A stretch of DNA of 64,000 nt from Streptomyces caniferus. Lineage in GTDB: Bacteria; Actinomycetota; Actinomycetes; Streptomycetales; Streptomycetaceae. Positions 1-64,000 of the stretch are shown in pieces. The DNA lies in NCBI RefSeq assembly GCF_009811555.1, contig NZ_BLIN01000005.1:248001-312000 (forward strand), given 5' to 3'. Both the position numbers and the translations under genes were made by a program. A model generated the notes under the pieces. That model worked only from the letters and a program-made list of their open reading frames with translations. It made no database searches and had not been told where the DNA came from. Within the stretch, counting starts at the first letter, position 1. The number at the start of each line of letters is the position of its first letter.

Positions 1-703
1 TCGGCTGGTCGAGACGGGCGCGGACCCAGCGTTCGAAGGCCGATACCAGGGGGTCGCTCTGGGCGAGGGCGCTGGGGATGGTGTACGCCGACTGGGAGGG
101 GCGCTCGTCGACCACCAGATAGCGGGCCACCAGATCCGCCAGCGCGGGGCTGCTCATCCGGACGACGGCGAGCGCCAGGTCGACATGACCGAAGGCGGCA
201 CCGGCCGTGGTGACCCCGTCCGAGGTGATCACCATGCGGGTCTGGTCGACCTCCACCGCGGGGTAGCGGGTGCGGAAGACCGGTGCCAGCCACCAACTCG
301 TGGTCGCCCGCCGCCCGTCCAGCACGCCGGACTCCGCCAGCAGAAACGTGCCGGTACAGGCCGAGGCAACGGGGGTGTGGTTCTCCCGTGTGGTCGCCAG
401 CAGCCGTCGCATCGGGGCGGACGCGGTGCCCGAGACATGTTCGACGAGGGAGTCGGGGCGCCGCTCGGCGAGTGCCGGCACCAGCAGCAGATCCGCCTCC
501 GCCGCCGCGCTCACCGGAACGGTGCTCACGAGGTGTCCCGCCCCCGTGCGCACCCGGCGGCGGAACCCGATCGTGGTGACCTGCCAGGCGGGCGGCGGCT
601 CCGGCAGTTCCTCGCGCATCGCGTTGGCACCGTCGAGCACGTCGAGGATCGCCGCGAGCCCGGAGTCGAAGACGCCGTCGTAGGCCAGCACTGCCACATC
701 CAT
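1..703 (-). CDS. GlxA-family transcriptional regulator (DJ-1/PfpI plus AraC), 3' end cut by window
   Basis: The first 234 residues are visible, starting at an ATG at 703 on the minus strand; the C-terminus lies off the left edge. The protein begins MDVAVLAYDGVFDSGLAAIL and carries the DJ-1/PfpI-like signature ACTGTFLLAESGVLDGRRAT near residue 115, followed by the start of what should be an AraC helix-turn-helix (FERWVRARLDQP). Members of this family bind DNA as AraC-type regulators and use the amidase-like fold as a sensor. It is transcribed away from the monooxygenase gene at 817, so it probably controls that gene and itself. Family assignment is firm; the ligand is unknown. Confidence 0.88.
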   Translation of the reverse strand, partial: MDVAVLAYDGVFDSGLAAILDVLDGANAMREELPEPPPAWQVTTIGFRRRVRTGAGHLVSTVPVSAAAEADLLLVPALAERRPDSLVEHVSGTASAPMRRLLATTRENHTPVASACTGTFLLAESGVLDGRRATTSWWLAPVFRTRYPAVEVDQTRMVITSDGVTTAGAAFGHVDLALAVVRMSSPALADLVARYLVVDERPSQSAYTIPSALAQSDPLVSAFERWVRARLDQP

Positions 704-724
704 GTCGGAAACGCTATCAGGAGC

Positions 725-744
725 GTCGTTTACGACACTGTCGT
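725..744. promoter_or_regulatory. Nested palindromic operator between divergent GlxA-type regulator and monooxygenase genes
   Basis: The 20 bases GTCGTTTACGACACTGTCGT contain three copies of one half-site: GTCGT, ACGAC and GTCGT, forming GTCGT-TT-ACGAC and ACGACA-C-TGTCGT. The block lies between two divergent genes, 21 bp beyond the regulator start. Its symmetry and place suggest an operator for the neighbouring GlxA/AraC-type regulator. That link is inferred. Confidence 0.45.
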
Positions 745-816
745 GCATACGCCGTCCCACCGTACGTTCGGTGTGTGCCCAGCTCAGGGCACACACCGAC
801 ACGAGGAGTCACGCAT

Positions 817-1113
817 ATGAAGATCGGTCTGCTGGCACGCATCGAGGCGCAGCCGGAGTACGCCGAGCAGGTCGCGGCACTGCTGGGCGATGCGCTGGAA
901 CTCGCGCGGCAGGAGGAGCACACCGTCACTTGGTTCGCGTTCCGCGAGGACGCCACCACCTTCGGGGTCTTCGACACCTTCCGCGACGAGGAGGGCCGGA
1001 CCGGCCATCTCCAGGGCCGGATCGCCGCGGCGCTGACAGAAGCGGCGGGGACCATGCTGCGCTCGGCGCCCGACATCCGTCCCGTGGATCTGCTGGCGGT
1101 CAAGCTGCCCTGA
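817..1113 (+). CDS. Antibiotic biosynthesis monooxygenase (ABM) domain protein
   Basis: This 98-residue protein begins MKIGLLARIEAQPEYAEQV and has the ferredoxin-like ABM pattern, with the conserved stretch TWFAFREDATTFGVFDTF in the middle. Such cofactor-free enzymes oxidise quinols or aromatic substrates, or act as small-molecule binders. The ATG at 817 follows an ACGAGGAG ribosome site. It is transcribed divergently from the GlxA-type regulator, a common pairing in Streptomyces in which the regulator controls the enzyme. The substrate cannot be read from the sequence. Confidence 0.85.
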   Translation: MKIGLLARIEAQPEYAEQVAALLGDALELARQEEHTVTWFAFREDATTFGVFDTFRDEEGRTGHLQGRIAAALTEAAGTMLRSAPDIRPVDLLAVKLP

Positions 1114-1259
1114 GGCGACAGCCGCCCAGGACACCGACCGCAGGAGAACGACACATGACACGGTCCACGGACATCCCGCACGGTGCCCGCGCGCGAGGCG
1201 ATCTCGACCTGCGCGGTCATCGCGCTGCCGGATGTGGTGGACGGCGTGAGGATGAAGGC

Positions 1260-1571
1260 ATGGAACGCACGACGGTCGTCAATCTCAAGGGCCACCGCGA
1301 CGACCCCGAGTACGCCGACGTGGTCTATGTCGGGCGTGCGATGAACCGGGGCGGCTGGCATCTCGCGGCGTCGCCACTGGCCAGTCCGTTCCGTCCGGGC
1401 CGGGACGGGACGCGCGCGGAGATCCTGGCGAAGTACCGCGCGCATCTGCTGGAGCGCCCCGATCTGCTCGCGCTCCTGCCCGAGCTGCGCGGACGCCGGC
1501 TCGGCTGCTGGTGTCTCCCGGAGCCCTGCCACGCGCAGGTGATCGCCGAACTGGCCGACGCGGAGGAGTAA
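1260..1571 (+). CDS. DUF4326 domain protein
   Basis: The protein (103 residues) has the DUF4326 hallmarks: an opening TTVVNLKG, an ASPLASPFRPGRDG segment, and the C-terminal cysteine/histidine motif GCWCLPEPCHAQVIAEL, which probably binds metal. Function of the family is not established. An in-frame ATG at 1155 with a good AGGAG site would add 35 residues, but the second half of that extension has poor GC3 and is unlike the family, so the ATG at 1260 (after GTGAGG) is preferred. Confidence 0.8.
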   Translation: MERTTVVNLKGHRDDPEYADVVYVGRAMNRGGWHLAASPLASPFRPGRDGTRAEILAKYRAHLLERPDLLALLPELRGRRLGCWCLPEPCHAQVIAELADAEE

Positions 1572-1600
1572 GGAGGTCGGCCGGCGGGTCGGAATCCGAC

Positions 1601-1638
1601 AGGGAGGGGCCGGGCCCGAACGGGCCCGGCCCCTCCCT
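1601..1638 (+). terminator. Strong hairpin terminator after the DUF4326 gene
   Basis: A perfect 17-bp inverted repeat (1601-1617 with 1622-1638) encloses a four-base GAAC loop 29 bp beyond the DUF4326 stop codon. There is no long T tract, which is usual for Streptomyces terminators. It may serve both strands, as the minus-strand gene ending at 1766 also runs toward it. Confidence 0.8.
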
Positions 1639-1765
1639 CTCCCCCCGGCAATGCGGCTTGAGCAGACCGGGCGGGTGCGCGTCGGGCAGACGTTCCGGTC
1701 CCCCCGGCAGGAGACGTTCCGGTCCGCCCCAGCAGATCCGCCGGATCAGAAGGAACCGGCCCTGG

Positions 1766-2164
1766 TCACATTCCTCGGGGCCCGGCGGCACCGGCGGGAA
1801 TGTGTGCGAGAGCCGCACTCGATATGCGGTACCGGCCGTTCGGCACCTCGCCGACAGTGACGTGAACGGTGAGCGGACCCGCCCATTCGTATCCGCGCTC
1901 GGCGGCGTGCCGGGCCAGCACATCGGTCAGATGCCACCCCACCTGCCCACCGCGTGCGGCCAGTTCATCGTGCACCCCCTTCGCGAGCTCGACGGTGTAG
2001 TCATTCGGCACGAGGACGCGACTCTGGCTGCAGACGACCGCATGCTCGTCGCACTCCTCCCGCAGCGCGTCGAGCAGCTGGACCGGGTCGGTCCGGAAGA
2101 CCTTGGCCAGCAGCGCGCTCTCGCATTCCTCCACCACACGTTCCCAACGCATCAGCCATCCCAT
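1766..2164 (-). CDS. DUF3662 (FhaA N-terminal-like) protein without an FHA domain
   Basis: The 132-residue product matches the N-terminal domain of FhaA-type proteins: an amphipathic start (MGWLMRWERVVEECESALLA), QLLDALREECDEHAVVCSQS, and the diagnostic VLVPNDYTVEL. Full-length relatives carry a C-terminal FHA phosphothreonine-binding domain and act near the cell-wall kinases; here that domain is absent. The start at 2164 (MGWLMRW) matches the family; an in-frame ATG at 2194 is possible but poorly supported. It is a standalone copy, so its role in kinase signalling is only a suggestion. Confidence 0.75.
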   Translation of the reverse strand: MGWLMRWERVVEECESALLAKVFRTDPVQLLDALREECDEHAVVCSQSRVLVPNDYTVELAKGVHDELAARGGQVGWHLTDVLARHAAERGYEWAGPLTVHVTVGEVPNGRYRISSAALAHIPAGAAGPRGM

Positions 2165-2295
2165 GGAGATCGTCTGCCCTGGGGCAGGGGGCACATGCAG
2201 GGCGGAGTCCCGTAAAGGCGAGTTGCCGGCCGGTCGGCAACAGGAAAACCCTTGGCCCCCCTCGCCCGGACACCCACAATGAGCGGGTGCCGATC

Positions 2296-2862
2296 ATGAC
2301 TTTCCCGGAAGCCGATGTGCCGCCCGCGCTGCGTACGCAGGTGGCGGAGCTGCAGGACGAGGCCTGGCCCCCGGATGCCCCTGCGGCACCCGGCACGGTC
2401 ACCCACGACCCGGCCCTGCAACCGGTGTCGATGCTGCTCGTCGACGGTGCCACGGTGCTGGCCGCCCTCGACATCCTCACCAAGCAGTTCGTGCACGGCG
2501 GCGAGCGCTATCGGGCCGCGGGGCTGAGCACGGTGGTGACCCGGGGCACGGCCCGCGGTCAGGGTCACGGTCGCCGTCTGGTGGCGGCGGCCCACGAAGC
2601 GATGGCAGCCATGGGCCTGGACCTCGGCCTGTTCACCTGCGACCGGCCGCTCCAGCCCTTCTACGAGAGCGCGGGCTGGCACCAGCTGCCCGGCGCGGTG
2701 CTCATCGGCGGTACGCCGTCGTCCCCGTTCCCCAGCGACCGCCCCGGCTTCGACAAGGTCACCATGGCCGACTTCTTCTCGCCCCGGGGCCGGCGGCATC
2801 GTGCCGCCTTTCCGCACTCCCGCATCGAGTTGTACCCGGGCGAGATCGACAAGCTGTGGTGA
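2296..2862 (+). CDS. GNAT-family N-acetyltransferase
   Basis: This 188-residue protein has the GNAT acetyl-CoA loop RGTARGQGHGRRL at residues 84-95 and the later FTCDRPLQPFYESAGWHQL segment, where a conserved Tyr follows the alpha/beta core. The C-terminal ELYPGEIDKLW resembles the tail of AAC(2')-type aminoglycoside acetyltransferases, so an antibiotic or amine substrate is possible but not shown. The start may be ATG at 2296 or GTG at 2287, since both are in frame; 2296 has a weak GAGCGGG site at suitable distance. Confidence 0.8.
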   Translation: MTFPEADVPPALRTQVAELQDEAWPPDAPAAPGTVTHDPALQPVSMLLVDGATVLAALDILTKQFVHGGERYRAAGLSTVVTRGTARGQGHGRRLVAAAHEAMAAMGLDLGLFTCDRPLQPFYESAGWHQLPGAVLIGGTPSSPFPSDRPGFDKVTMADFFSPRGRRHRAAFPHSRIELYPGEIDKLW

Positions 2863-3020
2863 CGAGGGCCCGCTCGGACGGCGACGGCGGCAGCGGCAGC
2901 ATTGCCAACAGCGCAGTCAAATGTCCGGAATGAGGCGAAGACGCCCCTGGGTGGATTCCATGGTCGATTATTGATGCAGCAGACGTGCGCCCGACGGCGC
3001 CGGCCCCGTGCGGAGGATTC

Positions 3021-3461
3021 ATGGTCAGTCATGGGGAGTTCCGCGAGATGACCGGTGACGCGCCGGGCTCCTGCCCGCGCCTTCCGCGCGCTCCCCGGAG
3101 GACTCAGCGGCCCGGGTGCCCCTTCTGCCTCATCGTCCTGGGCGGGGCGCCGGCCACCGTGCTGCGCGAGTGGCCGGAGACCATCGCCATCCGGCCCCGC
3201 CACGGCGGTGTCACCGACGGACATGTGCTGGTCATCCCGCGGGTGCATGTCGCCGATGTCGCCGAGGACCCGGAGGTGTCCGCGACCACGATGCTGCGCG
3301 CCGCCGAACTCGCGGGAGAGGCCGGCGACTGCAATGTGATCACCTCACGCGGTCCGTCGGCCACGCAGACCGTCCGTCACCTTCATCTCCACGTCGTCCC
3401 GCGCGCCGACGGCGACGGCCTGCTGCTGCCGTGGACCGTCGCCCGGCCCGCGGGAAGCTGA
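3021..3461 (+). CDS. HIT (histidine triad) family hydrolase
   Basis: The product (146 residues) carries the histidine triad HLHLHVVPR at about 120-128, preceded by DGHVLVIPRVHVADV and an N-terminal GCPFCLIVLGG with a CxxC pair. HIT proteins cleave nucleotide phosphoramidates, dinucleoside polyphosphates or related esters. The ATG at 3021 is chosen because GGAGG sits six bases upstream; GTG 2985 and ATG 3048 are also in frame. Neighbours give no clue to the substrate. Confidence 0.85.
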   Translation: MVSHGEFREMTGDAPGSCPRLPRAPRRTQRPGCPFCLIVLGGAPATVLREWPETIAIRPRHGGVTDGHVLVIPRVHVADVAEDPEVSATTMLRAAELAGEAGDCNVITSRGPSATQTVRHLHLHVVPRADGDGLLLPWTVARPAGS

Positions 3462-3474
3462 CGCTCTCCCGCGT

Positions 3475-3894
3475 TCAGGCGAGGAAGATGACCGTCACGG
3501 TGTCGATGGCGACCAGGACTCCGTAGGAGAGCAGCATGGTCCCGGACAGTGCCACGGCACGCCACGGCACGGGGTCGCCGTACTGCTCGACGTCCATCGT
3601 GAACGGCATCACCGGTGGGGCCTGGCGGTCGGCGACCTTTTCGTAGAGGGTGCGGAACCTCCGCTCCTGACGGAGGTAGTAGCTGTCGAGCAGCCAGAAG
3701 CCCGCCGCCAGCGCCAGGGCGACCGCGGCCGTCTTCCAGCTCGGGCCGCGGGTGGCGACCGCAATGAAGGCACCGCTGACGGTCATGGCCCAACTCTTGA
3801 CGAGGAAGGACGTATTGGCATGGCGGGCGATCACGGCCTGGAGGAACTCCAGGTGTTTCACTTCCTCCGGAGCGAAGCGCGGTGGCGCGGTCAT
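3475..3894 (-). CDS. Small multi-span membrane protein, last gene of the TIR/NTPase operon
   Basis: The 139-residue protein has two or three hydrophobic segments (about 30-48, 55-72 and 110-138) around a charged stretch WLLDSYYLRQERRFRTLYEKV. The N-terminal KHLEFLQAVIARHANTSFLVKSW resembles an unnamed bacterial family of small membrane proteins; I know no assigned function. Its ATG overlaps the previous stop codon by 4 bp (ATGA), so translation is coupled to the 590-residue membrane protein. It is likely a membrane partner or effector of that system; this is inferred from context only. Confidence 0.8.
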   Translation of the reverse strand: MTAPPRFAPEEVKHLEFLQAVIARHANTSFLVKSWAMTVSGAFIAVATRGPSWKTAAVALALAAGFWLLDSYYLRQERRFRTLYEKVADRQAPPVMPFTMDVEQYGDPVPWRAVALSGTMLLSYGVLVAIDTVTVIFLA

Positions 3895-5663
3895 CGCGCC
3901 GTTCCCCCTTCCGCATGCGGCGGGCTCTCCGGGGTGGTGGGACGGGACTCCTCGGAGGGTGCCGTCGCGGGCGCGCCGGGTGCCGGGTCGGCCTCGGATA
4001 TCGGAGTGGTCGCGTCGGGTATTCCCGTCTGGCCGGATACGGGCGGGCGGTCGGGCACCCGGGCCTCGTCGGACGTGCGGGAGCCGTCGGGATGGGGAGC
4101 CGCATCGGGCGCCAGCCCCTCCCCGGCGGCCCGGGACTCGCCGGCCACCTGGGCCTTCCCGGGGACCTGGACCTCGCTGGGGGCCGGGGCCTCGCTGGGG
4201 GCCGGGGCTTCGCTGGGGCTCTGGGCCTCCCCGGGCTCCCCGGCTTCCCGCCCGCTGCCTGAGCCCCGATCACCACCGGATGCCTCCGCGTCGATCTGCT
4301 CTGCGGGTCGTTGCTGCCTGGGTGCCGCTCGGAACTGTCCGTTCAGGTCATCGGCGATGCCGTTGAGGCGGTCCTCCAGCGGTTCGGGGGCGTAGCGTTC
4401 CAAAACGGTGCAGGCGCGATCGAGGAGTTCGAGACGGGCCCGGGGCGGGGTGGGACGGGTGGGCGCCCGGTCGTCGGCGGTCGGGGCGGCGCCGTTGCGT
4501 ACCGATGGGGGGTACGGCCAGGCGGGCATGGTGAGCGGAAAGTCGTAGCGGCCGGCCACGCCGGTGCGGGCGCGCTCCTCGACGATGCGGATGCATGCCT
4601 CTTCGAGCGTGCGGTGGGCGTCGCTCGCCGCCGCCTCGACGGTGGACTGCAGCCGCCACCAGGTCTCGGTGTGCCCCACCAGCCTGCGTCGTGCCTCCCT
4701 CAGCAGCTCCCGGCCGCGCTTCTCCGCGGCGACGACGGACCGTTCGGCCTCCCGGTCGCTGTCGGCGCAGGGGTTGTGGGCGAGCACCTTGACCACGATC
4801 GCGGCGGTGCTGAGCACCAGGGTGAGGATGACGACCGCGCTCTGGTCCGGTGCCAGGTCCACGTGCTCGCGCACCGCGTCGGCCGCGCGCATCCGGGCCC
4901 AGATGCCCACCATCGTGAGGATGGCCACGGTGAAGAGCACCGGGCCGGCCGCGTTCGGCCAGGGCAGTTCGCCGGCTTTGCGCCGCTCCGTATGCGGGCT
5001 CCTGGGCCAGACCGCCTCGCGCAGGGCGGCGAGCGGTCCGCGGCGGGTCCGCTCCAGTGTGCGGGCGGTCCGGGTGCGCCGCCGGAAGACGGATTCGGCC
5101 AGCAGGCTGCCCGCGGCAAGGAGGCAGACGGCGACGCCGAATCCGGGCAAGTACGCCAAATAGTAAGCGAGTTGGCCCGTGCCGAGTCCGAAGAACCGCT
5201 GCATCAGGGTGCCGATGAACATCGTGTCGAAGGCGACCCCGGCGACCAGGGTGGGCCACAGCAGACGCCGCCAGAGCACCGGACGGCGGCGCAGGCTTTC
5301 CGGTCCGTCGTCCGCGTGCCGGGCGTGCAGTTCCCCGACGTGCTCCTGGGCCCGCTGGGACGACCTGGCGACGGTGAACCGCTCGGCCGCTTCGATGGTG
5401 GTCCGCGCCTCCTGGAAGGTGCGGGCGACTTCGGTCGCCGCGCTGCCGAGCCCCGGCTGCGCCGCGGTCAGCACGGTGTTGGCGTCGGTGAAGGCCCGCA
5501 TGAGGGCGGCCTGTTCCCGGTTGTCGGTCTGGTCCGCCGGCCGGGAGGACGGTCGCTTCTTGATGTCCAGTTCCACGAAGGCGGGGTCCTGGCCGGCGCA
5601 GTCGACCGCCGCCTGATAGCGCGCGGCCGGCCCTGTCCGGTGCTTTCCGTTGGTGGTGTTCAT
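3891..5663 (-). CDS. Four-span membrane protein with coiled-coil flanks and long acidic Pro/Ala tail, TIR operon
   Basis: This 590-residue protein has a charged, helical N-terminus (to about 130), a first hydrophobic pair (LLWPTLVAGVAFDTMFIG and YLAYLPGFGVAVCLLAAGSL), a second pair (PVLFTVAILTMVGIWA and SAVVILTLVLSTAAIVVKVL), a helical Glu/Arg-rich region, and a C-terminal 120 residues of low-complexity Pro, Ala, Glu and Ser with APSE-type repeats. I recognise no family. The gene starts 15 bp after the vWA-OmpA gene and overlaps the next gene by 4 bp. The tail looks extracellular or disordered; topology is not certain. Confidence 0.82.
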   Translation of the reverse strand: MNTTNGKHRTGPAARYQAAVDCAGQDPAFVELDIKKRPSSRPADQTDNREQAALMRAFTDANTVLTAAQPGLGSAATEVARTFQEARTTIEAAERFTVARSSQRAQEHVGELHARHADDGPESLRRRPVLWRRLLWPTLVAGVAFDTMFIGTLMQRFFGLGTGQLAYYLAYLPGFGVAVCLLAAGSLLAESVFRRRTRTARTLERTRRGPLAALREAVWPRSPHTERRKAGELPWPNAAGPVLFTVAILTMVGIWARMRAADAVREHVDLAPDQSAVVILTLVLSTAAIVVKVLAHNPCADSDREAERSVVAAEKRGRELLREARRRLVGHTETWWRLQSTVEAAASDAHRTLEEACIRIVEERARTGVAGRYDFPLTMPAWPYPPSVRNGAAPTADDRAPTRPTPPRARLELLDRACTVLERYAPEPLEDRLNGIADDLNGQFRAAPRQQRPAEQIDAEASGGDRGSGSGREAGEPGEAQSPSEAPAPSEAPAPSEVQVPGKAQVAGESRAAGEGLAPDAAPHPDGSRTSDEARVPDRPPVSGQTGIPDATTPISEADPAPGAPATAPSEESRPTTPESPPHAEGGTAR

Positions 5664-5678
5664 CGCTGCCCGCCACCC

Positions 5679-7004
5679 TCACTTTCTGATGATGTCGATG
5701 TCGACGCGCCGGTCGCACTGGAGCCGGTCCTCGGCCGTCATCCGGCCCGTCGCGGTGCGGGCCGGCTTCGCGCACCCCGTCGGCAGGCCCCGGCCGTATG
5801 CCGTCACCCGTGCCGCCCCGAGCCCGATCAGGACCTTCTTCACCGCGTTCGCCCGTGCCTGCGACAGCCGCTGGTTGTTGTCCGACCGGCCGCGCGGGTC
5901 GACGTAACCGGAGACGGTGACCCTGCTGCCGGGGGTGGTGCGGGCCCGGACCGCGACATCGTTGAGCAGCGGCAGTGCCTGGGGGCGGACGGTTGCGGAG
6001 CTGGTGTCGAAGAGGGCGGCCCCGGGGAGCTGGTACGTCTCGGGGCGGTCGTTGGCGTACTGGACCACCGGGTCCTGCGCCGGCTTCTTCCGCGGCGCGC
6101 GATGTCCGGCCGTGCCGATGGCCGTCCGGGCGACGGTGCAGGAGGTGCCCGGGGCAGCCCGGTCCGCGCCGCACAGCGTGCGCCACAGGGTGGTCAGCCA
6201 GGTGCGCTGGGCCGCCGTGGGGGCCGGCTGGTCGGCGGCCGGCTGGCCCAGACCGGCGAGCGTGAGGTCCACCCCGGTCAGGGACGGGGTCTCCTCGCGG
6301 GCGGCGCAGACCCGGGCGATGGCCCTGATCTCGCTCTTGTCGCGGAAGGCGGCCGCCCGGAGATCGGCGCAGCCCGTGGTGGAGAGCCCGTCGGTCAGGA
6401 CGATCAGGCTGCGGGTGCCGGACGCCGCCTCCAGTGAGGAGGCTCCTGCCGCGAGGGCCGCGAGGACGTTGCTGCCGCCGCTCCGGGGGGCGGCACTCGC
6501 GGCCTCGCCGACGAGGTCGGTCAGGCAGCCGACCGCCTGCTGCTTCCGCTTCTCCCGGTTGATGGGGTTGTCGTTGTTCTTCGCCCAGTCGGCCGACCGG
6601 TCCTTGGCGATCCAGGTGATCTGCGCCGCGTCGCCGCTGAAACTGCCCACCGAGACCATGTCCTTGCGCGCGACCACCTTCGCGAGAAGGGAGCCGACGC
6701 TGTGGGCGTAGTCGCGTCCGGTGGTCCGGCCCCGTACGGAGGCGGAGTCGTCGACGAGGACCACCGTCCGGCCGGCGGTGTCCACGGGTTCCTTCATCCA
6801 GGCACAGGCGTCCAGGCGTGGGGAGTCGCCGCAGGCGCCGAGGAGACCGGCCATGACCGCCATTCCCAGGGCCGCGGCGAGCGGCGGGAGGGCGCGGCGG
6901 CGCCCGGGTGACCGGAGTGCTGCGGGGTCTGCGGGGTTCGCGGGAGGTATGGGCTGCACGGGATGTACGGACTGCAGCGGATTGACGGGGTTCACCGGGC
7001 TCAC
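5679..7004 (-). CDS. Lipoprotein with von Willebrand A-like and OmpA-like domains, TIR operon
   Basis: The 441-residue product has a Pro/Val-rich N-terminus, a hydrophobic signal (LAAALGMAVMAGLLGAC) ending in a lipobox cysteine, and then a vWA-like domain with a MIDAS motif (VLVDDSASV) and the later VLTDGLSTTG. The C-terminal third is OmpA-like: ALFDTSSATVRPQALPLL, VSGYVDPRGRSDNNQRLSQ and CDRRVDIDI, a fold that binds peptidoglycan. It should sit on the outer membrane face and tether to wall. GTG 7004 overlaps the preceding stop (GTGA) with GAGGAG upstream, so translation is coupled to the 301-residue gene. Confidence 0.85.
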   Translation of the reverse strand: MSPVNPVNPLQSVHPVQPIPPANPADPAALRSPGRRRALPPLAAALGMAVMAGLLGACGDSPRLDACAWMKEPVDTAGRTVVLVDDSASVRGRTTGRDYAHSVGSLLAKVVARKDMVSVGSFSGDAAQITWIAKDRSADWAKNNDNPINREKRKQQAVGCLTDLVGEAASAAPRSGGSNVLAALAAGASSLEAASGTRSLIVLTDGLSTTGCADLRAAAFRDKSEIRAIARVCAAREETPSLTGVDLTLAGLGQPAADQPAPTAAQRTWLTTLWRTLCGADRAAPGTSCTVARTAIGTAGHRAPRKKPAQDPVVQYANDRPETYQLPGAALFDTSSATVRPQALPLLNDVAVRARTTPGSRVTVSGYVDPRGRSDNNQRLSQARANAVKKVLIGLGAARVTAYGRGLPTGCAKPARTATGRMTAEDRLQCDRRVDIDIIRK

Positions 7005-7906
7005 GGGGCCAGCTCCTCGACGTCGGCCGCGCTGTCCACCCACGAGAAGGGGCTCAGCCCCATCTGGCGGCAGAATTCGCTCAGCGCCTTGTCGTAGGCG
7101 TTGGCGTACTCGAACAGCCCCACCTGCTCGTGGTGCTTGGTCGCGGCCGTGAGGACGTTGGCGAGCGCCTCGGCCCCGTTGCGGCGGGTGTTCTTGAGCG
7201 CCTGCATGACCTTGAAGAAGTCCTCGTCGGCGAGGGCCGCGGCGAACGGCACCAACAGCCGCCGCTCGGCCGGGCCCAGGGTGCCGAGGAGCTCCAGTTC
7301 GCTCATCACCCGCAGCCAGCGCTCGGTGCGCGCCTGCACCTGCCCTGCCTTGAGCTCACCGAGGCTGTGCTCCTCGGTCAGTCGCAGTTCGGCGAGGTGG
7401 AAGGGCAGCACATGTTCGCGCAGGGCCGGGTCGATACGCATCCGCACCGACGCCCGGCAGCGGATCAGGCCCTTCTCGTCGTTGTAGCACCACCCGCCGC
7501 GCAGCTCCTTGTTGACGGCCTTCTCCGCGGCCACCGGATCGCCCGGATCGCAGGCCCGGGCGACGGCCCAGGCGCGGCGCAGCAGTTTGCACCGGGCCGC
7601 CTCCTCATGGAGCACCGCGCGCTCGCGCAGGGTGTCCAGCGTCATCTCCCGGCTGCTCCAGCGGAAGTGCGGGACGAGTTCAAAGGCGAACACGTCCCCG
7701 CGGGCCGCCACCGACAGCACCTCGTCGCCCGGCGGCAGTTCCACCGCCACCTCGGCCTGAGCCGCCTGGCCGGCAGTCGCGGGGCCGGCGGTGCCCTCGG
7801 CCTCGTCGACGGGCTCGGGACCGTCGGCGGTCTCCGCGTCGTTCCTGCCCGTTACCCGGCGCCACCAGTTGCGGAGCCTGGTGCGCAGTCCTTTGCGCTC
7901 TGTCAT
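7001..7906 (-). CDS. Unrecognised 301-aa cytoplasmic protein, TIR operon
   Basis: The protein opens with a basic amphipathic segment (KGLRTRLRNWWRRV) that could touch membrane, then an acidic linker to about 55, then a mixed alpha/beta region (DVFAFELVPHFRWSSREMTL to RCRASVRMRID) and a long helical C-terminus (HLAELRLTEEHSLGELKAGQ onward). The middle faintly recalls SPFH/band-7 proteins, but I cannot confirm this. A strong AGAGGAGT site precedes ATG 7906, 29 bp after the NTPase gene; its stop overlaps the vWA-OmpA start. Function unknown; the context makes it an adaptor between NTPase and membrane components. Confidence 0.8.
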   Translation of the reverse strand: MTERKGLRTRLRNWWRRVTGRNDAETADGPEPVDEAEGTAGPATAGQAAQAEVAVELPPGDEVLSVAARGDVFAFELVPHFRWSSREMTLDTLRERAVLHEEAARCKLLRRAWAVARACDPGDPVAAEKAVNKELRGGWCYNDEKGLIRCRASVRMRIDPALREHVLPFHLAELRLTEEHSLGELKAGQVQARTERWLRVMSELELLGTLGPAERRLLVPFAAALADEDFFKVMQALKNTRRNGAEALANVLTAATKHHEQVGLFEYANAYDKALSEFCRQMGLSPFSWVDSAADVEELAP

Positions 7907-7935
7907 GGTCGTACTCCTCTTCGTGCGGGCGTCGG

Positions 7936-10242
7936 TCAGGACACGGAGCCGGTGGTGAGGCCGCCTCGGACCGGCTGGTGACGGAGCCGGCCGATGGTGA
8001 ACGAGTCCGGGTGACGGCCGGCCCACATACCGAGGTAGAAGCCGGCACGCAGGGACAGCGGCCGGGAGCAGATGCGCGGTACGAGCAGCTCCAGGAAGGC
8101 GGCGAGTTCCTTGTCCGCGTCGCCCGCGAGCAGCCAGCGCCGCAGCAGGTCCCAGGCGCGTGTCGAGCTGTCCTTGCCCATCAGGGCATGACGCCACAGG
8201 CGCACCAGGGCATCGGCGCGGTCCTGGTCGGTCATGGCGGTGTCGGCCAGGACGGGCCGGTCGCGGCGGTCCGGTCCGGCGCCGTAGCGGCTGAGGATCA
8301 GCAGGGTGCGGATCGCGTGGCGGTTCAGATGGTCGTTGTCCGAGGTGATCCAGTGGTCCAGGGCGTCGGCGGTCGGCCCCGGGGCGCCGGCGAGGTAGAG
8401 CCAGGACATCGAGAAGGCCACCGAGCTGCTGAACGCCAGCTCCGGGCGGGTGCCGAGTTCCCGCAGCGCCCAGAGGGTGTCCGGGACGTCCTGCGCGCCG
8501 ACCAGCGTTCCGTACGCCCGGGCCGCGCTGTCCTGGAGCTGCCACCGGGGGCTGCTCAGCCAGCTTCTGATCTGGCCCCGCACCCGGTGCACCAGCCGCG
8601 GATCGTGGGCCGCCATCTCCAGGGCCAGCGCGGCGGACTGCCGATAGGCCGCGGACTCCCCGGCCCAGTGCCGGATCAGGTCGCGGTAGACGCTGTCGAA
8701 GTCGTGGCTGAGCAGGATGCCCGCGATCTGCGCGGCTCGGACCCGGATGCGCTCCAGCGGGCCGGAGACCAGCGCCGTCAGCCACTCCCGCAACGGGTCG
8801 CGCAGACTGTCGTAGTCGTGCCACACGACCTCGATGACGGCGTGCATCAGCTCCTCGTCCACCAGCCTGGCGCGCCGGGGGTTGTCGTCGGCGCGGCCGC
8901 CGGGCGCGGCGTCCGCGGAGGCGCGCATCTCCTGCGGGATCAGCTGGTCCAGTTCCCGCTCGAAGACGTGGTTGGTGGGCGCCGGTTCACGGGTTTCGTA
9001 GCGGGGCAGGACGGTCGCACTGAGGACCTCGCCCGCCTCGAAGACGTCGGAGAGCGGATGGCCGTGGAAGAAGGCGTAGGCGATACGGAACGCCTGGCGG
9101 TGCGGATCGAGGACCGGGCCCTGTGAGGTCTCGGCGGGGACGTGCAGCAGTCGCTTCGCCAGGCGGCGCAGCCGGTCGCGCCACTGGTTGATGACCTCGC
9201 CGAGGCTGGTGTCCTCGGTGTGCACGCTCTGCGCCAGGACCTCCGCGAACTCCACGACGCTGCCCACGGACGGGGCCCCGTCGAGGGTGCGCTGCACCTG
9301 CGGCGACTCCAGCATCCGGGTGATGAACGCCGTGGTGTGCTCGTCGGTGCAGTCCTCCCGGGTGCAGACGCCCGGGTGCCCCGCCAGCAGTCGGCGCAAG
9401 TGCACCGCCAGGACGTCCCCGAGGAGGGGGCGCCGGTGCTCGAAGGCGTGGGGGCGCAGCCGGTCGGGGTCCACCGGTCCTGGTTCGCCGATGACCACGA
9501 GGAAGGCACCCTGTTTGCGGGCGAGATGGCCGAGGGTCTCCAGTGTCGACAGCTTCAGCGGCTGGTCGTCCAGGTCCACCAAGTAGCCGCCCGGGGTGAG
9601 GAGTTCGTCGGCACGCCGGCACAACGCCTGGAGGATGCCGGGGGCCTCGCTGTGCAGGATCCGTACGCTGTCGTCGGAGCAGCAGCCGGCGAGCAGGGTC
9701 AGCGCCGTGGACCGGCGGCCGCTTCCCGGCTGTCCGGCGAGTACCACGATGTGCTGTGCCGCGAGCCGGGCGGCCATCTGTGCCTGCTGGTCGACGTCCT
9801 GATGGGAGTCCAGTTGCTGGGCGATGGTGAGCGCGGAGACACTCAGCACCTGGATCTCGACGCCGGTGTCCGCGCCGATGGTCAGCTGCTCGGCGTAGAA
9901 GGCGGAGCCGCTGCCGTGGGCGACGGCACTGCGCTTGAGCTTGTTCAGGGCGTTCTGCTGCCGGGCCTGCTGGTAGCGGGTGAAGTCGCCGCCGTCGCCG
10001 GTTTCGCGCCGGCGGGAAGCCCGGCCGGTGTCCTGGGCCGACGGGCGGTTGTCACCGCTCCTGTCCGCTGCCACCGGCTCGTTCGCCGGACCCGCGGCGA
10101 CGGCTTCGGGGTGGGCCGCGCCGGTCTCCCCCGGTTCGGGCGCGCTCTGCGCCGGTTCGTCCGGGGTCGCGGACGAGAGGTCCTCACCCGGTACGTCCTC
10201 CGGGGCGGCGCTCTGCGCGTCGGGCTGTTCGGTGTCGCTCAC
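7936..10242 (-). CDS. STAND/AAA-like NTPase with degenerate P-loop and helical-repeat C-terminus, TIR operon
   Basis: The 768-residue protein starts with about 90 disordered acidic residues, then the motif KRSAVAHGSGSAFYAE (103-118) also found at the TIR protein tail. An NTPase core follows: Walker-A-like AGQPGSGRRSTAL (169-181), where Arg replaces both the usual Lys and the next Ser/Thr, a Walker-B-like YLVDLDDQPL near 220, and FLVVIGEPG. Residues from about 480 form regular helical repeats suggestive of HEAT/ARM. GTG 10242 overlaps the TIR stop (GTGA) with GGAGGG upstream. Its size and build suit a sensor/scaffold of a conflict system; hydrolysis may be weak or absent. Confidence 0.82.
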   Translation of the reverse strand: MSDTEQPDAQSAAPEDVPGEDLSSATPDEPAQSAPEPGETGAAHPEAVAAGPANEPVAADRSGDNRPSAQDTGRASRRRETGDGGDFTRYQQARQQNALNKLKRSAVAHGSGSAFYAEQLTIGADTGVEIQVLSVSALTIAQQLDSHQDVDQQAQMAARLAAQHIVVLAGQPGSGRRSTALTLLAGCCSDDSVRILHSEAPGILQALCRRADELLTPGGYLVDLDDQPLKLSTLETLGHLARKQGAFLVVIGEPGPVDPDRLRPHAFEHRRPLLGDVLAVHLRRLLAGHPGVCTREDCTDEHTTAFITRMLESPQVQRTLDGAPSVGSVVEFAEVLAQSVHTEDTSLGEVINQWRDRLRRLAKRLLHVPAETSQGPVLDPHRQAFRIAYAFFHGHPLSDVFEAGEVLSATVLPRYETREPAPTNHVFERELDQLIPQEMRASADAAPGGRADDNPRRARLVDEELMHAVIEVVWHDYDSLRDPLREWLTALVSGPLERIRVRAAQIAGILLSHDFDSVYRDLIRHWAGESAAYRQSAALALEMAAHDPRLVHRVRGQIRSWLSSPRWQLQDSAARAYGTLVGAQDVPDTLWALRELGTRPELAFSSSVAFSMSWLYLAGAPGPTADALDHWITSDNDHLNRHAIRTLLILSRYGAGPDRRDRPVLADTAMTDQDRADALVRLWRHALMGKDSSTRAWDLLRRWLLAGDADKELAAFLELLVPRICSRPLSLRAGFYLGMWAGRHPDSFTIGRLRHQPVRGGLTTGSVS

Positions 10243-10868
10243 CGCTGCCCTCCGCTCTTCGCGTCCCGGTTCTCGTTGTAGGTGGCGGGGCCGCTGCCGT
10301 AGCTGACGGCGCTGCGCTTGTGGACGGCGTCCCCGCCCGCGCGCAGCCCGCCACTTCCCGGGAGCCCCTCGCCGTCGGTCGGGGACGGCTGCCGGGCCGT
10401 GCTGCTCACGGGTACGTGGTGGCGCAGTGCCTCGGTGATGACGGGGAGGTCGAGGTGCGCGTACGGCACTCGCAGATGCATGACCTGTCGTTCCGCCAAC
10501 CCTGCGATGGTGTCGGGCAGTTGGCCCTTGGTGGGCAGCACGGCCGTGTCGATCAGCACCGGGACGACGGTCTTGCGCCACTCCAGCGCGCAGCGGATCT
10601 CGTCGTGGACGTAGTCGCCGGGTACGTCGATCCGGCGCCGGCCGTCGTCGTCGCGCAGAGTGAGCCAGTTCGGGCCGATGAGCACGAGGAGGACCCCGCA
10701 GCTTTCGAGCGCCCGCCACAGGTCGGGCGGAAAGTGTGCGCCGGCCGGAATGGCGCGGCGGTCCCGGAAGACGTTCTCCGGCCCGAATACGTCCTTCAAT
10801 TCCTCGTCGAGCAGGACGGCTGCTTCGGCACCGTCGCCGGTCCGGTAGTTGATGAAAACGCCGGCCAT
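10239..10868 (-). CDS. TIR domain protein, first gene of a six-gene operon
   Basis: Residues 1-150 of 209 form a TIR domain: VFINYRTGDGAEAA at the start, the BB-loop-like ENVFRDRRAIPAG, LVLIGPNWL, and DYVHDEIRCALEW, where Glu90 is at the position of the NADase catalytic Glu in bacterial TIR enzymes. A Gly/Pro linker leads to a tail, HKRSAVSYGSGPATYNEN, that matches a segment of the next protein. Bacterial TIR proteins cleave NAD or make cyclic ADP-ribose signals in anti-phage defence. ATG 10868 follows GAGGAAAG. It is the likely effector or signal generator of the operon; activity is inferred. Confidence 0.87.
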   Translation of the reverse strand: MAGVFINYRTGDGAEAAVLLDEELKDVFGPENVFRDRRAIPAGAHFPPDLWRALESCGVLLVLIGPNWLTLRDDDGRRRIDVPGDYVHDEIRCALEWRKTVVPVLIDTAVLPTKGQLPDTIAGLAERQVMHLRVPYAHLDLPVITEALRHHVPVSSTARQPSPTDGEGLPGSGGLRAGGDAVHKRSAVSYGSGPATYNENRDAKSGGQR

Positions 10869-10965
10869 GTTGTTCTGCCTTTCCTCGGGTGACAGCGGTG
10901 GATTACGGCAGCGGTGTGCTGCACGGGCCACTCGGGCTGTCGCTGGGCGCAGGGGGATGAAGCCG

Positions 10966-10994
10966 AGATTCACAGGGGTTTCGGGCGCGGTCAA
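10966..10994 (-). promoter_or_regulatory. Candidate promoter of the TIR operon
   Basis: On the minus strand TTGACC (10994-10989) matches the -35 consensus for the main vegetative sigma factor, and GAATCT (10971-10966) lies 17 bp downstream as a weak -10. It is about 100 bp upstream of the TIR start and just beyond a hairpin at 10997-11026. The -10 is poor, so this is a suggestion only. Confidence 0.35.
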
Positions 10995-10996
10995 CG

Positions 10997-11026
10997 CGTT
11001 GCCCTCGGCCTTTTGGCCGGGCAACG
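10997..11026. terminator. Hairpin between the XRE regulator gene and the TIR operon
   Basis: The inverted repeat pairs CGTTGCCC with GGGCAACG and an inner GGCC-TTTT-GGCC, giving a 12-bp stem with one two-base bulge. It is 70 bp beyond the XRE gene stop and immediately upstream of the candidate operon promoter. It may end the regulator transcript, or be an operator bound by the regulator. Confidence 0.55.
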
Positions 11027-11095
11027 GAACACCACGGATACGGCGGGGCGGCGCTCTTCGGCGGCCTTCTGCGGGGAGCGGGCCGGGGCGGGAAG

Positions 11096-12457
11096 TCAGG
11101 CCGGAGTTTCCGGCCCGGTCCGGTGGGTGTGCAGGCCGATCGCGATATGCGGAAGGGTCCGGCGAACGGTGGGATTCTTTGGCCAACGATTGAGTGCGCG
11201 GCTCAGCCGCAGAAGATCGGCACGGATCGTGGCCGAGTCGATGAGGGCCACATGGGAGGCGACCAATTCCGCGATCGCACAGGCCTGTTCGATGTCGCCG
11301 ACGTTCGCCAGTGCAAGCGCGAGCCGGGCGCCATATCGGGCCCTGGCCCGTCGGGATTCCGGCGGAATGGCGTCCAGACCGTCCCCGAGCAGGGTGACCG
11401 CCTCCGCCGGGGAACCGAGGTCGTGCATGCACCAGCCGGCGACGAACGCCGTCAGATCCGGCAGATGGATGCTGCCGAGGACCGGCTCCCCGCCGCCCGG
11501 GGGCGCCGCACCGGACGTCAGCTCCGCACCGCGGTCGAGAGCCCGGCGGCATGCGTCACGGTCGCCCACCAGGGCGTGCCCCTGTGCCTCGCGCTGCGCG
11601 GCGAGCCCGCGGATGCGTGCGCTGCGGGCCTGCTGTGCGGCTCGCCGGGCCAGTTGGACGGTGGCCACCGAATCGCCTGTGTACAGGGCGAGTTCCGCCC
11701 GGCGGACCAGGGCGTAGGCGGCCAGTTCGTCGTCCCCGCTGTCCGCGGCGAGCTGGACCGCCTGCTCGGTCCACCACAGTGACGCCGCGTCGCTGCCCGC
11801 CTCCTGCGCCATCCACCCGGTGTACTCGGCGAAGCGGGAGGCGAGCCGGAGGACGGTGTCCCGGTCGGCGGGCCGTGCCTGGTGTGCCATGCCGCGCAGG
11901 GCGCTGGTGGCCGCGATGCAGAGCTGGGCGACCACGGCCGGCCCGAAGAGCTGCCCCATCCGGCGGAACTCGTCGAAGACGGTGCGGAAGTACGGCAATG
12001 CCGCATTCGACTCCCCGCTTTCGAAGGGAGGGGGTGCGAGGGACCAACTCACCAAGGTGGAAGGCATGGCCCCGGCGCCGAGCGATGCCCGGTCGAATGC
12101 CACGAAGTCGCTCTCGCCGCCGGCGTGCATACGTAATGTCCAGGGCGTGGTGACATCCGCTTCGGCGAGGGGTGTCGCGACGGTGCTGCGCTCGGGCGCG
12201 GAAATCAGACCGCTGAGTTGCCCTCCGGCATTGAGGGCGCTGTCGCATAACTGGGCAAGATCGTGACTGGGCGCCTTCACACCGCGCTCGATCTTGCTCA
12301 AGTGGCCTTTGGAAAAGCAAATCAGGTGCGCCAGTTCTCCCAGCGACAGCCCCGCTTCGATCCTTCGTCGGCGTAACTCCGCACCGAACCACACAGGAAT
12401 CCGCTGCACCCCGCTCGCCCCCCTCGTCGCTCGCGACCGGTGAGGGGAGTGTGCCAC
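11096..12457 (-). CDS. XRE-family regulator with TPR-like C-terminal domain
   Basis: The 453-residue protein has an N-terminal helix-turn-helix (GAELRRRRIEAGLSLGELAH, then FSKGHLSKIERGVKAPSHDL) and a long helical, TPR-like region from about 150 to the end, as in the large Streptomyces class of XRE-TPR regulators. The GTG at 12457 is the furthest start; GTG 12409 fits the HTH equally well. It is on the same strand as, and 227 bp upstream of, the TIR operon, so it is the prime candidate for its regulator. No direct evidence of target sites was seen beyond the nearby hairpin. Confidence 0.85.
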   Translation of the reverse strand: MAHSPHRSRATRGASGVQRIPVWFGAELRRRRIEAGLSLGELAHLICFSKGHLSKIERGVKAPSHDLAQLCDSALNAGGQLSGLISAPERSTVATPLAEADVTTPWTLRMHAGGESDFVAFDRASLGAGAMPSTLVSWSLAPPPFESGESNAALPYFRTVFDEFRRMGQLFGPAVVAQLCIAATSALRGMAHQARPADRDTVLRLASRFAEYTGWMAQEAGSDAASLWWTEQAVQLAADSGDDELAAYALVRRAELALYTGDSVATVQLARRAAQQARSARIRGLAAQREAQGHALVGDRDACRRALDRGAELTSGAAPPGGGEPVLGSIHLPDLTAFVAGWCMHDLGSPAEAVTLLGDGLDAIPPESRRARARYGARLALALANVGDIEQACAIAELVASHVALIDSATIRADLLRLSRALNRWPKNPTVRRTLPHIAIGLHTHRTGPETPA

Positions 12458-13039
12458 GCATCACAGTGACTCTCACATAGTCTTCACACATTGCTTGCTA
12501 TCGGTTTCATCACGCTCCGCTTCCTGCGGGGTAAATCCGCTTCTCCGCAGGAAGGGGCCCTTACGCAACGGGCACTTCGCCGCGCTCCGCCGTTCCGTAA
12601 GCGTGAGGATCATGAATCCGATCCCGCGAACTCGGCGTGCTCCTCGCGCACACGGAACCCGGCGCACCGACGATCGAGGAAGCCCTCTGCCCGCGCACCG
12701 GAGAGCCCGCACCGCTCGCCCGGCGGCCGGTCGACGCCGCCGGCCCGCCGGCCCGCCGGCCCGCCGCCCGGTACGTCGCTCGCACTCCCGGCCCGCCCCG
12801 CCGGGGCCAACCAGGCCCCCTGATGGACACCGCCCCCTCTCACGGACAGTCAGCACGAAACAGGGCACGGAAGGCCCGTCACGACCCGAACTGAGGAGAA
12901 CCCTCCAAAACCACCCGGCCAACACTGTGTCCGCCGAGACGATCATGGGGAGGTCCGGAGCCGCAGACTTGCGGGGCGGCACGCGCTCCGGTGGCGGCCG
13001 CTGCTCCTCCGCGACGAGACGAACCGAAGGACGTGCGTC
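12458..13039. other. Gene-poor 580-bp region between divergent XRE and FabV genes
   Basis: No convincing gene. It should hold promoters for both divergent genes. A 10-bp inverted repeat, CTTCCTGCGG (12520-12529) and CCGCAGGAAG (12545-12554), lies 60-100 bp upstream of the XRE start and could be an autoregulatory operator. A short GCCCGCCG tandem run is at about 12740-12770. Confidence 0.5.
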
Positions 13040-14248
13040 ATGAGCGAACGTGTCATCACCCCGCGCAGCCGCGGATTTCTCTTCCTCGACTCCCACCCGG
13101 CAGGCTGCGAGCGCCTGGTGCAGGACATGTGGCAGGCCGCCCCCTCGCCCACCCATGTCCCGGACGACGCTCCGGTGGCGCTGATCGTCGGCTCCTCGGC
13201 CGGCTACGGACTGGCCGCGACGATCGCCGGCCTCGCCCGGACGGGCATCCGTGGCATCGGCGTCTGCTTCGAGAAGGCCCCCACCGAGCGGCGCACCGCC
13301 ACGGCCGGCTGGTACCGGACCGCCGCCACCGCCGAGCTCGCCCGACGGCACGGCCACGAGATGGTGTTCCTCAACGGCGATGCGTTCTCCGACGAGATGA
13401 AGGACCAGGTCTCGGACGTCCTGCGGCGGCGCTTCGGCCGTCTGGACCACCTGATCTACTCGGTTGCCGCACCACGGCGCACCGACCCGGAGACCGGTGT
13501 CACCTATGCCTCGGTCCTCAAGCCCATCGGCGAGGCGTACCGCACCAAGACCCTCGTCTTCGACGGTACCGGGGCGCCGGAGGTCAAGGAGGTGGAGACG
13601 CCGCCGGCCGAGGACGACGACATCGAGCAGACGGTGGCGGTGATGGGCGGCGCGGACTGGGAGCGGTGGGTGGACCATCTCGCCGACCGCGGTCTGCTCG
13701 CCGAAGGATTCAGCACGGCCGCCCTGTCCTACATCGGCTCCCCTCTGACGGACGGGATCTACCGGCAGGGCACCATCGGCGCCGCCAAGACCGAGCTCGA
13801 AGCGACCGCCCGCGCGCTCGACGAGCGCCTGCACAAGCTGGTCGGCGGGCGCGCGGTGACCTCGGTCAACGGGGCCGCGGTCACCCAGTCCTCCACCGCC
13901 ATCCCCGGTATCGCCCTCTACGTCGGCCTGCTGCGCGGTGCGCTCGGCGAGGGGATGGTGCCGCCGATCGCGCAGTTGGCGGACCTGTGGGACCAGCTGA
14001 CCGGTGTCCGGGCACTCGAAACCGATGAGGACGGCCGGGTCCGTCTCGACGGCTGGGAACTCAACAGCGCGGTGCAGGCCGCGGTCACCGAAAGGTGGGA
14101 ATCCGCCACCACCGAGACCATTACCCGTCTCGCCGACCTCGACTGGTTCCACGGCGAGGTCCAGCGCCTCTACGGTTTCGCAGTACCGGGCATCGACTAC
14201 ACGGCCCCGACCGCGACACAGGTTCCCTGGCCGGACGCCACTGTCTGA
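13040..14248 (+). CDS. fabV: FabV-type trans-2-enoyl-ACP/CoA reductase
   Basis: The 402-residue protein matches FabV through its length: ITPRSRGFLFLDSHPAGCE at the start, the NADH-binding GSSAGYGLAATIA at 51-63, GVCFEKAPTERRTATAGWY, and the active-site Tyr-x8-Lys pair at Tyr241 and Lys250 (IYRQGTIGAAK), ending LYGFAVPGIDY. The enzyme reduces enoyl thioesters in fatty acid synthesis and is intrinsically resistant to triclosan. ATG 13040 follows GAAGGA. The gene stands alone rather than in a fatty-acid cluster, and FabV is unusual in actinomycetes, which normally use FabI/InhA. Confidence 0.92.
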   Translation: MSERVITPRSRGFLFLDSHPAGCERLVQDMWQAAPSPTHVPDDAPVALIVGSSAGYGLAATIAGLARTGIRGIGVCFEKAPTERRTATAGWYRTAATAELARRHGHEMVFLNGDAFSDEMKDQVSDVLRRRFGRLDHLIYSVAAPRRTDPETGVTYASVLKPIGEAYRTKTLVFDGTGAPEVKEVETPPAEDDDIEQTVAVMGGADWERWVDHLADRGLLAEGFSTAALSYIGSPLTDGIYRQGTIGAAKTELEATARALDERLHKLVGGRAVTSVNGAAVTQSSTAIPGIALYVGLLRGALGEGMVPPIAQLADLWDQLTGVRALETDEDGRVRLDGWELNSAVQAAVTERWESATTETITRLADLDWFHGEVQRLYGFAVPGIDYTAPTATQVPWPDATV

Positions 14249-14514
14249 TCCTCGGAACTCCACCGACCGGAATTCTTGTGAGGTTTTCCGAACGGCCGCC
14301 CCGCGCCTGCCGGCTGGAACGGCGACGTCGTCACGTAGACGAGTGAACGCGCTCTTCTCGCGGAAATCCCTTCACCACAAGGGCAGTATTCCGGAGGAAT
14401 GACGGACGGGTCCGGAGCGCGGGGGCCGGGGAGGGCCGTTCACGGGCTTGCGCGGTGAAGGCGATTCCGCCGTCATGGAATCCTGCGGCAGAACGTGCGC
14501 TGCACGCCGGCCGG

Positions 14515-14952
14515 TCAAGAGGAGTCGCGGTCCTGACGGGGAATGATCGCGGTCACGGTTTTACCGGCCGACTCCCTCTTGATCTTCACGACGGTCGCGA
14601 TACGGCAGACCATCGACCATCCAAAACCGCCGCCCTCGCCGGTGACGTCGGGGGTACGGGGGCGAGGAAGCACAGGGCTGGAGTCGTTCACGTCGACCAC
14701 CACCGACTCCGGACCGGCCCTCAGCCGCAGCGTGCAGACCTTTCCGCCCGCGTGCCGGACCGCATTGGTCACCAGTTCGGAGACCACCAGGATCACTGCC
14801 TCCCTGGCATCCCTTTCCACCGCGGGTTCCAGTTGTTCCAGGAAGGCGGTGGCAAGGTGCCGGGCAGGTCCGACGGCTTCGGACCGACAGTCCAGTTGGA
14901 GTTCCAGCACCGGCGACGCCGTAACGGTGCGCGGAGCCTCGGCGGTGCTCAT
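14515..14952 (-). CDS. ATP-binding anti-sigma factor-type kinase (RsbW-like HATPase)
   Basis: This 145-residue protein has a single GHKL ATPase domain: N-box REAVILVVSELVTNAVRHAG, then VVVDVNDSSP and the G-box GEGGGFGWSMV. Streptomyces encode many such small kinases that bind or phosphorylate STAS anti-anti-sigma factors or regulate development. ATG 14952 (MSTAEAPRT) follows AGGTGAG; the longer frame upstream lacks homology. No partner sigma or STAS gene is adjacent, so its target is unknown. Confidence 0.87.
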   Translation of the reverse strand: MSTAEAPRTVTASPVLELQLDCRSEAVGPARHLATAFLEQLEPAVERDAREAVILVVSELVTNAVRHAGGKVCTLRLRAGPESVVVDVNDSSPVLPRPRTPDVTGEGGGFGWSMVCRIATVVKIKRESAGKTVTAIIPRQDRDSS

Positions 14953-15491
14953 GATAAAGCTCACCTCATATCGCGTCGACTTACCTTCAGGCCGGAAAGC
15001 GTGCCCTCTTCCCGGGCCACCAACCACAATTCTTCGAGTTCCGGCGAAATGGTTGGTTCCGCCGCGACGGTGGAATAACCGGCCCCACACCCGTCTCGGT
15101 CGGACAAGGCCGAGCGGCGTGCTGTGGAACACCTCACGCCGCCTCGGCAGCCGGACGGAGAGCGCGGTCACCGCCATACCCCTAGGGCCTGCCACACACA
15201 CCCGGCGCCGTAATGATCAGCGCGAGAAGCAGCCCGGCGGAAGCGGAACCACCGTCATCATCCTCCGGACAATCGCGTGCCCACATCCGACGCGAACAAT
15301 CGGAAATTACGCCTGTTTGCTTTCCGGCCCCATGGGTAAGAGTCGATTCCTTCGCGGCGTGACACGACAATGGACGAAGGTCTTTCCGCACTGCCTGCCG
15401 GGCCCTGCGCAGGGCATCGCGCCAGGCCGGTCCTCACTCGACGATCAATTCCACCCCATACCAATAAACACGGACAAATAACCCATCTCCG
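14953..15491. other. Intergenic region, 540 bp, lower GC, no gene seen
   Basis: The stretch is less GC-rich than its neighbours and no frame has coding-type third positions. On the minus strand GTGT-N14-GGGTAT at about 15205-15179 resembles the stress sigma-B consensus, which would suit the RsbW-like gene, but would imply a leader over 200 bases. No other support. Confidence 0.4.
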
Positions 15492-16595
15492 TTAAACCTC
15501 ACTACGCCGAAATACCCGAGCGCCTCGGTCATGCGACAGCCACTCGCGGCCGGCAGGCGACGGCCACTCCCGCTCGATCTCCGAGGACCGCCCTTCCCGT
15601 CCGTCCGGAACGAGCAGCGGGCCGATCCGGGCCCAGTCGCCCGCGCCGTGTGTGGTCACCGCGGACGGATGACCGGGCCGGGACCGCTGCGCCCGCGCCC
15701 TCACCAAGGACGACACCAGCCTCGCCGCGACGAAGACCGTCGCCGTGGCCGCCAGATACCCCAGTTCGAGCACCGCGGCATGGGTCGGGGCGACCCTCGC
15801 CGACCAGCCCGCCCCGCGCTGTACTCCCTCGAACACGACCCGGTTGACGCTCAGGAAGGCCACATGGGTGCCGATCGCCGCCCACAGCGGCGCGGCTCCC
15901 GGTGCCGTCCGTGCGGCCACCAGCGTGAGGCCGAAGACCGAGAGCAGCACCAGATAGGCGAGCGGATCCTGCCCCTCGGGGGTGAGCCCCATCGGCGCGG
16001 CCGACCCGCCCACCAGATGGGACACCCCGGCCTGCACCACGGTGGAGGCCGCCGGGACCAGCAGGAAGACCCCCGTCGCCCCCAGCGCGGAGACCACACC
16101 TCCGAAGCGGTCACGCAGGGAGACCCAGGCAAAGCCCCGCAGTGTCGCCTCCTCGGGCAGTGCCTCCAGCAGCACGGCCACCAAGGCGTTGCTCACCAGG
16201 AATGCGGCGAGGGCTGCCGGGTCCAGGCCGGACCAGCGGACCCACCCGAGCGCCGTGCCGGCCCCGAGCACGACGGCGGCACAGGAGGTGGTGACGGCCA
16301 GGCCGCGGAGGAAACCGAGCGACGCCGCGGAGCGGGGCCCGAGCCCCAGGGGAAGGACCCGTGTCGTCCGCAGGGCCCTCAAGCCCAGTACGGCGGGGAC
16401 GGCCAGCGCGCTCACCAGTACGGCGGGCAGCAGCTGCCGCAGATAGCCGTCGACGCCGAGCGTCCGGGCGAGGGCCTCCCCCAGCGCATTCCCCGCTCCC
16501 AGGGCACATGCCATCACCGCGCCGCCGAGCAGCGCTCTCCCCCAGGCCCGCCCCGCGGACCCCCGAGTCGGCGTCGTGCCGTGCGTCGTAGTCAT
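15492..16595 (-). CDS. CPBP-family intramembrane metalloprotease
   Basis: The 367-residue protein has about eight hydrophobic spans and the CPBP (Abi) motifs EALPEEATLRG (EExxxR) near residue 170, a second motif in GVSHLVGG and a third in IGTHVAFLSVNR, whose Glu and His residues bind catalytic zinc. The family includes prenyl-protein peptidases and bacterial membrane proteases that release anti-sigma factors or process peptides. ATG 16595 follows GGGAG. The last 60 residues are a hydrophilic tail. No peptide partner is visible next to it. Confidence 0.87.
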   Translation of the reverse strand: MTTTHGTTPTRGSAGRAWGRALLGGAVMACALGAGNALGEALARTLGVDGYLRQLLPAVLVSALAVPAVLGLRALRTTRVLPLGLGPRSAASLGFLRGLAVTTSCAAVVLGAGTALGWVRWSGLDPAALAAFLVSNALVAVLLEALPEEATLRGFAWVSLRDRFGGVVSALGATGVFLLVPAASTVVQAGVSHLVGGSAAPMGLTPEGQDPLAYLVLLSVFGLTLVAARTAPGAAPLWAAIGTHVAFLSVNRVVFEGVQRGAGWSARVAPTHAAVLELGYLAATATVFVAARLVSSLVRARAQRSRPGHPSAVTTHGAGDWARIGPLLVPDGREGRSSEIEREWPSPAGREWLSHDRGARVFRRSEV

Positions 16596-16934
16596 CGGCT
16601 CTCCCTTCGCGTTCTGCGGGAGGGGCGTCCGGGGGCGCCCGCCGGAAGCCTCCGTGCGCGGCGCACCGGGCCGGTGGGGCTCGTCGCCCCGACGCGGACA
16701 CACCGGGCGGGCACCGGACCGCCGTACCCCGCAAGCTGTTCGAGAGCTACGTGTGCCCCTGGCACCGACGATGAAGCCGCGCCCCGGCGGGCCCGACACG
16801 AACGGCGCCGCAAACCCTCCTGCGGCATGACCTGCCGCGGCCGGGGACTACATCCCCCGACCCAGCCGCCGTACCCGAAGCGGCGGAGCCGGCCGCCCGG
16901 CACTGCCCGGAGCCGCCCCTACGGCGAGCCCGGT
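16596..16934. other. Intergenic, 340 bp, no gene seen
   Basis: Region between two genes on the minus strand. It is GC-rich with scattered short inverted repeats such as CGGGGGCGCCCG near 16630-16645. No frame has convincing homology or a ribosome site. Confidence 0.4.
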
Positions 16935-18353
16935 CTATCCGCCCGCGCCCGGCACCGCCACGGCCTGCTCCGCCCTGCGCTCCGCACGCGCACCCGCAAA
17001 GAGCCTCAAAGGTGCGTAGACCGCCACGGAAACGAGGAACGCGACGTAGTACGCGAGATCGGCACCGTGCAGCGCGGCCGCCACGGGGCCGACGAACAGG
17101 GTCGTGTCCATGAACGGCACGGCCGCCGCGAACGCGATGACGAACGCGAGGCAGGCGGGCCACCACGGCTGGGGGCGGACGAACTCGGCCTCGACGTCGA
17201 TCGGCGCGCCCCGGCGGGCCTTGGCGCGCTGCCTCGCGTCGACGAGCACGATGCCCACGAAACCGGGGATCCAGTAGCCCACGAACAGCAGCAGGTTCTG
17301 GAAGCGCGTGGTGGTGTCCGCGGCGTGCATCCAGAGCACCAGCAGAAAGCCGAGCACGGCCGCTGCCGCCGCGGCGAGCGGCCGGGGAACCCGGATGCCG
17401 GCCGTCTGGAGCGCCAGCGAGCCGCTGTAGTCGTTCATGGCGTTGCTGCACACCGCCGCCGCCGCGATGGCCAGCAGGCCGAAGGCGCCGAGGACTCCGC
17501 CGCCCAGCAGGCCGTGCACCCCCGCGGCGGTCTGGTCGGTGAACAGCTCGGCTCCCCACAGCCCCAGTGCCTGCACCCAGGCGAAGGAGAGCACCATGCC
17601 GAGCACGGAGTACCAGAACATCCGGGGCCGGGACGTCGTACGGGGCAGGTAGCGGCTGAAGTCCGAGGCGTAGGGGGCCCACGAGATGGCCAAGCTGAGC
17701 GCGATGGTGCTGGTCAGGACGAAGGCGCCGAGACGATCGGCGCCGTGCGCGGAACTCGATACGGGAAGCGGCACCCCGGACAGCAGCTTGACGCTCAGGA
17801 CCAGGAAGGCGGCGCCCAGCACGAAGGTCATGACCGTTTGGAGCTGATGGAGCGCCTCGTAGCCGAAGACGCCGACGGCCCCCTGGAGCAGCAGGACCAC
17901 CAGCGCGCCCAGCCAGAACGGCCAGCCGAGCAGTTGGGCCAGCGCCTCGCCGCCGAAGAGGCCGATGAGCGCGTCCCAGGCGACGGAGGAGAGCCACTGC
18001 ATGATGCCGGGTAGTGCCACACCGCGGCCGAAGGCCAGCCGCGACAGCGGCAGCTGGCCGGTCCCGGTCCGGCTGCCCCAGGTGCCGAGGTACGCGGCGG
18101 GCACCGCGCCGACGACCGTGCCGAGCACCATCGCCGCCAGGGCCGTCCAGAAGTCCAGCCCCAGCGAGACGCCCACCGTGCCGGAGAACACCCCGGTCAT
18201 GGTGAGGTTGGGGGCGAACCACACGGTGAAAAGGCGGGCAGGCTTTCCGTAGCGGTTGTTTTCGGGCACCGGCTCGATACCGTGCCGCTCGACCGCCAGG
18301 TCACCGGTCCGGGCAGGCATCCGCCCTCGGAAGGCGGATTCTTCGATGATCAT
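16935..18353 (-). CDS. NCS1-family purine/pyrimidine permease
   Basis: The 472-residue protein starts with the typical hydrophilic region (VPENNRYGKPARLFTVWFAP) followed by about twelve membrane spans, including GTWGSRTGTGQLPLSRLAFG and SWAPYASDFSRYLPRTTSRP, both diagnostic of nucleobase-cation symporter 1 proteins. These import cytosine, purines, allantoin or hydantoins with protons or sodium. ATG 18353 follows GGAGAG. No salvage or catabolic gene is adjacent, so the substrate is open. Confidence 0.92.
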   Translation of the reverse strand: MIIEESAFRGRMPARTGDLAVERHGIEPVPENNRYGKPARLFTVWFAPNLTMTGVFSGTVGVSLGLDFWTALAAMVLGTVVGAVPAAYLGTWGSRTGTGQLPLSRLAFGRGVALPGIMQWLSSVAWDALIGLFGGEALAQLLGWPFWLGALVVLLLQGAVGVFGYEALHQLQTVMTFVLGAAFLVLSVKLLSGVPLPVSSSAHGADRLGAFVLTSTIALSLAISWAPYASDFSRYLPRTTSRPRMFWYSVLGMVLSFAWVQALGLWGAELFTDQTAAGVHGLLGGGVLGAFGLLAIAAAAVCSNAMNDYSGSLALQTAGIRVPRPLAAAAAAVLGFLLVLWMHAADTTTRFQNLLLFVGYWIPGFVGIVLVDARQRAKARRGAPIDVEAEFVRPQPWWPACLAFVIAFAAAVPFMDTTLFVGPVAAALHGADLAYYVAFLVSVAVYAPLRLFAGARAERRAEQAVAVPGAGG

Positions 18354-18499
18354 GACTCTCCAGGCTCAACAGATGCGCCGCCCTACGGTAGGCCGGACGC
18401 CCGGCCCGCCCGTCACGGCCCCCTGGCACGGCGCCGCCGGCCGCTGCGGCGCGGAGGCAGGGGCCGTCCCAGGGGCCGCCGGGTTCAGGGCCCTCTCAT

Positions 18500-18535
18500 C
18501 CGGGAGGCCCGGGAGTCGTGAGCCCGGCCTCCCGG
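18500..18535 (-). terminator. Terminator of the Tat-secreted beta-helix gene
   Basis: Ten paired bases (CCGGGAGGCC with GGCCTCCCGG), a one-base bulge and three more pairs close a nine-base loop 37 bp beyond the stop codon at 18572. Confidence 0.7.
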
Positions 18536-18571
18536 GTCAGCCCGCGGAGAACACCGACCGGCGATCTCGGC

Positions 18572-20365
18572 TCACGGATACGACACCACCGTCGACGGCA
18601 CCGTCGAGGTACCCGACGTGGCCGCGCCGACGCCGTTGATCACGTGCTCGTACTGGCCCTTGCCGCCCAGGGAGGCCACGAGCAGATCGTGGAACTTCAC
18701 GCCCGGCTTGTCCGGCGCCTCGAATCCGTGGTCCTGGCGGATGGTGGGATCCACGTTGTAGAAGCAGTAGCTGCCCAGGCCCCACCCTTCGTGTGTGGTC
18801 ACCGCGTCCGCGATCTTGTACGCGGCGTACCCCTTGGTGCTGCCGTTCTGCACCGCGGCCTGATCGGGCGCGTCGTACGCCTTCTCGTTCTGGAAGAAGA
18901 CCGTGCGGCCGCGCTCGCCGCGCCACTCCACGTCGTACTTGTTGAAGTGCTCGACGAAGAGCCCGGTCGCCAGGACGTCGTCGCCGTTGACGCGGACCCC
19001 GTAGTCGGCTCGGTTGGTCTCCCAGCCCACCCCGTCCCCGTGGTCGGCACGCCAGACCCAGGTGTGATCGACGATGGTGTGGTTGCTGTTGATCACCATG
19101 CTGGTGGTCGCCTTGCCGGCGCCCGCCCCGCCGATCCGGATGAAGACGTCCTGGACCGTGGTCGGATGGTCGGCGTGGCTTGCGGAGGCGCCCTCGGGGC
19201 CGACCTCCAGCAGCGTGGCGGAGTTGACCGGGCCGGCGTCGATCAGGAAACCGGCGAGCCGCACTCCGTCGACGTCGGCGACCTTCAGGGCCGTCACCCC
19301 GTTGTCCGGAACGAGGGTCGCGTACCCCAGCCCCAGGACCACCGTGTGCGCGCGCCGCACCTCGATCGCCCGGTCGAGGTGGTAGATCCCGGGTGTGAGA
19401 AGCAAGTGGAGCCCCTGCGCCAGCGCGGCGTTGAGGGTCGCCGCGTCGACGCCGGGCTTGGCCACATAGAACTGGCCGAGCGGCAGGGATGAGCCGCGTG
19501 GTGTGCCGTTGCCCCAGGTGGTGCCGCGGGCGTGGGTGCGCTTCTCGGGCAGGAAGACCCGGTAGTCGGCCCCGTCGAGGTAGAGGAAGGGCTTCTCACG
19601 GGAGACCGGGGTGGTGTCGAGCGTGGTGTACGGCGGGTCGGGGAAGCTCTGCGCGGGAGCTCCCTCGACCCCGGAGAACACCATGTTCCACACGGCATTG
19701 TTCCAGCCGCCCACCGAACTGTCCCGGGTGTACCACTGCTGCTGGGAGTACGGGCCCACCGCGCCGTCGATCCGGCTGTCGGCGATGTAGCCGCCGCTGG
19801 CCCAGCCGTAGCCGTCGGGGGACAGATTGAGTCCGCCCCTGACGTGCATCCGCCGGAACGGTGCCGCCTGGGCCACCGCCCACCGGTTGGTGCCGTTGAC
19901 GGGACGGAGCGCGAGGTTCTCCGCCGAGCGCCAGAAGTTCTGCGTCGCATTGCCGTTGAACCAGCCCGCGTCGACGGTCACATCACCGTTGAAGGCGGTG
20001 TCGTCGGGCGACAGCCCCAGGCCGGCGATGGAGGTGTAGAAGCCGAGTTGGGCGTTCAGACCGTTGTAGGTGCCGGGCTTGAAGAGGAGTTGGTACCTCC
20101 CGCTTCCGAACTGGGCCGACTCCTGCCGGTGGAAGATCTCGTCGAGCCTGCCCTGGATATCGGGCGTGGCAGGGTCGAAGACCAGCACGTTGGGGCCGAG
20201 GTCGCCACCGCCCGGCAGCGCAGCGGCGGCAGGCGCCGCAAAGGCCCGGGAGGTGAGCGCCGGAAGGCCGGCCGCCGGGAGCACGGCTGCCATCGCGGCC
20301 AGGACTCCACGGCGTGAGAGCCTCGGCGTACGGGGCGCCGTGGCATCGGTGGGGGGTGTGGGCAT
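18572..20365 (-). CDS. Tat-exported right-handed beta-helix protein (pectate lyase/GH55-like)
   Basis: The 597-residue protein has a twin-arginine signal (LSRRGVLAAMAAVLPAAGLP) and then a beta-helix type sequence with repeated short strands, including LVFDPATPDIQGRLDEI near the start and HTIVDHTWVWRADHGDG later. Similar Streptomyces proteins are annotated loosely as adenylyl cyclases or F5/8-type proteins; the fold is closer to GH55 glucanases and pectate lyases. ATG 20365 follows AGGAGAG. A LacI-type box upstream suggests sugar control. Export is clear; the polysaccharide substrate is inferred. Confidence 0.82.
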   Translation of the reverse strand: MPTPPTDATAPRTPRLSRRGVLAAMAAVLPAAGLPALTSRAFAAPAAAALPGGGDLGPNVLVFDPATPDIQGRLDEIFHRQESAQFGSGRYQLLFKPGTYNGLNAQLGFYTSIAGLGLSPDDTAFNGDVTVDAGWFNGNATQNFWRSAENLALRPVNGTNRWAVAQAAPFRRMHVRGGLNLSPDGYGWASGGYIADSRIDGAVGPYSQQQWYTRDSSVGGWNNAVWNMVFSGVEGAPAQSFPDPPYTTLDTTPVSREKPFLYLDGADYRVFLPEKRTHARGTTWGNGTPRGSSLPLGQFYVAKPGVDAATLNAALAQGLHLLLTPGIYHLDRAIEVRRAHTVVLGLGYATLVPDNGVTALKVADVDGVRLAGFLIDAGPVNSATLLEVGPEGASASHADHPTTVQDVFIRIGGAGAGKATTSMVINSNHTIVDHTWVWRADHGDGVGWETNRADYGVRVNGDDVLATGLFVEHFNKYDVEWRGERGRTVFFQNEKAYDAPDQAAVQNGSTKGYAAYKIADAVTTHEGWGLGSYCFYNVDPTIRQDHGFEAPDKPGVKFHDLLVASLGGKGQYEHVINGVGAATSGTSTVPSTVVSYP

Positions 20366-20388
20366 AGCAGCTCTCCTGTTTCAGGAAG

Positions 20389-20448
20389 TGAACGAATGAT
20401 GTTCATGGGAGCGCTCTCTTGCCCGATGCATGTTCATCACATGTGAAC
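20389..20448. promoter_or_regulatory. CebR-like LacI operator flanked by mirror repeats
   Basis: TGGGAGCGCTCTCT at 20406-20419 matches 12 of 14 bases of the CebR box TGGGAGCGCTCCCA. On either side lie TGAAC-N7-GTTCA (20389-20405) and GTTCA-N7-TGAAC (20432-20448). The block sits 25-85 bp upstream of the beta-helix gene start, where a repressor of sugar genes would act. The rest of the region to 20711 shows nothing more. Confidence 0.55.
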
Positions 20449-20711
20449 GGCGCGTCAAGACTTCTGTCGGGAATCCGGAAACTTGGTACCGACCAATCCT
20501 CAACTCATCGTTGCAATAGTCGAGTTGCTACCATTTCTTCCCTTCCCCGACGCTCCCTCAGCCTGCTCCGCGTTCAGTAAATGTCGATGGGCGCGGGGCG
20601 ATCGCCGAGGGTGTAGTCGTCGCCCGCGGAGAGGGGCCCTCACCGTTTCGCCGGAAGCCGGGCCGGGCCGGAGCCACTGTCGCTCGATGGGCGGTGGACG
20701 ACGTCAGCCCC

Positions 20712-22547
20712 TCAGCCCAAGGCCCGGTCCAGGTTGAATGCGGCGCTGATGAGCCCGAGATGGGTGAAGGCTTGGGGGAAGTTGCCGATCTGCTCGCCGG
20801 TGTGGCCGATTTCCTCGGCGTACAGCCCGAGGTGATTGCCGTAGGTGAGCATCTTCTCGAAGGCGAGCCGGGCCTCGTCCACCCGGCCGGCACGGGACAG
20901 CGCCTCCACGTACCAGAACGAGCAGATCGAGAAGGTGCCCTCCTCGCCTCCCACCCCGTCCGGGCTGCGGCGGGGGTCGTAGCGGTAGACCAGGGAGTCG
21001 GACACCAGCTCCTCGCCCAGCGCGTCCAGGGTGGAGAGCCACTTCGGGTCGGTGGGAGAGATGAACTTGGCCAGCGGCATCATCAGGACGGACGCGTCGA
21101 GGACATCGTCGCCCTCGTGCTGGACGAAGGCCTTGCGCCTGTCGGACCAGCCGCTCTGCATGATCCGCCGGTAGATCGCATCGCGGGCATGCGCCCACCG
21201 GGGCATATCCGCCGGCAGGCCCCGATGCGTGGCGATCCGCATCGCCCGCTCGATCGCCACCCAGCACATCAGCTGCGAGTACAGGAAGCGCTGGGGTTTG
21301 CCGCGGGTCTCCCAGATGCCTTCGTCCGGCTGGTCCCAGTTGTCGCAGACCCAGTCGACCAGGGTGCCGACGGTGGCCCAGTGGTCGCTGGACAGCGGCT
21401 CCCCCCATTTGTCGTAGAGGTAGAGGGAGTCGATGAGGGCCCCGTAGATGTCCAGTTGGAGCTGGTTGACGGCATCGTTGCCGGCCCGGACCGGCGACGA
21501 GCCCAAGTGCCCCTCCAAGTGGCGGAGTTCTTCCTCGGGGAGTTCGCTGCGGCCGTCGATGCCGTACATGATCTGGAGCGGTCCGTCGGAACCGTTGTGA
21601 AGGCCGAGGTTCTCGGACAGGAAGTGCACAAAGGCCTTGGCCTCGTCGGTGAAGCCCAGTCTGAGCAGTGCATAGATACAGAACGCGGAATCCCTCACCC
21701 ACGCATAGCGGTAGTCCCAGTTGCGCTCGCCGCCGACCCGCTCGGGCAGGCTGGTGGTCGGGGCGGCCACGATGGCGCCGGTCGGAGCATAGGTGAGGAG
21801 CTTGAGGGTGAGCGCGGAGCGGTGCACCATCTCCCGCCAGCGCCCTCGGTAGCGCGAGTGCGACAGCCAGGTGCGCCAATACCGCACCGTGGCACCGAAC
21901 AGGTCTTCCGCCTCCGCCACCGGGCAGGCCCGCGGCTCCACCCCGTCGCCGATCCGGTCGAGCGCGAAAACCGCGGACTCCCCCTCGCCCAGCATGAACG
22001 AGGAGGTGGCGTCCGGGCCGTCGATCTCGACCGGAACGCTGGAGGTCAGCGCCAGGGAGAGATCCGGGGAGGCGAACACGGTCTGGCCCTGCCGCATACT
22101 CACCGTGTGCGTGCTGCGCCCGTAGTCGAAGCGGGGCGCCACGCGGACGGTGAACGGCAGCGCCCCGCGTACGCACAGCACCCGCCGGATCAGCCGGTGG
22201 CGGTCCGCCTCGCCCGAGTCGTCGACGATCGGCATGAAGTCCTGGACCTCGCCGACGCCGTGGTCCGCGAAGAACCGCGTGATCAGGATGTTGGTGTCGG
22301 GAAAGTAGAACTGCTTCGTCCGGGCGGGTACGTCCGGGGCCAGCTCGAAGGCTCCGCCACGGTCGGCGTCCAGGATCGCCGCGAAGACGCTGGGTGCGTC
22401 GAAACGTGTGCAGCAGTACCAGTCGATGGTGCCGTTGGTGCCGACGAGCGCGGCCGTACGCATGTCCCCGATCAGACCGTGCTCGGCGATGGGGGTGTAG
22501 CGGAGCGCGTCCGCTTTGCCGGGGCGGAGGCTCACAGCGGCGGTCAT
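20712..22547 (-). CDS. GH15-family trehalase/glucoamylase-like enzyme
   Basis: The 611-residue protein has the N-terminal beta-sandwich typical of these enzymes (PIAEHGLIGDMRTAALVGTN, IDWYCCTRFDAPSVFAAIL) and an alpha/alpha barrel with RNWDYRYAWVRDSAFCIYAL, and ends with EEIGHTGEQIGNFPQAFTHL, which holds the catalytic acid/base region. Actinobacterial relatives hydrolyse trehalose; others act on glucose polymers. There is no signal peptide, so it is cytoplasmic. ATG 22547 follows GGGGAGG. Confidence 0.88.
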   Translation of the reverse strand: MTAAVSLRPGKADALRYTPIAEHGLIGDMRTAALVGTNGTIDWYCCTRFDAPSVFAAILDADRGGAFELAPDVPARTKQFYFPDTNILITRFFADHGVGEVQDFMPIVDDSGEADRHRLIRRVLCVRGALPFTVRVAPRFDYGRSTHTVSMRQGQTVFASPDLSLALTSSVPVEIDGPDATSSFMLGEGESAVFALDRIGDGVEPRACPVAEAEDLFGATVRYWRTWLSHSRYRGRWREMVHRSALTLKLLTYAPTGAIVAAPTTSLPERVGGERNWDYRYAWVRDSAFCIYALLRLGFTDEAKAFVHFLSENLGLHNGSDGPLQIMYGIDGRSELPEEELRHLEGHLGSSPVRAGNDAVNQLQLDIYGALIDSLYLYDKWGEPLSSDHWATVGTLVDWVCDNWDQPDEGIWETRGKPQRFLYSQLMCWVAIERAMRIATHRGLPADMPRWAHARDAIYRRIMQSGWSDRRKAFVQHEGDDVLDASVLMMPLAKFISPTDPKWLSTLDALGEELVSDSLVYRYDPRRSPDGVGGEEGTFSICSFWYVEALSRAGRVDEARLAFEKMLTYGNHLGLYAEEIGHTGEQIGNFPQAFTHLGLISAAFNLDRALG

Positions 22548-22702
22548 ACGACCTCCCCGGGACGGGGCTGCGGGAGCAGTGGATTCAGGTTACCTCCGCG
22601 TGATCGTGGGCGGCGAGTTGCTTCCGTGCGGCTCGGGCGGGAGGAGGAGGGCGGCGACGAGCGGCGCGCGCCTGGAGGCGACCCCCGACTCATCACCGTG
22701 AG

Positions 22703-22852
22703 TTACCAGCGTTGACGGCGGGTCGCGTACGTGCGCTGAAACTGCCGCGCACAGGCGTCCACGGCCACGCGGTCGGCGGCGCCACGGGCGGCGCGGAAGG
22801 CCGGGGAGTCGACCGCGTCCCGTTGCCCGTAAGGGTGTGGGGTGTCCGACAC
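22703..22852 (-). CDS. Possible small protein, 49 aa
   Basis: A GTG-started frame (VSDTPHPYGQRDAVDSPAFR to RTYATRRQRW) shows about 84 percent G or C at third positions, which looks coding, and it lies alone between two divergent genes. It has no strong ribosome site and no family I recognise. The alternative is non-coding spacer. The remaining spacer, 22853-23122, shows nothing clear. Confidence 0.35.
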   Translation of the reverse strand: MSDTPHPYGQRDAVDSPAFRAARGAADRVAVDACARQFQRTYATRRQRW

Positions 22853-23122
22853 GGGGGTGCCCCTATGCCTTTGGCCAAGGGAGAACGAGGGTGCGTGCGG
22901 TCGGCGAGCCGGGCAGCATGGCGAGATGACCGACCTGCTGTGAGATGACGCGCGGTGCGCAGAAGGCTCCGTCGCAGCGCATCGCGAACAGGACGAAGGC
23001 CGGCGGCCCCATTGCGGAGCCACGAAGAAGGTGACGGGGGGAGGAGGGGACGGACGGGACTGCCGGATGCCGGCTATCTGCCATCCCCATCAACACCGGC
23101 TCAACTGCGCTAGGAAGAACGC

Positions 23123-23863
23123 ATGAGTCTCCTCCCTGCCTGCGGCCCCGAAGGCCCCATCCGCACCGCAACGGCCGCCCCGCAAGACGCGCCCCCGGCC
23201 GCCGTTCGCGCCGTGCTCTTCGACTTCTCCGGCACGCTGTTCCAGATCAAGACGTATGAGGACAGGATCCAGGACGCCCTGGGGCGGCCGGTGGACAACG
23301 CGACGATGGACCGTCTGCTGAGCGGGCTGGAAGCGGGACTCTCCGATCCCGAGGTCATCCGGGCCCAACAAGCCCGGGACGTCTCCTCGGAGGCCCACCG
23401 GCATGCCTTCACCACGTGGTACGCCTCGGTGCCCGAACTCGCTCCCTGCGCCGAGGCGCTCTACGCACAACTGCAGGCTCCCGAGCAGTGGCTGCCCTAT
23501 GCGGACGCCGCCGCCACCCTCGCCCGCCTCGCGCGCAGCGGGACGGCCCTGGGGGTGGTGAGCGATGTCGGCTGGGATCTGCGGGCCACCTTTGCCCACC
23601 ACGGCCTCGACCGGTACTTCTCGGCCTGGGTGCACTCCTACGAACACCGCACGGAGAAGCCCGACCCACTGCTGTTCCGGCACGCCTGCCGCGAGCTGGG
23701 CGCGGATCCGTCGGAGACGCTGATGGTGGGTGATCATCCCGCCAAGGACGGCGGTGCGGTCGGGGCGGGCCTGCGAGCGTATGTGCTCCCCGCGGGAGCC
23801 GCGCCCGGTTCGCAGCGCGGGCTGGACGCGGTGCTGCGACTGGCCGGGCTGCCCTCGGCCTGA
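23123..23863 (+). CDS. HAD-superfamily hydrolase-like protein with atypical motif I
   Basis: The 246-residue protein has a HAD fold: motif I AVLFDFSGTLF (about 30-40), motif II GVVSDVGWD, the Lys in EKPDPLLF and motif IV LMVGDHPAKDGG. The second Asp of motif I (DxD) is Ser, so the usual acid/base of phosphatases is missing; members with this change may be non-phosphatase or have another activity. ATG 23123 follows AGGAAGA. It stands alone on the plus strand. Confidence 0.85.
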   Translation: MSLLPACGPEGPIRTATAAPQDAPPAAVRAVLFDFSGTLFQIKTYEDRIQDALGRPVDNATMDRLLSGLEAGLSDPEVIRAQQARDVSSEAHRHAFTTWYASVPELAPCAEALYAQLQAPEQWLPYADAAATLARLARSGTALGVVSDVGWDLRATFAHHGLDRYFSAWVHSYEHRTEKPDPLLFRHACRELGADPSETLMVGDHPAKDGGAVGAGLRAYVLPAGAAPGSQRGLDAVLRLAGLPSA

Positions 23864-24064
23864 ACACGTGGTGGAGGCCGGTGCATTGACGGCGCCCCAC
23901 ATCTGCGGGGCGCACCACCGGCCACCCGGGCGCGGCACCTCCCACCCACCAGTAGGAATTACGGCCCGGCCTCTCGCCCTGGACCTGCCCGCCGTAGGAC
24001 GATGGCACGCCCGCCTCGTATGCGCCCCCGTCCCGTACGCCGTGCCCTGGGGAGGACCCGGATC

Positions 24065-25039
24065 ATGAGCAGACCGATTGCTGCACGCGGCCGCTTCACC
24101 CTCCTGCTCACCACCCTGTTTCTCGGACTGTCGCTCGCTCTCCCGCCCGGATCCCTCGCCCTCGCACTCACGGCGGACAGCCCGGACGGGCCCGGGCACC
24201 TTGCCACGCCGGGGGCCACCTACTGGACCCCGCAGCGGATGAGGGCAGCGAAACCGGCCGTCGTCACCAGGAGTTCGGAAGCGCGGCGTCCGGCGGCGGG
24301 CACCACTCCGCCGAGCCACCCCTTCGACGGCCTCCCTCAGGTGGGGACCTTCTTCTGGACGGACGGCAGCAACACCGGCCGGTTCTGCGGCGGCACGGTC
24401 GTCCGCAGCCCGCATCACGACCTCGTGGTCAGCGCCGCACACTGTCTGCGCTCCCCCGACCCGAAGCGGCACCTGTCGTTCGTGCCGCAGTACCACGACG
24501 GGCTGAAGCCACACGGGATCTACCCCGTCGACCGCATCTACCTCGACCAGCGGTACTACGACCTCGGTACGGACGCGGGGGCACGCTGGGACTACGCGGT
24601 GGTGCGGCTCGGGGCGAGGGAGGACGGGGCCGAGGTGGAGGACGTGACGGGCGGCTTCGAGCTGCTCCCGTACCCGGGCTACGACCACCGGAAGGTACGG
24701 CTCATCGGCTACCCCGGCAACAGCGACACCGCCCACCCCAAGCCCCTGGACTGCACCTCGTCCACGCATCGCTACACCAGTACCGACCCGGCCGCCCCCG
24801 GCGACTTCCTGGAAATTGCCTGCGCGGGCTATATCGGCGGCACCTCCGGTGGTCCTTTCCTGGTACGGGACTTCACCGGTTACGCCCTGATCGGTGTCAT
24901 CGGCGGCTATCACACAGGGGGCGACTTCCCGGACGTCTCCTACAGCTCATACTTCACGACCGACATGCTCGCGCTCTATCTGCACGCCGTCCGCGGCGAT
25001 ACACCTGCCACACCGCGCCCGGCTCCGCCGTCGAAGTGA
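24065..25039 (+). CDS. Secreted trypsin-like serine protease
   Basis: The 324-residue protein has an N-terminal signal peptide (FTLLLTTLFLGLSLALPPGS), a 45-residue linker, then a chymotrypsin-fold domain with the triad His126 (VVSAAHCLRS), Asp176 (ARWDYAVVRL) and Ser261 (GYIGGTSGGPF). ATG 24065 is chosen because GGAGGA precedes it; an ORF from 24002 would add 21 residues before the signal. It probably acts in the medium or cell wall. Confidence 0.9.
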   Translation: MSRPIAARGRFTLLLTTLFLGLSLALPPGSLALALTADSPDGPGHLATPGATYWTPQRMRAAKPAVVTRSSEARRPAAGTTPPSHPFDGLPQVGTFFWTDGSNTGRFCGGTVVRSPHHDLVVSAAHCLRSPDPKRHLSFVPQYHDGLKPHGIYPVDRIYLDQRYYDLGTDAGARWDYAVVRLGAREDGAEVEDVTGGFELLPYPGYDHRKVRLIGYPGNSDTAHPKPLDCTSSTHRYTSTDPAAPGDFLEIACAGYIGGTSGGPFLVRDFTGYALIGVIGGYHTGGDFPDVSYSSYFTTDMLALYLHAVRGDTPATPRPAPPSK

Positions 25040-25187
25040 GTCGCCCTTTCCCCTTCCGCCTTCCGTCCTCCTTCTCCCGCGCCATCGCTGATCGACATAT
25101 CCGGGCATTGCCTTGGGTCCTGTTAATGTCAGCGATGCCTAATGGCTGGTCTCCCACCAGACCCGCAGTGGAAGGTGACGCCCGTTG

Positions 25188-25682
25188 GTGCCGTCGTTTC
25201 TCTTGTCCGTACTGAATCGCCTCTTCGGCAATGAATCGTGGCGCCGGCTTCACGCACAAGCGGCGTTCTGGGTCACCCTGGTCATGACCGCGGTGCTTCT
25301 CGGAGGTGCCGCGCTGGTCGTGGTCGCCGAATCCGGTGCGCCGCACGCCAATATCACGTCCTACCCGAGGGCTTTGTGGTGGTCGATCGAGACGGCCACC
25401 ACAGTGGGTTACGGGGATTTCTATCCGGTCACGCTATGGGGCCGCATCATCGCTTCGTTTCTGATGCTCAGCGCCATTACGGCGTTCGGGGTCATCACGG
25501 CAGCCCTCGCCACCTGGTTCGTCGGCCGCGCGGAGCAGGACGTGATCCGCATGGGCAAGGCGGTGGGGAGCCATGCGCGCGAGGACGCGGAGGCCCTTCG
25601 TTCGGAGCTGCACACGCTGCACGAGCGCTTCGACCACGTGGAGAATCTGATCAGGGACAAGGGTTCGCACTCCCCCTCTTGA
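25188..25682 (+). CDS. Two-span potassium channel protein
   Basis: The 164-residue protein has two membrane helices around a pore loop with the selectivity filter TVGYGD (72-77) in SIETATTVGYGDFYPVTLWG, followed by a cytoplasmic coiled coil (DAEALRSELHTLHERFDHVE). This is the KcsA-like layout and should form a tetrameric potassium channel. The start may be GTG 25188 or TTG 25185; GGAAGGTG precedes both. Confidence 0.9.
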   Translation: MPSFLLSVLNRLFGNESWRRLHAQAAFWVTLVMTAVLLGGAALVVVAESGAPHANITSYPRALWWSIETATTVGYGDFYPVTLWGRIIASFLMLSAITAFGVITAALATWFVGRAEQDVIRMGKAVGSHAREDAEALRSELHTLHERFDHVENLIRDKGSHSPS

Positions 25683-25787
25683 CCGAGGGTGGCGGCTCTT
25701 GGCCTTGGAGGGTTGCGACCGTCGGCACAGCGCGATAGGGCCCGCGGCCAAGGAAGTGCCGTTCCTCGCCCGTCTAAGCTGGTGGCC

Positions 25788-26141
25788 GTGATCGATGCCG
25801 CTGACGTCCGCCGTATTGCCCTTTCCCTGCCCGAGACGGTGGAGAAGGTGGCCTGGGACATGCCCACCTTCCGGGTCGCCGGAAAGATGTTCATCACGAT
25901 CCCCGACGACGAGACGTCGTTCGCCGTGCGATGCCCGATTCATGAGCGGCAAGAGCTGATTGCCGCGGAACCGGCGAAGTTCTGGGTGCCGCCGCACGAG
26001 GCCGGCTCCCATTGGGTGCGAGTGCGGCTGGCCGAGCTGGAGGACATGGACGAGCTGCGGGACATCCTCGTGGACTCGTGGAAACAGGCAGCTCCCCCGC
26101 GGCTCGTGGATGCGTTTCCCGGGCGGAGCGAGACGGAATGA
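25788..26141 (+). CDS. MmcQ/YjbR-family protein
   Basis: The 117-residue protein has the MmcQ/YjbR pattern: IALSLPETVEKVAWDMPTFR, AGKMFITIPDDETSFAVRC and the C-terminal WVRVRLAELEDMDELRDIL. The fold binds DNA in some members but no function is settled. GTG 25788 is seven bases after a -10-like TAAGCT, so the mRNA may be leaderless; GTG 25782 is also in frame. Confidence 0.82.
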   Translation: MIDAADVRRIALSLPETVEKVAWDMPTFRVAGKMFITIPDDETSFAVRCPIHERQELIAAEPAKFWVPPHEAGSHWVRVRLAELEDMDELRDILVDSWKQAAPPRLVDAFPGRSETE

Positions 26142-26360
26142 CACCGGACTGCCCGGAATGAGACGGAACACTATGCGTGATGTCCGTCCCCGGCGGAATC
26201 ACTCGCCACGGTCCCGTCGAGGGACGCCGATCCGGAAAGAACAGCTCGGAGTCCTTACGCGTACAGCGGCTTTCCGTATCCCGACGGGCTGTCGCCGAGC
26301 CATCGCTGCCGGCTCCTGAGAAACGGGCCGTCAGCGAAGGCCGTCAGCGAAGGCTACATC

Positions 26361-26519
26361 TCAATGCCGGCGGCGCAGGTCGCTCCAGTCCAGCGCCTGG
26401 GACGCCGTCTGCTGGGAACGCTCGGCGGCCTCGCGGGCTTGGGCGAGGATGTCTCCGTGCTCCTCGACGAGCTCTTCATAGATGGGGGTGGGGCTGGCGG
26501 TGTGCGTGGAGGTACTCAT
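26361..26519 (-). CDS. Small hypothetical protein, 52 aa
   Basis: The product MSTSTHTASPTPIYEELVEE continues as a charged helix and ends ALDWSDLRRRH. Its codon use is good, and it resembles small Streptomyces proteins with the ending TPIYEELV...ALDWS, though I cannot name a family. The ATG at 26519 lacks a strong ribosome site. Confidence 0.5.
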   Translation of the reverse strand: MSTSTHTASPTPIYEELVEEHGDILAQAREAAERSQQTASQALDWSDLRRRH

Positions 26520-27016
26520 GTCGGTGGTGTCCCATTCCCTTGTGATCCTGTGACTGCGGCTTGGTAGGTTCTCGCCGCCCTGGGAAGTAGGGAGCACCAC
26601 AGTGGAATACTCGGTGCACCAAGGGAGGTTGTCCCCACTCGTCCGTCGCTCCCCCGCGCGGGCGCTGGACATCGTGTCATGCGCGCGCCAGGCACGCAAA
26701 GATCATCCCAGAGCCCGAGACCGTTGAAGAGGGAACGTCCGAAACGTGCTCCCGGCCCGGCGCCCGGAGACCGTCGGCCGACCCGCGGTTCGCGGCCCCG
26801 TCAGGCGTGAGCCGTCCCCGTCAGACGTGAGCCGTCCCCCGTCAGCCAGTGAACAGGCCGGGCCGTCTTCCAGCTCCGTAAGCACGAGCACAGGATGAGC
26901 CCCACCCCGACGTACGCACCCTCCTCCAAAAACACCGAGAAGCGTGAGGTACCGAAGCTCCTCGGCGAAGATGAGCTCATGCCGCACCGAAGAAGGCATC
27001 AGCTGGAGGGGATCTC
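26520..27016. other. Intergenic, about 500 bp, with a 20-bp tandem repeat
   Basis: No convincing gene. Two tandem copies of a 20-bp unit, GTCAGRCGTGAGCCGTCCCC, are at 26800-26819 and 26820-26839, followed by a partial third unit. Promoters for the flanking divergent genes should lie here. Confidence 0.5.
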
Positions 27017-27430
27017 ATGACCAAGACGTTGTACATAAGGTTTCAGGGGACGACGCCCAGCCCGAAGGGCTACTTCCCCGGCATCTTCGTCCTCGCCAAC
27101 GGCCTTGCGCGGCGGGGAATTTTGACCGACGAGCAGTATCGCTTCTGGCGCGCCGGAAACGACTGGTACGACGCGCATTACACCAACCCCTCGCACATCG
27201 ATCCCACCATCTACGACCGCGGTATCCACCCGGGCGCGGTGGCGTGGTTCAAGGCTCACGCCGTGCATCTCATCGAGCGGGTGGACGGGTATATGGAGCT
27301 GCTGGCCGCCCACGACGTGGCCTGTGAACGGATCGAGTCCACGAACCCGGGAAAGATTATCTACGAGGATGACGAGCAGGTCGTCGTCGTACCGTGGGAG
27401 AAGGAAAGCCCTGAGGCAGCGAGGCCGTGA
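27017..27430 (+). CDS. Conserved hypothetical protein, 137 aa
   Basis: The protein starts MTKTLYIRFQGTTPSPKGYF and contains FWRAGNDWYDAHYTNPSHID and AVHLIERVDGYMELLAAHDV. It has no signal or membrane span. The GGAGGGG site before ATG 27017 is excellent and the codon use is typical, so the gene is real. I do not recognise a named family. Confidence 0.75.
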   Translation: MTKTLYIRFQGTTPSPKGYFPGIFVLANGLARRGILTDEQYRFWRAGNDWYDAHYTNPSHIDPTIYDRGIHPGAVAWFKAHAVHLIERVDGYMELLAAHDVACERIESTNPGKIIYEDDEQVVVVPWEKESPEAARP

Positions 27431-27569
27431 CCCGGGACGATGGTCACACCTCGACGGACCGGTTACGTCCCCCGCCCCACCACGCACACACTCCCCCGGC
27501 CCGATCTCACCCAGCATTTTCTGCACTTTCCAGCATTTCGCATGTCGGCAACGAACGGAAAGGCCACGG

Positions 27570-27965
27570 ATGTCGCGCTATCTCGAGAGGAAATTCCGGG
27601 CGGTCACCTCGTTCCAGCGGCGGATCGGCAACCCGATCCTCACTCGGCTGCCGCAACAGACTCTCCTGGAGACAACAGGACGGAAGTCCGGACTGCCCCG
27701 TCGGACGCCGATCGGCGGACGCCGCATCGGAAAGGAGTTCTGGTTCGTTTCCGAGTACGGCGACAAGTCACAGTACGTACGGAACATCCAGGCGCATTCC
27801 CGGGTCCGCGTCCGGATCAAAGGGCGGTGGCACGTCGGCACCGCACATCCGGTCCCGCAGGACGATGCCCGTGCGCGGCTCAGAACCCTGCCGCTGCTCA
27901 ACAGTGCGGTGGTCCGAACCGTCGGGACGAACCTGCTGACGGTCCGGGTCGATCTCCTCGACTGA
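27570..27965 (+). CDS. F420-dependent nitroreductase/quinone reductase (DDN) family protein
   Basis: The 131-residue protein matches the deazaflavin-dependent nitroreductase family: LLETTGRKSGLPRRTPIGG, FWFVSEYGDKSQYVRNIQAH and the later VRVRIKGRWHVGTAHPV. Members use cofactor F420 to reduce quinones or nitroaromatics. ATG 27570 follows GGAAAGG. It is a single-gene unit. Confidence 0.85.
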   Translation: MSRYLERKFRAVTSFQRRIGNPILTRLPQQTLLETTGRKSGLPRRTPIGGRRIGKEFWFVSEYGDKSQYVRNIQAHSRVRVRIKGRWHVGTAHPVPQDDARARLRTLPLLNSAVVRTVGTNLLTVRVDLLD

Positions 27966-28057
27966 GGCGCCCGCCCCGCGGAAGGGGACAGCCCTGCCCG
28001 CGCCGGGGCGTCCCTCGCACAGGGCAACGCTGGTGAGAATGGCGACTGTTGGGCAGG

Positions 28058-30763
28058 ATGCCGGGTGTGGCGAAGTCGCGGGGATGTGAAGCATGTGGTG
28101 CGCCGCTCCCGACGCCCTCAAAGGCCGCGAGCGGTGGCACGGCGCCGGGCGGCCGGCCCGCACGGTACTGCTCCGGCGCCTGTCGGCAACGCGCGTTCCG
28201 CCGGCGCGCCGAGCGTCGCGAACCGCCTCGTACGGAGCTGCCGGGTCGCGGACTGCCGCCGCCCGCGCTCGATGCGTTCGTGGGGCGCGAGCGGGAGCTG
28301 TCACGGCTGCGTACGCTGCTGAGATCGTCGCGGCTCCTGACGCTGACGGGTCCGGGCGGAGTGGGCAAGACACGTATGGCGCTGGAGCTGGCGGGCAGCG
28401 TCCGGGGCGCTCGCGCGGGGCGTGCCCACTGGGTGGCACTCGACTCGCTGCAGGACGGCGAGCTGCTGCCGCAGGCTCTTGCCGCCGCCCTCGGGGTGCG
28501 CGAGCGTGGCGGCCGGGCCGGCGTCGAGGCGTTGGTGCATGCGCTGGGCACCCGCTCGGTGCTGATCGTGCTGGACAACTGCGAGCATCTGGCCGACGCC
28601 TGCGCGCGGCTGGCCGCGACGCTGCTCGCCCGTTGCCCCCGGCTGCGGATTCTCGCCACCAGCCGGGAGACACTGCGCGTCCCCGGCGAGGTCGTCTTCC
28701 GGGTCGGTGAACTGTCGCTGTCACCGTCAGGCGAGGACCACCACACCGCTGAGCTGCTGGGATCGGAGGCCGTCAGGCTGTTCCTGGCACGGGCCAGGGC
28801 GAGTGACGCGGCGTTCGAACTCGGACCGGGCGAGGCCCGTACGGTGGCCGAGATCTGCCGGCGGCTGGACGGGCTGCCGCTGGCCATCGAACTGGCCGCC
28901 GGGAGGGCGGGCTCGCTGTCCCTGCCAGGCATTCTGCACGGGCTGGACGATCAGCTGTCCCTGCTGACCGACGGCCGGAGGACCGGACCGGGCCGGCATC
29001 GCGAGTTGGGGGCCGCGATCGACTGGAGTCACCGCCTGCTCGACCCGCTGGAGAGGGTGGTGTTCCGGCGGCTGTCGGTTCTCGGGGGCGGCTTCGACGC
29101 GCAGGGAGCCGCCGCGGTCTGCGCCGATGGAGAGAGGCCTCGGGACGGAGAGGGGCACCTGGGCGGAGGGGAGTACCTGGACGTAGAGGGGTCCCTGGAC
29201 GGTGGGCATCTGGAGGGAGTCCGACAGCGGTACGGAGCTCCCCGGCAGGACGGCATCGGTCGCCCTGGCGACGCCGGCCACCCCACCGGGACCGCCGGAC
29301 AGCGCGCCACCGCTCACAGCCCCGTGCGCCCCGAGCAGGTGTTACGCGTGGTCTGTGCGCTGGAGGCCAAATCGCTGGTCGTGAGGGTACGGGGGGACGA
29401 GCGGCGGGACGGGGCGCGGTTCCGGCAGTTGAGTGCCATCCGGGCCTACGGGAGGGAACGGCTGGCGGAGGCCGGGGAGTTGGACGACACCTGGCACCGG
29501 GCGCTCGGCTGGCTGGCCGGCCGGGCCGCGGGAGCCGTCGCGGCGGAGACGTTCCCCGACACCGTCGAGGCACCCCTTCGCCAGGAGCAGGAGAACCTCG
29601 CGGCGGCCGTCGCGCGCTGCGCCGCGCGCTCCGACGACCGGCACTTCCCGCTCGCGGTGGCGCTGGCCCGGCTGCAGTACCAGCAGGAGCAGCTGACGGC
29701 CGCGCGCACGCTGCTGTCGGGGGTGTGGGAGCAGGTGCCCGATCACGAGGACCGCGTCGCGGCGTTGGCGCTGGCCGCGCGGTCGGCCTGTCTGCAGGAC
29801 GACCATGGCGCCGCCCTCGCCTTCGCTCAGGAGGCCGTCGCCGTCGGGCGCGCGGGACGACAGCCGGCCAGGCTGGCCAATGCCCTGGACGCGTTGGCGG
29901 CCGCCCGGCTGTACCGGGGCGAGTTCTCCGAGGCAGTAGCCGTATTCGCCGAGTGCCTCGACGTGGTCCGTACGCTCGGCCGTCCCCTCGACCTCGCGCT
30001 CTGCCGGCACCATCTGGCCTGGGCTCTGCTCCAGACGGGCGGCATCGCACAGGCCGACGCGCTGATGCACGAGTGCCTGCCGGAGCTGGAAGCGAGTGCG
30101 CCGCCGGGCCAGGTGACGGCCGCTCTGCACACCGCGGGGGCGATCCGGCTGGCGCAGGGCGAGGTGGATGCCGCCGAGCGGCGGTTCGCCGAGGTGCTGC
30201 TCAAGACGCCGCCCGGGGAGAGCTTCCATGCGCTCTACCCGCTCGAAGGGCTGGCCATCGTAGCGGCCGAGCGTGGCGAGGTGGAGCGGTCGCTGCGGCT
30301 GTACGCGGCGGCCTCCGCGATGCGTCGGCGGATCGACACGGAGCCGGAAGCACACTGGTGGGGGCAGGTGGAGGCCGCCGTGGCACGGGTCAAGGAGCGG
30401 GCTCATCCGTCCGGGGTCAGTGCGGCGATGGCGGCCGGTCGCCGGCTGCGGGGAGCGCGGTTGGTCACGTATGCGCTGCGTGGCACACCACTCGGTTCCA
30501 CCGGACGTGACGGTGGTCAGGAAGCGCGCCCCGGTCAAGGCGACGTGATCGGTCAACCTCCGTTGACCGGACGCGAGTCGGCGGTCGCCGAGCTGGTCGC
30601 CGAGGGCATGACCAACCAGCAGATCGCCGCACATCTGGGACTCTCCAAGAGCACCGTGGCCAGCCATCTGGACCGGGTCAGGGACAAGTGGGGCGTCAGG
30701 TCCCGTACGCAGATCGCGGTCCGGTTCGCGGGACGGGCGGCGGGCCCCGATTCCGGTTCCTGA
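28058..30763 (+). CDS. LuxR/LAL-type regulator with N-terminal Cys motif and STAND ATPase
   Basis: About 901 residues. An N-terminal putative zinc motif (CEACGAPL and YCSGACRQRAFRRR) precedes a STAND ATPase with Walker A GPGGVGKT (98-105), Walker B LIVLDNCEH and LATSRETLRVPGE. A TPR-like helical region follows, and the C-terminus is a LuxR helix-turn-helix (PLTGRESAVAELVAEGMTNQQ). A Gly/Asp-rich insert of about 65 residues lies near 350-415. It probably senses a ligand or protein and activates transcription. The start is uncertain between TTG 28049, ATG 28058 and GTG 28064. Confidence 0.88.
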   Translation: MPGVAKSRGCEACGAPLPTPSKAASGGTAPGGRPARYCSGACRQRAFRRRAERREPPRTELPGRGLPPPALDAFVGRERELSRLRTLLRSSRLLTLTGPGGVGKTRMALELAGSVRGARAGRAHWVALDSLQDGELLPQALAAALGVRERGGRAGVEALVHALGTRSVLIVLDNCEHLADACARLAATLLARCPRLRILATSRETLRVPGEVVFRVGELSLSPSGEDHHTAELLGSEAVRLFLARARASDAAFELGPGEARTVAEICRRLDGLPLAIELAAGRAGSLSLPGILHGLDDQLSLLTDGRRTGPGRHRELGAAIDWSHRLLDPLERVVFRRLSVLGGGFDAQGAAAVCADGERPRDGEGHLGGGEYLDVEGSLDGGHLEGVRQRYGAPRQDGIGRPGDAGHPTGTAGQRATAHSPVRPEQVLRVVCALEAKSLVVRVRGDERRDGARFRQLSAIRAYGRERLAEAGELDDTWHRALGWLAGRAAGAVAAETFPDTVEAPLRQEQENLAAAVARCAARSDDRHFPLAVALARLQYQQEQLTAARTLLSGVWEQVPDHEDRVAALALAARSACLQDDHGAALAFAQEAVAVGRAGRQPARLANALDALAAARLYRGEFSEAVAVFAECLDVVRTLGRPLDLALCRHHLAWALLQTGGIAQADALMHECLPELEASAPPGQVTAALHTAGAIRLAQGEVDAAERRFAEVLLKTPPGESFHALYPLEGLAIVAAERGEVERSLRLYAAASAMRRRIDTEPEAHWWGQVEAAVARVKERAHPSGVSAAMAAGRRLRGARLVTYALRGTPLGSTGRDGGQEARPGQGDVIGQPPLTGRESAVAELVAEGMTNQQIAAHLGLSKSTVASHLDRVRDKWGVRSRTQIAVRFAGRAAGPDSGS

Positions 30764-31054
30764 AGCGGCCGGGCTCTCGGCTGCCTGCTCACCAGGCCCC
30801 CCTTGTCCGATGCGCGGGTGGTTTCGTCACGCGCCCAACTCGCCCGTCATCCGACCGATGTGGAGGCCGGGACGACACCGGAGGCTGAGTGGCAGAGCGC
30901 ACCCGACGGGACGGCCGTTCCCATAAGGACTCCAGGCACGACAGCCGCCGACCGTCAGTCGTCACCCCACTGCCGCAGGCCCCCGGCCGTCCCTCCCTGG
31001 CGGCCCGTCCCGTCGGGTGCCCCGTCCACGAGTTCCTTCCGGCAAGGAGATGCG

Positions 31055-31813
31055 ATGCGGTACGCCGACGATATGAGCCCGGGGGCTGCGACCGGCCCCC
31101 TGCCCCCGGCACGGGCGGACGGCGAGCGGGGAAGTTCGCGGAGGTCGTTCATCAGGTCCACGTCCGCGGGCGTGACCTCGGTGGCCCTCGGGGCGAGCGT
31201 GGCTGCCTCGACCGGCCCCCCGGCCGAGGCGGCGGAGACGGCCCGGCCCGCGACGGCACGCCGCGCGGCCCTCCCGCTCGCCGTCACCCCGGCCTGCTCG
31301 GGCCAGGAGACTCCGGCGTCCATCGAGGGCCCGTTGTTCAAGCCCAACTCCCCCGCACGCGGCGATCTGATCACCCCGGCCATCCGCGGGGTGCGGCTCG
31401 ACCTCAGCGGAGTCGTCTACGACACCTCCTGCACACCGCTTCCCGAAACGCTCATCGAGTTCTGGCAGTGCGATCAGAACGGCGACTACGACACCGCGGG
31501 ATTCGCGCTCCGCGGCCACCAGTACACGGACAGCAGAGGCACCTACCTCCTCCGGACGATCATCCCCCGGGACTACTGGGGACGTTGGGGCCAGCGGGCA
31601 CCGCATATCCACACCCAGGTGCAGGTGTCCGGCGGCCCCGTGCTCGTCACCCAGCTCTACTTCCCCGACGACACCCAGGCGTACGGCAGGGACTTCAGCG
31701 CCCTCAACGCCGCCGACCGGCTGCTCAACCGCGCCTGCACCATCGAGCTCGCCGGACCGGCGAACGGCCGCTACACCGGCACCTTCGACTTCGTGATCAC
31801 CACCAAGGTCTAG
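31055..31813 (+). CDS. Tat-exported intradiol ring-cleavage dioxygenase
   Basis: The 252-residue protein has a twin-arginine signal (SSRRSFIRSTSAGVTSVALG) and an intradiol dioxygenase domain: IRGVRLDLSGVVYD, IEFWQCDQNGDYDTAG with an iron-ligand Tyr, and GRWGQRAPHIHTQV with the Arg and His ligands. These non-haem Fe(III) enzymes open catechol rings; exported forms may act on lignin or humic phenols. ATG 31055 follows AAGGAGA. A secreted propeller protein follows within 70 bp and may be cotranscribed. Confidence 0.88.
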   Translation: MRYADDMSPGAATGPLPPARADGERGSSRRSFIRSTSAGVTSVALGASVAASTGPPAEAAETARPATARRAALPLAVTPACSGQETPASIEGPLFKPNSPARGDLITPAIRGVRLDLSGVVYDTSCTPLPETLIEFWQCDQNGDYDTAGFALRGHQYTDSRGTYLLRTIIPRDYWGRWGQRAPHIHTQVQVSGGPVLVTQLYFPDDTQAYGRDFSALNAADRLLNRACTIELAGPANGRYTGTFDFVITTKV

Positions 31814-31879
31814 CACGCGGGCGAGCCCCGCGACCGCCGCGCGTACAGGCCTGTCCCCCATCAGACAAGGAAGTCCCCC

Positions 31880-33046
31880 ATGCCCTCCCCTCACTCCCTG
31901 CCCAGGAAGCGACGACCCGTCCGGGTCTCGCTGCTGGCAGTGCTTGCCGCCGCCACGGCCACCGGGGCCCTGGTCCTGACCGGCCTGGACGGTGAACCCG
32001 CCGCCTCCGCGGCCACCACCGGACACGCCTCTTCTTCCTCCCCTTCCCGCGCGGACCGGTGGCAGGCGACATCGGTACCCGTGGCGAAGGGCGATCTGAC
32101 CGCGATCGCCGCTCTGAGCGACAAGCAGGCCTGGGCCGTGGGCTATCGGCTGAAGAGCGCCACCGCCCTGGAGGCCGTCGCACTGCGCTGGGACGGGACG
32201 TCCTGGGCCCAGGAGTCCACGCTGCCGGAGAACAGCTTTCCGCAGGCCCTGGCCGTCCGGTCGGGCGCCGATATCTGGACGGTGGGCAGCGCGTCGGCTC
32301 ACTGGGACGGCACTCGATGGACCGCACACCAGCTGGACAAGGATCCGGGCGGCCGGGTCGTACCGGACGCCGTGACCACAACGTCCGACGGGAAGGCCTG
32401 GACGGTGGGCCGGGCGATGAACCGGTCGGTCAAGGACGGAGTCCCGGCCATCCAGTCGTGGGACGGCAAGAGCTGGCGCCGGCAGGCCCTGCCCGATGTC
32501 GGCAAGGGCGAACTCAGCAGCGTCACGGCCGTCGCTCCGGACGACATCTGGGCCGTCGGCGCCGCGTACGCCACCGACGCCACCTCACCGCAGACCGCGC
32601 TGCTGCTGCATTGGAACGGCGCCAGCTGGAAGCGCGTCACCGCGCCGGGCCCTCAGGAATCCCACAACTGGCTCGGCGGAGTCACCGCCTTCGCCGCCGA
32701 CGACATCTGGGCGGTCGGCGGCAGTACGTCGGGCAGCACGGAACGTCCCCTCGCCGTGCACTGGAACGGCACGGCCTGGACGGCGGCAAAGACGCCGAAC
32801 GTGGCGGACGGCCGGCTGCGTGCCGTCGGGAAAACGGGGACCGGCGAGCTGTGGGCCGTCGGAGGCAAGGGCGCCGCGCCCGTGGCCCTGCGGTGGAACG
32901 GGCAGGCCAACCGGTGGGACACGGCTTCCGCTCCGGACGTCGTCGTACGCGGCTTCACCACGGTGCCCAAGAGCGCCGACCTCTGGGCCGTCGGTATCGC
33001 CCCACAAGGAGATCTCATACCGGCGATCACCCGGCTGAAGGGCTGA
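31880..33046 (+). CDS. Secreted seven-bladed beta-propeller protein
   Basis: The 388-residue protein has a signal peptide (VSLLAVLAAATATGALVLTG) and seven repeats of the strand motif xWxVG (AWAVGY, IWTVGS, AWTVGR, IWAVGA, IWAVGG, LWAVGG, LWAVGI), which implies a seven-bladed propeller. No catalytic signature is evident, so it may bind ligand or protein. ATG 31880 follows AAGGAAG, and it lies 66 bp after the intradiol dioxygenase gene. Confidence 0.8.
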   Translation: MPSPHSLPRKRRPVRVSLLAVLAAATATGALVLTGLDGEPAASAATTGHASSSSPSRADRWQATSVPVAKGDLTAIAALSDKQAWAVGYRLKSATALEAVALRWDGTSWAQESTLPENSFPQALAVRSGADIWTVGSASAHWDGTRWTAHQLDKDPGGRVVPDAVTTTSDGKAWTVGRAMNRSVKDGVPAIQSWDGKSWRRQALPDVGKGELSSVTAVAPDDIWAVGAAYATDATSPQTALLLHWNGASWKRVTAPGPQESHNWLGGVTAFAADDIWAVGGSTSGSTERPLAVHWNGTAWTAAKTPNVADGRLRAVGKTGTGELWAVGGKGAAPVALRWNGQANRWDTASAPDVVVRGFTTVPKSADLWAVGIAPQGDLIPAITRLKG

Positions 33047-33177
33047 AGGGCTGAACCGGCGGTCGCGGTTGGGGTGGACAGGGGCTTCCCGTCCACCCCG
33101 GCCTGCCTCGGAACCCCACCTTCCTGGGCTCCGTAACCGACCGCCGGCCAACCGAGCGCCGGACCGGACCGCCCCGC

Positions 33178-33921
33178 CTACGTGGGCCCGTTCGCCAGAC
33201 GCCGGGCGGCCCGCTCCGTCGCCGCGAAGGCCCATCCCCGGATGATCGGGTGGGGCAGACTGCCGTCGCCGGCAAGTTCCGGCTGGAACAAGGTGGCGAG
33301 GAAGAACGGGTGGTCCGGCAGCTCGGCGATACGTGCGTCGCCCGCCTCGTCTACGCCACTGAAGCGCAGTCCGTGCGCACGCAGCACCTCCAGATAGGCC
33401 GGACTGGCGCCGTACGCACAGTGGTAGCGCTCGACGGTCCGCTCGGCCCCGAGCAGGCGCTCCGCCAAGGAGCCCGGCGCCACGTCGACCGCGCCTTCGT
33501 GCCCGACGAGCGAACAGGCCAACGGAACGATCAGCTTGTCCTCCGCCTCGGGCCGGTTCTCCGCATGGGCCACACCGTCGAGCCCGCACACCCCATGGGC
33601 GAACTCCAACAGCGCATGCTGAAATCCGGCACAGCTCCCCAGAAACGGAATCCCCTGCTCACGGGCGATACGAACGCCCTCCAGCGCCCCGTCCTCACTG
33701 CGGTACGGGCTCCCCGGCACCAACCAGACGGCGTCGAAGCCGTCGAGCGCAGCGGGGGACGCCACGTCCGGCGTCGGCACCCAGTAGGCGTCCAGAATCA
33801 GCTGATCGCGTTGTGCGAGCGCCGCGAAGAGACCGGGAATCCGGGTGTGGGAGCGGACGCTGCGCGAGCGGTCACCCACGAGGGCAACCCGGGCAGTCGG
33901 AAATTTCTGTGGTGCGGGCAT
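33178..33921 (-). CDS. Class I glutamine amidotransferase-like protein
   Basis: The 247-residue protein has the GATase nucleophile elbow FLGSCAGFQHALLEFA and a C-terminal LATLFQPEL, and opens RVALVGDRSRSVRSHTRIPG as in the CTP synthase-like GATase group. The usual GxCxG elbow is present as GSCAG. Such standalone domains often act on small unidentified substrates. ATG 33921 is the best start. Confidence 0.8.
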   Translation of the reverse strand: MPAPQKFPTARVALVGDRSRSVRSHTRIPGLFAALAQRDQLILDAYWVPTPDVASPAALDGFDAVWLVPGSPYRSEDGALEGVRIAREQGIPFLGSCAGFQHALLEFAHGVCGLDGVAHAENRPEAEDKLIVPLACSLVGHEGAVDVAPGSLAERLLGAERTVERYHCAYGASPAYLEVLRAHGLRFSGVDEAGDARIAELPDHPFFLATLFQPELAGDGSLPHPIIRGWAFAATERAARRLANGPT

Positions 33922-34086
33922 GCGGACATCCTGACCCGGTGATCGAGTGCAGCACCAACGATGATTCATGACCCTTCCATCAGCGTTACTGATGGGCCAC
34001 CGCCGGGCCGATCCGGGCGGACGGAGCGAGCGGAGCGGGTCCGGATGCCAACGCCCGTTGCCGTACGGCTCGTTGTCTGCCCGCTG

Positions 34087-34114
34087 TGTTATGCCATGCC
34101 CGTGACGCATAACA
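34087..34114. repeat. Inverted repeat spanning the start codon of a HAD gene
   Basis: Perfect 8-bp arms, TGTTATGC (34087-34094) and GCATAACA (34107-34114), are separated by 12 bases that contain the ATG at 34096. The AT-rich sequence stands out in GC-rich DNA. It could be an operator or an RNA hairpin that hides the start codon. Confidence 0.55.
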
Positions 34115-34734
34115 GGATCTGCCGCAGTCCCTACGACGCCGTGCTGTGCGACCTCGACAACGTGATCCGTTTCTACGACCTGACACGACTGGCAGAGCTG
34201 GAGCACGCTGCGGGGCTGCCGCCGGGCACGACCGCGGCGCTGGCCTACGGCCCGGAGATCGATCTGCCCCTGCTCCTCGGCAAGATCACGCAAGAGGCGT
34301 GGGTGGACGCCGTCGCGCTCGGCCTCGCCGACCGGGTGCCGGAGGGCACGGCGCGTGCACTGGGTGCGGCACTCGCCCGAGCTCCGTTCCGGGCCGACCC
34401 GGTGGTGGTGTCCCTGCTGCGCCGGGTGCGGGCGCGTCTGCCCCTGGTTCTGGTGACGAATGCGACCCTGGAGCTGGAGGACGACCTGTCGACGTTGGGG
34501 CTGGCGGATCTGGCCGACCATGTCGTCAGCAGTGCCCGGGTGGGGGTGGCGAAGCCGGACCGGGAGATCTACGAGATCGCCGCCGAGCGCGCGGGAGTCC
34601 CCGTACACCGCTGTCTCTTCGTCGACGACCAACTACAGAACATCGAGGCCGCGATGGCGCTCGGAATGACCGGCGTCCACTACCGCGGACCGGAGGACCT
34701 CCGCGAGGCGCTGGCCGTCGTCCTGGAAGCCTGA
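34096..34734 (+). CDS. HAD-superfamily hydrolase
   Basis: The 212-residue protein has motif I DAVLCDLDNVIRFYD with both Asp residues (19 and 21), motif II LVLVTNATLELE, Lys in VGVAKPDREIYEIA and motif IV LFVDDQLQNIEAA, all as in HAD subfamily I hydrolases. It probably dephosphorylates a small metabolite. The start at 34096 lies inside an inverted repeat; a longer frame from 33961 has no homology. Confidence 0.87.
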   Translation: MPVTHNRICRSPYDAVLCDLDNVIRFYDLTRLAELEHAAGLPPGTTAALAYGPEIDLPLLLGKITQEAWVDAVALGLADRVPEGTARALGAALARAPFRADPVVVSLLRRVRARLPLVLVTNATLELEDDLSTLGLADLADHVVSSARVGVAKPDREIYEIAAERAGVPVHRCLFVDDQLQNIEAAMALGMTGVHYRGPEDLREALAVVLEA

Positions 34735-34912
34735 GCCCGTAACTCGACCCGGTCCTCCTGCCTGCACGGTCGCGCTCGCCGGCATCCCGGCGACTGGCAT
34801 CTCGGCCGCCGACGTCCGGTCTGCCGTCGTCGCTGCCCCCGGTGTGCCGCGCCACCGGGGGCACCGGCAAGATCACACGCGACGGCGCAGGCGAGACCGA
34901 CAGGACGTGAGC

Positions 34913-35800
34913 ATGGATCCGCACCTTCTCCGTACGTTCGTGGCGGTGGTCGACCAGGGTTCGTTCTCCGAGGCGGCCCGTGAGCTCGGCTATACGCAGT
35001 CCGCGGTCTCCCAGCACATCGCCACGCTCGAAAGGGACGTCGGTGCCGTCCTGCTGCACCGTCGCCCGGTGGCCCCGACCGGCGTCGGCATCCGGCTGCT
35101 GGAGCACGCCCGGCCGCTGCTGCTCCGTTGGGACGCCGCCCGCGCGGACATGGCGCGGATGACCGCGGCGCCCGCCACCCGCATGGTCATCGGCGTGACA
35201 CCGCTGGCCATGACAGCCCCGTTCGGCAGCACGCTCACCGACCTTCGCCTGACACGGCCCCACTTGGCGGTGACGATACGGGTCCTGGGCCGCGCGGCCC
35301 TCCTGCGCGACGTCGCGACAGCGGCCGTGGACCTCGGCCTGGTCGACGGGATGGCCGCCCCCACCGATCCGCTGCACCTGCCCGACGCCGGACCGCTCAC
35401 CACGACGGCCCTGTCCGAACGACCACTCGCCGTGGCGCTGCCCGCCTCGCATCCCTTGGCCGGCCGGACCGGCCTCAGCCTGACCGACCTCGCCGACGCG
35501 CGGTGGATCGACGCACCCGACACCGCCATTCCGCTCGCGCACCTACGGGCCGTGAGCGGAACCGACGGCTACCGCCCCGCCCTCTGCTACGAGGGCTCCG
35601 ATGTCCGCGGGCTCACCACGCTCATCGCCGCCGACCACGGGCTCGCCCTGCTCCCCCAACGGGCGCTGGACGATCAACCCGGCATCCATGCGGTCCCCTT
35701 GAACACACCACGCCTGGTCCACCGCACCGAAGCCCTGTACCAAGCGCTGCCGGACAGCCCGGCGGCCCTCCTGGCCTCCGCGCTCGCGGCGGACGCCTGA
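34913..35800 (+). CDS. LysR-family transcriptional regulator
   Basis: The 295-residue protein has an N-terminal winged helix (HLLRTFVAVVDQGSFSEAAR, ELGYTQSAVSQHIATLERDV) and a periplasmic-binding-like effector domain, the usual LysR layout. ATG 34913 follows AGGA. Its target is not evident: the neighbours are a HAD gene on the same strand and hemC convergent to it. Confidence 0.9.
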   Translation: MDPHLLRTFVAVVDQGSFSEAARELGYTQSAVSQHIATLERDVGAVLLHRRPVAPTGVGIRLLEHARPLLLRWDAARADMARMTAAPATRMVIGVTPLAMTAPFGSTLTDLRLTRPHLAVTIRVLGRAALLRDVATAAVDLGLVDGMAAPTDPLHLPDAGPLTTTALSERPLAVALPASHPLAGRTGLSLTDLADARWIDAPDTAIPLAHLRAVSGTDGYRPALCYEGSDVRGLTTLIAADHGLALLPQRALDDQPGIHAVPLNTPRLVHRTEALYQALPDSPAALLASALAADA

Positions 35801-35898
35801 CCGCGGACCGGACGAGGTGATCCGAAGATCAGCGACGCGCCGACGACGCGGGCCCACGGACCCCACGGAATCGACCCGTCCGACCGACTCCACCGACC

Positions 35899-36834
35899 TC
35901 AGTGCGCGATGCCGTCGATCAGCTCGCGCGCACCCTGCCGCAGCAGGGCGACGGCCACGGACGTGCCGAGCGTCTCCGGGGTGAGCGGACCGGCCCATTC
36001 GTGCGCGTTGAGCACCGTCTTGCCGTCCGGGGTGAACACACAGGCCCGCAGCGACAGTTCGCCGCGATGGTCGGTCTTGGCGTAGCCGGCGATCGGGCTG
36101 TTGCAGTGACCCTGCAGAACGTGCAGCAGCATGCGTTCGGCGGTGGTCTCCTGGAAGGTCCGGGGGTGGCCGAGACCGCTGACGGCATCGATGGTCTCGG
36201 TGTCGCCCTCGCGGCACTGGAGCGCCAGCACGCCCGCGCCGATGGGCGGGCACATCTCGTCCACCGACAGGATCTGGGTGATCACGTCGGTACGGCCGAT
36301 GCGCTCCAGGCCGGAGACGGCCAGCAGCAGCGCATCCGCCTCACCGGCGGCGAGCTTCTCCATACGGCGGTTGGCGTTGCCGCGCATCGGCACACACTGC
36401 AGGTGCGGATGGGAGGCGGCGAGCTGTGCGACCCGGCGGACCGAGGAGGTGCCGATCCGGGTGCCGTCGGGAAGTTGGTCGAGGGTGAGTCCGCCCGGGT
36501 GAATCAGCGCGTCCCGGACGTCATCGCGTTCGAGGAAGGCGGCGAAGGTGGTGCCGGCCGGCAGCGGACGGTCCCCCGGGATGTCCTTGACGCAGTGCAC
36601 CGCGAGGTCCGCCTCACCGGCCAGGAGGGCGGCGTCGACCTCCTTGGTGAACGCCCCCTTGCCCTCGACCTGGGAGAGCGCGCCCATCCAGCGGTCGCCG
36701 GTGGTCTTGACCGGGATGACCTCGGTGGCGATGCCGGGGTGGAGGGCGCCGAGTTCGGCGCGGACGCGCTCCACCTGGGCCAGGGCCATCGGCGAGTCGC
36801 GGGAGACGATACGGATCAGTTCAGGCGCGGACAT
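35899..36834 (-). CDS. hemC: Hydroxymethylbilane synthase (porphobilinogen deaminase)
   Basis: The 311-residue enzyme polymerises four porphobilinogens to the linear tetrapyrrole of haem and B12 synthesis. Signatures are [12 protein letters not shown] with the catalytic Asp84, [23 protein letters not shown] and the dipyrromethane-binding Cys244 in [11 protein letters not shown]. Its N-terminus ([14 protein letters not shown]) departs from the usual GTRxSxLA. It is not next to hemA, hemB or hemD, so it may be a paralogue of the housekeeping gene. Confidence 0.9.
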
Positions 36835-36926
36835 GCGCCCACGATAGACCGTCAGATCCCTACCACGGCCACCAGCAGGGCCCGGGTCCGCCCGCGCTCC
36901 CCCATCGCTCAAGGTACGGTCCACGC

Positions 36927-37583
36927 ATGTCCCGATCAACCGGAACCGAATCCCCGCAGTCCGCCGTCGCCGCGGACGATCTCGACCGTGCCGTACAGCT
37001 CGCGGTGGCCGTACTCCGCGCGGCGCCCCCGACGGCCTGGGACGGCAAGGCGGGCTCGCTGGAGTGGGACTGCTGGGAGACCGTCGAGCACCTCAGCGAC
37101 GACCTGTTCGCCTACGCCGCCCAACTGGGCCCTCGTCGGCCGCCATTGGGGGGCAACGTGCCCTTCGTGTGGCAGAGCCGACGGCCCGGCGGCCCCCCGA
37201 ACGCCGTGCACGCCGACCGTGCGGCGGGCCCTGCCGGGCTGCTGCAGGTGCTGGAGGCGAGCGGCGCCCTGCTGGTGGCCATGGTGCGGACGACGTCGCC
37301 GCGGGTGCGTGCCCATCATGTGTTCGGTGTGTCGGACCCCGAGGGCTTCGCCGCCATGGGCACCGTGGAGACGCTGGTGCACACCCATGACCTGGCGGAG
37401 GGGCTCCAGCTCTCCTGGAACCCGCCCGCCGACGTGTGCGCACGGGTGCTGGCACGGCTGTTCCCGGACGTCCCGGAGGACGCCGATCCCTGGCAGACCC
37501 TGCTGTGGGCCACCGGGCGCACCGAACTGCCGGGGCGCCCCCGCCGCACCACATGGCGCTGGTACGGCGGCGTTCAGGAGTAA
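36927..37583 (+). CDS. DinB/mycothiol-dependent maleylpyruvate isomerase-like protein
   Basis: The 218-residue protein has the four-helix MDMPI N-terminal pattern: [20 protein letters not shown] with a metal-type His, and [20 protein letters not shown] with two further His. Such proteins use mycothiol or bind metal and act on small molecules. It is divergent from hemC with 92 bp between them. Confidence 0.75.
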
Positions 37584-37734
37584 CTCCCGGGCGAGGGGCC
37601 GGTCCGGGCGATTGCGCCGGGCGGGTGAGCGGCGGCCGGCTGGCAACGGGCAGGTGAGCGGCAGGCGGATGTGCCGCGGACGTCGGCACGTTGCTGAGCC
37701 ACGCCGCTGAGCCTCTTCCCCGTCGTCGTCGCGC

Positions 37735-39327
37735 TCAATGCCGCGTCCATGGGTGGCGCAGCCGGAGCCAGACGTCCCTGGCGCGCCGCCCCGCTTCCGT
37801 ACGGCTCTGGGCCACCAGCTCCTGAGCCTGCTCCTCGCTCTCCACCATCGGGCCGGACCCACGCAGCGGCTTCCCGGCCGTTTCGTGCAGGAAGAAGGTG
37901 GCGATGAGCCCGATGACACCGGCGACCATGAGGTAGTAGGCGGGGACCAGGTCGTTGCCGGTCGCCTGCACCAGCGCGGAGGCGATGAGCGGTGTGGTGC
38001 CGCCGAAGAGCGAGACCGAGATGTTGAACGAGATCGACAGCGCGCCGTAGCGCAGCCGGGTCGGGAACAGCGCGGGCAGTGTCGAGGCGGACGTACCCGC
38101 GAAGCACACCAGCAGGAGCCCCAGGATCAGGCAGCCGAAGGCCGGCAGCAGGATGCCGCCGCCGCGGATGAGGAGCATCGCGGGCACGGCCAGGACGATC
38201 ATGGCGGCGCTGCCCGCCATGAAGACGGGACGGCGGCCCCATCGGTCGGAGGTGCGGCCCACGGTGGTGATGCTGAGCACCACGACGATCATGGTGCCGA
38301 GGACGAGCAACTGGGCGGTGAGGGCGTTCTGACCGAGCGTCTCGGTCATGAAGGTCGGCAGGTACGAGGTCACCATGTAGTTGGTGACGTTGTAGAGCAG
38401 CACCAGCCCCATACAGATCAGCACGGCCTCCCAGTGCCGGGTGAAGATCTCCTTGAGCCGCCCCTTACCGGACTGGCGGGCCTCCTCCACCGGGTCCCCG
38501 CCGCCCGCGGCGACGGCCTCCTCCGCATCGTGGTGCGCCTGTTCGGCCTCACGCTGGAAGGCCGGCGTCTCCTCCAGCCGCAGCCGCATGTACAGGCCGA
38601 TCAGGCCCAGCGGTCCGGCGACCAGGAACGGCAGCCGCCAGCCCCAGTCCACCAACCCGTCGTCACCGAGCACCGCCGTGAGCAGGGTCACCAGCCCGGA
38701 ACCGAGCGAATAGCCGACGAAGGTGCCGAAGTCGAGCCAGCTGCCGAGGAATCCGCGGCGGGTGTCCGGTGCGTATTCGGCGATGTAGGTGGTGGCTCCC
38801 GCATACTCCCCGCCGGTGGAGAACCCCTGGACCAGACGGCAGATCAGCAGCAGGATCGGCGCGGCGAAGCCGATGGTGCTGTAGGTGGGCAGAAATCCGA
38901 CGGCAAAGGTGCTGATCGCCATCATGATCATGGTGGCGGCGAGCACGCGTTTACGGCCGATACGGTCGCCGAGCGGACCGAATACCAGGCCACCGAGCGG
39001 CCGGACGAGAAATGCCGCGGCAAATGTGGCGAAGGCCGAGACCACCTGGGCCCCGGGCGAACTCGACGGAAAGAAGACCTTCCCCAAGGTGCCGGCCAGA
39101 TAGGCGTAGACCCCGAAGTCGAACCACTCCATGGTGTTGCCCAGCGCCGCCGCCGACACCGCCTTGCGCACGGCGGGCCGGTCTGTGACCGTCACATCCT
39201 CGGTGCTCAGCGGCTGTTTGCGCCGGCGCAGCAGAATGCGGAGCATGCGGTCGGTGGCAGGAGTGCCCCCGCGGGCCGGCTTCCGGCCCCTCCGCGGTTT
39301 CGACGGTCTTTGGCGTCCAGCGCTCAT
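37735..39327 (-). CDS. MFS transporter of the metabolite:proton symporter (ProP-like) family
   Basis: The 530-residue protein has twelve spans and the MHS signatures GNTMEWFDFGVYAYLAGTLG, GDRIGRKRVLA, VQGFSTGGEYAGATTYIAEY and GRTSDRWGRRPVF. Family members import proline, betaine, shikimate or citrate. The N-terminus carries about 45 basic residues before the first span. ATG 39327 follows GGGATG. Confidence 0.9.
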   Translation of the reverse strand: MSAGRQRPSKPRRGRKPARGGTPATDRMLRILLRRRKQPLSTEDVTVTDRPAVRKAVSAAALGNTMEWFDFGVYAYLAGTLGKVFFPSSSPGAQVVSAFATFAAAFLVRPLGGLVFGPLGDRIGRKRVLAATMIMMAISTFAVGFLPTYSTIGFAAPILLLICRLVQGFSTGGEYAGATTYIAEYAPDTRRGFLGSWLDFGTFVGYSLGSGLVTLLTAVLGDDGLVDWGWRLPFLVAGPLGLIGLYMRLRLEETPAFQREAEQAHHDAEEAVAAGGGDPVEEARQSGKGRLKEIFTRHWEAVLICMGLVLLYNVTNYMVTSYLPTFMTETLGQNALTAQLLVLGTMIVVVLSITTVGRTSDRWGRRPVFMAGSAAMIVLAVPAMLLIRGGGILLPAFGCLILGLLLVCFAGTSASTLPALFPTRLRYGALSISFNISVSLFGGTTPLIASALVQATGNDLVPAYYLMVAGVIGLIATFFLHETAGKPLRGSGPMVESEEQAQELVAQSRTEAGRRARDVWLRLRHPWTRH

Positions 39328-39794
39328 TTCATCCCGTCAACAGGGCGGAATCGGGTGCCTCATGATTGCCGACCGGGCTCATCGTGAGCGCCCCTGATTT
39401 TTTCGACGGCTCATTATTTCCCCGCGCATTCCGTATCGGGAGAAGGCCGTGGCACCGCGTGTCGCACGGGCCGACCCCGTCCGCCCCGGTAACACCGCGG
39501 ACGGTGCGGTGATGGCGAAGTGCGCGATCTCCGGCACGGCCGTGCGTGCTGGGCCGGCGACCGATATCGCGTGCCGGAAAGGTTGCGGGCCAGGGTCATC
39601 ACCCCCGTTCACGGAGGACGGGCATTCATGCGGCTCGACCACTGCCACGCCGTCTGGAAGGGGCAGCTCCCCGTAACGCCGACGTGCTCTCCACCCAGGC
39701 CTGCCCGGCGGATCATCCGGGCCGGCCGAAGGCGGCTGCTCCGGTTGCGGAAATTCGGTGGACCGATCTGAGCGCACCATGCGACGGTCCCGGC
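39328..39794. other. Intergenic, 470 bp, no gene seen
   Basis: The region separates two divergent genes. It has an AT-rich patch (GATTTTTTCGACGG, near 39397) likely tied to the transporter promoter. Frames here lack homology and ribosome sites. Confidence 0.4.
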
Positions 39795-40619
39795 ATGCCG
39801 AGTCCGATCGAGTTGTCAGAATCCTCCGGGGCCACCACGTCGTTCGAGTCCTTCGACGGGACCGCCATCAGCTGTCGACGGATGGGCTCCGGGCCTCCGG
39901 TCGTCATGGTCCACGGTTCCGGAGGCGGGTTGCACTCCTGGCAGCCGGTGGCCGAACGACTCGCCGACCGGTTCGAGCTGTGGACACCGGCCCGCCGCGG
40001 GTACGCCCCGAGCGGTCCGGGCCGGTCGCCGAAGCGCTTCGCCGACGAGGTGGGAGATGTCAGAACGCTGATCGACAGGATCGGCCGCCCCGTACACCTG
40101 GTGGGCATGTCCTACGGCGCCACTGTCGCCCTGCACGCCGCGGCAGCCGGACTGCCGGTCCACTCCCTTGTGCTGTGGGAGCCGCCGCTCTACGCGGCGG
40201 GCGAGGAATTGGCGCCCGTCCTGGCCCGGTTCGAGGAACTGACCGCGCACGGTGACCGGCGGCAGGCCGACCGGCTCCTGGCAGAGAAGGTGGCCCGCGT
40301 CCCGGCCGCGCTGCTGGACCTCATGGACGCCGGGGAGCCGGCCGACGACGTGCCCGACGACGCGCCCGGCTGGTGCCGCGACCTCGAATCCATGGCCGCC
40401 GACACGGTGGACGTGGAGCGCTGGTCCGCCGTCACGATCCCGACGCTGCTGATGCGGGGAGCCGACACCTGGCAGCCGATGCCGGAAACCCTGGACCGGC
40501 TCGCGACCGTGCTGCCCCACGTCACCCACGTGCCATTCCCCGGCCAGATGCACTTCGCGCCGTCGGTGGTCCCCGAAGCCGTGGCGGCAGAGATCGCCCG
40601 CTTCCTGCCACGCTCCTGA
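39795..40619 (+). CDS. Alpha/beta hydrolase
   Basis: The 274-residue protein has the alpha/beta hydrolase oxyanion motif VVMVHGSGGGLHSW, nucleophile Ser106 in LVGMSYGATVAL, Asp224 in MRGADTWQP and His253 in PGQMHFAP, so the triad is complete. No signal peptide is present. ATG 39795 (MPSPIELSES) is chosen on homology. Its substrate is not predictable. Confidence 0.88.
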   Translation: MPSPIELSESSGATTSFESFDGTAISCRRMGSGPPVVMVHGSGGGLHSWQPVAERLADRFELWTPARRGYAPSGPGRSPKRFADEVGDVRTLIDRIGRPVHLVGMSYGATVALHAAAAGLPVHSLVLWEPPLYAAGEELAPVLARFEELTAHGDRRQADRLLAEKVARVPAALLDLMDAGEPADDVPDDAPGWCRDLESMAADTVDVERWSAVTIPTLLMRGADTWQPMPETLDRLATVLPHVTHVPFPGQMHFAPSVVPEAVAAEIARFLPRS

Positions 40620-40851
40620 AACCGTCCAGGAGCTGCTCCTCCGCCCGAAGCGGGACGAGGCGGGCGGATGCCCCAGGGGCCGGGTCAGGCCTGGGCAGAC
40701 TGAGCACGTCACGGCTGAGCCACGGGCCGGAGCGAGACAACGGTGACACTGCCGGTGAAGGCGTAGGTGCAGCCTGGTCCTGGTCCTGGTCCTGTCCTGC
40801 CACAGGCTCGGCCTCCGCCCCGGCTCGGACCCCGCCCCCACGCCCCACCAT

Positions 40852-40890
40852 GACAAAGCCCAGGCCGACGAGGTGCGGCCTGGGCTTGTC
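40852..40890. terminator. Hairpin between convergent hydrolase and sortase genes
   Basis: GCCCAGGCCG pairs with CGGCCTGGGC, extended by GACAA and TTGTC across a one-base bulge, with an eight-base loop. It lies between two convergent genes and could end both transcripts. The rest of the 350-bp spacer, including a TGGTCC triplet repeat near 40777, holds no gene. Confidence 0.6.
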
Positions 40891-40921
40891 CTGCAGATCC
40901 TGTGTCGCTGTCCCATCGCCC

Positions 40922-40960
40922 CCGGGACGCTCAGGAGGAGGGCCCTCCTGAGCGTCCCGG
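40922..40960 (-). terminator. Terminator of the sortase gene
   Basis: A perfect 17-bp inverted repeat with a five-base loop (40939-40943) begins six bases after the sortase stop codon. Confidence 0.8.
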
Positions 40961-40966
40961 ACGGGC

Positions 40967-41665
40967 TCAGACGTGTCGGTACGAGGCGAGGTGCGCGAAC
41001 ACCACGATGTTGTCGACGTAGTCCCTGACCTTCCTGTCGTACGCACCCCCACAGGTGATCACGCGAAGCTGCGCGGTGGAGGCATCGGCGTAGACCCGGT
41101 CGTTGGGGAATCTCGCCTTGCTGAAGGTCTCGACGCTGTCGACCCTGAAGGTCGCGATGATGCCGTCTTCACGGGTGATGTTGATCGAGTTGCCGGGCTT
41201 GAGCGACTCGAGTTGCAGGAACACCGCCGGGCCGGTCTTGGTGTCCACGTGACCGGCGATGATCGCCGAGCCGCGTTCGCCCGGCGCCGCACCGTCCTTG
41301 TACCAGCCGACGAGGTTCTTGTCCCCCGCGGGCGGCGCGTTGAGCTGGCCGGTCGGGCCGATGGTCAGCTGGGTGAAGGGCGCGTCCACGGCGATCTGCG
41401 GGATCGTCACCCGCTTCGGGGCGGAACGCGACAGGGCCAGATCAGGAACTGACGGGTCGGCCGAGGTATGCGGCGCGACGGAGGACGCCACGGCGGGCTG
41501 GGACGGGGGCTTGGGGTCCGCAGACGTGTCCACGGAGTTGTAGACGAGGAGGGAGCCCAGCAGAAACGCTCCCGCAGACCACAGCAGGCCGCGGCCGACG
41601 GGGCGCGACGAGGAGGCGGTCCGGGAGGGGTTCGCATTCGGCTGGGGCGACTGCTGGGCGGTCAT
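40967..41665 (-). CDS. Class F sortase
   Basis: The 232-residue protein has one N-terminal membrane span (GLLWSAGAFLLGSLLVY), a Pro/Ser linker and a sortase barrel with His139 (IIAGHVDTKTGPAVF), Cys205 (LRVITCGG) and an Arg close behind. Class F sortases of actinobacteria link surface proteins to the cell wall. ATG 41665 follows AAAGG. Its substrate is probably the secreted repeat protein encoded 124 bp upstream. Confidence 0.92.
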   Translation of the reverse strand: MTAQQSPQPNANPSRTASSSRPVGRGLLWSAGAFLLGSLLVYNSVDTSADPKPPSQPAVASSVAPHTSADPSVPDLALSRSAPKRVTIPQIAVDAPFTQLTIGPTGQLNAPPAGDKNLVGWYKDGAAPGERGSAIIAGHVDTKTGPAVFLQLESLKPGNSINITREDGIIATFRVDSVETFSKARFPNDRVYADASTAQLRVITCGGAYDRKVRDYVDNIVVFAHLASYRHV

Positions 41666-41789
41666 GTCCAGTGCCTTTCATGAACGGGGCGGCGAGAGGT
41701 GAGGGCCGGGGCAATGCCGTCGCCGCGGCCACCGTCCACGAGGAACGGTGGCCGCGACAGCGCAGCGGCCCCCGTATGGGGCAGCCGGA

Positions 41790-42692
41790 TCAGGCCGCCG
41801 CAGCGCCCGAGGTGTTGCGACGACGCAGCATGTACGCACCAGCACCGAGACCACCGAGCATCAGCACGGAGCCGGCAGCCATACCGCCACCGGTCGCCAG
41901 GCCGCCACCGCCGGTGTGGATGCCACCGTGCGGCCTGCGGCGCTCGCCACCGCCGCCGTAGCCGCCACCGTCGTGGTCACGGTCGCCGTAGCCACCCTTG
42001 TCGCGGCCGCCGTAGCCGCCACCGTCGTGGTCGCGGTCGCCGTAGCCACCCTTGTCGTGGTCACGACCGCCGGAGCCACCCTTGTCGCGGTCACGGTCGC
42101 CACGCCCGTGCTTGTCGTGGTCGTCGCCGTAGCCGCTGCCCTGGTCCCAGTCGGCCACTACGATCTTGGCCATGGCGCCGCCGCCGGTGTGCACACCGCC
42201 GCTCGGCCTCCGGTCGTCGCGGCAGTTGTCACGGCCGTAGCCACCCCGGCCGTAGCCGTGGTCACGGTCGCCGTAGCCGCCACGGCCGTGGTCGCGACCG
42301 TTGTCACGCCCGTTGTCGCGACCGTCGCCACGGCCGTTGTCACGACCATCGCCACGCCCGTTGTCGCGACCGTCGCCACGGCCGTTGTCACGACCATCGC
42401 CACGTCCGTTGTCGCGGCCGTTGCCACGACCGTGGTCACGGTCGCCGTACCCGCCACGGCCGTGGTCGCGGCAGTTGTCGCGGCCGTTGCCGCGACCGTG
42501 GTCGCGGTCGCCGTACCCGCCACGGCCGTGGTCGCGGTCGCCGTTGCCGTTCCTGTCGTGGTCGTTGTTGCTGGCGGAAGAAGCGCTGTCCGAGGCAATG
42601 TCCGCCGTGATCATGGCGTTCGCAGCGGGAGCGGAGATTGCAAGCACCGCCGTAATGGCGGCTGAGGCGAACAGGGTGCGAGCAGTGCGCAT
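41790..42692 (-). CDS. Secreted Gly/Arg/Asp repeat protein with sorting-like C-terminus
   Basis: The 300-residue protein has a signal peptide (TLFASAAITAVLAISAPAANA), a long array of GRDNGRGD and GYGDRDHG repeats, and a C-terminal hydrophobic span followed by RRR. The motif RRPxGGxHTGGG occurs twice, once mid-protein and once just before the final span, with no LPXTG. The gene lies immediately upstream of the class F sortase on the same strand, so it is a likely sorted surface protein. The repeat DNA is 12-24-bp degenerate tandem copies, and copy number may vary. ATG 42692 follows AAAGGA. Confidence 0.82.
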   Translation of the reverse strand: MRTARTLFASAAITAVLAISAPAANAMITADIASDSASSASNNDHDRNGNGDRDHGRGGYGDRDHGRGNGRDNCRDHGRGGYGDRDHGRGNGRDNGRGDGRDNGRGDGRDNGRGDGRDNGRGDGRDNGRDNGRDHGRGGYGDRDHGYGRGGYGRDNCRDDRRPSGGVHTGGGAMAKIVVADWDQGSGYGDDHDKHGRGDRDRDKGGSGGRDHDKGGYGDRDHDGGGYGGRDKGGYGDRDHDGGGYGGGGERRRPHGGIHTGGGGLATGGGMAAGSVLMLGGLGAGAYMLRRRNTSGAAAA

Positions 42693-43511
42693 GGGGACAT
42701 GTTCCTTTCGGCGCTGCTGCGAAGGCTGACTCTTTGTCGGCTCATCGGATCGCAGTGGCGACGTGATCACCGTCAGCCGAATCGCGACCTCGCACCACCG
42801 GAGAATGTCGCATTCGAGGGACGCCGTGGGCTCTTCGGGTGGCCGAAGGCAGTGGATTCACCCGTTGGATGGCGCGCGTCGTCGGCGTGTCGCGCAACGG
42901 GTGGGCTAGAGGCGCTTTCGCGGCCCTCCACGGGGCCCCGCGATCCGGTCCGGAACGAGCGCGGCGAGCCGGAGTGCACCGCGACACGCCGAGAGCCACG
43001 CCGACTGCGACGGCCACGGTGACCCGCCGACACGACGGCGCCCTGCGAAGGGTGTTCGAGGGCAAACCCGGCACAGCCGGTACGGGGCGAGGCCGAAGAG
43101 TCCATCCGGGCTGGGGCACCTTCGCCGATGAACGAGCGGCTCGGCGCGGCCCTGCGCGCTCGCGGCCCTGCCGGAATCAGTCACTCCGTACGGTCGGCCG
43201 GAGATTTCCCAACGGGCTTACTTCAGAGCGTCGTTGGGCGGAATACGTCGGCAGGAAACGCGGCCAGGTTCTGATACGCAGGACGAACGAGCCGATTGTG
43301 GTGGCGCAAGGCTCCGGGTACGACTTCAGCCGACCTGGCGCGCGTCAGGGCCTCAAATGAATTGCCAGAAACGCTGGTTGACGCCCACTCCCGTTACCGT
43401 CCGAACGTCGGTACAGACGGCAACCCTCGCCACGCGTCGAGCAACGGATCGTGTCACGAGCAAGCCCCCCCCACACACAAACACCGCCGCCCAAAAACGC
43501 ACAATGCGCAA
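42693..43511. other. Gene-poor region, about 800 bp
   Basis: Frames longer than 100 codons exist on both strands but lack homology, coding-type third positions and ribosome sites. The part near 43440-43500 is unusually C- and A-rich. I see no gene. Confidence 0.45.
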
Positions 43512-43562
43512 TCCAAGGACGCTCCAAAGACAGTCCAAAGACACTCCAAGGGCGTTTCAAGG
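43512..43562. repeat. Five heptamer direct repeats at exact 11-bp spacing (SARP-type array)
   Basis: TCCAAGG, TCCAAAG, TCCAAAG, TCCAAGG and TTCAAGG begin at 43512, 43523, 43534, 43545 and 43556, each separated by four bases. Heptamers with four-base spacers, one per helical turn, are the known architecture of sites for SARP regulators of Streptomyces. No promoter or pathway gene is obviously attached. Confidence 0.6.
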
Positions 43563-43588
43563 CCCTCACCCGATGTGAGGAATTCGTA

Positions 43589-43622
43589 CGGCTGAGGGGC
43601 TGAGCCGACAGGCCCTCAGCCG
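43589..43622 (-). terminator. Terminator after the Mut7-C gene
   Basis: CGGCTGAGGG pairs with CCCTCAGCCG over a 14-base loop, about 105 bp past the Mut7-C stop codon and just short of the heptamer array. Confidence 0.5.
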
Positions 43623-43727
43623 CGTCCCATGACATATCCGAGGTCGGGTCCGGCCCCGCGGGCGCGGCGGTGGCGCCGCCCCGGGGCGAGCCTGAGCGGC
43701 TCGGCGGGCGCACTCGCCCACCTCACC

Positions 43728-44468
43728 TCACGCCGTACTGTCCCGGAGCGCCTTTTCGACGATCGCCTCCAGCCGCGCATGGTGCGCCCCTCGCCAGTAG
43801 ACGCGTCCGCAGGCAGTGCACTGCGCGAAGACGTCATACGTGCGCTGCGTGCCGTGCTCGAGGTGCCCCCGGACCGAGTTCTTGTCGGCGTCGGCCAGCC
43901 GGCCGTTGCAGGCGGTGCAACGCGTCCAGGGGGCGAGCGTGGGGGCGAAGCGGCCCAGTACATCCGGGAGTTGATCGTCGGGGCGGTCGCTGTAGACAAA
44001 CGCGCCGGCCCAGATCTCCCGGCGTCGCAGCAGGCCCCGGTCCCGGGAGAGCAGCACCCGCCGCTCCTTCGCGGAGAGGGCGGCCAACGCCGCGTCACCG
44101 GGGTCCTCATTCGTGTACGCCGCGTCGACGCCGAGCAGCCGCAACCTGCGCGCCAGGGTGCCGAGGTGCACATCGAGCAGGAACCTCAGAGGCGCGCCGG
44201 CGATCCGCTGCGGGCGCTCGACGGCCTGCACCTCGATGTTCTCGCCCGCCCCCGGGACATGGGAGGCGGCGACCTCGACCCCGTCCACGACGAGTCTGCC
44301 GACCTCGGTGAGCGGGACGCCGAGCGATTCGACGACATGGCCGAGCGTCGACGAACCATCGGTCACCACGGGCGCGGAGCCGGTGGTGGTGTACTCCGAT
44401 GCCACGAAAAGGTGCAGCTCAGAGGCGAAGCTGACATGGATCTCAGGACCGTTCACGCCGCACAGCAT
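43728..44468 (-). CDS. Ubiquitin-like plus Mut7-C RNase domain protein
   Basis: The 246-residue protein has an N-terminal ubiquitin/MoaD-like part (HVSFASELHLFVAS, GVPLTEVGRLVVDGVEV) and a Mut7-C PIN-like RNase domain (RFLLDVHLGTLARRLRLLGV, LLSRDRGLLRRREI) ending with two zinc pairs (TRCTACNGRL and AQCTACGRVYWRG). This pairing is a known bacterial architecture linked to RNA processing. The start is ATG 44468; GTG 44456 is possible. Confidence 0.87.
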   Translation of the reverse strand: MLCGVNGPEIHVSFASELHLFVASEYTTTGSAPVVTDGSSTLGHVVESLGVPLTEVGRLVVDGVEVAASHVPGAGENIEVQAVERPQRIAGAPLRFLLDVHLGTLARRLRLLGVDAAYTNEDPGDAALAALSAKERRVLLSRDRGLLRRREIWAGAFVYSDRPDDQLPDVLGRFAPTLAPWTRCTACNGRLADADKNSVRGHLEHGTQRTYDVFAQCTACGRVYWRGAHHARLEAIVEKALRDSTA

Positions 44469-44771
44469 GCCACCGGGCGGGCCCGGCCAGCCAACGGATT
44501 CCGGCCGGTCAGAGGAGGTGGGAGCCGGAAGGCGGGCGCCGGGCCTCGGGTTCGTTGCCCCGCCGCCCGCACCATCGTCGGGCCACCGGGCGGACAGCTC
44601 GGGTGCACCACCACGTACCGTGGTCGGACCGCGGCCGCCGCGGATCTGGCTACATACGGACCGTAGCGATCCGCGCTCCGGATTGTTCACGATGGAGCGG
44701 GCCCCGCTCCCCCGCCGCCCCTAGCCTCACTGCCACCACATCACCAACATCACCAATGAGGGGCGGTACCG

Positions 44772-46061
44772 GTGAACTGGCTCATCCACGACTACCGCGA
44801 GAACGATCTCGCCGAAGTGGTCCACCTGATCGACTCCACGGCCGAGCTCGGACAGGAGTCCGTTTTCTCGCTCGCCGAGTGCATCAGCGCGCTGACCTCT
44901 CGGCAGCCGGCCGTGGTCGCCGTCCACCAGGGTGTGCCGATCGGCACGGCGCTCGCGTGCGTAGCCGGTGAGCGGGGCTGGGTGATGCGGATCGCGATCT
45001 CTTCGGCCTGGCGCGGCCGGGGGCTGGCGAGTGCGCTGCTGGTGGAGCTGGAGCGGCGGCTGATCGCCGCCCGGGTGAGCCGGATCGCCTATGTGCTTCC
45101 CGAGGAGGATCTGCTCGGGGAGGGGCTGCTCAACGCGGGCTATACGCGGCAGCCCGCGGTGGCCTACTTCGAGAAGGTCGAGCCGCATCACGGGCCCGCG
45201 GCCAGCCTCCTGGACGACCTCGGCGGACGCTTCCTGCCCACCGACCTGTGGGCCAAGGTGGCCGGCATGGAAGCGGAGAAGGACCTCATCGAGCGGCGTG
45301 TCGTGCTGCCGCTGGCGGAGCCGGAACGAGCCGCCCGGCACGGCGTCCGGCCGCCGCGGGCGATCGCCCTGTTCGGTCCCCCGGGTACCGGCAAGACCAC
45401 CTTCGCCCGGGGTATCGCGGCCAGGCTCGGCTGGCCGTTCGTCGAGCTGCTGCCGTCCCGCCTGGCCGACGAGGGCAATCTGGCGGCCGCCCTGCGCAGC
45501 GCGTTCGCCCGGATCGCGGAGCTGGAGCGGGTCCTCGTCTTCATCGACGAGGTCGAGGAGATCGCACCGATCCGCAGCGAGGCCGCACAGCCGGGCGGGC
45601 TGCACGGGGTGACGAACGAGCTGCTCAAGCTCATACCCGGTTTCCGGGAGCGGGACGAACGGCTGCTGGTGTGCGCGACCAACTCCATCCGCTCGCTCGA
45701 CCCGGCGTTCCTGCGCCCCGGCCGCTTCGACTACCTGATCCCGATCGGTACGCCGGACGCGGCGGCCCGGTCGGCGATCTGGTCCCGGTACACGGACGGC
45801 CGGGCCGATGTGGATGTCGCGGCGCTGGTGGCGGCCAGTGAGCTGTTCACCCCGGCCGACATCGAGCACGCCGCACGGGTGGCCGCCCAGACGTCTTTCG
45901 AGCGGGACCTGGAGGCGATCGGAGTCGGCACGGGCGGGCACGGCCGGCTCGGGGCGAGCACCGAGGACTATCTCGCCGCCATCGCCCAGTGCCGCCCGAC
46001 CGTCACCCCCGAAATGATCGACGAATTCGGCGCGGACATCACCGCCCACGCTCGCTGCTGA
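44772..46061 (+). CDS. GNAT acetyltransferase fused to AAA+ ATPase
   Basis: The 429-residue protein joins an N-terminal GNAT domain (acetyl-CoA loop SSAWRGRGLASALL, 78-90) to an AAA+ module with Walker A GPPGTGKT (202-209), Walker B VLVFIDEVEE (254-263), sensor 1 CATNSIRSLD and arginine finger FLRPGRFD. The ATPase part is of the FtsH/p97 type. A possible role is ATP-driven remodelling coupled to acylation of a protein; this is inference. GTG 44772 follows GAGGGGCGG. Confidence 0.88.
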   Translation: MNWLIHDYRENDLAEVVHLIDSTAELGQESVFSLAECISALTSRQPAVVAVHQGVPIGTALACVAGERGWVMRIAISSAWRGRGLASALLVELERRLIAARVSRIAYVLPEEDLLGEGLLNAGYTRQPAVAYFEKVEPHHGPAASLLDDLGGRFLPTDLWAKVAGMEAEKDLIERRVVLPLAEPERAARHGVRPPRAIALFGPPGTGKTTFARGIAARLGWPFVELLPSRLADEGNLAAALRSAFARIAELERVLVFIDEVEEIAPIRSEAAQPGGLHGVTNELLKLIPGFRERDERLLVCATNSIRSLDPAFLRPGRFDYLIPIGTPDAAARSAIWSRYTDGRADVDVAALVAASELFTPADIEHAARVAAQTSFERDLEAIGVGTGGHGRLGASTEDYLAAIAQCRPTVTPEMIDEFGADITAHARC

Positions 46062-46151
46062 CGACCCGGGGGAAGCAGGCCGTTTCCAGCCTCTTCCGGG
46101 GGGAGCGGTGTGGTGCCACCACGACCGCACGCGTTGGGGCACCGGCGGCTT

Positions 46152-46274
46152 GACGTCGGCGGTCGGGCACCGACGGCCGGACCCCAGCGGCTGGGCACCA
46201 GCGAGTGGACGTCAACGGTTGGGCATCGACGGCCGGAAGTCGGCGACTGGCGCCGGCGGCCGGCATGCCGGCCG
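46152..46274. repeat. 30-bp imperfect direct repeats and 18-bp palindrome after the chitinase gene
   Basis: The unit starting GACGTCGGCGGTCGGGCACC at 46152-46181 recurs at 46208-46237 with about five changes. CGGCCGGCATGCCGGCCG at 46257-46274 is a perfect palindrome 30 bp beyond the chitinase stop and probably part of its terminator. Confidence 0.5.
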
Positions 46275-46303
46275 GTGGCCTGCCGACCGCCTCCGCGCGC
46301 CCG

Positions 46304-47065
46304 TCAGCAGCTCAGGTTGTCGCCAGGCGTGGTCCCCAGGATCTGTACAAAGCTCGTGTAGCTGTTGATCCGGCTCTGCACCTGGCCGGGGTTGCCGCCG
46401 TTGCACTCCAGGGAGCCGTTGATGCTACGGATGGTCTCGCCGAACCCGGCGCCGCCGACCATGGCCTGATGCGGGGTCATGGTGCCCGGCCCGGTCTGTG
46501 TGTTCCAGTACCAAAGGGCGGTCTTCCAGGCGACGGCGGCATCCTGCTCCACCAGAGAAGGATTGTGCAGCAGGTCGATGCCGAGCGCATCGCCCGCCGC
46601 CTTGTAGTTGAAGTTCCAGCTCAGCTGAATCGGACCGCGGCCGTAGTAGGCGGCCTGGCCTGCCGGGCACCCGTACGGCTGGGCGGCATCGCAGTAGTGG
46701 GGGTAGTTGGCGGTGTTCTGCTCCACCACGTAGACGAGGCCGCCGGTCTCGTGACTCACATTAGCGAGAAAGGCCGCGGCCTCCTGGCGCTTCACGGTGT
46801 CGCTCCCGGTGTTCGCGAACTCCGGATACGCGCTGATGGCCGCGGTCAGGCCGCTGTACGTATAGAACGCGTTCCGGTTCGGGAACATCTGGTTGAACTG
46901 CGCCTCGCTGACGACGAACCCCTCGGCATGGGCGTCGGCGCCTGCCTGAGCCGTGGCGCAGTCGGAGCAGCGCACTGTGGCGGCCGCGGGCACCGTCGGT
47001 ACGACGGCGGCCAAGCTCGCGGCCATCGTGGCGGCACTCAGCAGCGCGGCAATACGTGATCTCAT
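46304..47065 (-). CDS. Secreted GH19 chitinase
   Basis: The 253-residue protein has a signal peptide (IAALLSAATMAASLAAVVPT) and a GH19 catalytic domain without a chitin-binding domain: FVVSEAQFNQMFPNRNAFYT, NVSHETGGLVYV with catalytic Glu106, and YYGRGPIQLSWNFNYKAAG. It hydrolyses beta-1,4-linked GlcNAc polymers outside the cell. ATG 47065 follows AAGGAG. A DasR-type palindrome lies upstream, consistent with control by N-acetylglucosamine. Confidence 0.92.
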   Translation of the reverse strand: MRSRIAALLSAATMAASLAAVVPTVPAAATVRCSDCATAQAGADAHAEGFVVSEAQFNQMFPNRNAFYTYSGLTAAISAYPEFANTGSDTVKRQEAAAFLANVSHETGGLVYVVEQNTANYPHYCDAAQPYGCPAGQAAYYGRGPIQLSWNFNYKAAGDALGIDLLHNPSLVEQDAAVAWKTALWYWNTQTGPGTMTPHQAMVGGAGFGETIRSINGSLECNGGNPGQVQSRINSYTSFVQILGTTPGDNLSC

Positions 47066-47340
47066 CGCGGTGACTCCTTCGCGCGGCCGGACTCCGGACG
47101 GGAGGGGCCGCTGCGTGTGGGGGGACTGACCGAATGGACGAATGGCGGGTGAGTGAGCGAATTGCCGTATGGGGAACGCCAGTTGAGGTGCATCAGGCAT
47201 CTCAAGGGCCCCCGATGTACGGGGCGAGCCTCGGGAGAGGAGCGTCGATCGAGCGGTCAAGTTCACGGACAGGCGACGTACGACAGCAACTACACCACTG
47301 CACCGGCCACTAGGGCTGCATCTAGGACCGCCAGAGCTGC

Positions 47341-47350
47341 GGTCTAGACC
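47341..47350. promoter_or_regulatory. DasR-type (dre) palindrome upstream of the chitinase
   Basis: GGTCTAGACC is a perfect palindrome matching the core of the DasR response element (consensus TGGTCTAGACCA), within GCGGTCTAGACCAACG. It is about 275 bp upstream of the chitinase start, far for a promoter-proximal operator, but no other gene starts nearby. The rest of 47066-47519 shows no gene. Confidence 0.55.
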
Positions 47351-47519
47351 AACGGTAGGTTAGAGGTGACGCGTTGCACATGTCCATACCAATGCATCGG
47401 CCCGCCGACGCACGCGGCCAGCGACGACGACCGCGTGCCACGCCCCTCCCCCGCGCATCGACGCGCCGGAGGCCCCGGAAAGAGGCCCCGAATGCCGGAG
47501 ACGAAGGGGCGACCAGCCG

Positions 47520-48476
47520 CTAGTTGTATTGACCCGCAGGGTTGTTCACGCGGCTGATGGGTGACTTGCCTCCGAGTGCGGTGTGGCACCTGTGATGGTT
47601 GTAGCTGTGCAGGAAGGTGTCCAGTGCGGCGGTTCGTTCGTCGTTGCTGGTGTAGGGCCGTAGGTAGGCCCATTCGTCGAGCAGGGTGCGGTTGAAGCGT
47701 TCGACCTTGCCATTGGTCTGCGGCCGGTAGATGCGCGTGAGCTTGCCGGCCGCGCCGAGATCTGCAAGCGCCTGACGCCAGGCGAAGCTCTTGCGGTAGG
47801 GCCAGGCGTTGTCCGTCAGGACACGTTCGATGCGCAGGATGCCGCAGGCGGCGAAGAAGGCTGCGGCCCGCTGCAGGAAGGCCGCGCAGGTGGCGGCTTT
47901 CTCGTCCCGGTGGACTTCGCTGTAGGCGAGGCGGCTGTGGTCGTCGACTGCGGAGTGGATGTAGTCGAAGCCTGTGGTGCGGCGGCGGTCGGGGCAGGCG
48001 GCACGGCCGTGGATGCGCCAGCCCCCGCCGTCGGGTATGCGGCCGAGTTTCTTCACGTCCACGTGGACGAGCTCGCCGGGCCTGCTGCGTTCGTAGCGGC
48101 GGATGACCTGGCCGGTGGGCCGGTCGAGGAAGGCGAGGCGGTTCAGGCCGTGCCGGGCCAGGACCCGGTGGACGGTCGAGGCCGGCAGGCCCAGGATCGG
48201 TGCGATGCGAGCCGGGCCCAGCTTCCGGTCTTGCCGCAACCGGCATACCTGGTCCTCTACCGCGAGAGGAGTCCGGTGCGGTGTCGTGTGCGGCCGGCTG
48301 GGACGATCGTGCAGCCCGGCCTCGCCCTGCGTTCTCCAGCGACGCAGCCACTTGTGGGCGGTGGGCCGCGAGATGCCCATCTCGGCGGCGACGTGTGCGA
48401 TGGGGCGCCCGGAACGGACGCGCTCGACCAGCAGCCGCCTGCCGTGAACGGTCAGCCGGGCATTACGGTGGGACAC
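47520..48476 (-). CDS. IS481-family transposase
   Basis: The 318-residue protein has two N-terminal HTH segments (VERVRSGRPIAHVAAEMGIS, LHDRPSRPHTTPHRTPL) and a DDE integrase core: GELVHVDVKKLGRIPDGGGW, IHSAVDDHSRLAYSEVHRDE, RVLTDNAWPYRKSF and the Glu in NGKVERFNRTLLDEWAYLRP. GTG 48476 follows GGAGG. The reading frame is intact, so the element may be active. Its stop codon TAG falls in the target-site CTAG at the left end. Confidence 0.93.
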   Translation of the reverse strand: MSHRNARLTVHGRRLLVERVRSGRPIAHVAAEMGISRPTAHKWLRRWRTQGEAGLHDRPSRPHTTPHRTPLAVEDQVCRLRQDRKLGPARIAPILGLPASTVHRVLARHGLNRLAFLDRPTGQVIRRYERSRPGELVHVDVKKLGRIPDGGGWRIHGRAACPDRRRTTGFDYIHSAVDDHSRLAYSEVHRDEKAATCAAFLQRAAAFFAACGILRIERVLTDNAWPYRKSFAWRQALADLGAAGKLTRIYRPQTNGKVERFNRTLLDEWAYLRPYTSNDERTAALDTFLHSYNHHRCHTALGGKSPISRVNNPAGQYN

Positions 48477-48577
48477 GAAGACCTCCGTGCGGTGCAGTCC
48501 TAGACAGCTCCACCACACCGGAGGTCTTCGCCATGATCAAGCCCAGCCAGCGTTAACAACGCTCGTGATCAATACAG
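47524..48577. mobile_element. IS481-family insertion sequence with CTAG target duplication
   Basis: The ends are imperfect inverted repeats: left TTGTATTGACCCGCAGGGTT and, read inward from the right, CTGTATTGATCACGAGCGTT. Both are bounded by CTAG (47520-47523 and 48578-48581), a four-base duplication that matches the CTAG preference known for IS481. The element is 1,054 bp with one transposase gene. It has landed exactly on the stop codon of the neighbouring GNAT gene. Confidence 0.85.
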
Positions 48578-49161
48578 CTAGTCGCCGGGCTCGGCGATCA
48601 GTGCGGTGGCCACGGAGCGGAAGCCGAGCCGGGCGTAGAGCCGGGCGACATCCTCGTCGCCCGCGGACAGAAGAACGGTCTCCACGCCTCGCGATCGTGC
48701 ATCGGCCACCAGCGCCGCGGTCACCGCGAGCCCAAGACCACGGCGGCGCGCGGCCGGCAGAGTTCCCACTCCGACGATTTCGCTGACCTTCCCGACCGGC
48801 CGGTGCTGCCCGGCACACAACGCCCCGCCGTCGCCCGATAGGCGCGCACGAAGGGCCCCGCCTGCTCGACCGCGGCCCGCAGCGCGGGCGCGGCCTCGGC
48901 GACCCACTCGAAACTCTCCGGAACGCCCAGTTCCCGCTGCCGGAGACGCACCCGGTACACATCGGCAGCACGCACCTCTCCGCGCCGCCCCAGGGCCGGG
49001 CACGCAGAGAACGGCCACCCCTGCCCCTCACGGACGAGCAGCGTCAGTGCCCCGAAGTTCTCAGCCCGGGCTCCGGAGCGCGGGACGGCATCGTAGTAGT
49101 GCTCCAGACGTTCCAGCAGGGCAGGAAGGTCTTCCAGCTCCAGGTAGGTCACACCGCGCAT
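48578..49161 (-). pseudogene. GNAT acetyltransferase gene broken by a frameshift
   Basis: The N-terminal half (MRGVTYLELEDLPALLERLE to EQAGPFVRAY) is in one frame and the C-terminal half (GDGGALCAGQHRPVGKVSEI, GTLPAARRRGLGLAVTAAL, ARLYARLGFRSVATALI) in another. They join near 48825-48840, where one base seems to be missing. The acetyl-CoA loop RRRGLGLA is intact. The TAG stop at 48578-48580 is within the CTAG used by the insertion sequence. A sequencing error cannot be excluded. Confidence 0.75.
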
Positions 49162-49457
49162 CCAAGCAGCGGGCCTCGCGCCACTGCCACCGCATTGCCC
49201 GGCCGCGCCCCGACACCCCACCCCCACACCCCACTTCGCACTCGCACCCGTGCCTTGCCCTCGCGGTACGCGGCCACGGGCAGCTCCCGGACGGACGCTG
49301 AGCGACTGCCGGCAGTCCAGGCCCATCGCGCACCAGGTCGCGCGCGTGGGCACTTGAGGCGCGTCCGGGTTGAGGGCAAACGAGCCGCCAACTACCCGAT
49401 CGTCACGGATTCTTGGGTCGTGGCGAGGTTTGAACTCACGCCAGGTACGCTGACGTG

Positions 49458-49745
49458 GTGTCGCGCAGCGAGTTAGAACGATTGGCCAGGATCCGGATGC
49501 AGGTCACCGGTGAGACGCTCGAACGCGCCATGGCCGTGCTCGAAGGCCAGATGACCTACCCGTCGCCGTCGGCCGCATCCGGGGCCGAGCCCGATCCCGC
49601 CGAGAACGGCGAGGTCACCCAGGTCGGCCCGGTTGGCGAAGGCGAAGGCCAGGAGAGCAGCGAGGACACCAGGGACAGCAAGCCCCTCGCCCTGCCCGAC
49701 GGCCGACGGACGCCTCCGAAACGGAACCACCTACGGGGCCTCTGA
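49458..49745 (+). CDS. Hypothetical protein, 95 aa
   Basis: The product starts VSRSELERLARIRMQVTGET, a charged helix (LERAMAVLEGQM), then becomes acidic and disordered. GTG 49458 lies six bases after TACGCT, a -10-like sequence, so the transcript may be leaderless; GTG 49455 is equally possible. No family is recognised. Nothing else convincing is seen from 49162 to 49457. Confidence 0.5.
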   Translation: MSRSELERLARIRMQVTGETLERAMAVLEGQMTYPSPSAASGAEPDPAENGEVTQVGPVGEGEGQESSEDTRDSKPLALPDGRRTPPKRNHLRGL

Positions 49746-50075
49746 GCCGCCGAACGGATCAGCCGACGCAGCCACGCGTGCACATTCGGAGCCTCTTCCA
49801 CGCACGCGATGACGGCGGCGACTGCGTACGCCTCCGCGGCTGCGGCGGGCTGCGGCTCGGCGCAACGACGCACGACATGCAACCGGTCACCCAGAGCCAA
49901 GAGCGTCCGCCTCGACTGGCCACTCCAGCTCCGTGTGCAAGCGCATCCGCAGCCCGCCACGCGCCACCCACCGCCCGTCAAGCACGCAGAGCCACCGCAC
50001 CCCCACACAGCGTAAAGCGGCTCGCCCACACAACGCCCCCGGCGGACGAGCCCACTCCGCACCACCGTCAGGGGG
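49746..50075. other. Intergenic, 330 bp, no gene seen
   Basis: The spacer is C-rich with CCCCACAC-like runs. Frames on either strand lack homology and good codon use. Confidence 0.4.
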
Positions 50076-50306
50076 TCACGGGGTCAGAGGTCGCGCCAGC
50101 ATCGGCGTCCGGAGCATCTGATGTCCCCCGCTGGCCAGCATGCGGACCTCGCCCCGGTCGCTGATCTCCGCGCGCACGATCCCCGACTCGTCCTCGTAGA
50201 CCGGATAGCCGCCCGCTCCGGCCCGCTCGGTACGACGGACGATCACTACGTCGTCCTCGACGGCAGGGGCTTGAAATACCAGCTCATAGCATTCCGGATA
50301 ATCCAT
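50076..50306 (-). CDS. DUF6296 family protein
   Basis: This 76-residue Streptomyces-type protein starts MDYPECYELVFQAP and has the conserved YPVYEDESGIVRAEISDRGE and VRMLASGGHQ. The family is small and restricted to actinomycetes, with no known function. ATG 50306 has a strong GGGAGG site. Confidence 0.8.
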   Translation of the reverse strand: MDYPECYELVFQAPAVEDDVVIVRRTERAGAGGYPVYEDESGIVRAEISDRGEVRMLASGGHQMLRTPMLARPLTP

Positions 50307-50860
50307 CGGGGCCTCCCGATACGACACGGCAGGTGCTCCGGGCGTCGATCCCCGGAACCGCTGCACGGGCGGCGCTGCACCTCGGCCCTTCCATCGTCAC
50401 CCACAGCCGCCCGGCCCGCCTGAGGAGAGCACGGACCTGCGCGCTCTGCCACCGGACGGACGGGTGCCCACCTCCCGCGGAGCCACCCTCCCCCACCTTC
50501 CGAATGTGTACCCCGCTCCCGTGCGCTGTCACGGGAGCGGGGCGGGTCCGAGAAGCGCCAGCAGCTCGGATGGTTACGAGAGCCACGGTAGGGGGCACCA
50601 CTGACAACGGCGGGTCCGGCGGAGCTCAGCGGTGCGCTCGTGGAGGGCTGCGGGGCACGGAACGACGGGGCGGCGATGGCTCGCGCATGCGGCGCCGACA
50701 AGGATCCGGGCGTCCTCAGTGATCGCAAGGACGGCCGTCAGGCCTCACCCGATCGGGGGAGCACTCGCGCGGCCACGGCGCGAGCCTCGTCCGCCCGGGC
50801 GGGTCGCGAGCCGGGGCCGCGCCGTACGGACAGATGCCGGTGCGTCAAGGGGAGCGAGCG
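50307..50860. other. Intergenic, 550 bp, with a strong hairpin
   Basis: CCCCGCTCCCGTG (50511-50523) and CACGGGAGCGGGG (50530-50542) pair perfectly over a six-base loop. No gene ends close to it, so it may be a leftover terminator or a structured leader. No gene is recognised in the region. Confidence 0.5.
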
Positions 50861-51241
50861 ATGGTGGCGGGGAAGCCTCGGTTTGAGCTTGCGACGGTGG
50901 TGCTGGATTGCGCGGATGCGCCTGCGCTTGCGGAGTTCTATCGACGGCTGCTCGGCTGGGAGGTGAAAGCCAGCGAACCGGACTGGGTCCTGCTCAGATG
51001 CCCGGACGGAGGGACGGGACTCTCGTTCCAGTCCGAGCCTGGATATCAGGCTCCTGTGTGGCCCGAACGGCCCGAGGAGCAGCAGAAGATGCTGCATCTG
51101 GATATCCGGGTCGATGACCTTGCGGAGGCCGAGGCCCATGCCGTCGCGGCGGGTGCATCACTTGCCAAGTTCCAGCCACAGGACGATGTTCGGGTGCTTT
51201 TTGACCCTGCGGGACACCCGTTCTGCCTCTTCCTCCATTGA
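50861..51241 (+). CDS. VOC-family (glyoxalase/bleomycin resistance-like) protein
   Basis: The 126-residue protein has the VOC fold: ELATVVLDCADAPALAEFYR, LLGWEVKASEPDWVLL, and MLHLDIRVDDLAEAEAHAVA with the second-half His and later FDPAGHPFCLFLH. These bind metal and act as isomerases, dioxygenases or drug-binding proteins. ATG 50861 follows AAGGGGAG. The substrate is unknown. Confidence 0.87.
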   Translation: MVAGKPRFELATVVLDCADAPALAEFYRRLLGWEVKASEPDWVLLRCPDGGTGLSFQSEPGYQAPVWPERPEEQQKMLHLDIRVDDLAEAEAHAVAAGASLAKFQPQDDVRVLFDPAGHPFCLFLH

Positions 51242-51500
51242 GGGGCGGACCGTTGGCAGGTGGGTGAGGCGGACTTGCCGGCCGCGCCAGGTCCGGAGCG
51301 GGCGCGCAGGCCCGCTCCGTCACCCCAGGTGATCGCGGAGCGTGTGGGAATGGACACATGCAGGCATGGGGCGTCATGTGCAGGGCCGACTGTCGTTGCT
51401 GGTCAGGAAGTTGAGGTGGCGTAAGGACATCGGCCCGGGCGCCCCCTGCGGGCGTCCGGACACCGCGCGCGGGTCTGCGTTGTCAGTGTCTGCCCCTAGC

Positions 51501-51695
51501 ATGGCTCATATGTCCCCAACTCCTTCTGCCCCTACAGCTGCGCCCGTTCCTGCTTCCGAGGCGAACGAATCCATCCGGCGATTCGTCCGCGCCCGTCGCG
51601 GTGTGGCGTGGTCGGCTCAGGACATGGCGGAGTATGCGGTGCTGCTGGAGATCTGGACGCTGGCAGTGCGCGCGGAGGTCGTCGAGGCGGCGTAG
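51501..51695 (+). CDS. Small hypothetical protein, 64 aa
   Basis: The product MAHMSPTPSAPTAAPVPASE is followed by SIRRFVRARRGVAWSAQDMA and ends RAEVVEAA, with good codon bias. ATG 51501 and ATG 51510 are both in frame; the first falls within TAGCAT, so the mRNA may start near the second. I do not recognise a family. Confidence 0.55.
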   Translation: MAHMSPTPSAPTAAPVPASEANESIRRFVRARRGVAWSAQDMAEYAVLLEIWTLAVRAEVVEAA

Positions 51696-51757
51696 GCGCG
51701 CACGGCGGCCGCGTTAGTGATGCGTTAGCAGATCGGCAGCGACCGGCACCAGGCTTT

Positions 51758-51790
51758 CGCTTGTGCCGCTGACGGAAAGCGGCACAAGCG
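51758..51790 (+). terminator. Terminator after the 64-aa gene
   Basis: A 13-bp perfect stem (CGCTTGTGCCGCT with AGCGGCACAAGCG) with a seven-base loop lies 63 bp beyond the stop codon. Confidence 0.75.
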
Positions 51791-51896
51791 CCATGTCCCA
51801 CACGCATGGCCGATAGCAACGCGCATCCGCACGCCAACGCAGCACGTCGCGATTCCGCAGAGACAGTGTGCGGCAGAGTGCACGCAAAGGGGATTC

Positions 51897-52634
51897 ATGT
51901 CCTGGAACAAGGCCTCCGAGGTCGACGCAGACGTCCACCGCACCGCGGCGTCCGCCGGCTCCGCCTTCCGCCGAGGGCGCCGGATCGCCGCCGCTTCTCT
52001 GGTCGCCGTTGCCGCATTCTCCCTGACCGCCTGCGGCAGCGACGACGGCACGAAAGCGAGCACCAAGGTCTCGGCGCGGCCCAATGCCTCGGATGTGTCG
52101 AAGGAGGCAGCGGCCCTCGGAGACGTAGCGCACGAACCGGAGACCAAGGGCGAGGCGACGCCGGACCGGAAGGCGACCAAGGCCGGGAAGAGCAGCGGTG
52201 GCAGCACCAAGACGGGTGGCGGCACGGCGGATCGCGACAACGGGAAGAGCAGCGGCAGCGGAAAGGGCGGCGGCAGCACGAGCGGTGCCGGCGCCGGCTC
52301 CGGCGCGACAGCAGGTTCCGGGTCGACACCCGACGGGAAGGGTGTGAGCGGCACCTGGAACGGCGTCCTCAAGTATCTGGCCCCCGGCAAGATGACCGTG
52401 GCCCCGGACTCCGGAACCGAGCAGGCCTTCGCCGTCGGCCCGCAGACCAAGGCCCTGGGGGCCGCTGCCATGTGCACGTCGGACGGCAACGTCACCATGG
52501 ACGATGACGGTTACGGCACCTCCCCCTGTACCGAAGCGCAGCTGGTGGAGTCCGCCAAGACGAATGCCCTCCGCGTCCGGGTCACCGTGGAAGACGGCAT
52601 CGCGACGGAGATCGCCGAGCATTACCACCCCTGA
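51897..52634 (+). CDS. Secreted lipoprotein with Gly/Ser/Lys-rich linker
   Basis: The 245-residue protein has a lipoprotein signal (RRIAAASLVAVAAFSLTAC) ending at a lipobox Cys near residue 46, about 100 residues of Gly, Ser, Lys and Thr linker, and a C-terminal domain of about 90 residues (GVLKYLAPGKMTVAPDSGTE, LRVRVTVEDGIATEIAEHYH). It should be anchored on the outer membrane surface. The function of the C-terminal domain is unknown. ATG 51897 follows AAGGGGA. Confidence 0.8.
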   Translation: MSWNKASEVDADVHRTAASAGSAFRRGRRIAAASLVAVAAFSLTACGSDDGTKASTKVSARPNASDVSKEAAALGDVAHEPETKGEATPDRKATKAGKSSGGSTKTGGGTADRDNGKSSGSGKGGGSTSGAGAGSGATAGSGSTPDGKGVSGTWNGVLKYLAPGKMTVAPDSGTEQAFAVGPQTKALGAAAMCTSDGNVTMDDDGYGTSPCTEAQLVESAKTNALRVRVTVEDGIATEIAEHYHP

Positions 52635-52708
52635 TCGTCGAGGGAACCCGGTCCCATGCCTCTCTCAGGGCCGGCCGTTCCTCCCCAGCACCCACCTCTG
52701 ATCAACAC

Positions 52709-52738
52709 GCCGCCGTGGACGCCTTCGTCCACGGCGGC
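52709..52738 (+). terminator. Terminator of the lipoprotein gene, with T run
   Basis: GCCGCCGTGGACG and CGTCCACGGCGGC pair perfectly over a CCTT loop, followed by AGCCTTTTG. It is 75 bp beyond the stop codon. Confidence 0.85.
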
Positions 52739-52803
52739 AGCCTTTTGAGCCGTCAACTCGCCCTCGCAACGGTCCAGGTACCTCACTTCCTCCCGCCTCG
52801 CGC

Positions 52804-52858
52804 CATGTCCGAGGCGCAGTAGCTTCCGGCCCCATATCCGAGGCGCCGTAGCTTCCAG
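52804..52858. repeat. Pair of 26-bp direct repeats upstream of the sugar dehydrogenase
   Basis: Two copies (52804-52829 and 52833-52858) share 23 of 26 bases and start 29 bp apart; each includes TCCGAGGCGC and GTAGCTTCC. They lie about 95-150 bp upstream of the ATG at 52952 and could be tandem regulator sites. Confidence 0.55.
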
Positions 52859-52951
52859 GGCCGAACAGCAGGAAGCTCTTCTCTCAGCTCGGCGACGCGG
52901 CACACCCGTCCCGAGGGAGCGCCCGTCGCCCCTTCCTGGCTGGAGGACCTC

Positions 52952-54085
52952 ATGCGCACGCCCATCAGAGCAGCACACCGCACCAGGTGGACCATGGCCC
53001 TCGCTTCCGCCCTGGCCATCGGGCTTCTCGTCTCGGCCCCCGGCACGAGCCATGGCGCCGGGCCCCGTGACGTCGCCGGAACGCGTCACGCGGCCGGAAC
53101 CCATCACCTTGCCTCCGAGCCCGGCTCGCCCAGGACCGTCTCGACGGGCTGGTCCGTCCCCTGGGGCCTGAGCTGGCTGCCGGACGGATCGGCCCTGCTC
53201 ACCGAGCGCGATGCGTTCAAGGTCTACACCCTCACCCTCGACGGTACGAAGCGGCAGGTCGGCGAGGTCCCGAACGTCGTCACCACGAGCGGCGAGGGCG
53301 GATTGCTGAGCATCGCCGTATCGCCGTCCTGGAATGCGGACCATTACGTGTACGTGATGCACACCGCCGCCGAAGGCAACCGCATCGCGCGCATGACCTT
53401 CGACGGAAGCGCGCTCGCCGACTACAAGGTGGTGGTCGACGGCATCAGGAAGAACACGTACCACAACGGCGGGCGTATCAAGTTCGGCCCCGACGGCTAC
53501 CTCTACGCCACCACGGGCGATGCCCGGACACCCGATCTCGCCCAGGACAGGACATCGCTCAACGGCAAGATCCTGCGGATGACCCCCGAGGGAAAGCCGG
53601 CCCCCGGCAATCCCTTCCACTCGTTGGTCTACTCCTACGGCCACCGCAACCCTCAGGGCATCACCTGGGACGCCCAGGGCCGGCTGTGGGAAGGCGAGTT
53701 GGGTGACCAGACCTACGACGAGCTGAATCTCATCGAGCCGGGCAAGAACTACGGCTGGCCCCGGTGCGAGGGCAGCTGCTCGACCTCCGGGATGACCGAC
53801 CCCAAGCGTCAGTGGCCGGTCGCGGAGGCCTCGCCCAGCGCGGTCGCCTACGCCGACGGGGCGATCTACATGGCCGCCCTGCGCGGCGAACGCCTGTGGC
53901 GCATCCCGGTCGACGGCGCCAGTGCGGGCACCCCGAAGGCGTACTACGCCCACACCTACGGGCGGCTGCGCACGGTCGAATCCGTACCCGGCACGAAGTC
54001 CCTGTGGCTGACGACCACCAACGCCGACAACAGCGGCGAGGGCGAGCCGGGCTCCGACAGGGTGTTCCAGATCGACCTGACATAG
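52952..54085 (+). CDS. Secreted PQQ-dependent soluble aldose sugar dehydrogenase-like protein
   Basis: The 377-residue protein has a signal peptide (MALASALAIGLLVSAPGTSH) and the six-bladed propeller of soluble glucose/aldose dehydrogenases: WSVPWGLSWLPDGSALLTER, GGRIKFGPDGYLYATTGDA, SLNGKILRM, SYGHRNPQGITWD and GELGDQTYDELNLIEPGKNY. These oxidise sugars with PQQ and calcium. No PQQ synthesis genes are in the window. ATG 52952 follows GGAGGA. Confidence 0.9.
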   Translation: MRTPIRAAHRTRWTMALASALAIGLLVSAPGTSHGAGPRDVAGTRHAAGTHHLASEPGSPRTVSTGWSVPWGLSWLPDGSALLTERDAFKVYTLTLDGTKRQVGEVPNVVTTSGEGGLLSIAVSPSWNADHYVYVMHTAAEGNRIARMTFDGSALADYKVVVDGIRKNTYHNGGRIKFGPDGYLYATTGDARTPDLAQDRTSLNGKILRMTPEGKPAPGNPFHSLVYSYGHRNPQGITWDAQGRLWEGELGDQTYDELNLIEPGKNYGWPRCEGSCSTSGMTDPKRQWPVAEASPSAVAYADGAIYMAALRGERLWRIPVDGASAGTPKAYYAHTYGRLRTVESVPGTKSLWLTTTNADNSGEGEPGSDRVFQIDLT

Positions 54086-54327
54086 CTGACGCAAGCTGAG
54101 GTAGCCACCACAAGAATCTCGCCCGGCGTGTCGCCCCCTGCCCGTGCGGCGGAGCGACACGCCGGTGGCCGACGTGGCAGGGCCGATGTGGCGGGGCCGA
54201 CGTGGCGGTGGCGACCGACCGTGAAGGATCAACGCCGCCATCGTGACGTCCGATTTCCGCCAGCCGAGGCGAGACCGGCCCCTCAGACTGGGGAAAGGAA
54301 AGTCCTCCCCACGACCAAGGAAGCGCC

Positions 54328-54912
54328 ATGACCTCCCCTGCGGCCACCACCGCCACCACGCGCAACACCGCCACCATGCCCGGCACCGCGCCCACCACCG
54401 CCACGCGCTACACCACCCTCGACAGCCCCCTGGGCGAGCTGCTGCTCGTCGGCGAGGAATCGCCCACCGCGCCCGGCGGCACCGCCCTGACCTCCCTCTC
54501 CATGCCCGACCAGCGGGGCGCCGCCACCGTTCAACCGCACTGGCGACGTGACCCCTACCCCTTCGCCGAGGCCGTCCGACAGCTCCGCGCCTACTTCGCC
54601 GGGGACCGCACCCGCTTCGAGCTCGGCTTCCGTACCACCGGCACGGAATTCCAGGAGCGCGTCTGGCGGGCCCTGGAAGCCATCCCGTACGGCACCACGA
54701 CCACCTACGGCCGACTCGCCGAGTTCCTCGACATGCCCCGGTCCGATGTACGAGCCCTGGGTGCCGCGATCGGCGCGAATCCCCTGCTGATCCTGCGCCC
54801 CTGCCATCGTGTGATCGGCGCGGACGGCACGATGCGCGGCTACGCGGCGGGCGTCGCACGCAAAACCGCGCTGCTCACGCACGAGGGCGCCCTCCAGCCC
54901 ACACTCATCTGA
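54328..54912 (+). CDS. ogt: Methylated-DNA--protein-cysteine methyltransferase
   Basis: The 194-residue protein has the Ogt C-terminal domain with RVWRALEAIPYGTTTTYGRL, GAAIGANPLLILRPCHRVIG and the acceptor Cys in PCHRV. It removes O6-methylguanine by irreversible transfer to that Cys. ATG 54328 follows AAGGAAG. It opens a run of alkylation-repair genes that includes alkB. Confidence 0.93.
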   Translation: MTSPAATTATTRNTATMPGTAPTTATRYTTLDSPLGELLLVGEESPTAPGGTALTSLSMPDQRGAATVQPHWRRDPYPFAEAVRQLRAYFAGDRTRFELGFRTTGTEFQERVWRALEAIPYGTTTTYGRLAEFLDMPRSDVRALGAAIGANPLLILRPCHRVIGADGTMRGYAAGVARKTALLTHEGALQPTLI

Positions 54913-54948
54913 GCCCGGTTCTCTCCGGCTCCCGGCCTTCCTCCCCTC

Positions 54949-55536
54949 ATGACATCCCCTCCCCTGGCCTCTCCCCTCCTTTCCCCGGCGGAAGCGGCCG
55001 CATACGGCGCCCTCCCCTCCCCCGCGCAGCACTCCGACGCCGAACTTGCCGCCCTGCTGGACCTGTTGACCGCGCCCCGCATGCGTATCGCCACGGTGGT
55101 CGTCGGTCACAGCCGGGACACCGCATCGCGCTCGGCCGCTGCAGCGTTCGCCGACTCCTGGCGGGCCCTCGGGCGGCTGCCGGTGCTCGCCGTGGTCGAC
55201 TGGCCGGAGTCCGCCGCGTCCTGGCTCCGGGCGGCCCGTCGCTTCACGGCCGACGAGCCCGACGCCTGGGTGGTCGCCGCCGCACCTCTCGGCTGGGCCC
55301 AGATGAGCCGCCGGCTGCGGCACAGCACCGACTGGGACCCGGCGCGCACCTACGGCCTCGCGGCCCTCGGCGACTCCCGCGTCCCCGCCCTGGCCGGGGC
55401 GGCGACCCTGCAGGGCATGCGCGGGGTCACGGCGGACGGCAGCACCTGGACCATCGACCGCGGCTGGGTCACCTACCCACTACCGGCCCGCCGGCCGACG
55501 GCACGCCCGTGGCAGGCTGTAGACAGCGAGCGATGA
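54949..55536 (+). CDS. Unrecognised protein in the alkylation-repair cluster, 195 aa
   Basis: The protein contains LTAPRMRIATVVVGHSRDTA, VLAVVDWPESAASWLRAAR and AWVVAAAPLGWAQMSRRLR, which suggest an alpha/beta fold, but I know no family. It begins 36 bp after ogt and ends 16 bp before alkB, so it is very probably cotranscribed and may take part in alkylation repair or its control. ATG 54949 lacks a strong ribosome site. Confidence 0.75.
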   Translation: MTSPPLASPLLSPAEAAAYGALPSPAQHSDAELAALLDLLTAPRMRIATVVVGHSRDTASRSAAAAFADSWRALGRLPVLAVVDWPESAASWLRAARRFTADEPDAWVVAAAPLGWAQMSRRLRHSTDWDPARTYGLAALGDSRVPALAGAATLQGMRGVTADGSTWTIDRGWVTYPLPARRPTARPWQAVDSER

Positions 55537-55552
55537 GGCAAGGCAGGAGCAC

Positions 55553-56287
55553 ATGAGCACGCCACTTCCCGGCTTCGAGGACATCGGGGAACCCGCGGAC
55601 CCCGGACCCCTCCACCCCACCGCGGCCGGCCGGAGTCACGCCTCCGCAGGTCCCCGGGAAATCGCCGCCGGTGCCGTCCATGTCCCCGGCTGGCTGAGCA
55701 CGGCCCGGCAGCGCGAGCTCGTCACCGCTTGCCGCGACTGGGCGCGCGGCCCGGCCCCGATCCGGCACACCAAGCTTCCGCGCGGCGGAGTGATGTCCGT
55801 GCAGACCGTCTGCATCGGCTGGCACTGGCAGCCCTACGCCTACACCCGGACGGCCGATGACGTGAACGGCGCCCGAGTGGCCGAATTCCCTTACTGGATG
55901 GTCGAGTTGGGCCGCGGGGCACTGGTCGAGGCGTACCAGGATCCCTCCGCGGGCGACGACTACACGCCGGACACCGCACTGATCAATTTCTACGACGGCC
56001 AGGCGAAGCTCGGCATGCACCAGGACAAGGAGGAGCGCTCCGACGCGCCGGTGGTCTCCCTCAGCATCGGCGACACCTGCGTCTTCCGATTCGGCAATAC
56101 GGAGACGCGCACCAAGCCGTACACCGACATCGAGCTGGCCTCCGGTGATCTCTTCGTCTTCGGCGGTCCGTCCCGTTTCGCGTACCACGGAGTGCCCAAG
56201 GTGAGACTGGGCACCGGAGACCCCGCGTGCGGCCTGGCCGGCGGACGCCTCAACATCACCATGCGGATGACCGGACTCGACGGATAA
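55553..56287 (+). CDS. alkB: Alpha-ketoglutarate-dependent DNA repair dioxygenase AlkB
   Basis: The 244-residue protein has the Fe(II)/2OG signatures: INFYDGQAKLGMHQDKEE with the HxD pair, GGPSRFAYHGVPKV with the distal His, and GGRLNITMRMTG with the 2OG-binding Arg. AlkB oxidatively demethylates 1-methyladenine and 3-methylcytosine. ATG 55553 follows AGGAG. It is third in the repair cluster. Confidence 0.93.
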   Translation: MSTPLPGFEDIGEPADPGPLHPTAAGRSHASAGPREIAAGAVHVPGWLSTARQRELVTACRDWARGPAPIRHTKLPRGGVMSVQTVCIGWHWQPYAYTRTADDVNGARVAEFPYWMVELGRGALVEAYQDPSAGDDYTPDTALINFYDGQAKLGMHQDKEERSDAPVVSLSIGDTCVFRFGNTETRTKPYTDIELASGDLFVFGGPSRFAYHGVPKVRLGTGDPACGLAGGRLNITMRMTGLDG

Positions 56288-56315
56288 CTGCCGGCTTCCG
56301 AGGCAGACTGGACTC

Positions 56316-56549
56316 ATGTGCCGCAGCATCAAGACGCTCCGTCCGCCCACCACCCCCGAGGTCACCGACAGGGACATCCGGGCCGCGGCCTTGCAGTACG
56401 TCCGCAAGGTCTCCGGATTCCGCGCCCCGGCCGCCCACAACCGCGAGGTGTTCGACCAGGCCGTGGAAGCCGTGGCCGCCGCCACCCAGGACCTCCTCGA
56501 CGGCCTGCAAATCCGCGGCTCCGCCGCCCGCGAGCGCGCTCACCCGTGA
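56316..56549 (+). CDS. DUF2277 family protein
   Basis: The 77-residue protein has the invariant opening MCRSIKTLRPPTTPEVTDRD and YVRKVSGFRAPAAHNREVFD. The family is widespread in actinobacteria and has no assigned role. It starts 28 bp after alkB and is probably the last gene of the repair run. The spacer to 56806 holds no gene. Confidence 0.85.
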   Translation: MCRSIKTLRPPTTPEVTDRDIRAAALQYVRKVSGFRAPAAHNREVFDQAVEAVAAATQDLLDGLQIRGSAARERAHP

Positions 56550-56806
56550 GTCAGCGACTGGAGCTCTGGAGCTACTGGATCACCGGCCCCGCCACCAACT
56601 GAACCGTCGATGCCCACCGGGGCCCACCGGCGACACAACGCCGTCGACGTCGCTTTGCGGGCCCAGATCCGGTGTGTGCTCGCACGCTCACCAAACGTCG
56701 CGAAGTCGAACACCACCCGTGCGCGAACGGGGCACAGCTTCCGACGCATCCCGTACGCGTAGGACGAGAGGCGGGGCGGGAGGCCCGAGAAGGCGAACTC
56801 CCCTCC

Positions 56807-57427
56807 CTAAAGATCGCCCGCGGGCCCCCGCCAGTCCGCATGCCGGATACGGGAGATCTCCCGGACCTCGCCGACCGTGCCCCATTCGTCCTTCCCCATC
56901 CGTGACAGGGGCTTCATCCTGGAGATCTCGGGATGCCCGTCGACCAGCACGTCCTGCGAGACCACCGCATGCACCACGCGCCCGAACACGACGGTGGAAT
57001 CTCCGATACCCAGCGTGCTGTGCACCTCACACTCGAGCGCCACCGGCGAGGCCGCCACCCGCGGAGGCTTGACGCGCAGACTCGGCTCGGTGGCGATCCC
57101 GGCCGCCTCGAACTCACTCACCCCGTGCGGGAAGTCGGTGCCCGTGTCATTGATCTGCTCGAAGAGCCCCTCCGGCGCAAGGTTGACCACGAACTGCCCG
57201 GTCGCCTCGACATTGCGCAGAGTGTCCTTGCGCCCGACGGAACTGAACTGCACAACGGGCGGCGCCACACTGGCGATCGTGAAGAAGGAGTGGGGGGCCA
57301 GGTTCGCTGAATCACTATATGGGTCATAGGTCGACACCCAGGCGATCGGTCGCGGGACAACCACCGCGGTCAGGAGCTTGTAGAACTCGTTGCGGGACAG
57401 GGCAGCGGGATCAAAGTCGGTACGCAT
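56807..57427 (-). CDS. Flavin reductase (FMN-binding split barrel) family protein
   Basis: The 206-residue protein has the DIM6/NTAB-type pattern: EFYKLLTAVVVPRPIAWVST, NLAPHSFFTIASVAPPVVQF, KDTLRNVEATGQFVVNLAPE and GRVVHAVVSQDVLVDG. It should bind FMN and reduce flavin or act as an oxidoreductase. Residues 34-42 (TYDPYSDSA) come from an AT-rich patch and differ from a partial copy at 62002, which reads TISPDGASA. The start at 57427 is shared by both copies. Confidence 0.87.
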   Translation of the reverse strand: MRTDFDPAALSRNEFYKLLTAVVVPRPIAWVSTYDPYSDSANLAPHSFFTIASVAPPVVQFSSVGRKDTLRNVEATGQFVVNLAPEGLFEQINDTGTDFPHGVSEFEAAGIATEPSLRVKPPRVAASPVALECEVHSTLGIGDSTVVFGRVVHAVVSQDVLVDGHPEISRMKPLSRMGKDEWGTVGEVREISRIRHADWRGPAGDL

Positions 57428-57503
57428 GGTGATCAGTATCCAGGAGGCGGCCGCGGATCCTATAGCGGATCCACGGCACCACCAAACCCCTGAGTTCGGC
57501 GGA
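57294..57503. repeat. Left copy of a 210-bp direct repeat bracketing a 4.5-kb island
   Basis: This segment recurs at 62015-62225 in the same orientation. The repeat starts with GGGGCCAGGTTCGC in both copies, covers the first 45 codons of the flavin reductase gene and its upstream DNA, and ends with 40 identical bases (57464-57503 and 62186-62225). The inner part is imperfect. A serine recombinase fragment begins 44 bp inside. Confidence 0.8.
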
Positions 57504-57546
57504 AAGTGCCCGGTATCGGAGCCGACGAGCACCAGGAGCCGACGCC

Positions 57547-57957
57547 ATGACGACAGCCGTGACTGTCTGGGGGGACTTCGACGTCCCCGCGCACGCCCGT
57601 GGGGGCCAGGTCACCCTCAACCTCTACGACCACCTGGCTGCCTACGCCCCCAAACGGCCGGGAGCCTATCTGCGCATCTCCTCCGACCGCTTCGGTCTCG
57701 AAGCCGGCGTCGACCGCCAGCTCGAAGACGCCGAGGACTCCAGGAGCCGCCTGCGCTGGGGTCCGTTTGCGAAGATCTACCGGGAGAACGACACCTCGGC
57801 CTTCAAAAAGCGGAAGGTCGTCAAACCAGACGGCGCCATCGACTGGATGGTCCTGCGTCCCGAGTTCCGCCAGCTGCTCGCTGACCTCGCCCATGGCGTC
57901 ATCGACGGAGTCATCTTCTACGACCTCGACCGTCTCGTCCGTCAACCCCGGGACCGC
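57547..57957 (+). pseudogene. N-terminal fragment of a serine recombinase
   Basis: The frame encodes the resolvase catalytic region RPGAYLRISSDRFGLEAGVD, RQLEDAE, IYRENDTSAFKKRK and GVIFYDLDRLVRQPRD, with the catalytic Ser in LRISSDR. Homology stops at about residue 135, and the frame runs into unrelated low-quality sequence. Large serine recombinases are about 450-600 residues, so most of the protein is lost. The fragment lies just inside the left 210-bp repeat. Confidence 0.8.
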
Positions 57958-58043
57958 GTACCGAACCCGACGAGTCCGCCGCGTCGGCTCCGCGTCGGTC
58001 CCCGGCATCGGCGCGCCGGTCGCCCACCTCCTGTCCACCGCCG

Positions 58044-58250
58044 GTGTTCCTGCGCGACACGACACTGGTACGGGTCATCGAGTACGAGGGCGACCGCGAC
58101 GCCGTCGCCCGCCACATGGCCGCCCAGCCCGGCGTCCAGGAGGTGGAACGTCGCCTGAGGCCCTACCTCAACTCGCCACGCGGCACCGACACCGTCAAGG
58201 GCTTGGTCCACGCCTTCCACCGGAGCCTGCTGCCCACCGGAGCCTGCTGT
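58044..58250 (+). pseudogene. C-terminal fragment of a SchA/CurD-like protein
   Basis: VFLRDTTLVRVIEYEGDRDA, VARHMAAQPGVQEVERRLRP and a following FHRSLLPT match the SchA/CurD-like domain of aromatic polyketide (spore-pigment) clusters. The frame is fused upstream to unrelated sequence near 57951 and lacks the N-terminal part. No polyketide genes are nearby, so this is a transported or deleted remnant. Confidence 0.6.
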
Positions 58251-58382
58251 GCTGCGTCACTCAACTCAGGGTTCCCCGCGGCTGAACGGCCTTGCCGCCG
58301 CCCCGGCCGTCTTGTGATGGCCGGAGCGGAGCGACGTGCGCCGGGGCGCCCGGTACGCCGCGTGGATGGCGGGCCGTGGCCG

Positions 58383-58772
58383 TCAGGTCGCAAGAATGAA
58401 TCCCAAGATACTCATGAGGCTGACCGAGGTCACCGCCCCCGCCACCCACCATTTCGAGTACTCGTAGGTCTCCCTTCTTATGCCTCGGCGCCATTCATCG
58501 CAGTATTCGAGAAAGCGTTTCCTGGGCCAGAGAAGGCCGATCGTCATCCCGGTCCAGGTGAAGGAGTACTCAACCAACATCTGCTCAGGACTCCAGGGGT
58601 GATACTGGAGACCCCCAACGACGATCATGCCGAAGCAGCCTGCGACGGAAAGAACGAAAAACGTCGCCGTAAGCTTCCGCACCTTCAATGTCCTGTCTAC
58701 GTAGAGGCAGAGGATGAAGGTGGCGAAAGCTGCCATGAGCAACAGGCAGGGAAGGGGAAGCCGCGCGAGCAT
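58383..58772 (-). CDS. Small four-span membrane protein with low-GC codon use
   Basis: The 129-residue protein has about four hydrophobic segments (LPLPCLLLMAAFATFILCL, TATFFVLSVAGCFGMIVVGG, SFTWTGMTIGLLW, WWVAGAVTSVSLMSILGFI) and a basic loop (RKRFLEYCDEWRRGIRRE). Many codons end in A or T, unlike neighbours, which suggests transfer. ATG 58772 follows AAAGGA. A 14-bp inverted repeat sits just upstream. No family is recognised. Confidence 0.75.
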   Translation of the reverse strand: MLARLPLPCLLLMAAFATFILCLYVDRTLKVRKLTATFFVLSVAGCFGMIVVGGLQYHPWSPEQMLVEYSFTWTGMTIGLLWPRKRFLEYCDEWRRGIRRETYEYSKWWVAGAVTSVSLMSILGFILAT

Positions 58773-58790
58773 GCTGGATCCTTTCTACTC

Positions 58791-58828
58791 CGTATAGGAG
58801 GCGGCAGATTCACACCGCCTCCTATACG
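58791..58828. promoter_or_regulatory. Perfect 14-bp inverted repeat upstream of the membrane protein gene
   Basis: CGTATAGGAGGCGG (58791-58804) and CCGCCTCCTATACG (58815-58828) flank a ten-base loop, 18 bp upstream of the start codon and just ahead of the ribosome site. It could be an operator, an attenuator or the terminator of a lost gene. Confidence 0.6.
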
Positions 58829-59162
58829 TGGTTCCTAAAGTACCTTTAAGCTCTCAACCCACCTTCTCGGAGTGGCCGTTTGGCAGCCGATGTGTGCCGT
58901 CGTTGCCGTCATCACCGTCGCTGGGGCACCCTCCAAGCGCGGCTCGCGACGCGGAGTCAGGTTGTTCTGCCGCCCCTCCTGCGCCGTGGTCTGCCGATCA
59001 CCGTGCCGATGCTGGAGCCGCCCTCACGGCCGGAGCCCCGCCTCTGGAATCCACGCGTGTCGCCAAACCCCTCGACTGGTCGGCCGGCTCGTCCAGTCGG
59101 GCCACGGCGTGTTTCTCCCGTCGCAGCAGATCAGGTGACGTGGGGTTTCGGAGCCGGTGAGA
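58829..59162. other. Intergenic, 334 bp, no gene seen
   Basis: It begins with an AT-rich stretch (CCTAAAGTACCTTTAAGC) that contains a short palindrome, then becomes GC-rich. No frame is convincing. Confidence 0.4.
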
Positions 59163-61112
59163 TCAGCCTGGGAGGGGGATGAACAGCAGGATGCCGTGGT
59201 CGGTTGCGGCGGTGTAGCAGGAAGTGCCGGGGAAGGTGGCGGTGTAGAAGGGGGTGGCGATGGCGAAGACGGGGACGATGGCGTTGTGGATGGTGGCGGT
59301 GCCGTTGGCGTCGGTGACGGCGGTGCCGAGGTTGACCGGGCCGAAGAGCGTGGTGGCGGTGAAGGTCACCGGCTGACCGGCCACCGGCATCCCCGAGGTG
59401 GTCGTCAGGGTGGCGCTGAGGGTGGGGATGTAGAACTCGGGCAGCGGGGTCAGCCGGAGCCGGATCGTGCCTGGCTGCGCGGTCAGCTTTGTGGGGGTGC
59501 GGTTCACGGTGACGGGGGTGCTGGCGTTGGAGCCGGTGAAGCAGCTGTCGCCGTTGTAGGTGGCGGTGAGGGTGCCGGTGGTCAGGGCGGTGGTGGTCAA
59601 GCAGGCCTGCCCCGATGCGTTGACGGGGACGATCTGGGTCTGGCCGTTGGGGAGGGTGAAGGTGACCGTGCCGGTCGGCACTGTGGTGGTGGCTGGTGCC
59701 GGGGTGATGGTCGCGCATGCGGTCACGTTCTGACCGCAGGTGGAGGGGTTCGGCGTCACCGACAGCGTCGTCGTGGTGGGGTTGGGGCTCACGGTGACGG
59801 GGGTGGGGTTGCCGTTCACGGTCGCGGTGAACGTACCGGCGGTGTAGGTGTGGGTGGTCTGCCCGCTCCCGGTGGCGTCCAGGGGGACGGTGACCGTGGG
59901 GCTGGCGTCCCCGAAGTCCACCACCGCGCTCCCGTTCGGGGTCCCCCCGGAAATGCTGAACGTCACCGGTTGCCCGCACACCGGCGCCGCCGGCGAGGTC
60001 GTCACCGTCAACGGCGAAATCTCCGTCACGTTCGCCGAGTTGGCGTTGGTGACGTAGACGTTGCTGTTCGGCGCCGCCGCCACCGAGAACGGGAACGCGC
60101 CGACGGGGACGGTGGCCAGGACCGTGTTCGTGGTGCTGCTGATCACCGTCACGTTGTTGGAACTGCTGTTGCCGACGTAGACGTTGCCGGTCGGCGCCAC
60201 CGCCACCCCGAACGGGCCCCCGCCGGTGGGGACGGTGGCCAGGACCGTGTTCGTGGCGCTGTCGATCACCGTCACGTTGTTCGAAACGGTGTTGGTGACG
60301 TAGACGTTGCCGTTGGGCGCCACCGCAATCACCCCCGGGACCGTGCCGGCGGGGACGGTGGCCACGACCGTGTTCGTGGCGCTGTCGATCACCGTCACGT
60401 TGTTCGAGGTCTGGTTGGCGATGTAGACGTTGCCGTTCGGCGCCACCGCCGCCGCGCCCGGGAAACCACCGGTGGGGAGGGTGGTCAGGACGGTGTTCGT
60501 GGCGCTGCTGATCACCGTCACGGTGTTCGCGTTCCGGTTCGCGACGTAGACGTTGCCGTTCGCCGCCACCGCCACCGCGTCCGGGACCGCGCCGACGGGG
60601 ACGGTGGCCAGGACCGTGTTCGTGACGCTGCTGATCACCGTCACATTGTTCGACGTGCTGTTGGCGACGTAGACGTTGCCGTTCGGCGCCACCGCCAGCG
60701 CGAACGGGCCCCCGCCGACGGGGACGGTGGCCAGGACCGTGTTCGTGGCGCTGCTGATCACCGTCACGTTGTTCGAGCTCTGGTTGGTGACGTAGACGTT
60801 GCCGTTCTGCGCCACCGCAATCATGGCCGGGCCTGAGCCGGCGGGGACCGTGGCCAGGACGGTGTTCGTGGTGCTGCTGATCACCGTCACGTTGCTCGAA
60901 TTGGCGTTGCCGACGTAGACGTTGCCGTTCGGCGCCACCGCCACCGCCAGCGGGCTCGTGCCCGCCGGGATCGTCACCGTGGAGAACGCCGCACTGAACG
61001 GCGCGACCGCAAGCCCCCGTACCGCGGCCACCTCGGATCCACCGGCCGGTACAACCGGCCGAACCCCGCCGGCCACCGCCGGAGCTCCCCACCAACCCGT
61101 AATCGGTTCCAT
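59163..61112 (-). CDS. Eight-unit YVTN beta-propeller protein with Ig-like C-terminal domains
   Basis: The 649-residue protein has eight tandem 42-residue units with the core AVAPNGNVYVGN and NVTVISSTTNTVLATVP (about residues 47-375), then Ig-like domains (PVCGQPVTFSISGGTPNG, VTFTLPNGQTQIVPVNA, GQPVTFTATTLFGPVNLGTA). YVTN propellers occur in surface and adhesion proteins. No clear signal peptide is seen, which is odd for such a protein. ATG 61112 follows GAGAGG, inside a short palindrome. The DNA repeat unit is 126 bp, a likely site of copy-number change. Confidence 0.85.
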   Translation of the reverse strand: MEPITGWWGAPAVAGGVRPVVPAGGSEVAAVRGLAVAPFSAAFSTVTIPAGTSPLAVAVAPNGNVYVGNANSSNVTVISSTTNTVLATVPAGSGPAMIAVAQNGNVYVTNQSSNNVTVISSATNTVLATVPVGGGPFALAVAPNGNVYVANSTSNNVTVISSVTNTVLATVPVGAVPDAVAVAANGNVYVANRNANTVTVISSATNTVLTTLPTGGFPGAAAVAPNGNVYIANQTSNNVTVIDSATNTVVATVPAGTVPGVIAVAPNGNVYVTNTVSNNVTVIDSATNTVLATVPTGGGPFGVAVAPTGNVYVGNSSSNNVTVISSTTNTVLATVPVGAFPFSVAAAPNSNVYVTNANSANVTEISPLTVTTSPAAPVCGQPVTFSISGGTPNGSAVVDFGDASPTVTVPLDATGSGQTTHTYTAGTFTATVNGNPTPVTVSPNPTTTTLSVTPNPSTCGQNVTACATITPAPATTTVPTGTVTFTLPNGQTQIVPVNASGQACLTTTALTTGTLTATYNGDSCFTGSNASTPVTVNRTPTKLTAQPGTIRLRLTPLPEFYIPTLSATLTTTSGMPVAGQPVTFTATTLFGPVNLGTAVTDANGTATIHNAIVPVFAIATPFYTATFPGTSCYTAATDHGILLFIPLPG

Positions 61113-61121
61113 GACAAACCT

Positions 61122-61135
61122 CTCTCAGCTGAGAG
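61122..61135. promoter_or_regulatory. Palindrome over the ribosome site of the YVTN gene
   Basis: CTCTCAGCTGAGAG is a perfect 14-base palindrome adjoining the GAGAGG ribosome site, 10 bases from the start codon on the minus strand. It may be an operator. Confidence 0.45.
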
Positions 61136-61261
61136 GGCCGCCCAAGAACTCCCACCGGGGCCCGCGTCGCATGGCGCCGGAATACGCGAACCGGATCACC
61201 GCTTGCACACCGGGACAGAAAGCGGGCACGCCGACATGTACCACGCACCCGCGCGCCACAG

Positions 61262-61297
61262 GGGTTGCCCATCTCTCCCCGGAGAGATGGGCAACCC
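61262..61297. repeat. 36-bp near-perfect palindrome upstream of the YVTN gene
   Basis: GGGTTGCCCATCTCTCC pairs perfectly with GGAGAGATGGGCAACCC around two central bases. It lies 150 bp upstream of the YVTN start, between it and a transposase remnant. It could be a bidirectional terminator or an element end. The flanking 61136-61445 region holds no gene. Confidence 0.6.
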
Positions 61298-61445
61298 ACC
61301 GGAATGGTCACCACCATTAACCCGAAATGGCCAATGGAACACCACCCTCTTGACTCGACTATCACCCGGACAGACCAATACACAGCCCACCCGGGCACGT
61401 CGTTGGAGAGGACGAACTGCCACGCAATGTGGCCCGGAACGTGGA

Positions 61446-61674
61446 GCTGAGCAGGGGGGACGAGGTGAGCCGCGTTGACCACCCGCCCCCGCCACCGCTG
61501 TTGGGCGGACTCGATGAGCTTGAGGACCATGGCCAGGGCTGCGGCGCCACGGGTCCGCAGCCGGACGGTGGAGAAGGTCGACTCCATCGGATTCGTGGCC
61601 CGCAAGGGGATCCAGTGCTCGGCCGGGAAGTCGAAGACCGCCCCCAGCGGCAAGGTGCGCCAGGGGTTCCTCAC
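61446..61674 (-). pseudogene. IS256/mutator-type transposase C-terminal remnant
   Basis: The frame reads DFPAEHWIPLRATNPMESTF, STVRLRTRG and AMVLKLIESAQQRWRGR, the hallmark C-terminal segment of mutator-type transposases (TNPIESTFATVRLRT). The rest of the gene and the inverted ends are absent, and part of the segment after RLRTR is deleted. Confidence 0.8.
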
Positions 61675-62001
61675 CTCTCACGCGATATCACACACCCTGG
61701 ACCGCACAAGACGCGATCTACAACCTGTGCCAGGTGGGACCGTATGAGGCGAAAACCCGTCCGAGCCAAGCCGCAGTTCCACGGCCCACATCAATCAAGA
61801 TCCGGACCATCCCCGGGCCAACGACTCCTACGAGCTATCCATGGCTGGTATGTGCGCAGGTCAGCGATGCGTTGCCGAGGTACCACCAGCAGACGAAGAA
61901 CCTCCTGTGGGTGAAGCTCGCGGAGGAGCGCGGCTCGCTATCAGTTCCTTGCCGGAGCGCCCTGACCTGCACTAACGTCCTCCGGACCGATGCCACTTCC
62001 C
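61675..62001. other. Remnant DNA between the transposase fragment and the right repeat
   Basis: A plus-strand stretch encodes RYHQQTKNLLWVKLAEERGS within an otherwise unlikely frame, perhaps a relic of a coding region. No gene can be named. Confidence 0.35.
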
Positions 62002-62148
62002 TCAGAACTTCGCAGGGGCCAGGTTCGCAGAAGCACCATCAGGGCTGATCGTCGAGACCCAGGCGATGGGCCGCGGCACCACCACCGCGGTCAGGAGCTT
62101 GTAGAACTCGTTGCGGGACATGGCAGCGGGATCGAAGTCAGTGCGCAT
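62002..62148 (-). pseudogene. 5' fragment of a second flavin reductase gene (right repeat copy)
   Basis: It encodes MRTDFDPAAMSRNEFYKLLT through VVVPRPIAWVST and ends ISPDGASANLAPAKF at a stop. This is the N-terminal 48 residues of the flavin reductase at 56807, with the canonical ISPDG loop. The remainder is missing. It forms most of the right 210-bp repeat (62015-62225). Confidence 0.8.
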
Positions 62149-62358
62149 GGTGCTCAGTATCCAGGTGTGTGGCCGCGGACCGTACAGCGGATCCACGGCA
62201 CCACCAAACCCCTGAGTTCGGCGGACCGGGCCGTGCACGATTCGGCGGGGACCACGCCCGCACAGGGCACGACCGTGCCCCGCCCGAGCGGCCAGGCACC
62301 GGGCCGACCGGCGGCGGATCAGCGACTTCAACTGCGGCCAGGCGGGGAGGAGATGGCT

Positions 62359-62493
62359 ATGACCGCTCAGGTTGCCGGTAAGACCATCGAGCGGTACCCA
62401 GGCTCGAACAGGTGGTTACCGGCCCTCCAGGCCGTCGGCCGCCCGCTCGGCGGCCTCCTCCTCGGGGGCGCAGGGCGGGCGCGGCACCAGTGA
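62359..62493 (+). CDS. Possible small protein, 44 aa
   Basis: MTAQVAGKTIERYPGSNRWL continues to LLLGGAGRARHQ. GGAGG lies at a good distance before ATG 62359, and ATG 62353 is also in frame. The C-terminal half is Gly/Leu-rich. No family is known. Confidence 0.35.
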   Translation: MTAQVAGKTIERYPGSNRWLPALQAVGRPLGGLLLGGAGRARHQ

Positions 62494-62527
62494 TTGTCGC
62501 GCCCGCCCCGAGTAGGTACGTCGCCGT

Positions 62528-62965
62528 CTACGCGGCTGGAGTGAGTTCGGCCCGGCCGAACAGCAGGGCGTAGCCGGTGGGGAGTTGTTGGAGGATGCGG
62601 GTGATCAGGTCGGGGCCGGCGTAGGCGGCGACGGCGGAGAAGACGGAGCCGGTGTCCCAGCGGGTGGTGGCCAGGGAGGCGTCGGTGCGGGCGGCGAGGT
62701 CCTTGACGAAGGCCCAGCCGGTCAGCGGCTGGGGGGCGGGAATCTGCGCGGTCAGCACGCGGGCTGCTTGCGGGGGTAGGCAGCCGGCCAGGTCGACGCG
62801 TTCGTCGCCGGTCAGCTGGCGGCCCAGTCCGGCAAGAACCAGGCGGACGGCTTCGTCGGCTCTCTCGCGGGTGGGGTAGGCGCCCTCATAGCGGACCTTC
62901 TCCAGCATCTGCTCGTATGCCGTCCCGTACGGCCGCTGGGGCGGTGCGTGCCGGTTGGAGCTCAC
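62528..62965 (-). CDS. DUF2267 domain protein
   Basis: The 145-residue protein has the DUF2267 pattern: YEQMLEKVRYEGAYPTRERA, AVRLVLAGLGRQLTGDERV, DLAGCLPPQAARVL and a final QLPTGYALLFGRAEL. These small helical proteins often sit beside heat-shock or stress genes. The start is probably GTG 62965; ATG 63007 is further upstream. It is the third gene of the Hsp20 group. Confidence 0.8.
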   Translation of the reverse strand: MSSNRHAPPQRPYGTAYEQMLEKVRYEGAYPTRERADEAVRLVLAGLGRQLTGDERVDLAGCLPPQAARVLTAQIPAPQPLTGWAFVKDLAARTDASLATTRWDTGSVFSAVAAYAGPDLITRILQQLPTGYALLFGRAELTPAA

Positions 62966-63022
62966 GGGGGTGGTTGCCCTTTCTTGCTGTGGCCGGTGCG
63001 CGGGCACCGGCGTGCGGGATGG

Positions 63023-63418
63023 TCAGGTGGGCTGGGGGCGGCCGAAGAGCAGGTCGTAGCCAGCGGGGAGCTGGAGCAGGATCTGGCCGAGCAGGTCCTC
63101 TCCGGCGGCGTCGGTGACGGTGGACAGCACGGCGCTGACGTCCCAGGAGGCGGTCTGCTCGGTGGCGCCCTCGATCCACGCCGCGGTTGCGCGGACGAAC
63201 CGCTCCGGGGACAGCGGCTCGGCACTGGTCAGCGGGTTGAGCAGGATCAGGGCGTACGTCTCCGGCAGGCACGCCGCCAGCTGGGCACGGACGCCGCCGA
63301 CCAGGTGCGCTCCGAGGAGGGCGAGCACCACACGGGCCGCGCGCTCGACTTCCTCCAGAGTGTCGTACTCGCCGCGTTCCTTCACGTGGCCGAGGAACGC
63401 TTCGCGTCGCAGAGTCAT
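63023..63418 (-). CDS. DUF2267 domain protein
   Basis: The 131-residue protein resembles the preceding DUF2267 protein: FLGHVKERGEYDTLEEVERA, LALLGAHLVGGVRAQLAACL and QLPAGYDLLFGRPQP. The pair probably arose by duplication. It lies between the Hsp20 gene and the second copy, all on the minus strand. Confidence 0.85.
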   Translation of the reverse strand: MTLRREAFLGHVKERGEYDTLEEVERAARVVLALLGAHLVGGVRAQLAACLPETYALILLNPLTSAEPLSPERFVRATAAWIEGATEQTASWDVSAVLSTVTDAAGEDLLGQILLQLPAGYDLLFGRPQPT

Positions 63419-63515
63419 CTCAGCCGCCACCCCTTCTTCTTCGGACTGCCCAGGGGTGCGGAGGGCGGGGTGAGGGGAGGTCAGGTGCCCGCCCTGCGCA
63501 CCCGTCCGGCCGGTG

Positions 63516-63947
63516 TCAGCCGGAGATCTCCTTGTGGCCGGATCCGACGCCGATGGAGATCTTGCGGGGCTTGGCGCGCTCGGCGATCGGGATGCGCAGG
63601 GTGAGCACGCCTGCGTCGTAGTCGGCCTGGATGTGCTCGGTGTCGAGGGTGTCGGCGAGCACGATCTGGCGAGAGAAGATGCCCAGCGGCCGCTCGGACA
63701 GCTCCATCTGCACGTCGTCGGCCTTCGCCACCGGCCGCCGCTCGGCCTTGACGGTGAGCATGTTCCGCTCGACGTCGATGTCGATCGCGTCCGCAGGGAC
63801 GCCCGGAAGGTCGAAGGCCACCACATACTCGTCGCCCTGGCGGTAGGCGTCCATCGGCATCGCCGAGGGGCGGGACCAGGTACCCGGGCCCGTCAGCTGC
63901 TGCGCCAGCCGGTCCAGCTCACGGAAGGGGTCAGTGCGCATCAACAT
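63516..63947 (-). CDS. Hsp20/alpha-crystallin small heat-shock protein
   Basis: The 143-residue protein has the alpha-crystallin domain: [59 protein letters not shown] and [20 protein letters not shown]. Small heat-shock proteins hold unfolded proteins for refolding. ATG 63947 or ATG 63941 can start it after GGAGG. It leads a stress operon with two DUF2267 genes. Confidence 0.92.
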
Positions 63948-63972
63948 CGTGAAAACACCTCCAGCAGGTTCA

Positions 63973-63985
63973 GGCAGTTACTGCC
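63973..63985. promoter_or_regulatory. Palindrome upstream of the Hsp20 gene
   Basis: GGCAGTTACTGCC is a perfect 13-base palindrome 25 bp upstream of the Hsp20 start. It does not match the HspR HAIR element, so it may bind another repressor. The window ends 15 bases further on. Confidence 0.4.
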
Positions 63986-64000
63986 AATGCGCCTCACTGA

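Follow-up and report, generated by a model that had tools for sequence, protein, structure and literature searches.

A Streptomyces operon linking a TIR effector, an AAA+/HEAT NTPase and an SPFH-like protein to an envelope module: a candidate conflict system

Layout, conservation and regulator of the operon

Six adjacent genes in a 64,000-nucleotide stretch of the Streptomyces caniferus genome (the window) raise the question of what joins a TIR protein and an NTPase to proteins of the membrane and cell wall, and whether they act as one system. All six are on the minus strand, as are all features given below, and read TIR effector (10868-10239, 209 aa), AAA+/HEAT-repeat NTPase (10242-7936, 768 aa), SPFH/band-7-like protein (7906-7001, 301 aa), vWA-OmpA lipoprotein (7004-5679, 441 aa), multi-TM protein (5663-3891, 590 aa) and small TM protein (3894-3475, 139 aa). 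Three 4-bp overlaps (TIR/NTPase, 10239-10242; SPFH-like/vWA-OmpA, 7001-7004; multi-TM/small TM, 3891-3894) and gaps of 29 bp between NTPase and SPFH-like genes (7907-7935) and 15 bp between vWA-OmpA and multi-TM genes (5664-5678) agree exactly with the preliminary description. Its span left out an XRE/NsdA-family regulator (11096-12457; NsdA_fam_reg 162.7 bits, cut-off 75), whose position beside the TIR had not been noticed and which, judged from its sequence and neighbourhood, likely belongs to the system. It may be noted that an NsdA-like regulator would fit a developmental role as well.

S. angustmyceticus (L004) and S. sioyaensis (L005) have identical six-gene content and order, and therefore the set is not a matter of chance. 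Pairwise dN/dS against these two species lies between 0.20 and 0.50 in the six genes and between 0.11 and 0.19 in the regulator upstream of them, and in S. angustmyceticus the operon is flanked by FabV and HIT genes as in the window. The search of genome contigs returned two close relatives, and of 68 plasmid records one held a full relative. Nine further window proteins, analysed with Pfam alone, gave no sign of a defence island.

The three core proteins

The 209-aa protein matches TIR_2 (Pfam, E 7e-8) and tir-1/SARM1 (E 1.7e-5). In the latter comparison E90, a Glu of the catalytic type in TIR located in a VHDE motif (10599-10610), is aligned; we take it to be the catalytic residue, and it is unchanged in all five sequences of TIR alignment A9. 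By domain and Glu the protein would be a NADase-type TIR, with NAD+ hydrolysis predicted. Thoeris was rejected as an identification: none of the 7 locus proteins matched a model of the ThsA partner (SIR2/SLOG or macro) at E <= 0.1 (PADLOC), and the TIR is under the Thoeris TIR cut-offs (a partial match to type III Thoeris ThcB4 at 32.1 of 220 bits, and ThsB at E 3.4e-4 in PADLOC). Also, PDC-M50B gave no TIR match at E <= 0.1 (PADLOC).

The NTPase model consists of AAA+ plus HEAT repeats, and AAA+ and HEAT chains make up the VIA list. In its P-loop, GQPGSGRRST (9706-9735), Arg occupies the Lys position, and as this Lys is mostly replaced by Arg in the family, hydrolysis may be weak or absent. 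The earlier label of a STAND-like NTPase is retained as far as the NTPase goes, the STAND part being unproven: nSTAND3 reached 16.1 of 27.2 bits, well under the Pfam cut-off, and the best Foldseek match was Avs5, but with a TM-score of 0.18. A PDB search with the single sequence gave nothing useful.

The 301-aa protein had been listed as a member of the set, correctly, while its SPFH-like nature was overlooked. It begins with a basic, Trp-rich helix. AF2 and Foldseek place PHB1/2, the vault protein and stomatin in the lead, the first four matches having probabilities of 0.97-1.00 and the best E being 2.8e-3 (none <= 1e-3); also, the window family (A2) matches the A11 profile at E 2.3e-9, and 3 of 8 A11 members match Band_7 at E <= 0.01. 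The modelled fold and profile thus point to an SPFH/band-7-like protein. A10, the SPFH-like family from other TIR loci, matches A2 weakly when the two are compared directly (E 0.059), and none of the 6 A10 members matched Band_7; A10 is linked to A2 because both match A11 (E 8.2e-7 and 2.3e-9, respectively). The SPFH cross-matches among TIR loci are L084-L090 (about 1e-29) and L034-L090 (2e-5), and no SPFH chain was found in a PDB search with A11.

Effector exchange and the envelope module

The operon represents one form of a more widespread system, the core of which is an effector, a tagged AAA+/HEAT NTPase and an SPFH-like protein; relatives in which another enzyme takes the effector's place occur in further actinobacteria. 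Of 42 loci, 33 have a class III cyclase in the effector slot and the others a TIR. An SPFH-like gene is present in 28 of the 33 cyclase-NTPase loci, in 5 of 5 TIR-NTPase loci and in 6 of 6 new TIR-NTPase loci, and a Crp-like regulator in 28 of the 33 cyclase loci as opposed to none of the 5 TIR-NTPase loci. A Pycsar-type membrane protein (PycTM-like) was counted in 17 of 33 cyclase loci by phmmer at E <= 1e-3 on either strand, being above the Pfam cut-off in L036 alone; some of the SPFH, Crp and PycTM queries were derived from loci later counted. A phmmer relative of the XRE regulator adjoins the TIR-NTPase genes in all nine lineages (window included), and the 626,077 bases of the 33 cyclase loci contained none. 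The cyclases cannot be called clear PycC, their best solved match being Ma1120 instead (E 5.6e-8), and PycC was matched by one of five cyclases scanned, weakly (E 0.0085). Pycsar was likewise rejected for the window, where no PycC or PycTM match occurs among the 7 locus proteins. The distant relatives resemble Pycsar in that PycTM-like proteins accompany a class III cyclase, whereas the window has a TIR, and the tag, the NTPase and the SPFH-like protein come in addition.

Behind this core, in both effector flavours and in the same order, stands a rarer envelope module of vWA-OmpA lipoprotein and multi-TM protein. The lipoprotein carries a lipobox (LLGAC, 6831-6845; predicted export), a vWA MIDAS motif (DxSxS, 6738-6752) and an OmpA domain (Pfam, E 3.9e-9) with D369 and R384; VWA_2 scored 23 of 27 bits, under the Pfam cut-off. 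The lipobox Cys, the MIDAS residues, D369 and R384 are identical in five of five A6 sequences. Zorya was rejected as an identification of the locus: a ZorB match is weak and lies in the OmpA part (E 0.0039), and no ZorA match was found. The multi-TM protein belongs to a conserved family, with three TM stretches by hydropathy (four in 2 of 3 homologues checked) and a Pro/Glu-rich C-terminal tail. It was found in 3 of 119 genomes of the order, 2 of 148 of the class and 2 of 180 of the family, counts that include the source genome and come from overlapping samples, and hence are not additive. All four genomes in which these searches found it (G000, G070, G155 and G247) show the order NTPase, SPFH-like, vWA-OmpA and then multi-TM. 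The earlier proposal, in which a TIR effector is tied to an NTPase and to a membrane and wall module, finds support here, and these four genes stay together beyond close relatives in G070, G155 and G247. A fixed set of six is ruled out, the first gene in these three genomes being a class III cyclase and not a TIR, and the small TM gene at the operon's end being seen in the window's clade only. That the genes are mere neighbours, co-transcribed for unrelated reasons, is extremely improbable: no support for it was found, and it is refuted by the order of these four genes being kept from the window to G247, which belongs to another family.

The small TM protein is a member of the PDC-M50A family (PADLOC, E 1.4e-31) with no Pfam domain above cut-off. 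A search for this family in 81 genomes gave four other loci: in L101 it adjoins a ThsB/PDC-M50B TIR (E 4.7e-57), in L100 it is near a TIR, in L102 it is beside a bSEFIR-type protein, and in L103 no TIR match was found near it. A weaker match (E 1e-11) occurs in L132, which has a TIR but not the NTPase. Judged by the names A and B and by L101, PDC-M50 would be a two-part system of TIR and small TM protein; as an identification of the window locus it was rejected, since A is present and B missing. With Thoeris and PDC-M50 the window has in common a PDC-M50A small TM protein and a predicted NADase-type TIR; it differs in that its TIR is not PDC-M50B, no ThsA match was found, and the NTPase and the SPFH-like protein are present as well. 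Thoeris TIRs signal to a partner. Similarly, the window TIR could produce a signal of the ADP-ribose type to which the small TM protein responds by gating, NAD+ loss being secondary. The effector slot being mostly another nucleotide-signal enzyme, with its frequent PycTM-like and Crp-like neighbours, agrees with this reading, in which the cyclase flavour would signal likewise to its Pycsar-type TM protein, and so do the TIR and bSEFIR-type neighbours of the small TM family. Yet the small TM gene, like the vWA-OmpA/multi-TM module, is absent from 8 of the 9 TIR-NTPase lineages, and L103 and the missing Pfam domain also tell against it, so that we regard a second messenger as rather unlikely.

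A tag shared by effector and NTPase

A link between TIR and NTPase that had escaped the preliminary description is a tag of about 16 aa common to the C-terminus of the TIR (KRSAVSYGSGPATYNE, 10272-10319, residues 184-199) and the N-terminus of the NTPase (KRSAVAHGSGSAFYAE, 9889-9936, residues 103-118). The window pair scores 52, which was equalled by 0 of 500, 1 of 500 and 1 of 300 shuffles in separate runs and by 4 of 300 in a first, unmasked run. For L004, from the same clade as the window, the pair is weak, its score being reached by 18 of 300, 55 of 300 and 35 of 500 shuffles in separate runs. The tags are short.

Loci were picked by NTPase or TIR match and not by the tag; 44 were examined and 6 left out of the pair tests, namely L085 and L089 (no NTPase frame) and L081, L082, L083 and L087 (no upstream cyclase or TIR in the same orientation). 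A first gapped run gave 0 of 20,000 permutations on 12 representatives. The masked ungapped run, which lost true Gly-rich tags, gave 0 of 100,000 twice, with the matched tag best in its own row in 6 of 12 and 5 of 12 cases. In the runs that followed, gaps were allowed and the masking was milder. For 38 effector-NTPase pairs in 22 clusters, the mean tag score was 47.8 for matched vs 28.0 for mismatched partners (0 of 50,000 permutations), and the result was unchanged with other representatives, without masking or with the 19 cyclase clusters alone. The controls were null for effector body (4,632 of 50,000) and NTPase body (48,791 of 50,000). Among nine TIR lineages, whose NTPases are 27-44% identical, the scores were 65.7 matched vs 39.7 mismatched (0 of 100,000), though profile A9 contains the tails and may favour TIRs with similar ones. 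At the level of single loci, the matched tag tops its own row in just 11 of 22 representatives, and the own pair is not significant in six (L035, L037, L044, L045, L086 and L088; 28 to 238 of 300 shuffles).

In bacterial amyloid-signalling (BASS) pairs, the C-terminal motif of an effector resembles an N-terminal motif of the NTPase next to it, and neighbouring Bell and NLR proteins carry the same motif, covarying by locus, in the part of PMC8086366 used here. The window and its relatives are alike in this respect, going by sequence. They differ from BASS NLR pairs in the AAA+/HEAT NTPase with its mostly Arg P-loop and in the attached SPFH-like protein, regulator and envelope module. BASS effectors other than Bell exist. 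The tags might instead be ordinary docking strands that recruit the TIR one-to-one to the NTPase without amyloid-like templating. Tag sequences differ widely from locus to locus, and the NTPase tag sits in a low-confidence model region (1-126) drawn as just two short strands, both of which would suit docking, but the same motif is on both partners and these vary together by locus, as for the Bell/NLR neighbours. We rate docking as a tentative reading, less likely than not.

Proposed mechanism and known systems

Our main reading, to which we give a probability of about 0.55, is that the operon is an envelope-coupled conflict system, acting by abortive infection or regulated death. The SPFH-like protein would oligomerise into a scaffold on the inner face of the membrane and there hold the AAA+/HEAT NTPase. 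Disturbance of the envelope, be it by phage entry, by lysis or by damage to the wall, would be signalled by the multi-TM protein and the wall-binding lipoprotein, a trigger suggested by the logic of the domains. On switching of the NTPase, its N-terminal tags may cluster and template the near-identical C-terminal tag of the TIR, as in bacterial amyloid signalling, upon which the TIRs would assemble and use up NAD+ and the infected hyphal compartment would stop, giving an anti-phage role. The small TM protein may serve as a further effector, at the membrane, while expression may be governed by the NsdA-like XRE protein. The operon could also be a developmental or envelope-stress module of Streptomyces, in which the TIR takes part in a programmed death of hyphae or in controlling sporulation; the NsdA-family regulator with its relatives at 8 other TIR-NTPase lineages, the shared FabV and HIT flanks and the wall-binding component would all agree with it. 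However, the rare and patchy spread of the multi-TM protein argues against it, and effector swapping and tag diversification resemble conflict systems, which makes a developmental role unlikely.

No description of the gene set was found in the literature searched. The earlier claim that it is undescribed stands in that sense, but the tag-pair principle is published and the small TM protein is in PADLOC. MoxR-vWA ternary and iSTAND conflict systems contain NTPase, vWA, TIR, OmpA and Band-7 domains (Kaur et al. 2020, PMC7159879, in the part available), which the window operon shares; it differs from what is described there in having vWA on an exported lipoprotein, another gene set and no MoxR, and a MoxR-vWA ternary system was rejected with no MoxR-type match among the operon proteins (Pfam). 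HflK/C-FtsH likewise combines an SPFH assembly with an AAA+ protein, whereas the window NTPase has HEAT repeats and no protease domain. The MVP shell protein of the vault has an SPFH-like part, and MVP is among the best fold matches of the window protein. In the available portion of PMC13174449, the RNA vault (MVP shell with TEP1) and Swarozyc combine a shell protein, a NACHT NTPase and a TIR-like NADase; the likeness is an analogy only, as the window has separate genes and a bacterial membrane setting. As a speculation that we hold to be improbable, the system might be a bacterial vault counterpart at the membrane, with an SPFH cage that holds the NTPase and, by way of a prion-like tag, a TIR NADase. 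In this clade the cage would be wired across the membrane to the peptidoglycan-gripping vWA lipoprotein, so that wall damage and not an internal phage molecule would fire a swappable TIR or cyclase.

Three themes of immunity meet in this gene set, namely homotypic tag signalling, SPFH/AAA+ scaffolds and TIR or cyclase effectors. The exchange of effectors, a cyclase coming with Crp and often PycTM and a TIR with XRE, is a natural experiment on the role of the core, and the envelope module suggests a way for the cell wall to trigger a cytosolic death enzyme.

Matched tags between effectors and NTPases

In loci with relatives of the NTPase, the protein encoded upstream carries in its C-terminus a short motif (hereafter the tag) with a matching counterpart in the N-terminal tail of the neighbouring NTPase; the tag sequence varies between loci, as seen in the window pair (KRSAVSYGSGPATYNE in the TIR protein, KRSAVAHGSGSAFYAE in the NTPase) and in the pair of locus L034 (GPTSFGGHAAGRDV / GPVSFGGHAAGRDV). 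For the main test, 38 pairs were grouped into 22 clusters at 50% NTPase identity and one representative of each was used. The mean score was 47.8 for matched tags versus 28.0 for mismatched ones, and the matched sum was attained by none of 50,000 permutations. The matching persists with alternative representatives, without masking and in the 19 cyclase clusters on their own; when the tail was replaced by the effector body (4,632 of 50,000 permutations) or by the NTPase body (48,791 of 50,000) the effect was gone. The matched partner was the row best in 11 of 22 clusters, while the own pair was not significant in 6 of the 22 representatives (L035, L037, L044, L045, L086 and L088), and L004 from S. 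angustmyceticus, which belongs to the window's clade, has a weak pair (18 of 300 shuffles). For the nine TIR lineages, whose NTPases are only 27-44% identical, matched tags scored 65.7 versus 39.7 for mismatched ones (0 of 100,000 permutations), with the matched tag being row best in 7 of 9. The pattern resembles the route by which bacterial amyloid-signalling motifs were discovered, namely similar C- and N-terminal patterns in neighbouring Bell and NLR proteins (PMC8086366).

A second tagged pair is present in the same genome (L050, C7:168000-187900), where a cyclase-NTPase pair has matching tags of its own (0 of 300 shuffles); the locus also contains a Crp-like gene and gave a PycTM-like match, but no SPFH-like one. 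At loci L081 and L083 an opposite-strand gene near the NTPase, TIR-like by eye at L081, shares with it the tag VSGGN(V/L)NFG or VSGGNVIFG.

An exchangeable effector and its neighbours

The effector-NTPase system is modular. In a set of 44 loci (the window, L004, L005 from S. sioyaensis and 41 out of genome searches), 42 have the NTPase, and the upstream same-strand gene in these is class III cyclase-like in 33, TIR in 5 and neither in 4. The cyclase-like genes match the profile of Ma1120 (E 5.6e-8) and two Asp are invariant in 10 of 10. Neighbours were counted within 3.5 kb on both strands: the cyclase loci have SPFH-like (28/33), Crp-like (28/33) and PycTM-like (17/33) genes and no XRE gene (0/33), and the first set of TIR loci has SPFH-like and XRE genes in 5/5 each and neither Crp nor PycTM (0/5 each). 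Clusterwise in this first set, XRE was found in 3/3 TIR versus 0/19 cyclase clusters (Fisher p 6.5e-4), and Crp in 0/3 versus 16/19 (p 0.013).

NTPase matches at E <= 1e-10 were obtained in 16 of 148 class genomes sampled, and the TIR search matched 18 of 197 class genomes, our own genome counted. Six of the 15 newly fetched TIR loci are TIR-NTPase-SPFH-like, each adjoined by a relative of the window XRE gene; in the other 9 the NTPase was not found in the stretch taken, and XRE was present in one. Taken with the first set, XRE and SPFH-like genes therefore accompany the TIR-NTPase pair in 9/9 lineages. XRE lies upstream on the same strand in six; in the remaining three (L084, L128, L129) it is downstream and on the opposite strand. 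The SPFH-like proteins at other TIR loci join the window family via intermediates only, and Band_7 was not reached from them.

A third NTPase relative in the same genome (L082, C1:90000-109900) is followed by an SPFH-like frame, with PP2C-like, kinase-like and vWA-like genes (by eye), its upstream gene being neither cyclase nor TIR by profiles. Behind the core at L037 and L038 lies a vWA protein, and at L038 also a tubulin-like protein (both by eye), possibly another extension of the core.

The window operon and its envelope genes

In this genome of 9.1 Mb, which its relatives place in Streptomyces, the six minus-strand genes lie as the preliminary description had placed them, with coordinates, overlaps and gaps all borne out. 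S. angustmyceticus and S. sioyaensis have all six in the window's order, and S. inhibens, whose contig starts within the NTPase gene, has NTPase through the 590-aa protein. Compared with the first two species, the window's six operon genes have dN/dS values of 0.20-0.50, and its upstream regulator has 0.11-0.19.

The vWA-OmpA and multi-TM pair is rare: the multi-TM profile matched 3/119 order, 2/148 class, 1/35 (family of G247) and 2/180 own-family genomes, in draws that overlap across searches. Each of the four genomes with such a match (G000, G070, G155, G247) has multi-TM behind NTPase-SPFH-vWA-OmpA in the same order, with a cyclase in the TIR's place in three, and the objection that the families do not co-occur beyond close relatives therefore fails for this four-gene block. 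It does not fail for all six, since the TIR gene can be exchanged and the small TM gene is, so far as observed, specific to the clade. Two further genomes have homologues whose locus-tag numbers, from which their order is deduced, fit the same arrangement: Streptomyces sp. So13.3 (029115, 029110, 029100) and Streptacidiphilus sp. N1-3 (26150, 26145, 26135).

At three of the four other loci examined, a family member of the small TM protein stands next to a TIR-type gene or close to one, so this protein may act on a TIR product. At L101 (7104-8122) a ThsB/PDC-M50B-type TIR gene and a PDC-M50A small TM gene are convergent, a candidate two-gene system. Elsewhere in the window are a LuxR-type regulator that carries nSTAND1 and TPR domains (28049-30763, plus strand), an IS481-type transposase (47520-48518, minus) and a beta-propeller protein containing both Vgb-lyase/NHL and bacterial Ig-like domains (59163-61112, minus).

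Relation to known systems and proposed mechanism

The window gene set was not found in the largely open-access literature searched, including PMC8086366, PMC12261475, PMC7159879, PMC8195603 and PMC13174449; we place the system among tag-coupled effector-NTPase systems as a variant that appears to be new. The vault protein has an SPFH-like part. Precedents by analogy are the vault, inside which a TIR-like NADase that also has a NACHT domain is found (PMC13174449), and HflK/C-FtsH, where an AAA+ protease is joined with an SPFH assembly. Most likely, an SPFH-like scaffold and an AAA+/HEAT switch would sit at the membrane, the tags would mediate assembly of the TIR protein, NAD+ loss would follow, and sensing in the window's variant would take place on the wall side.
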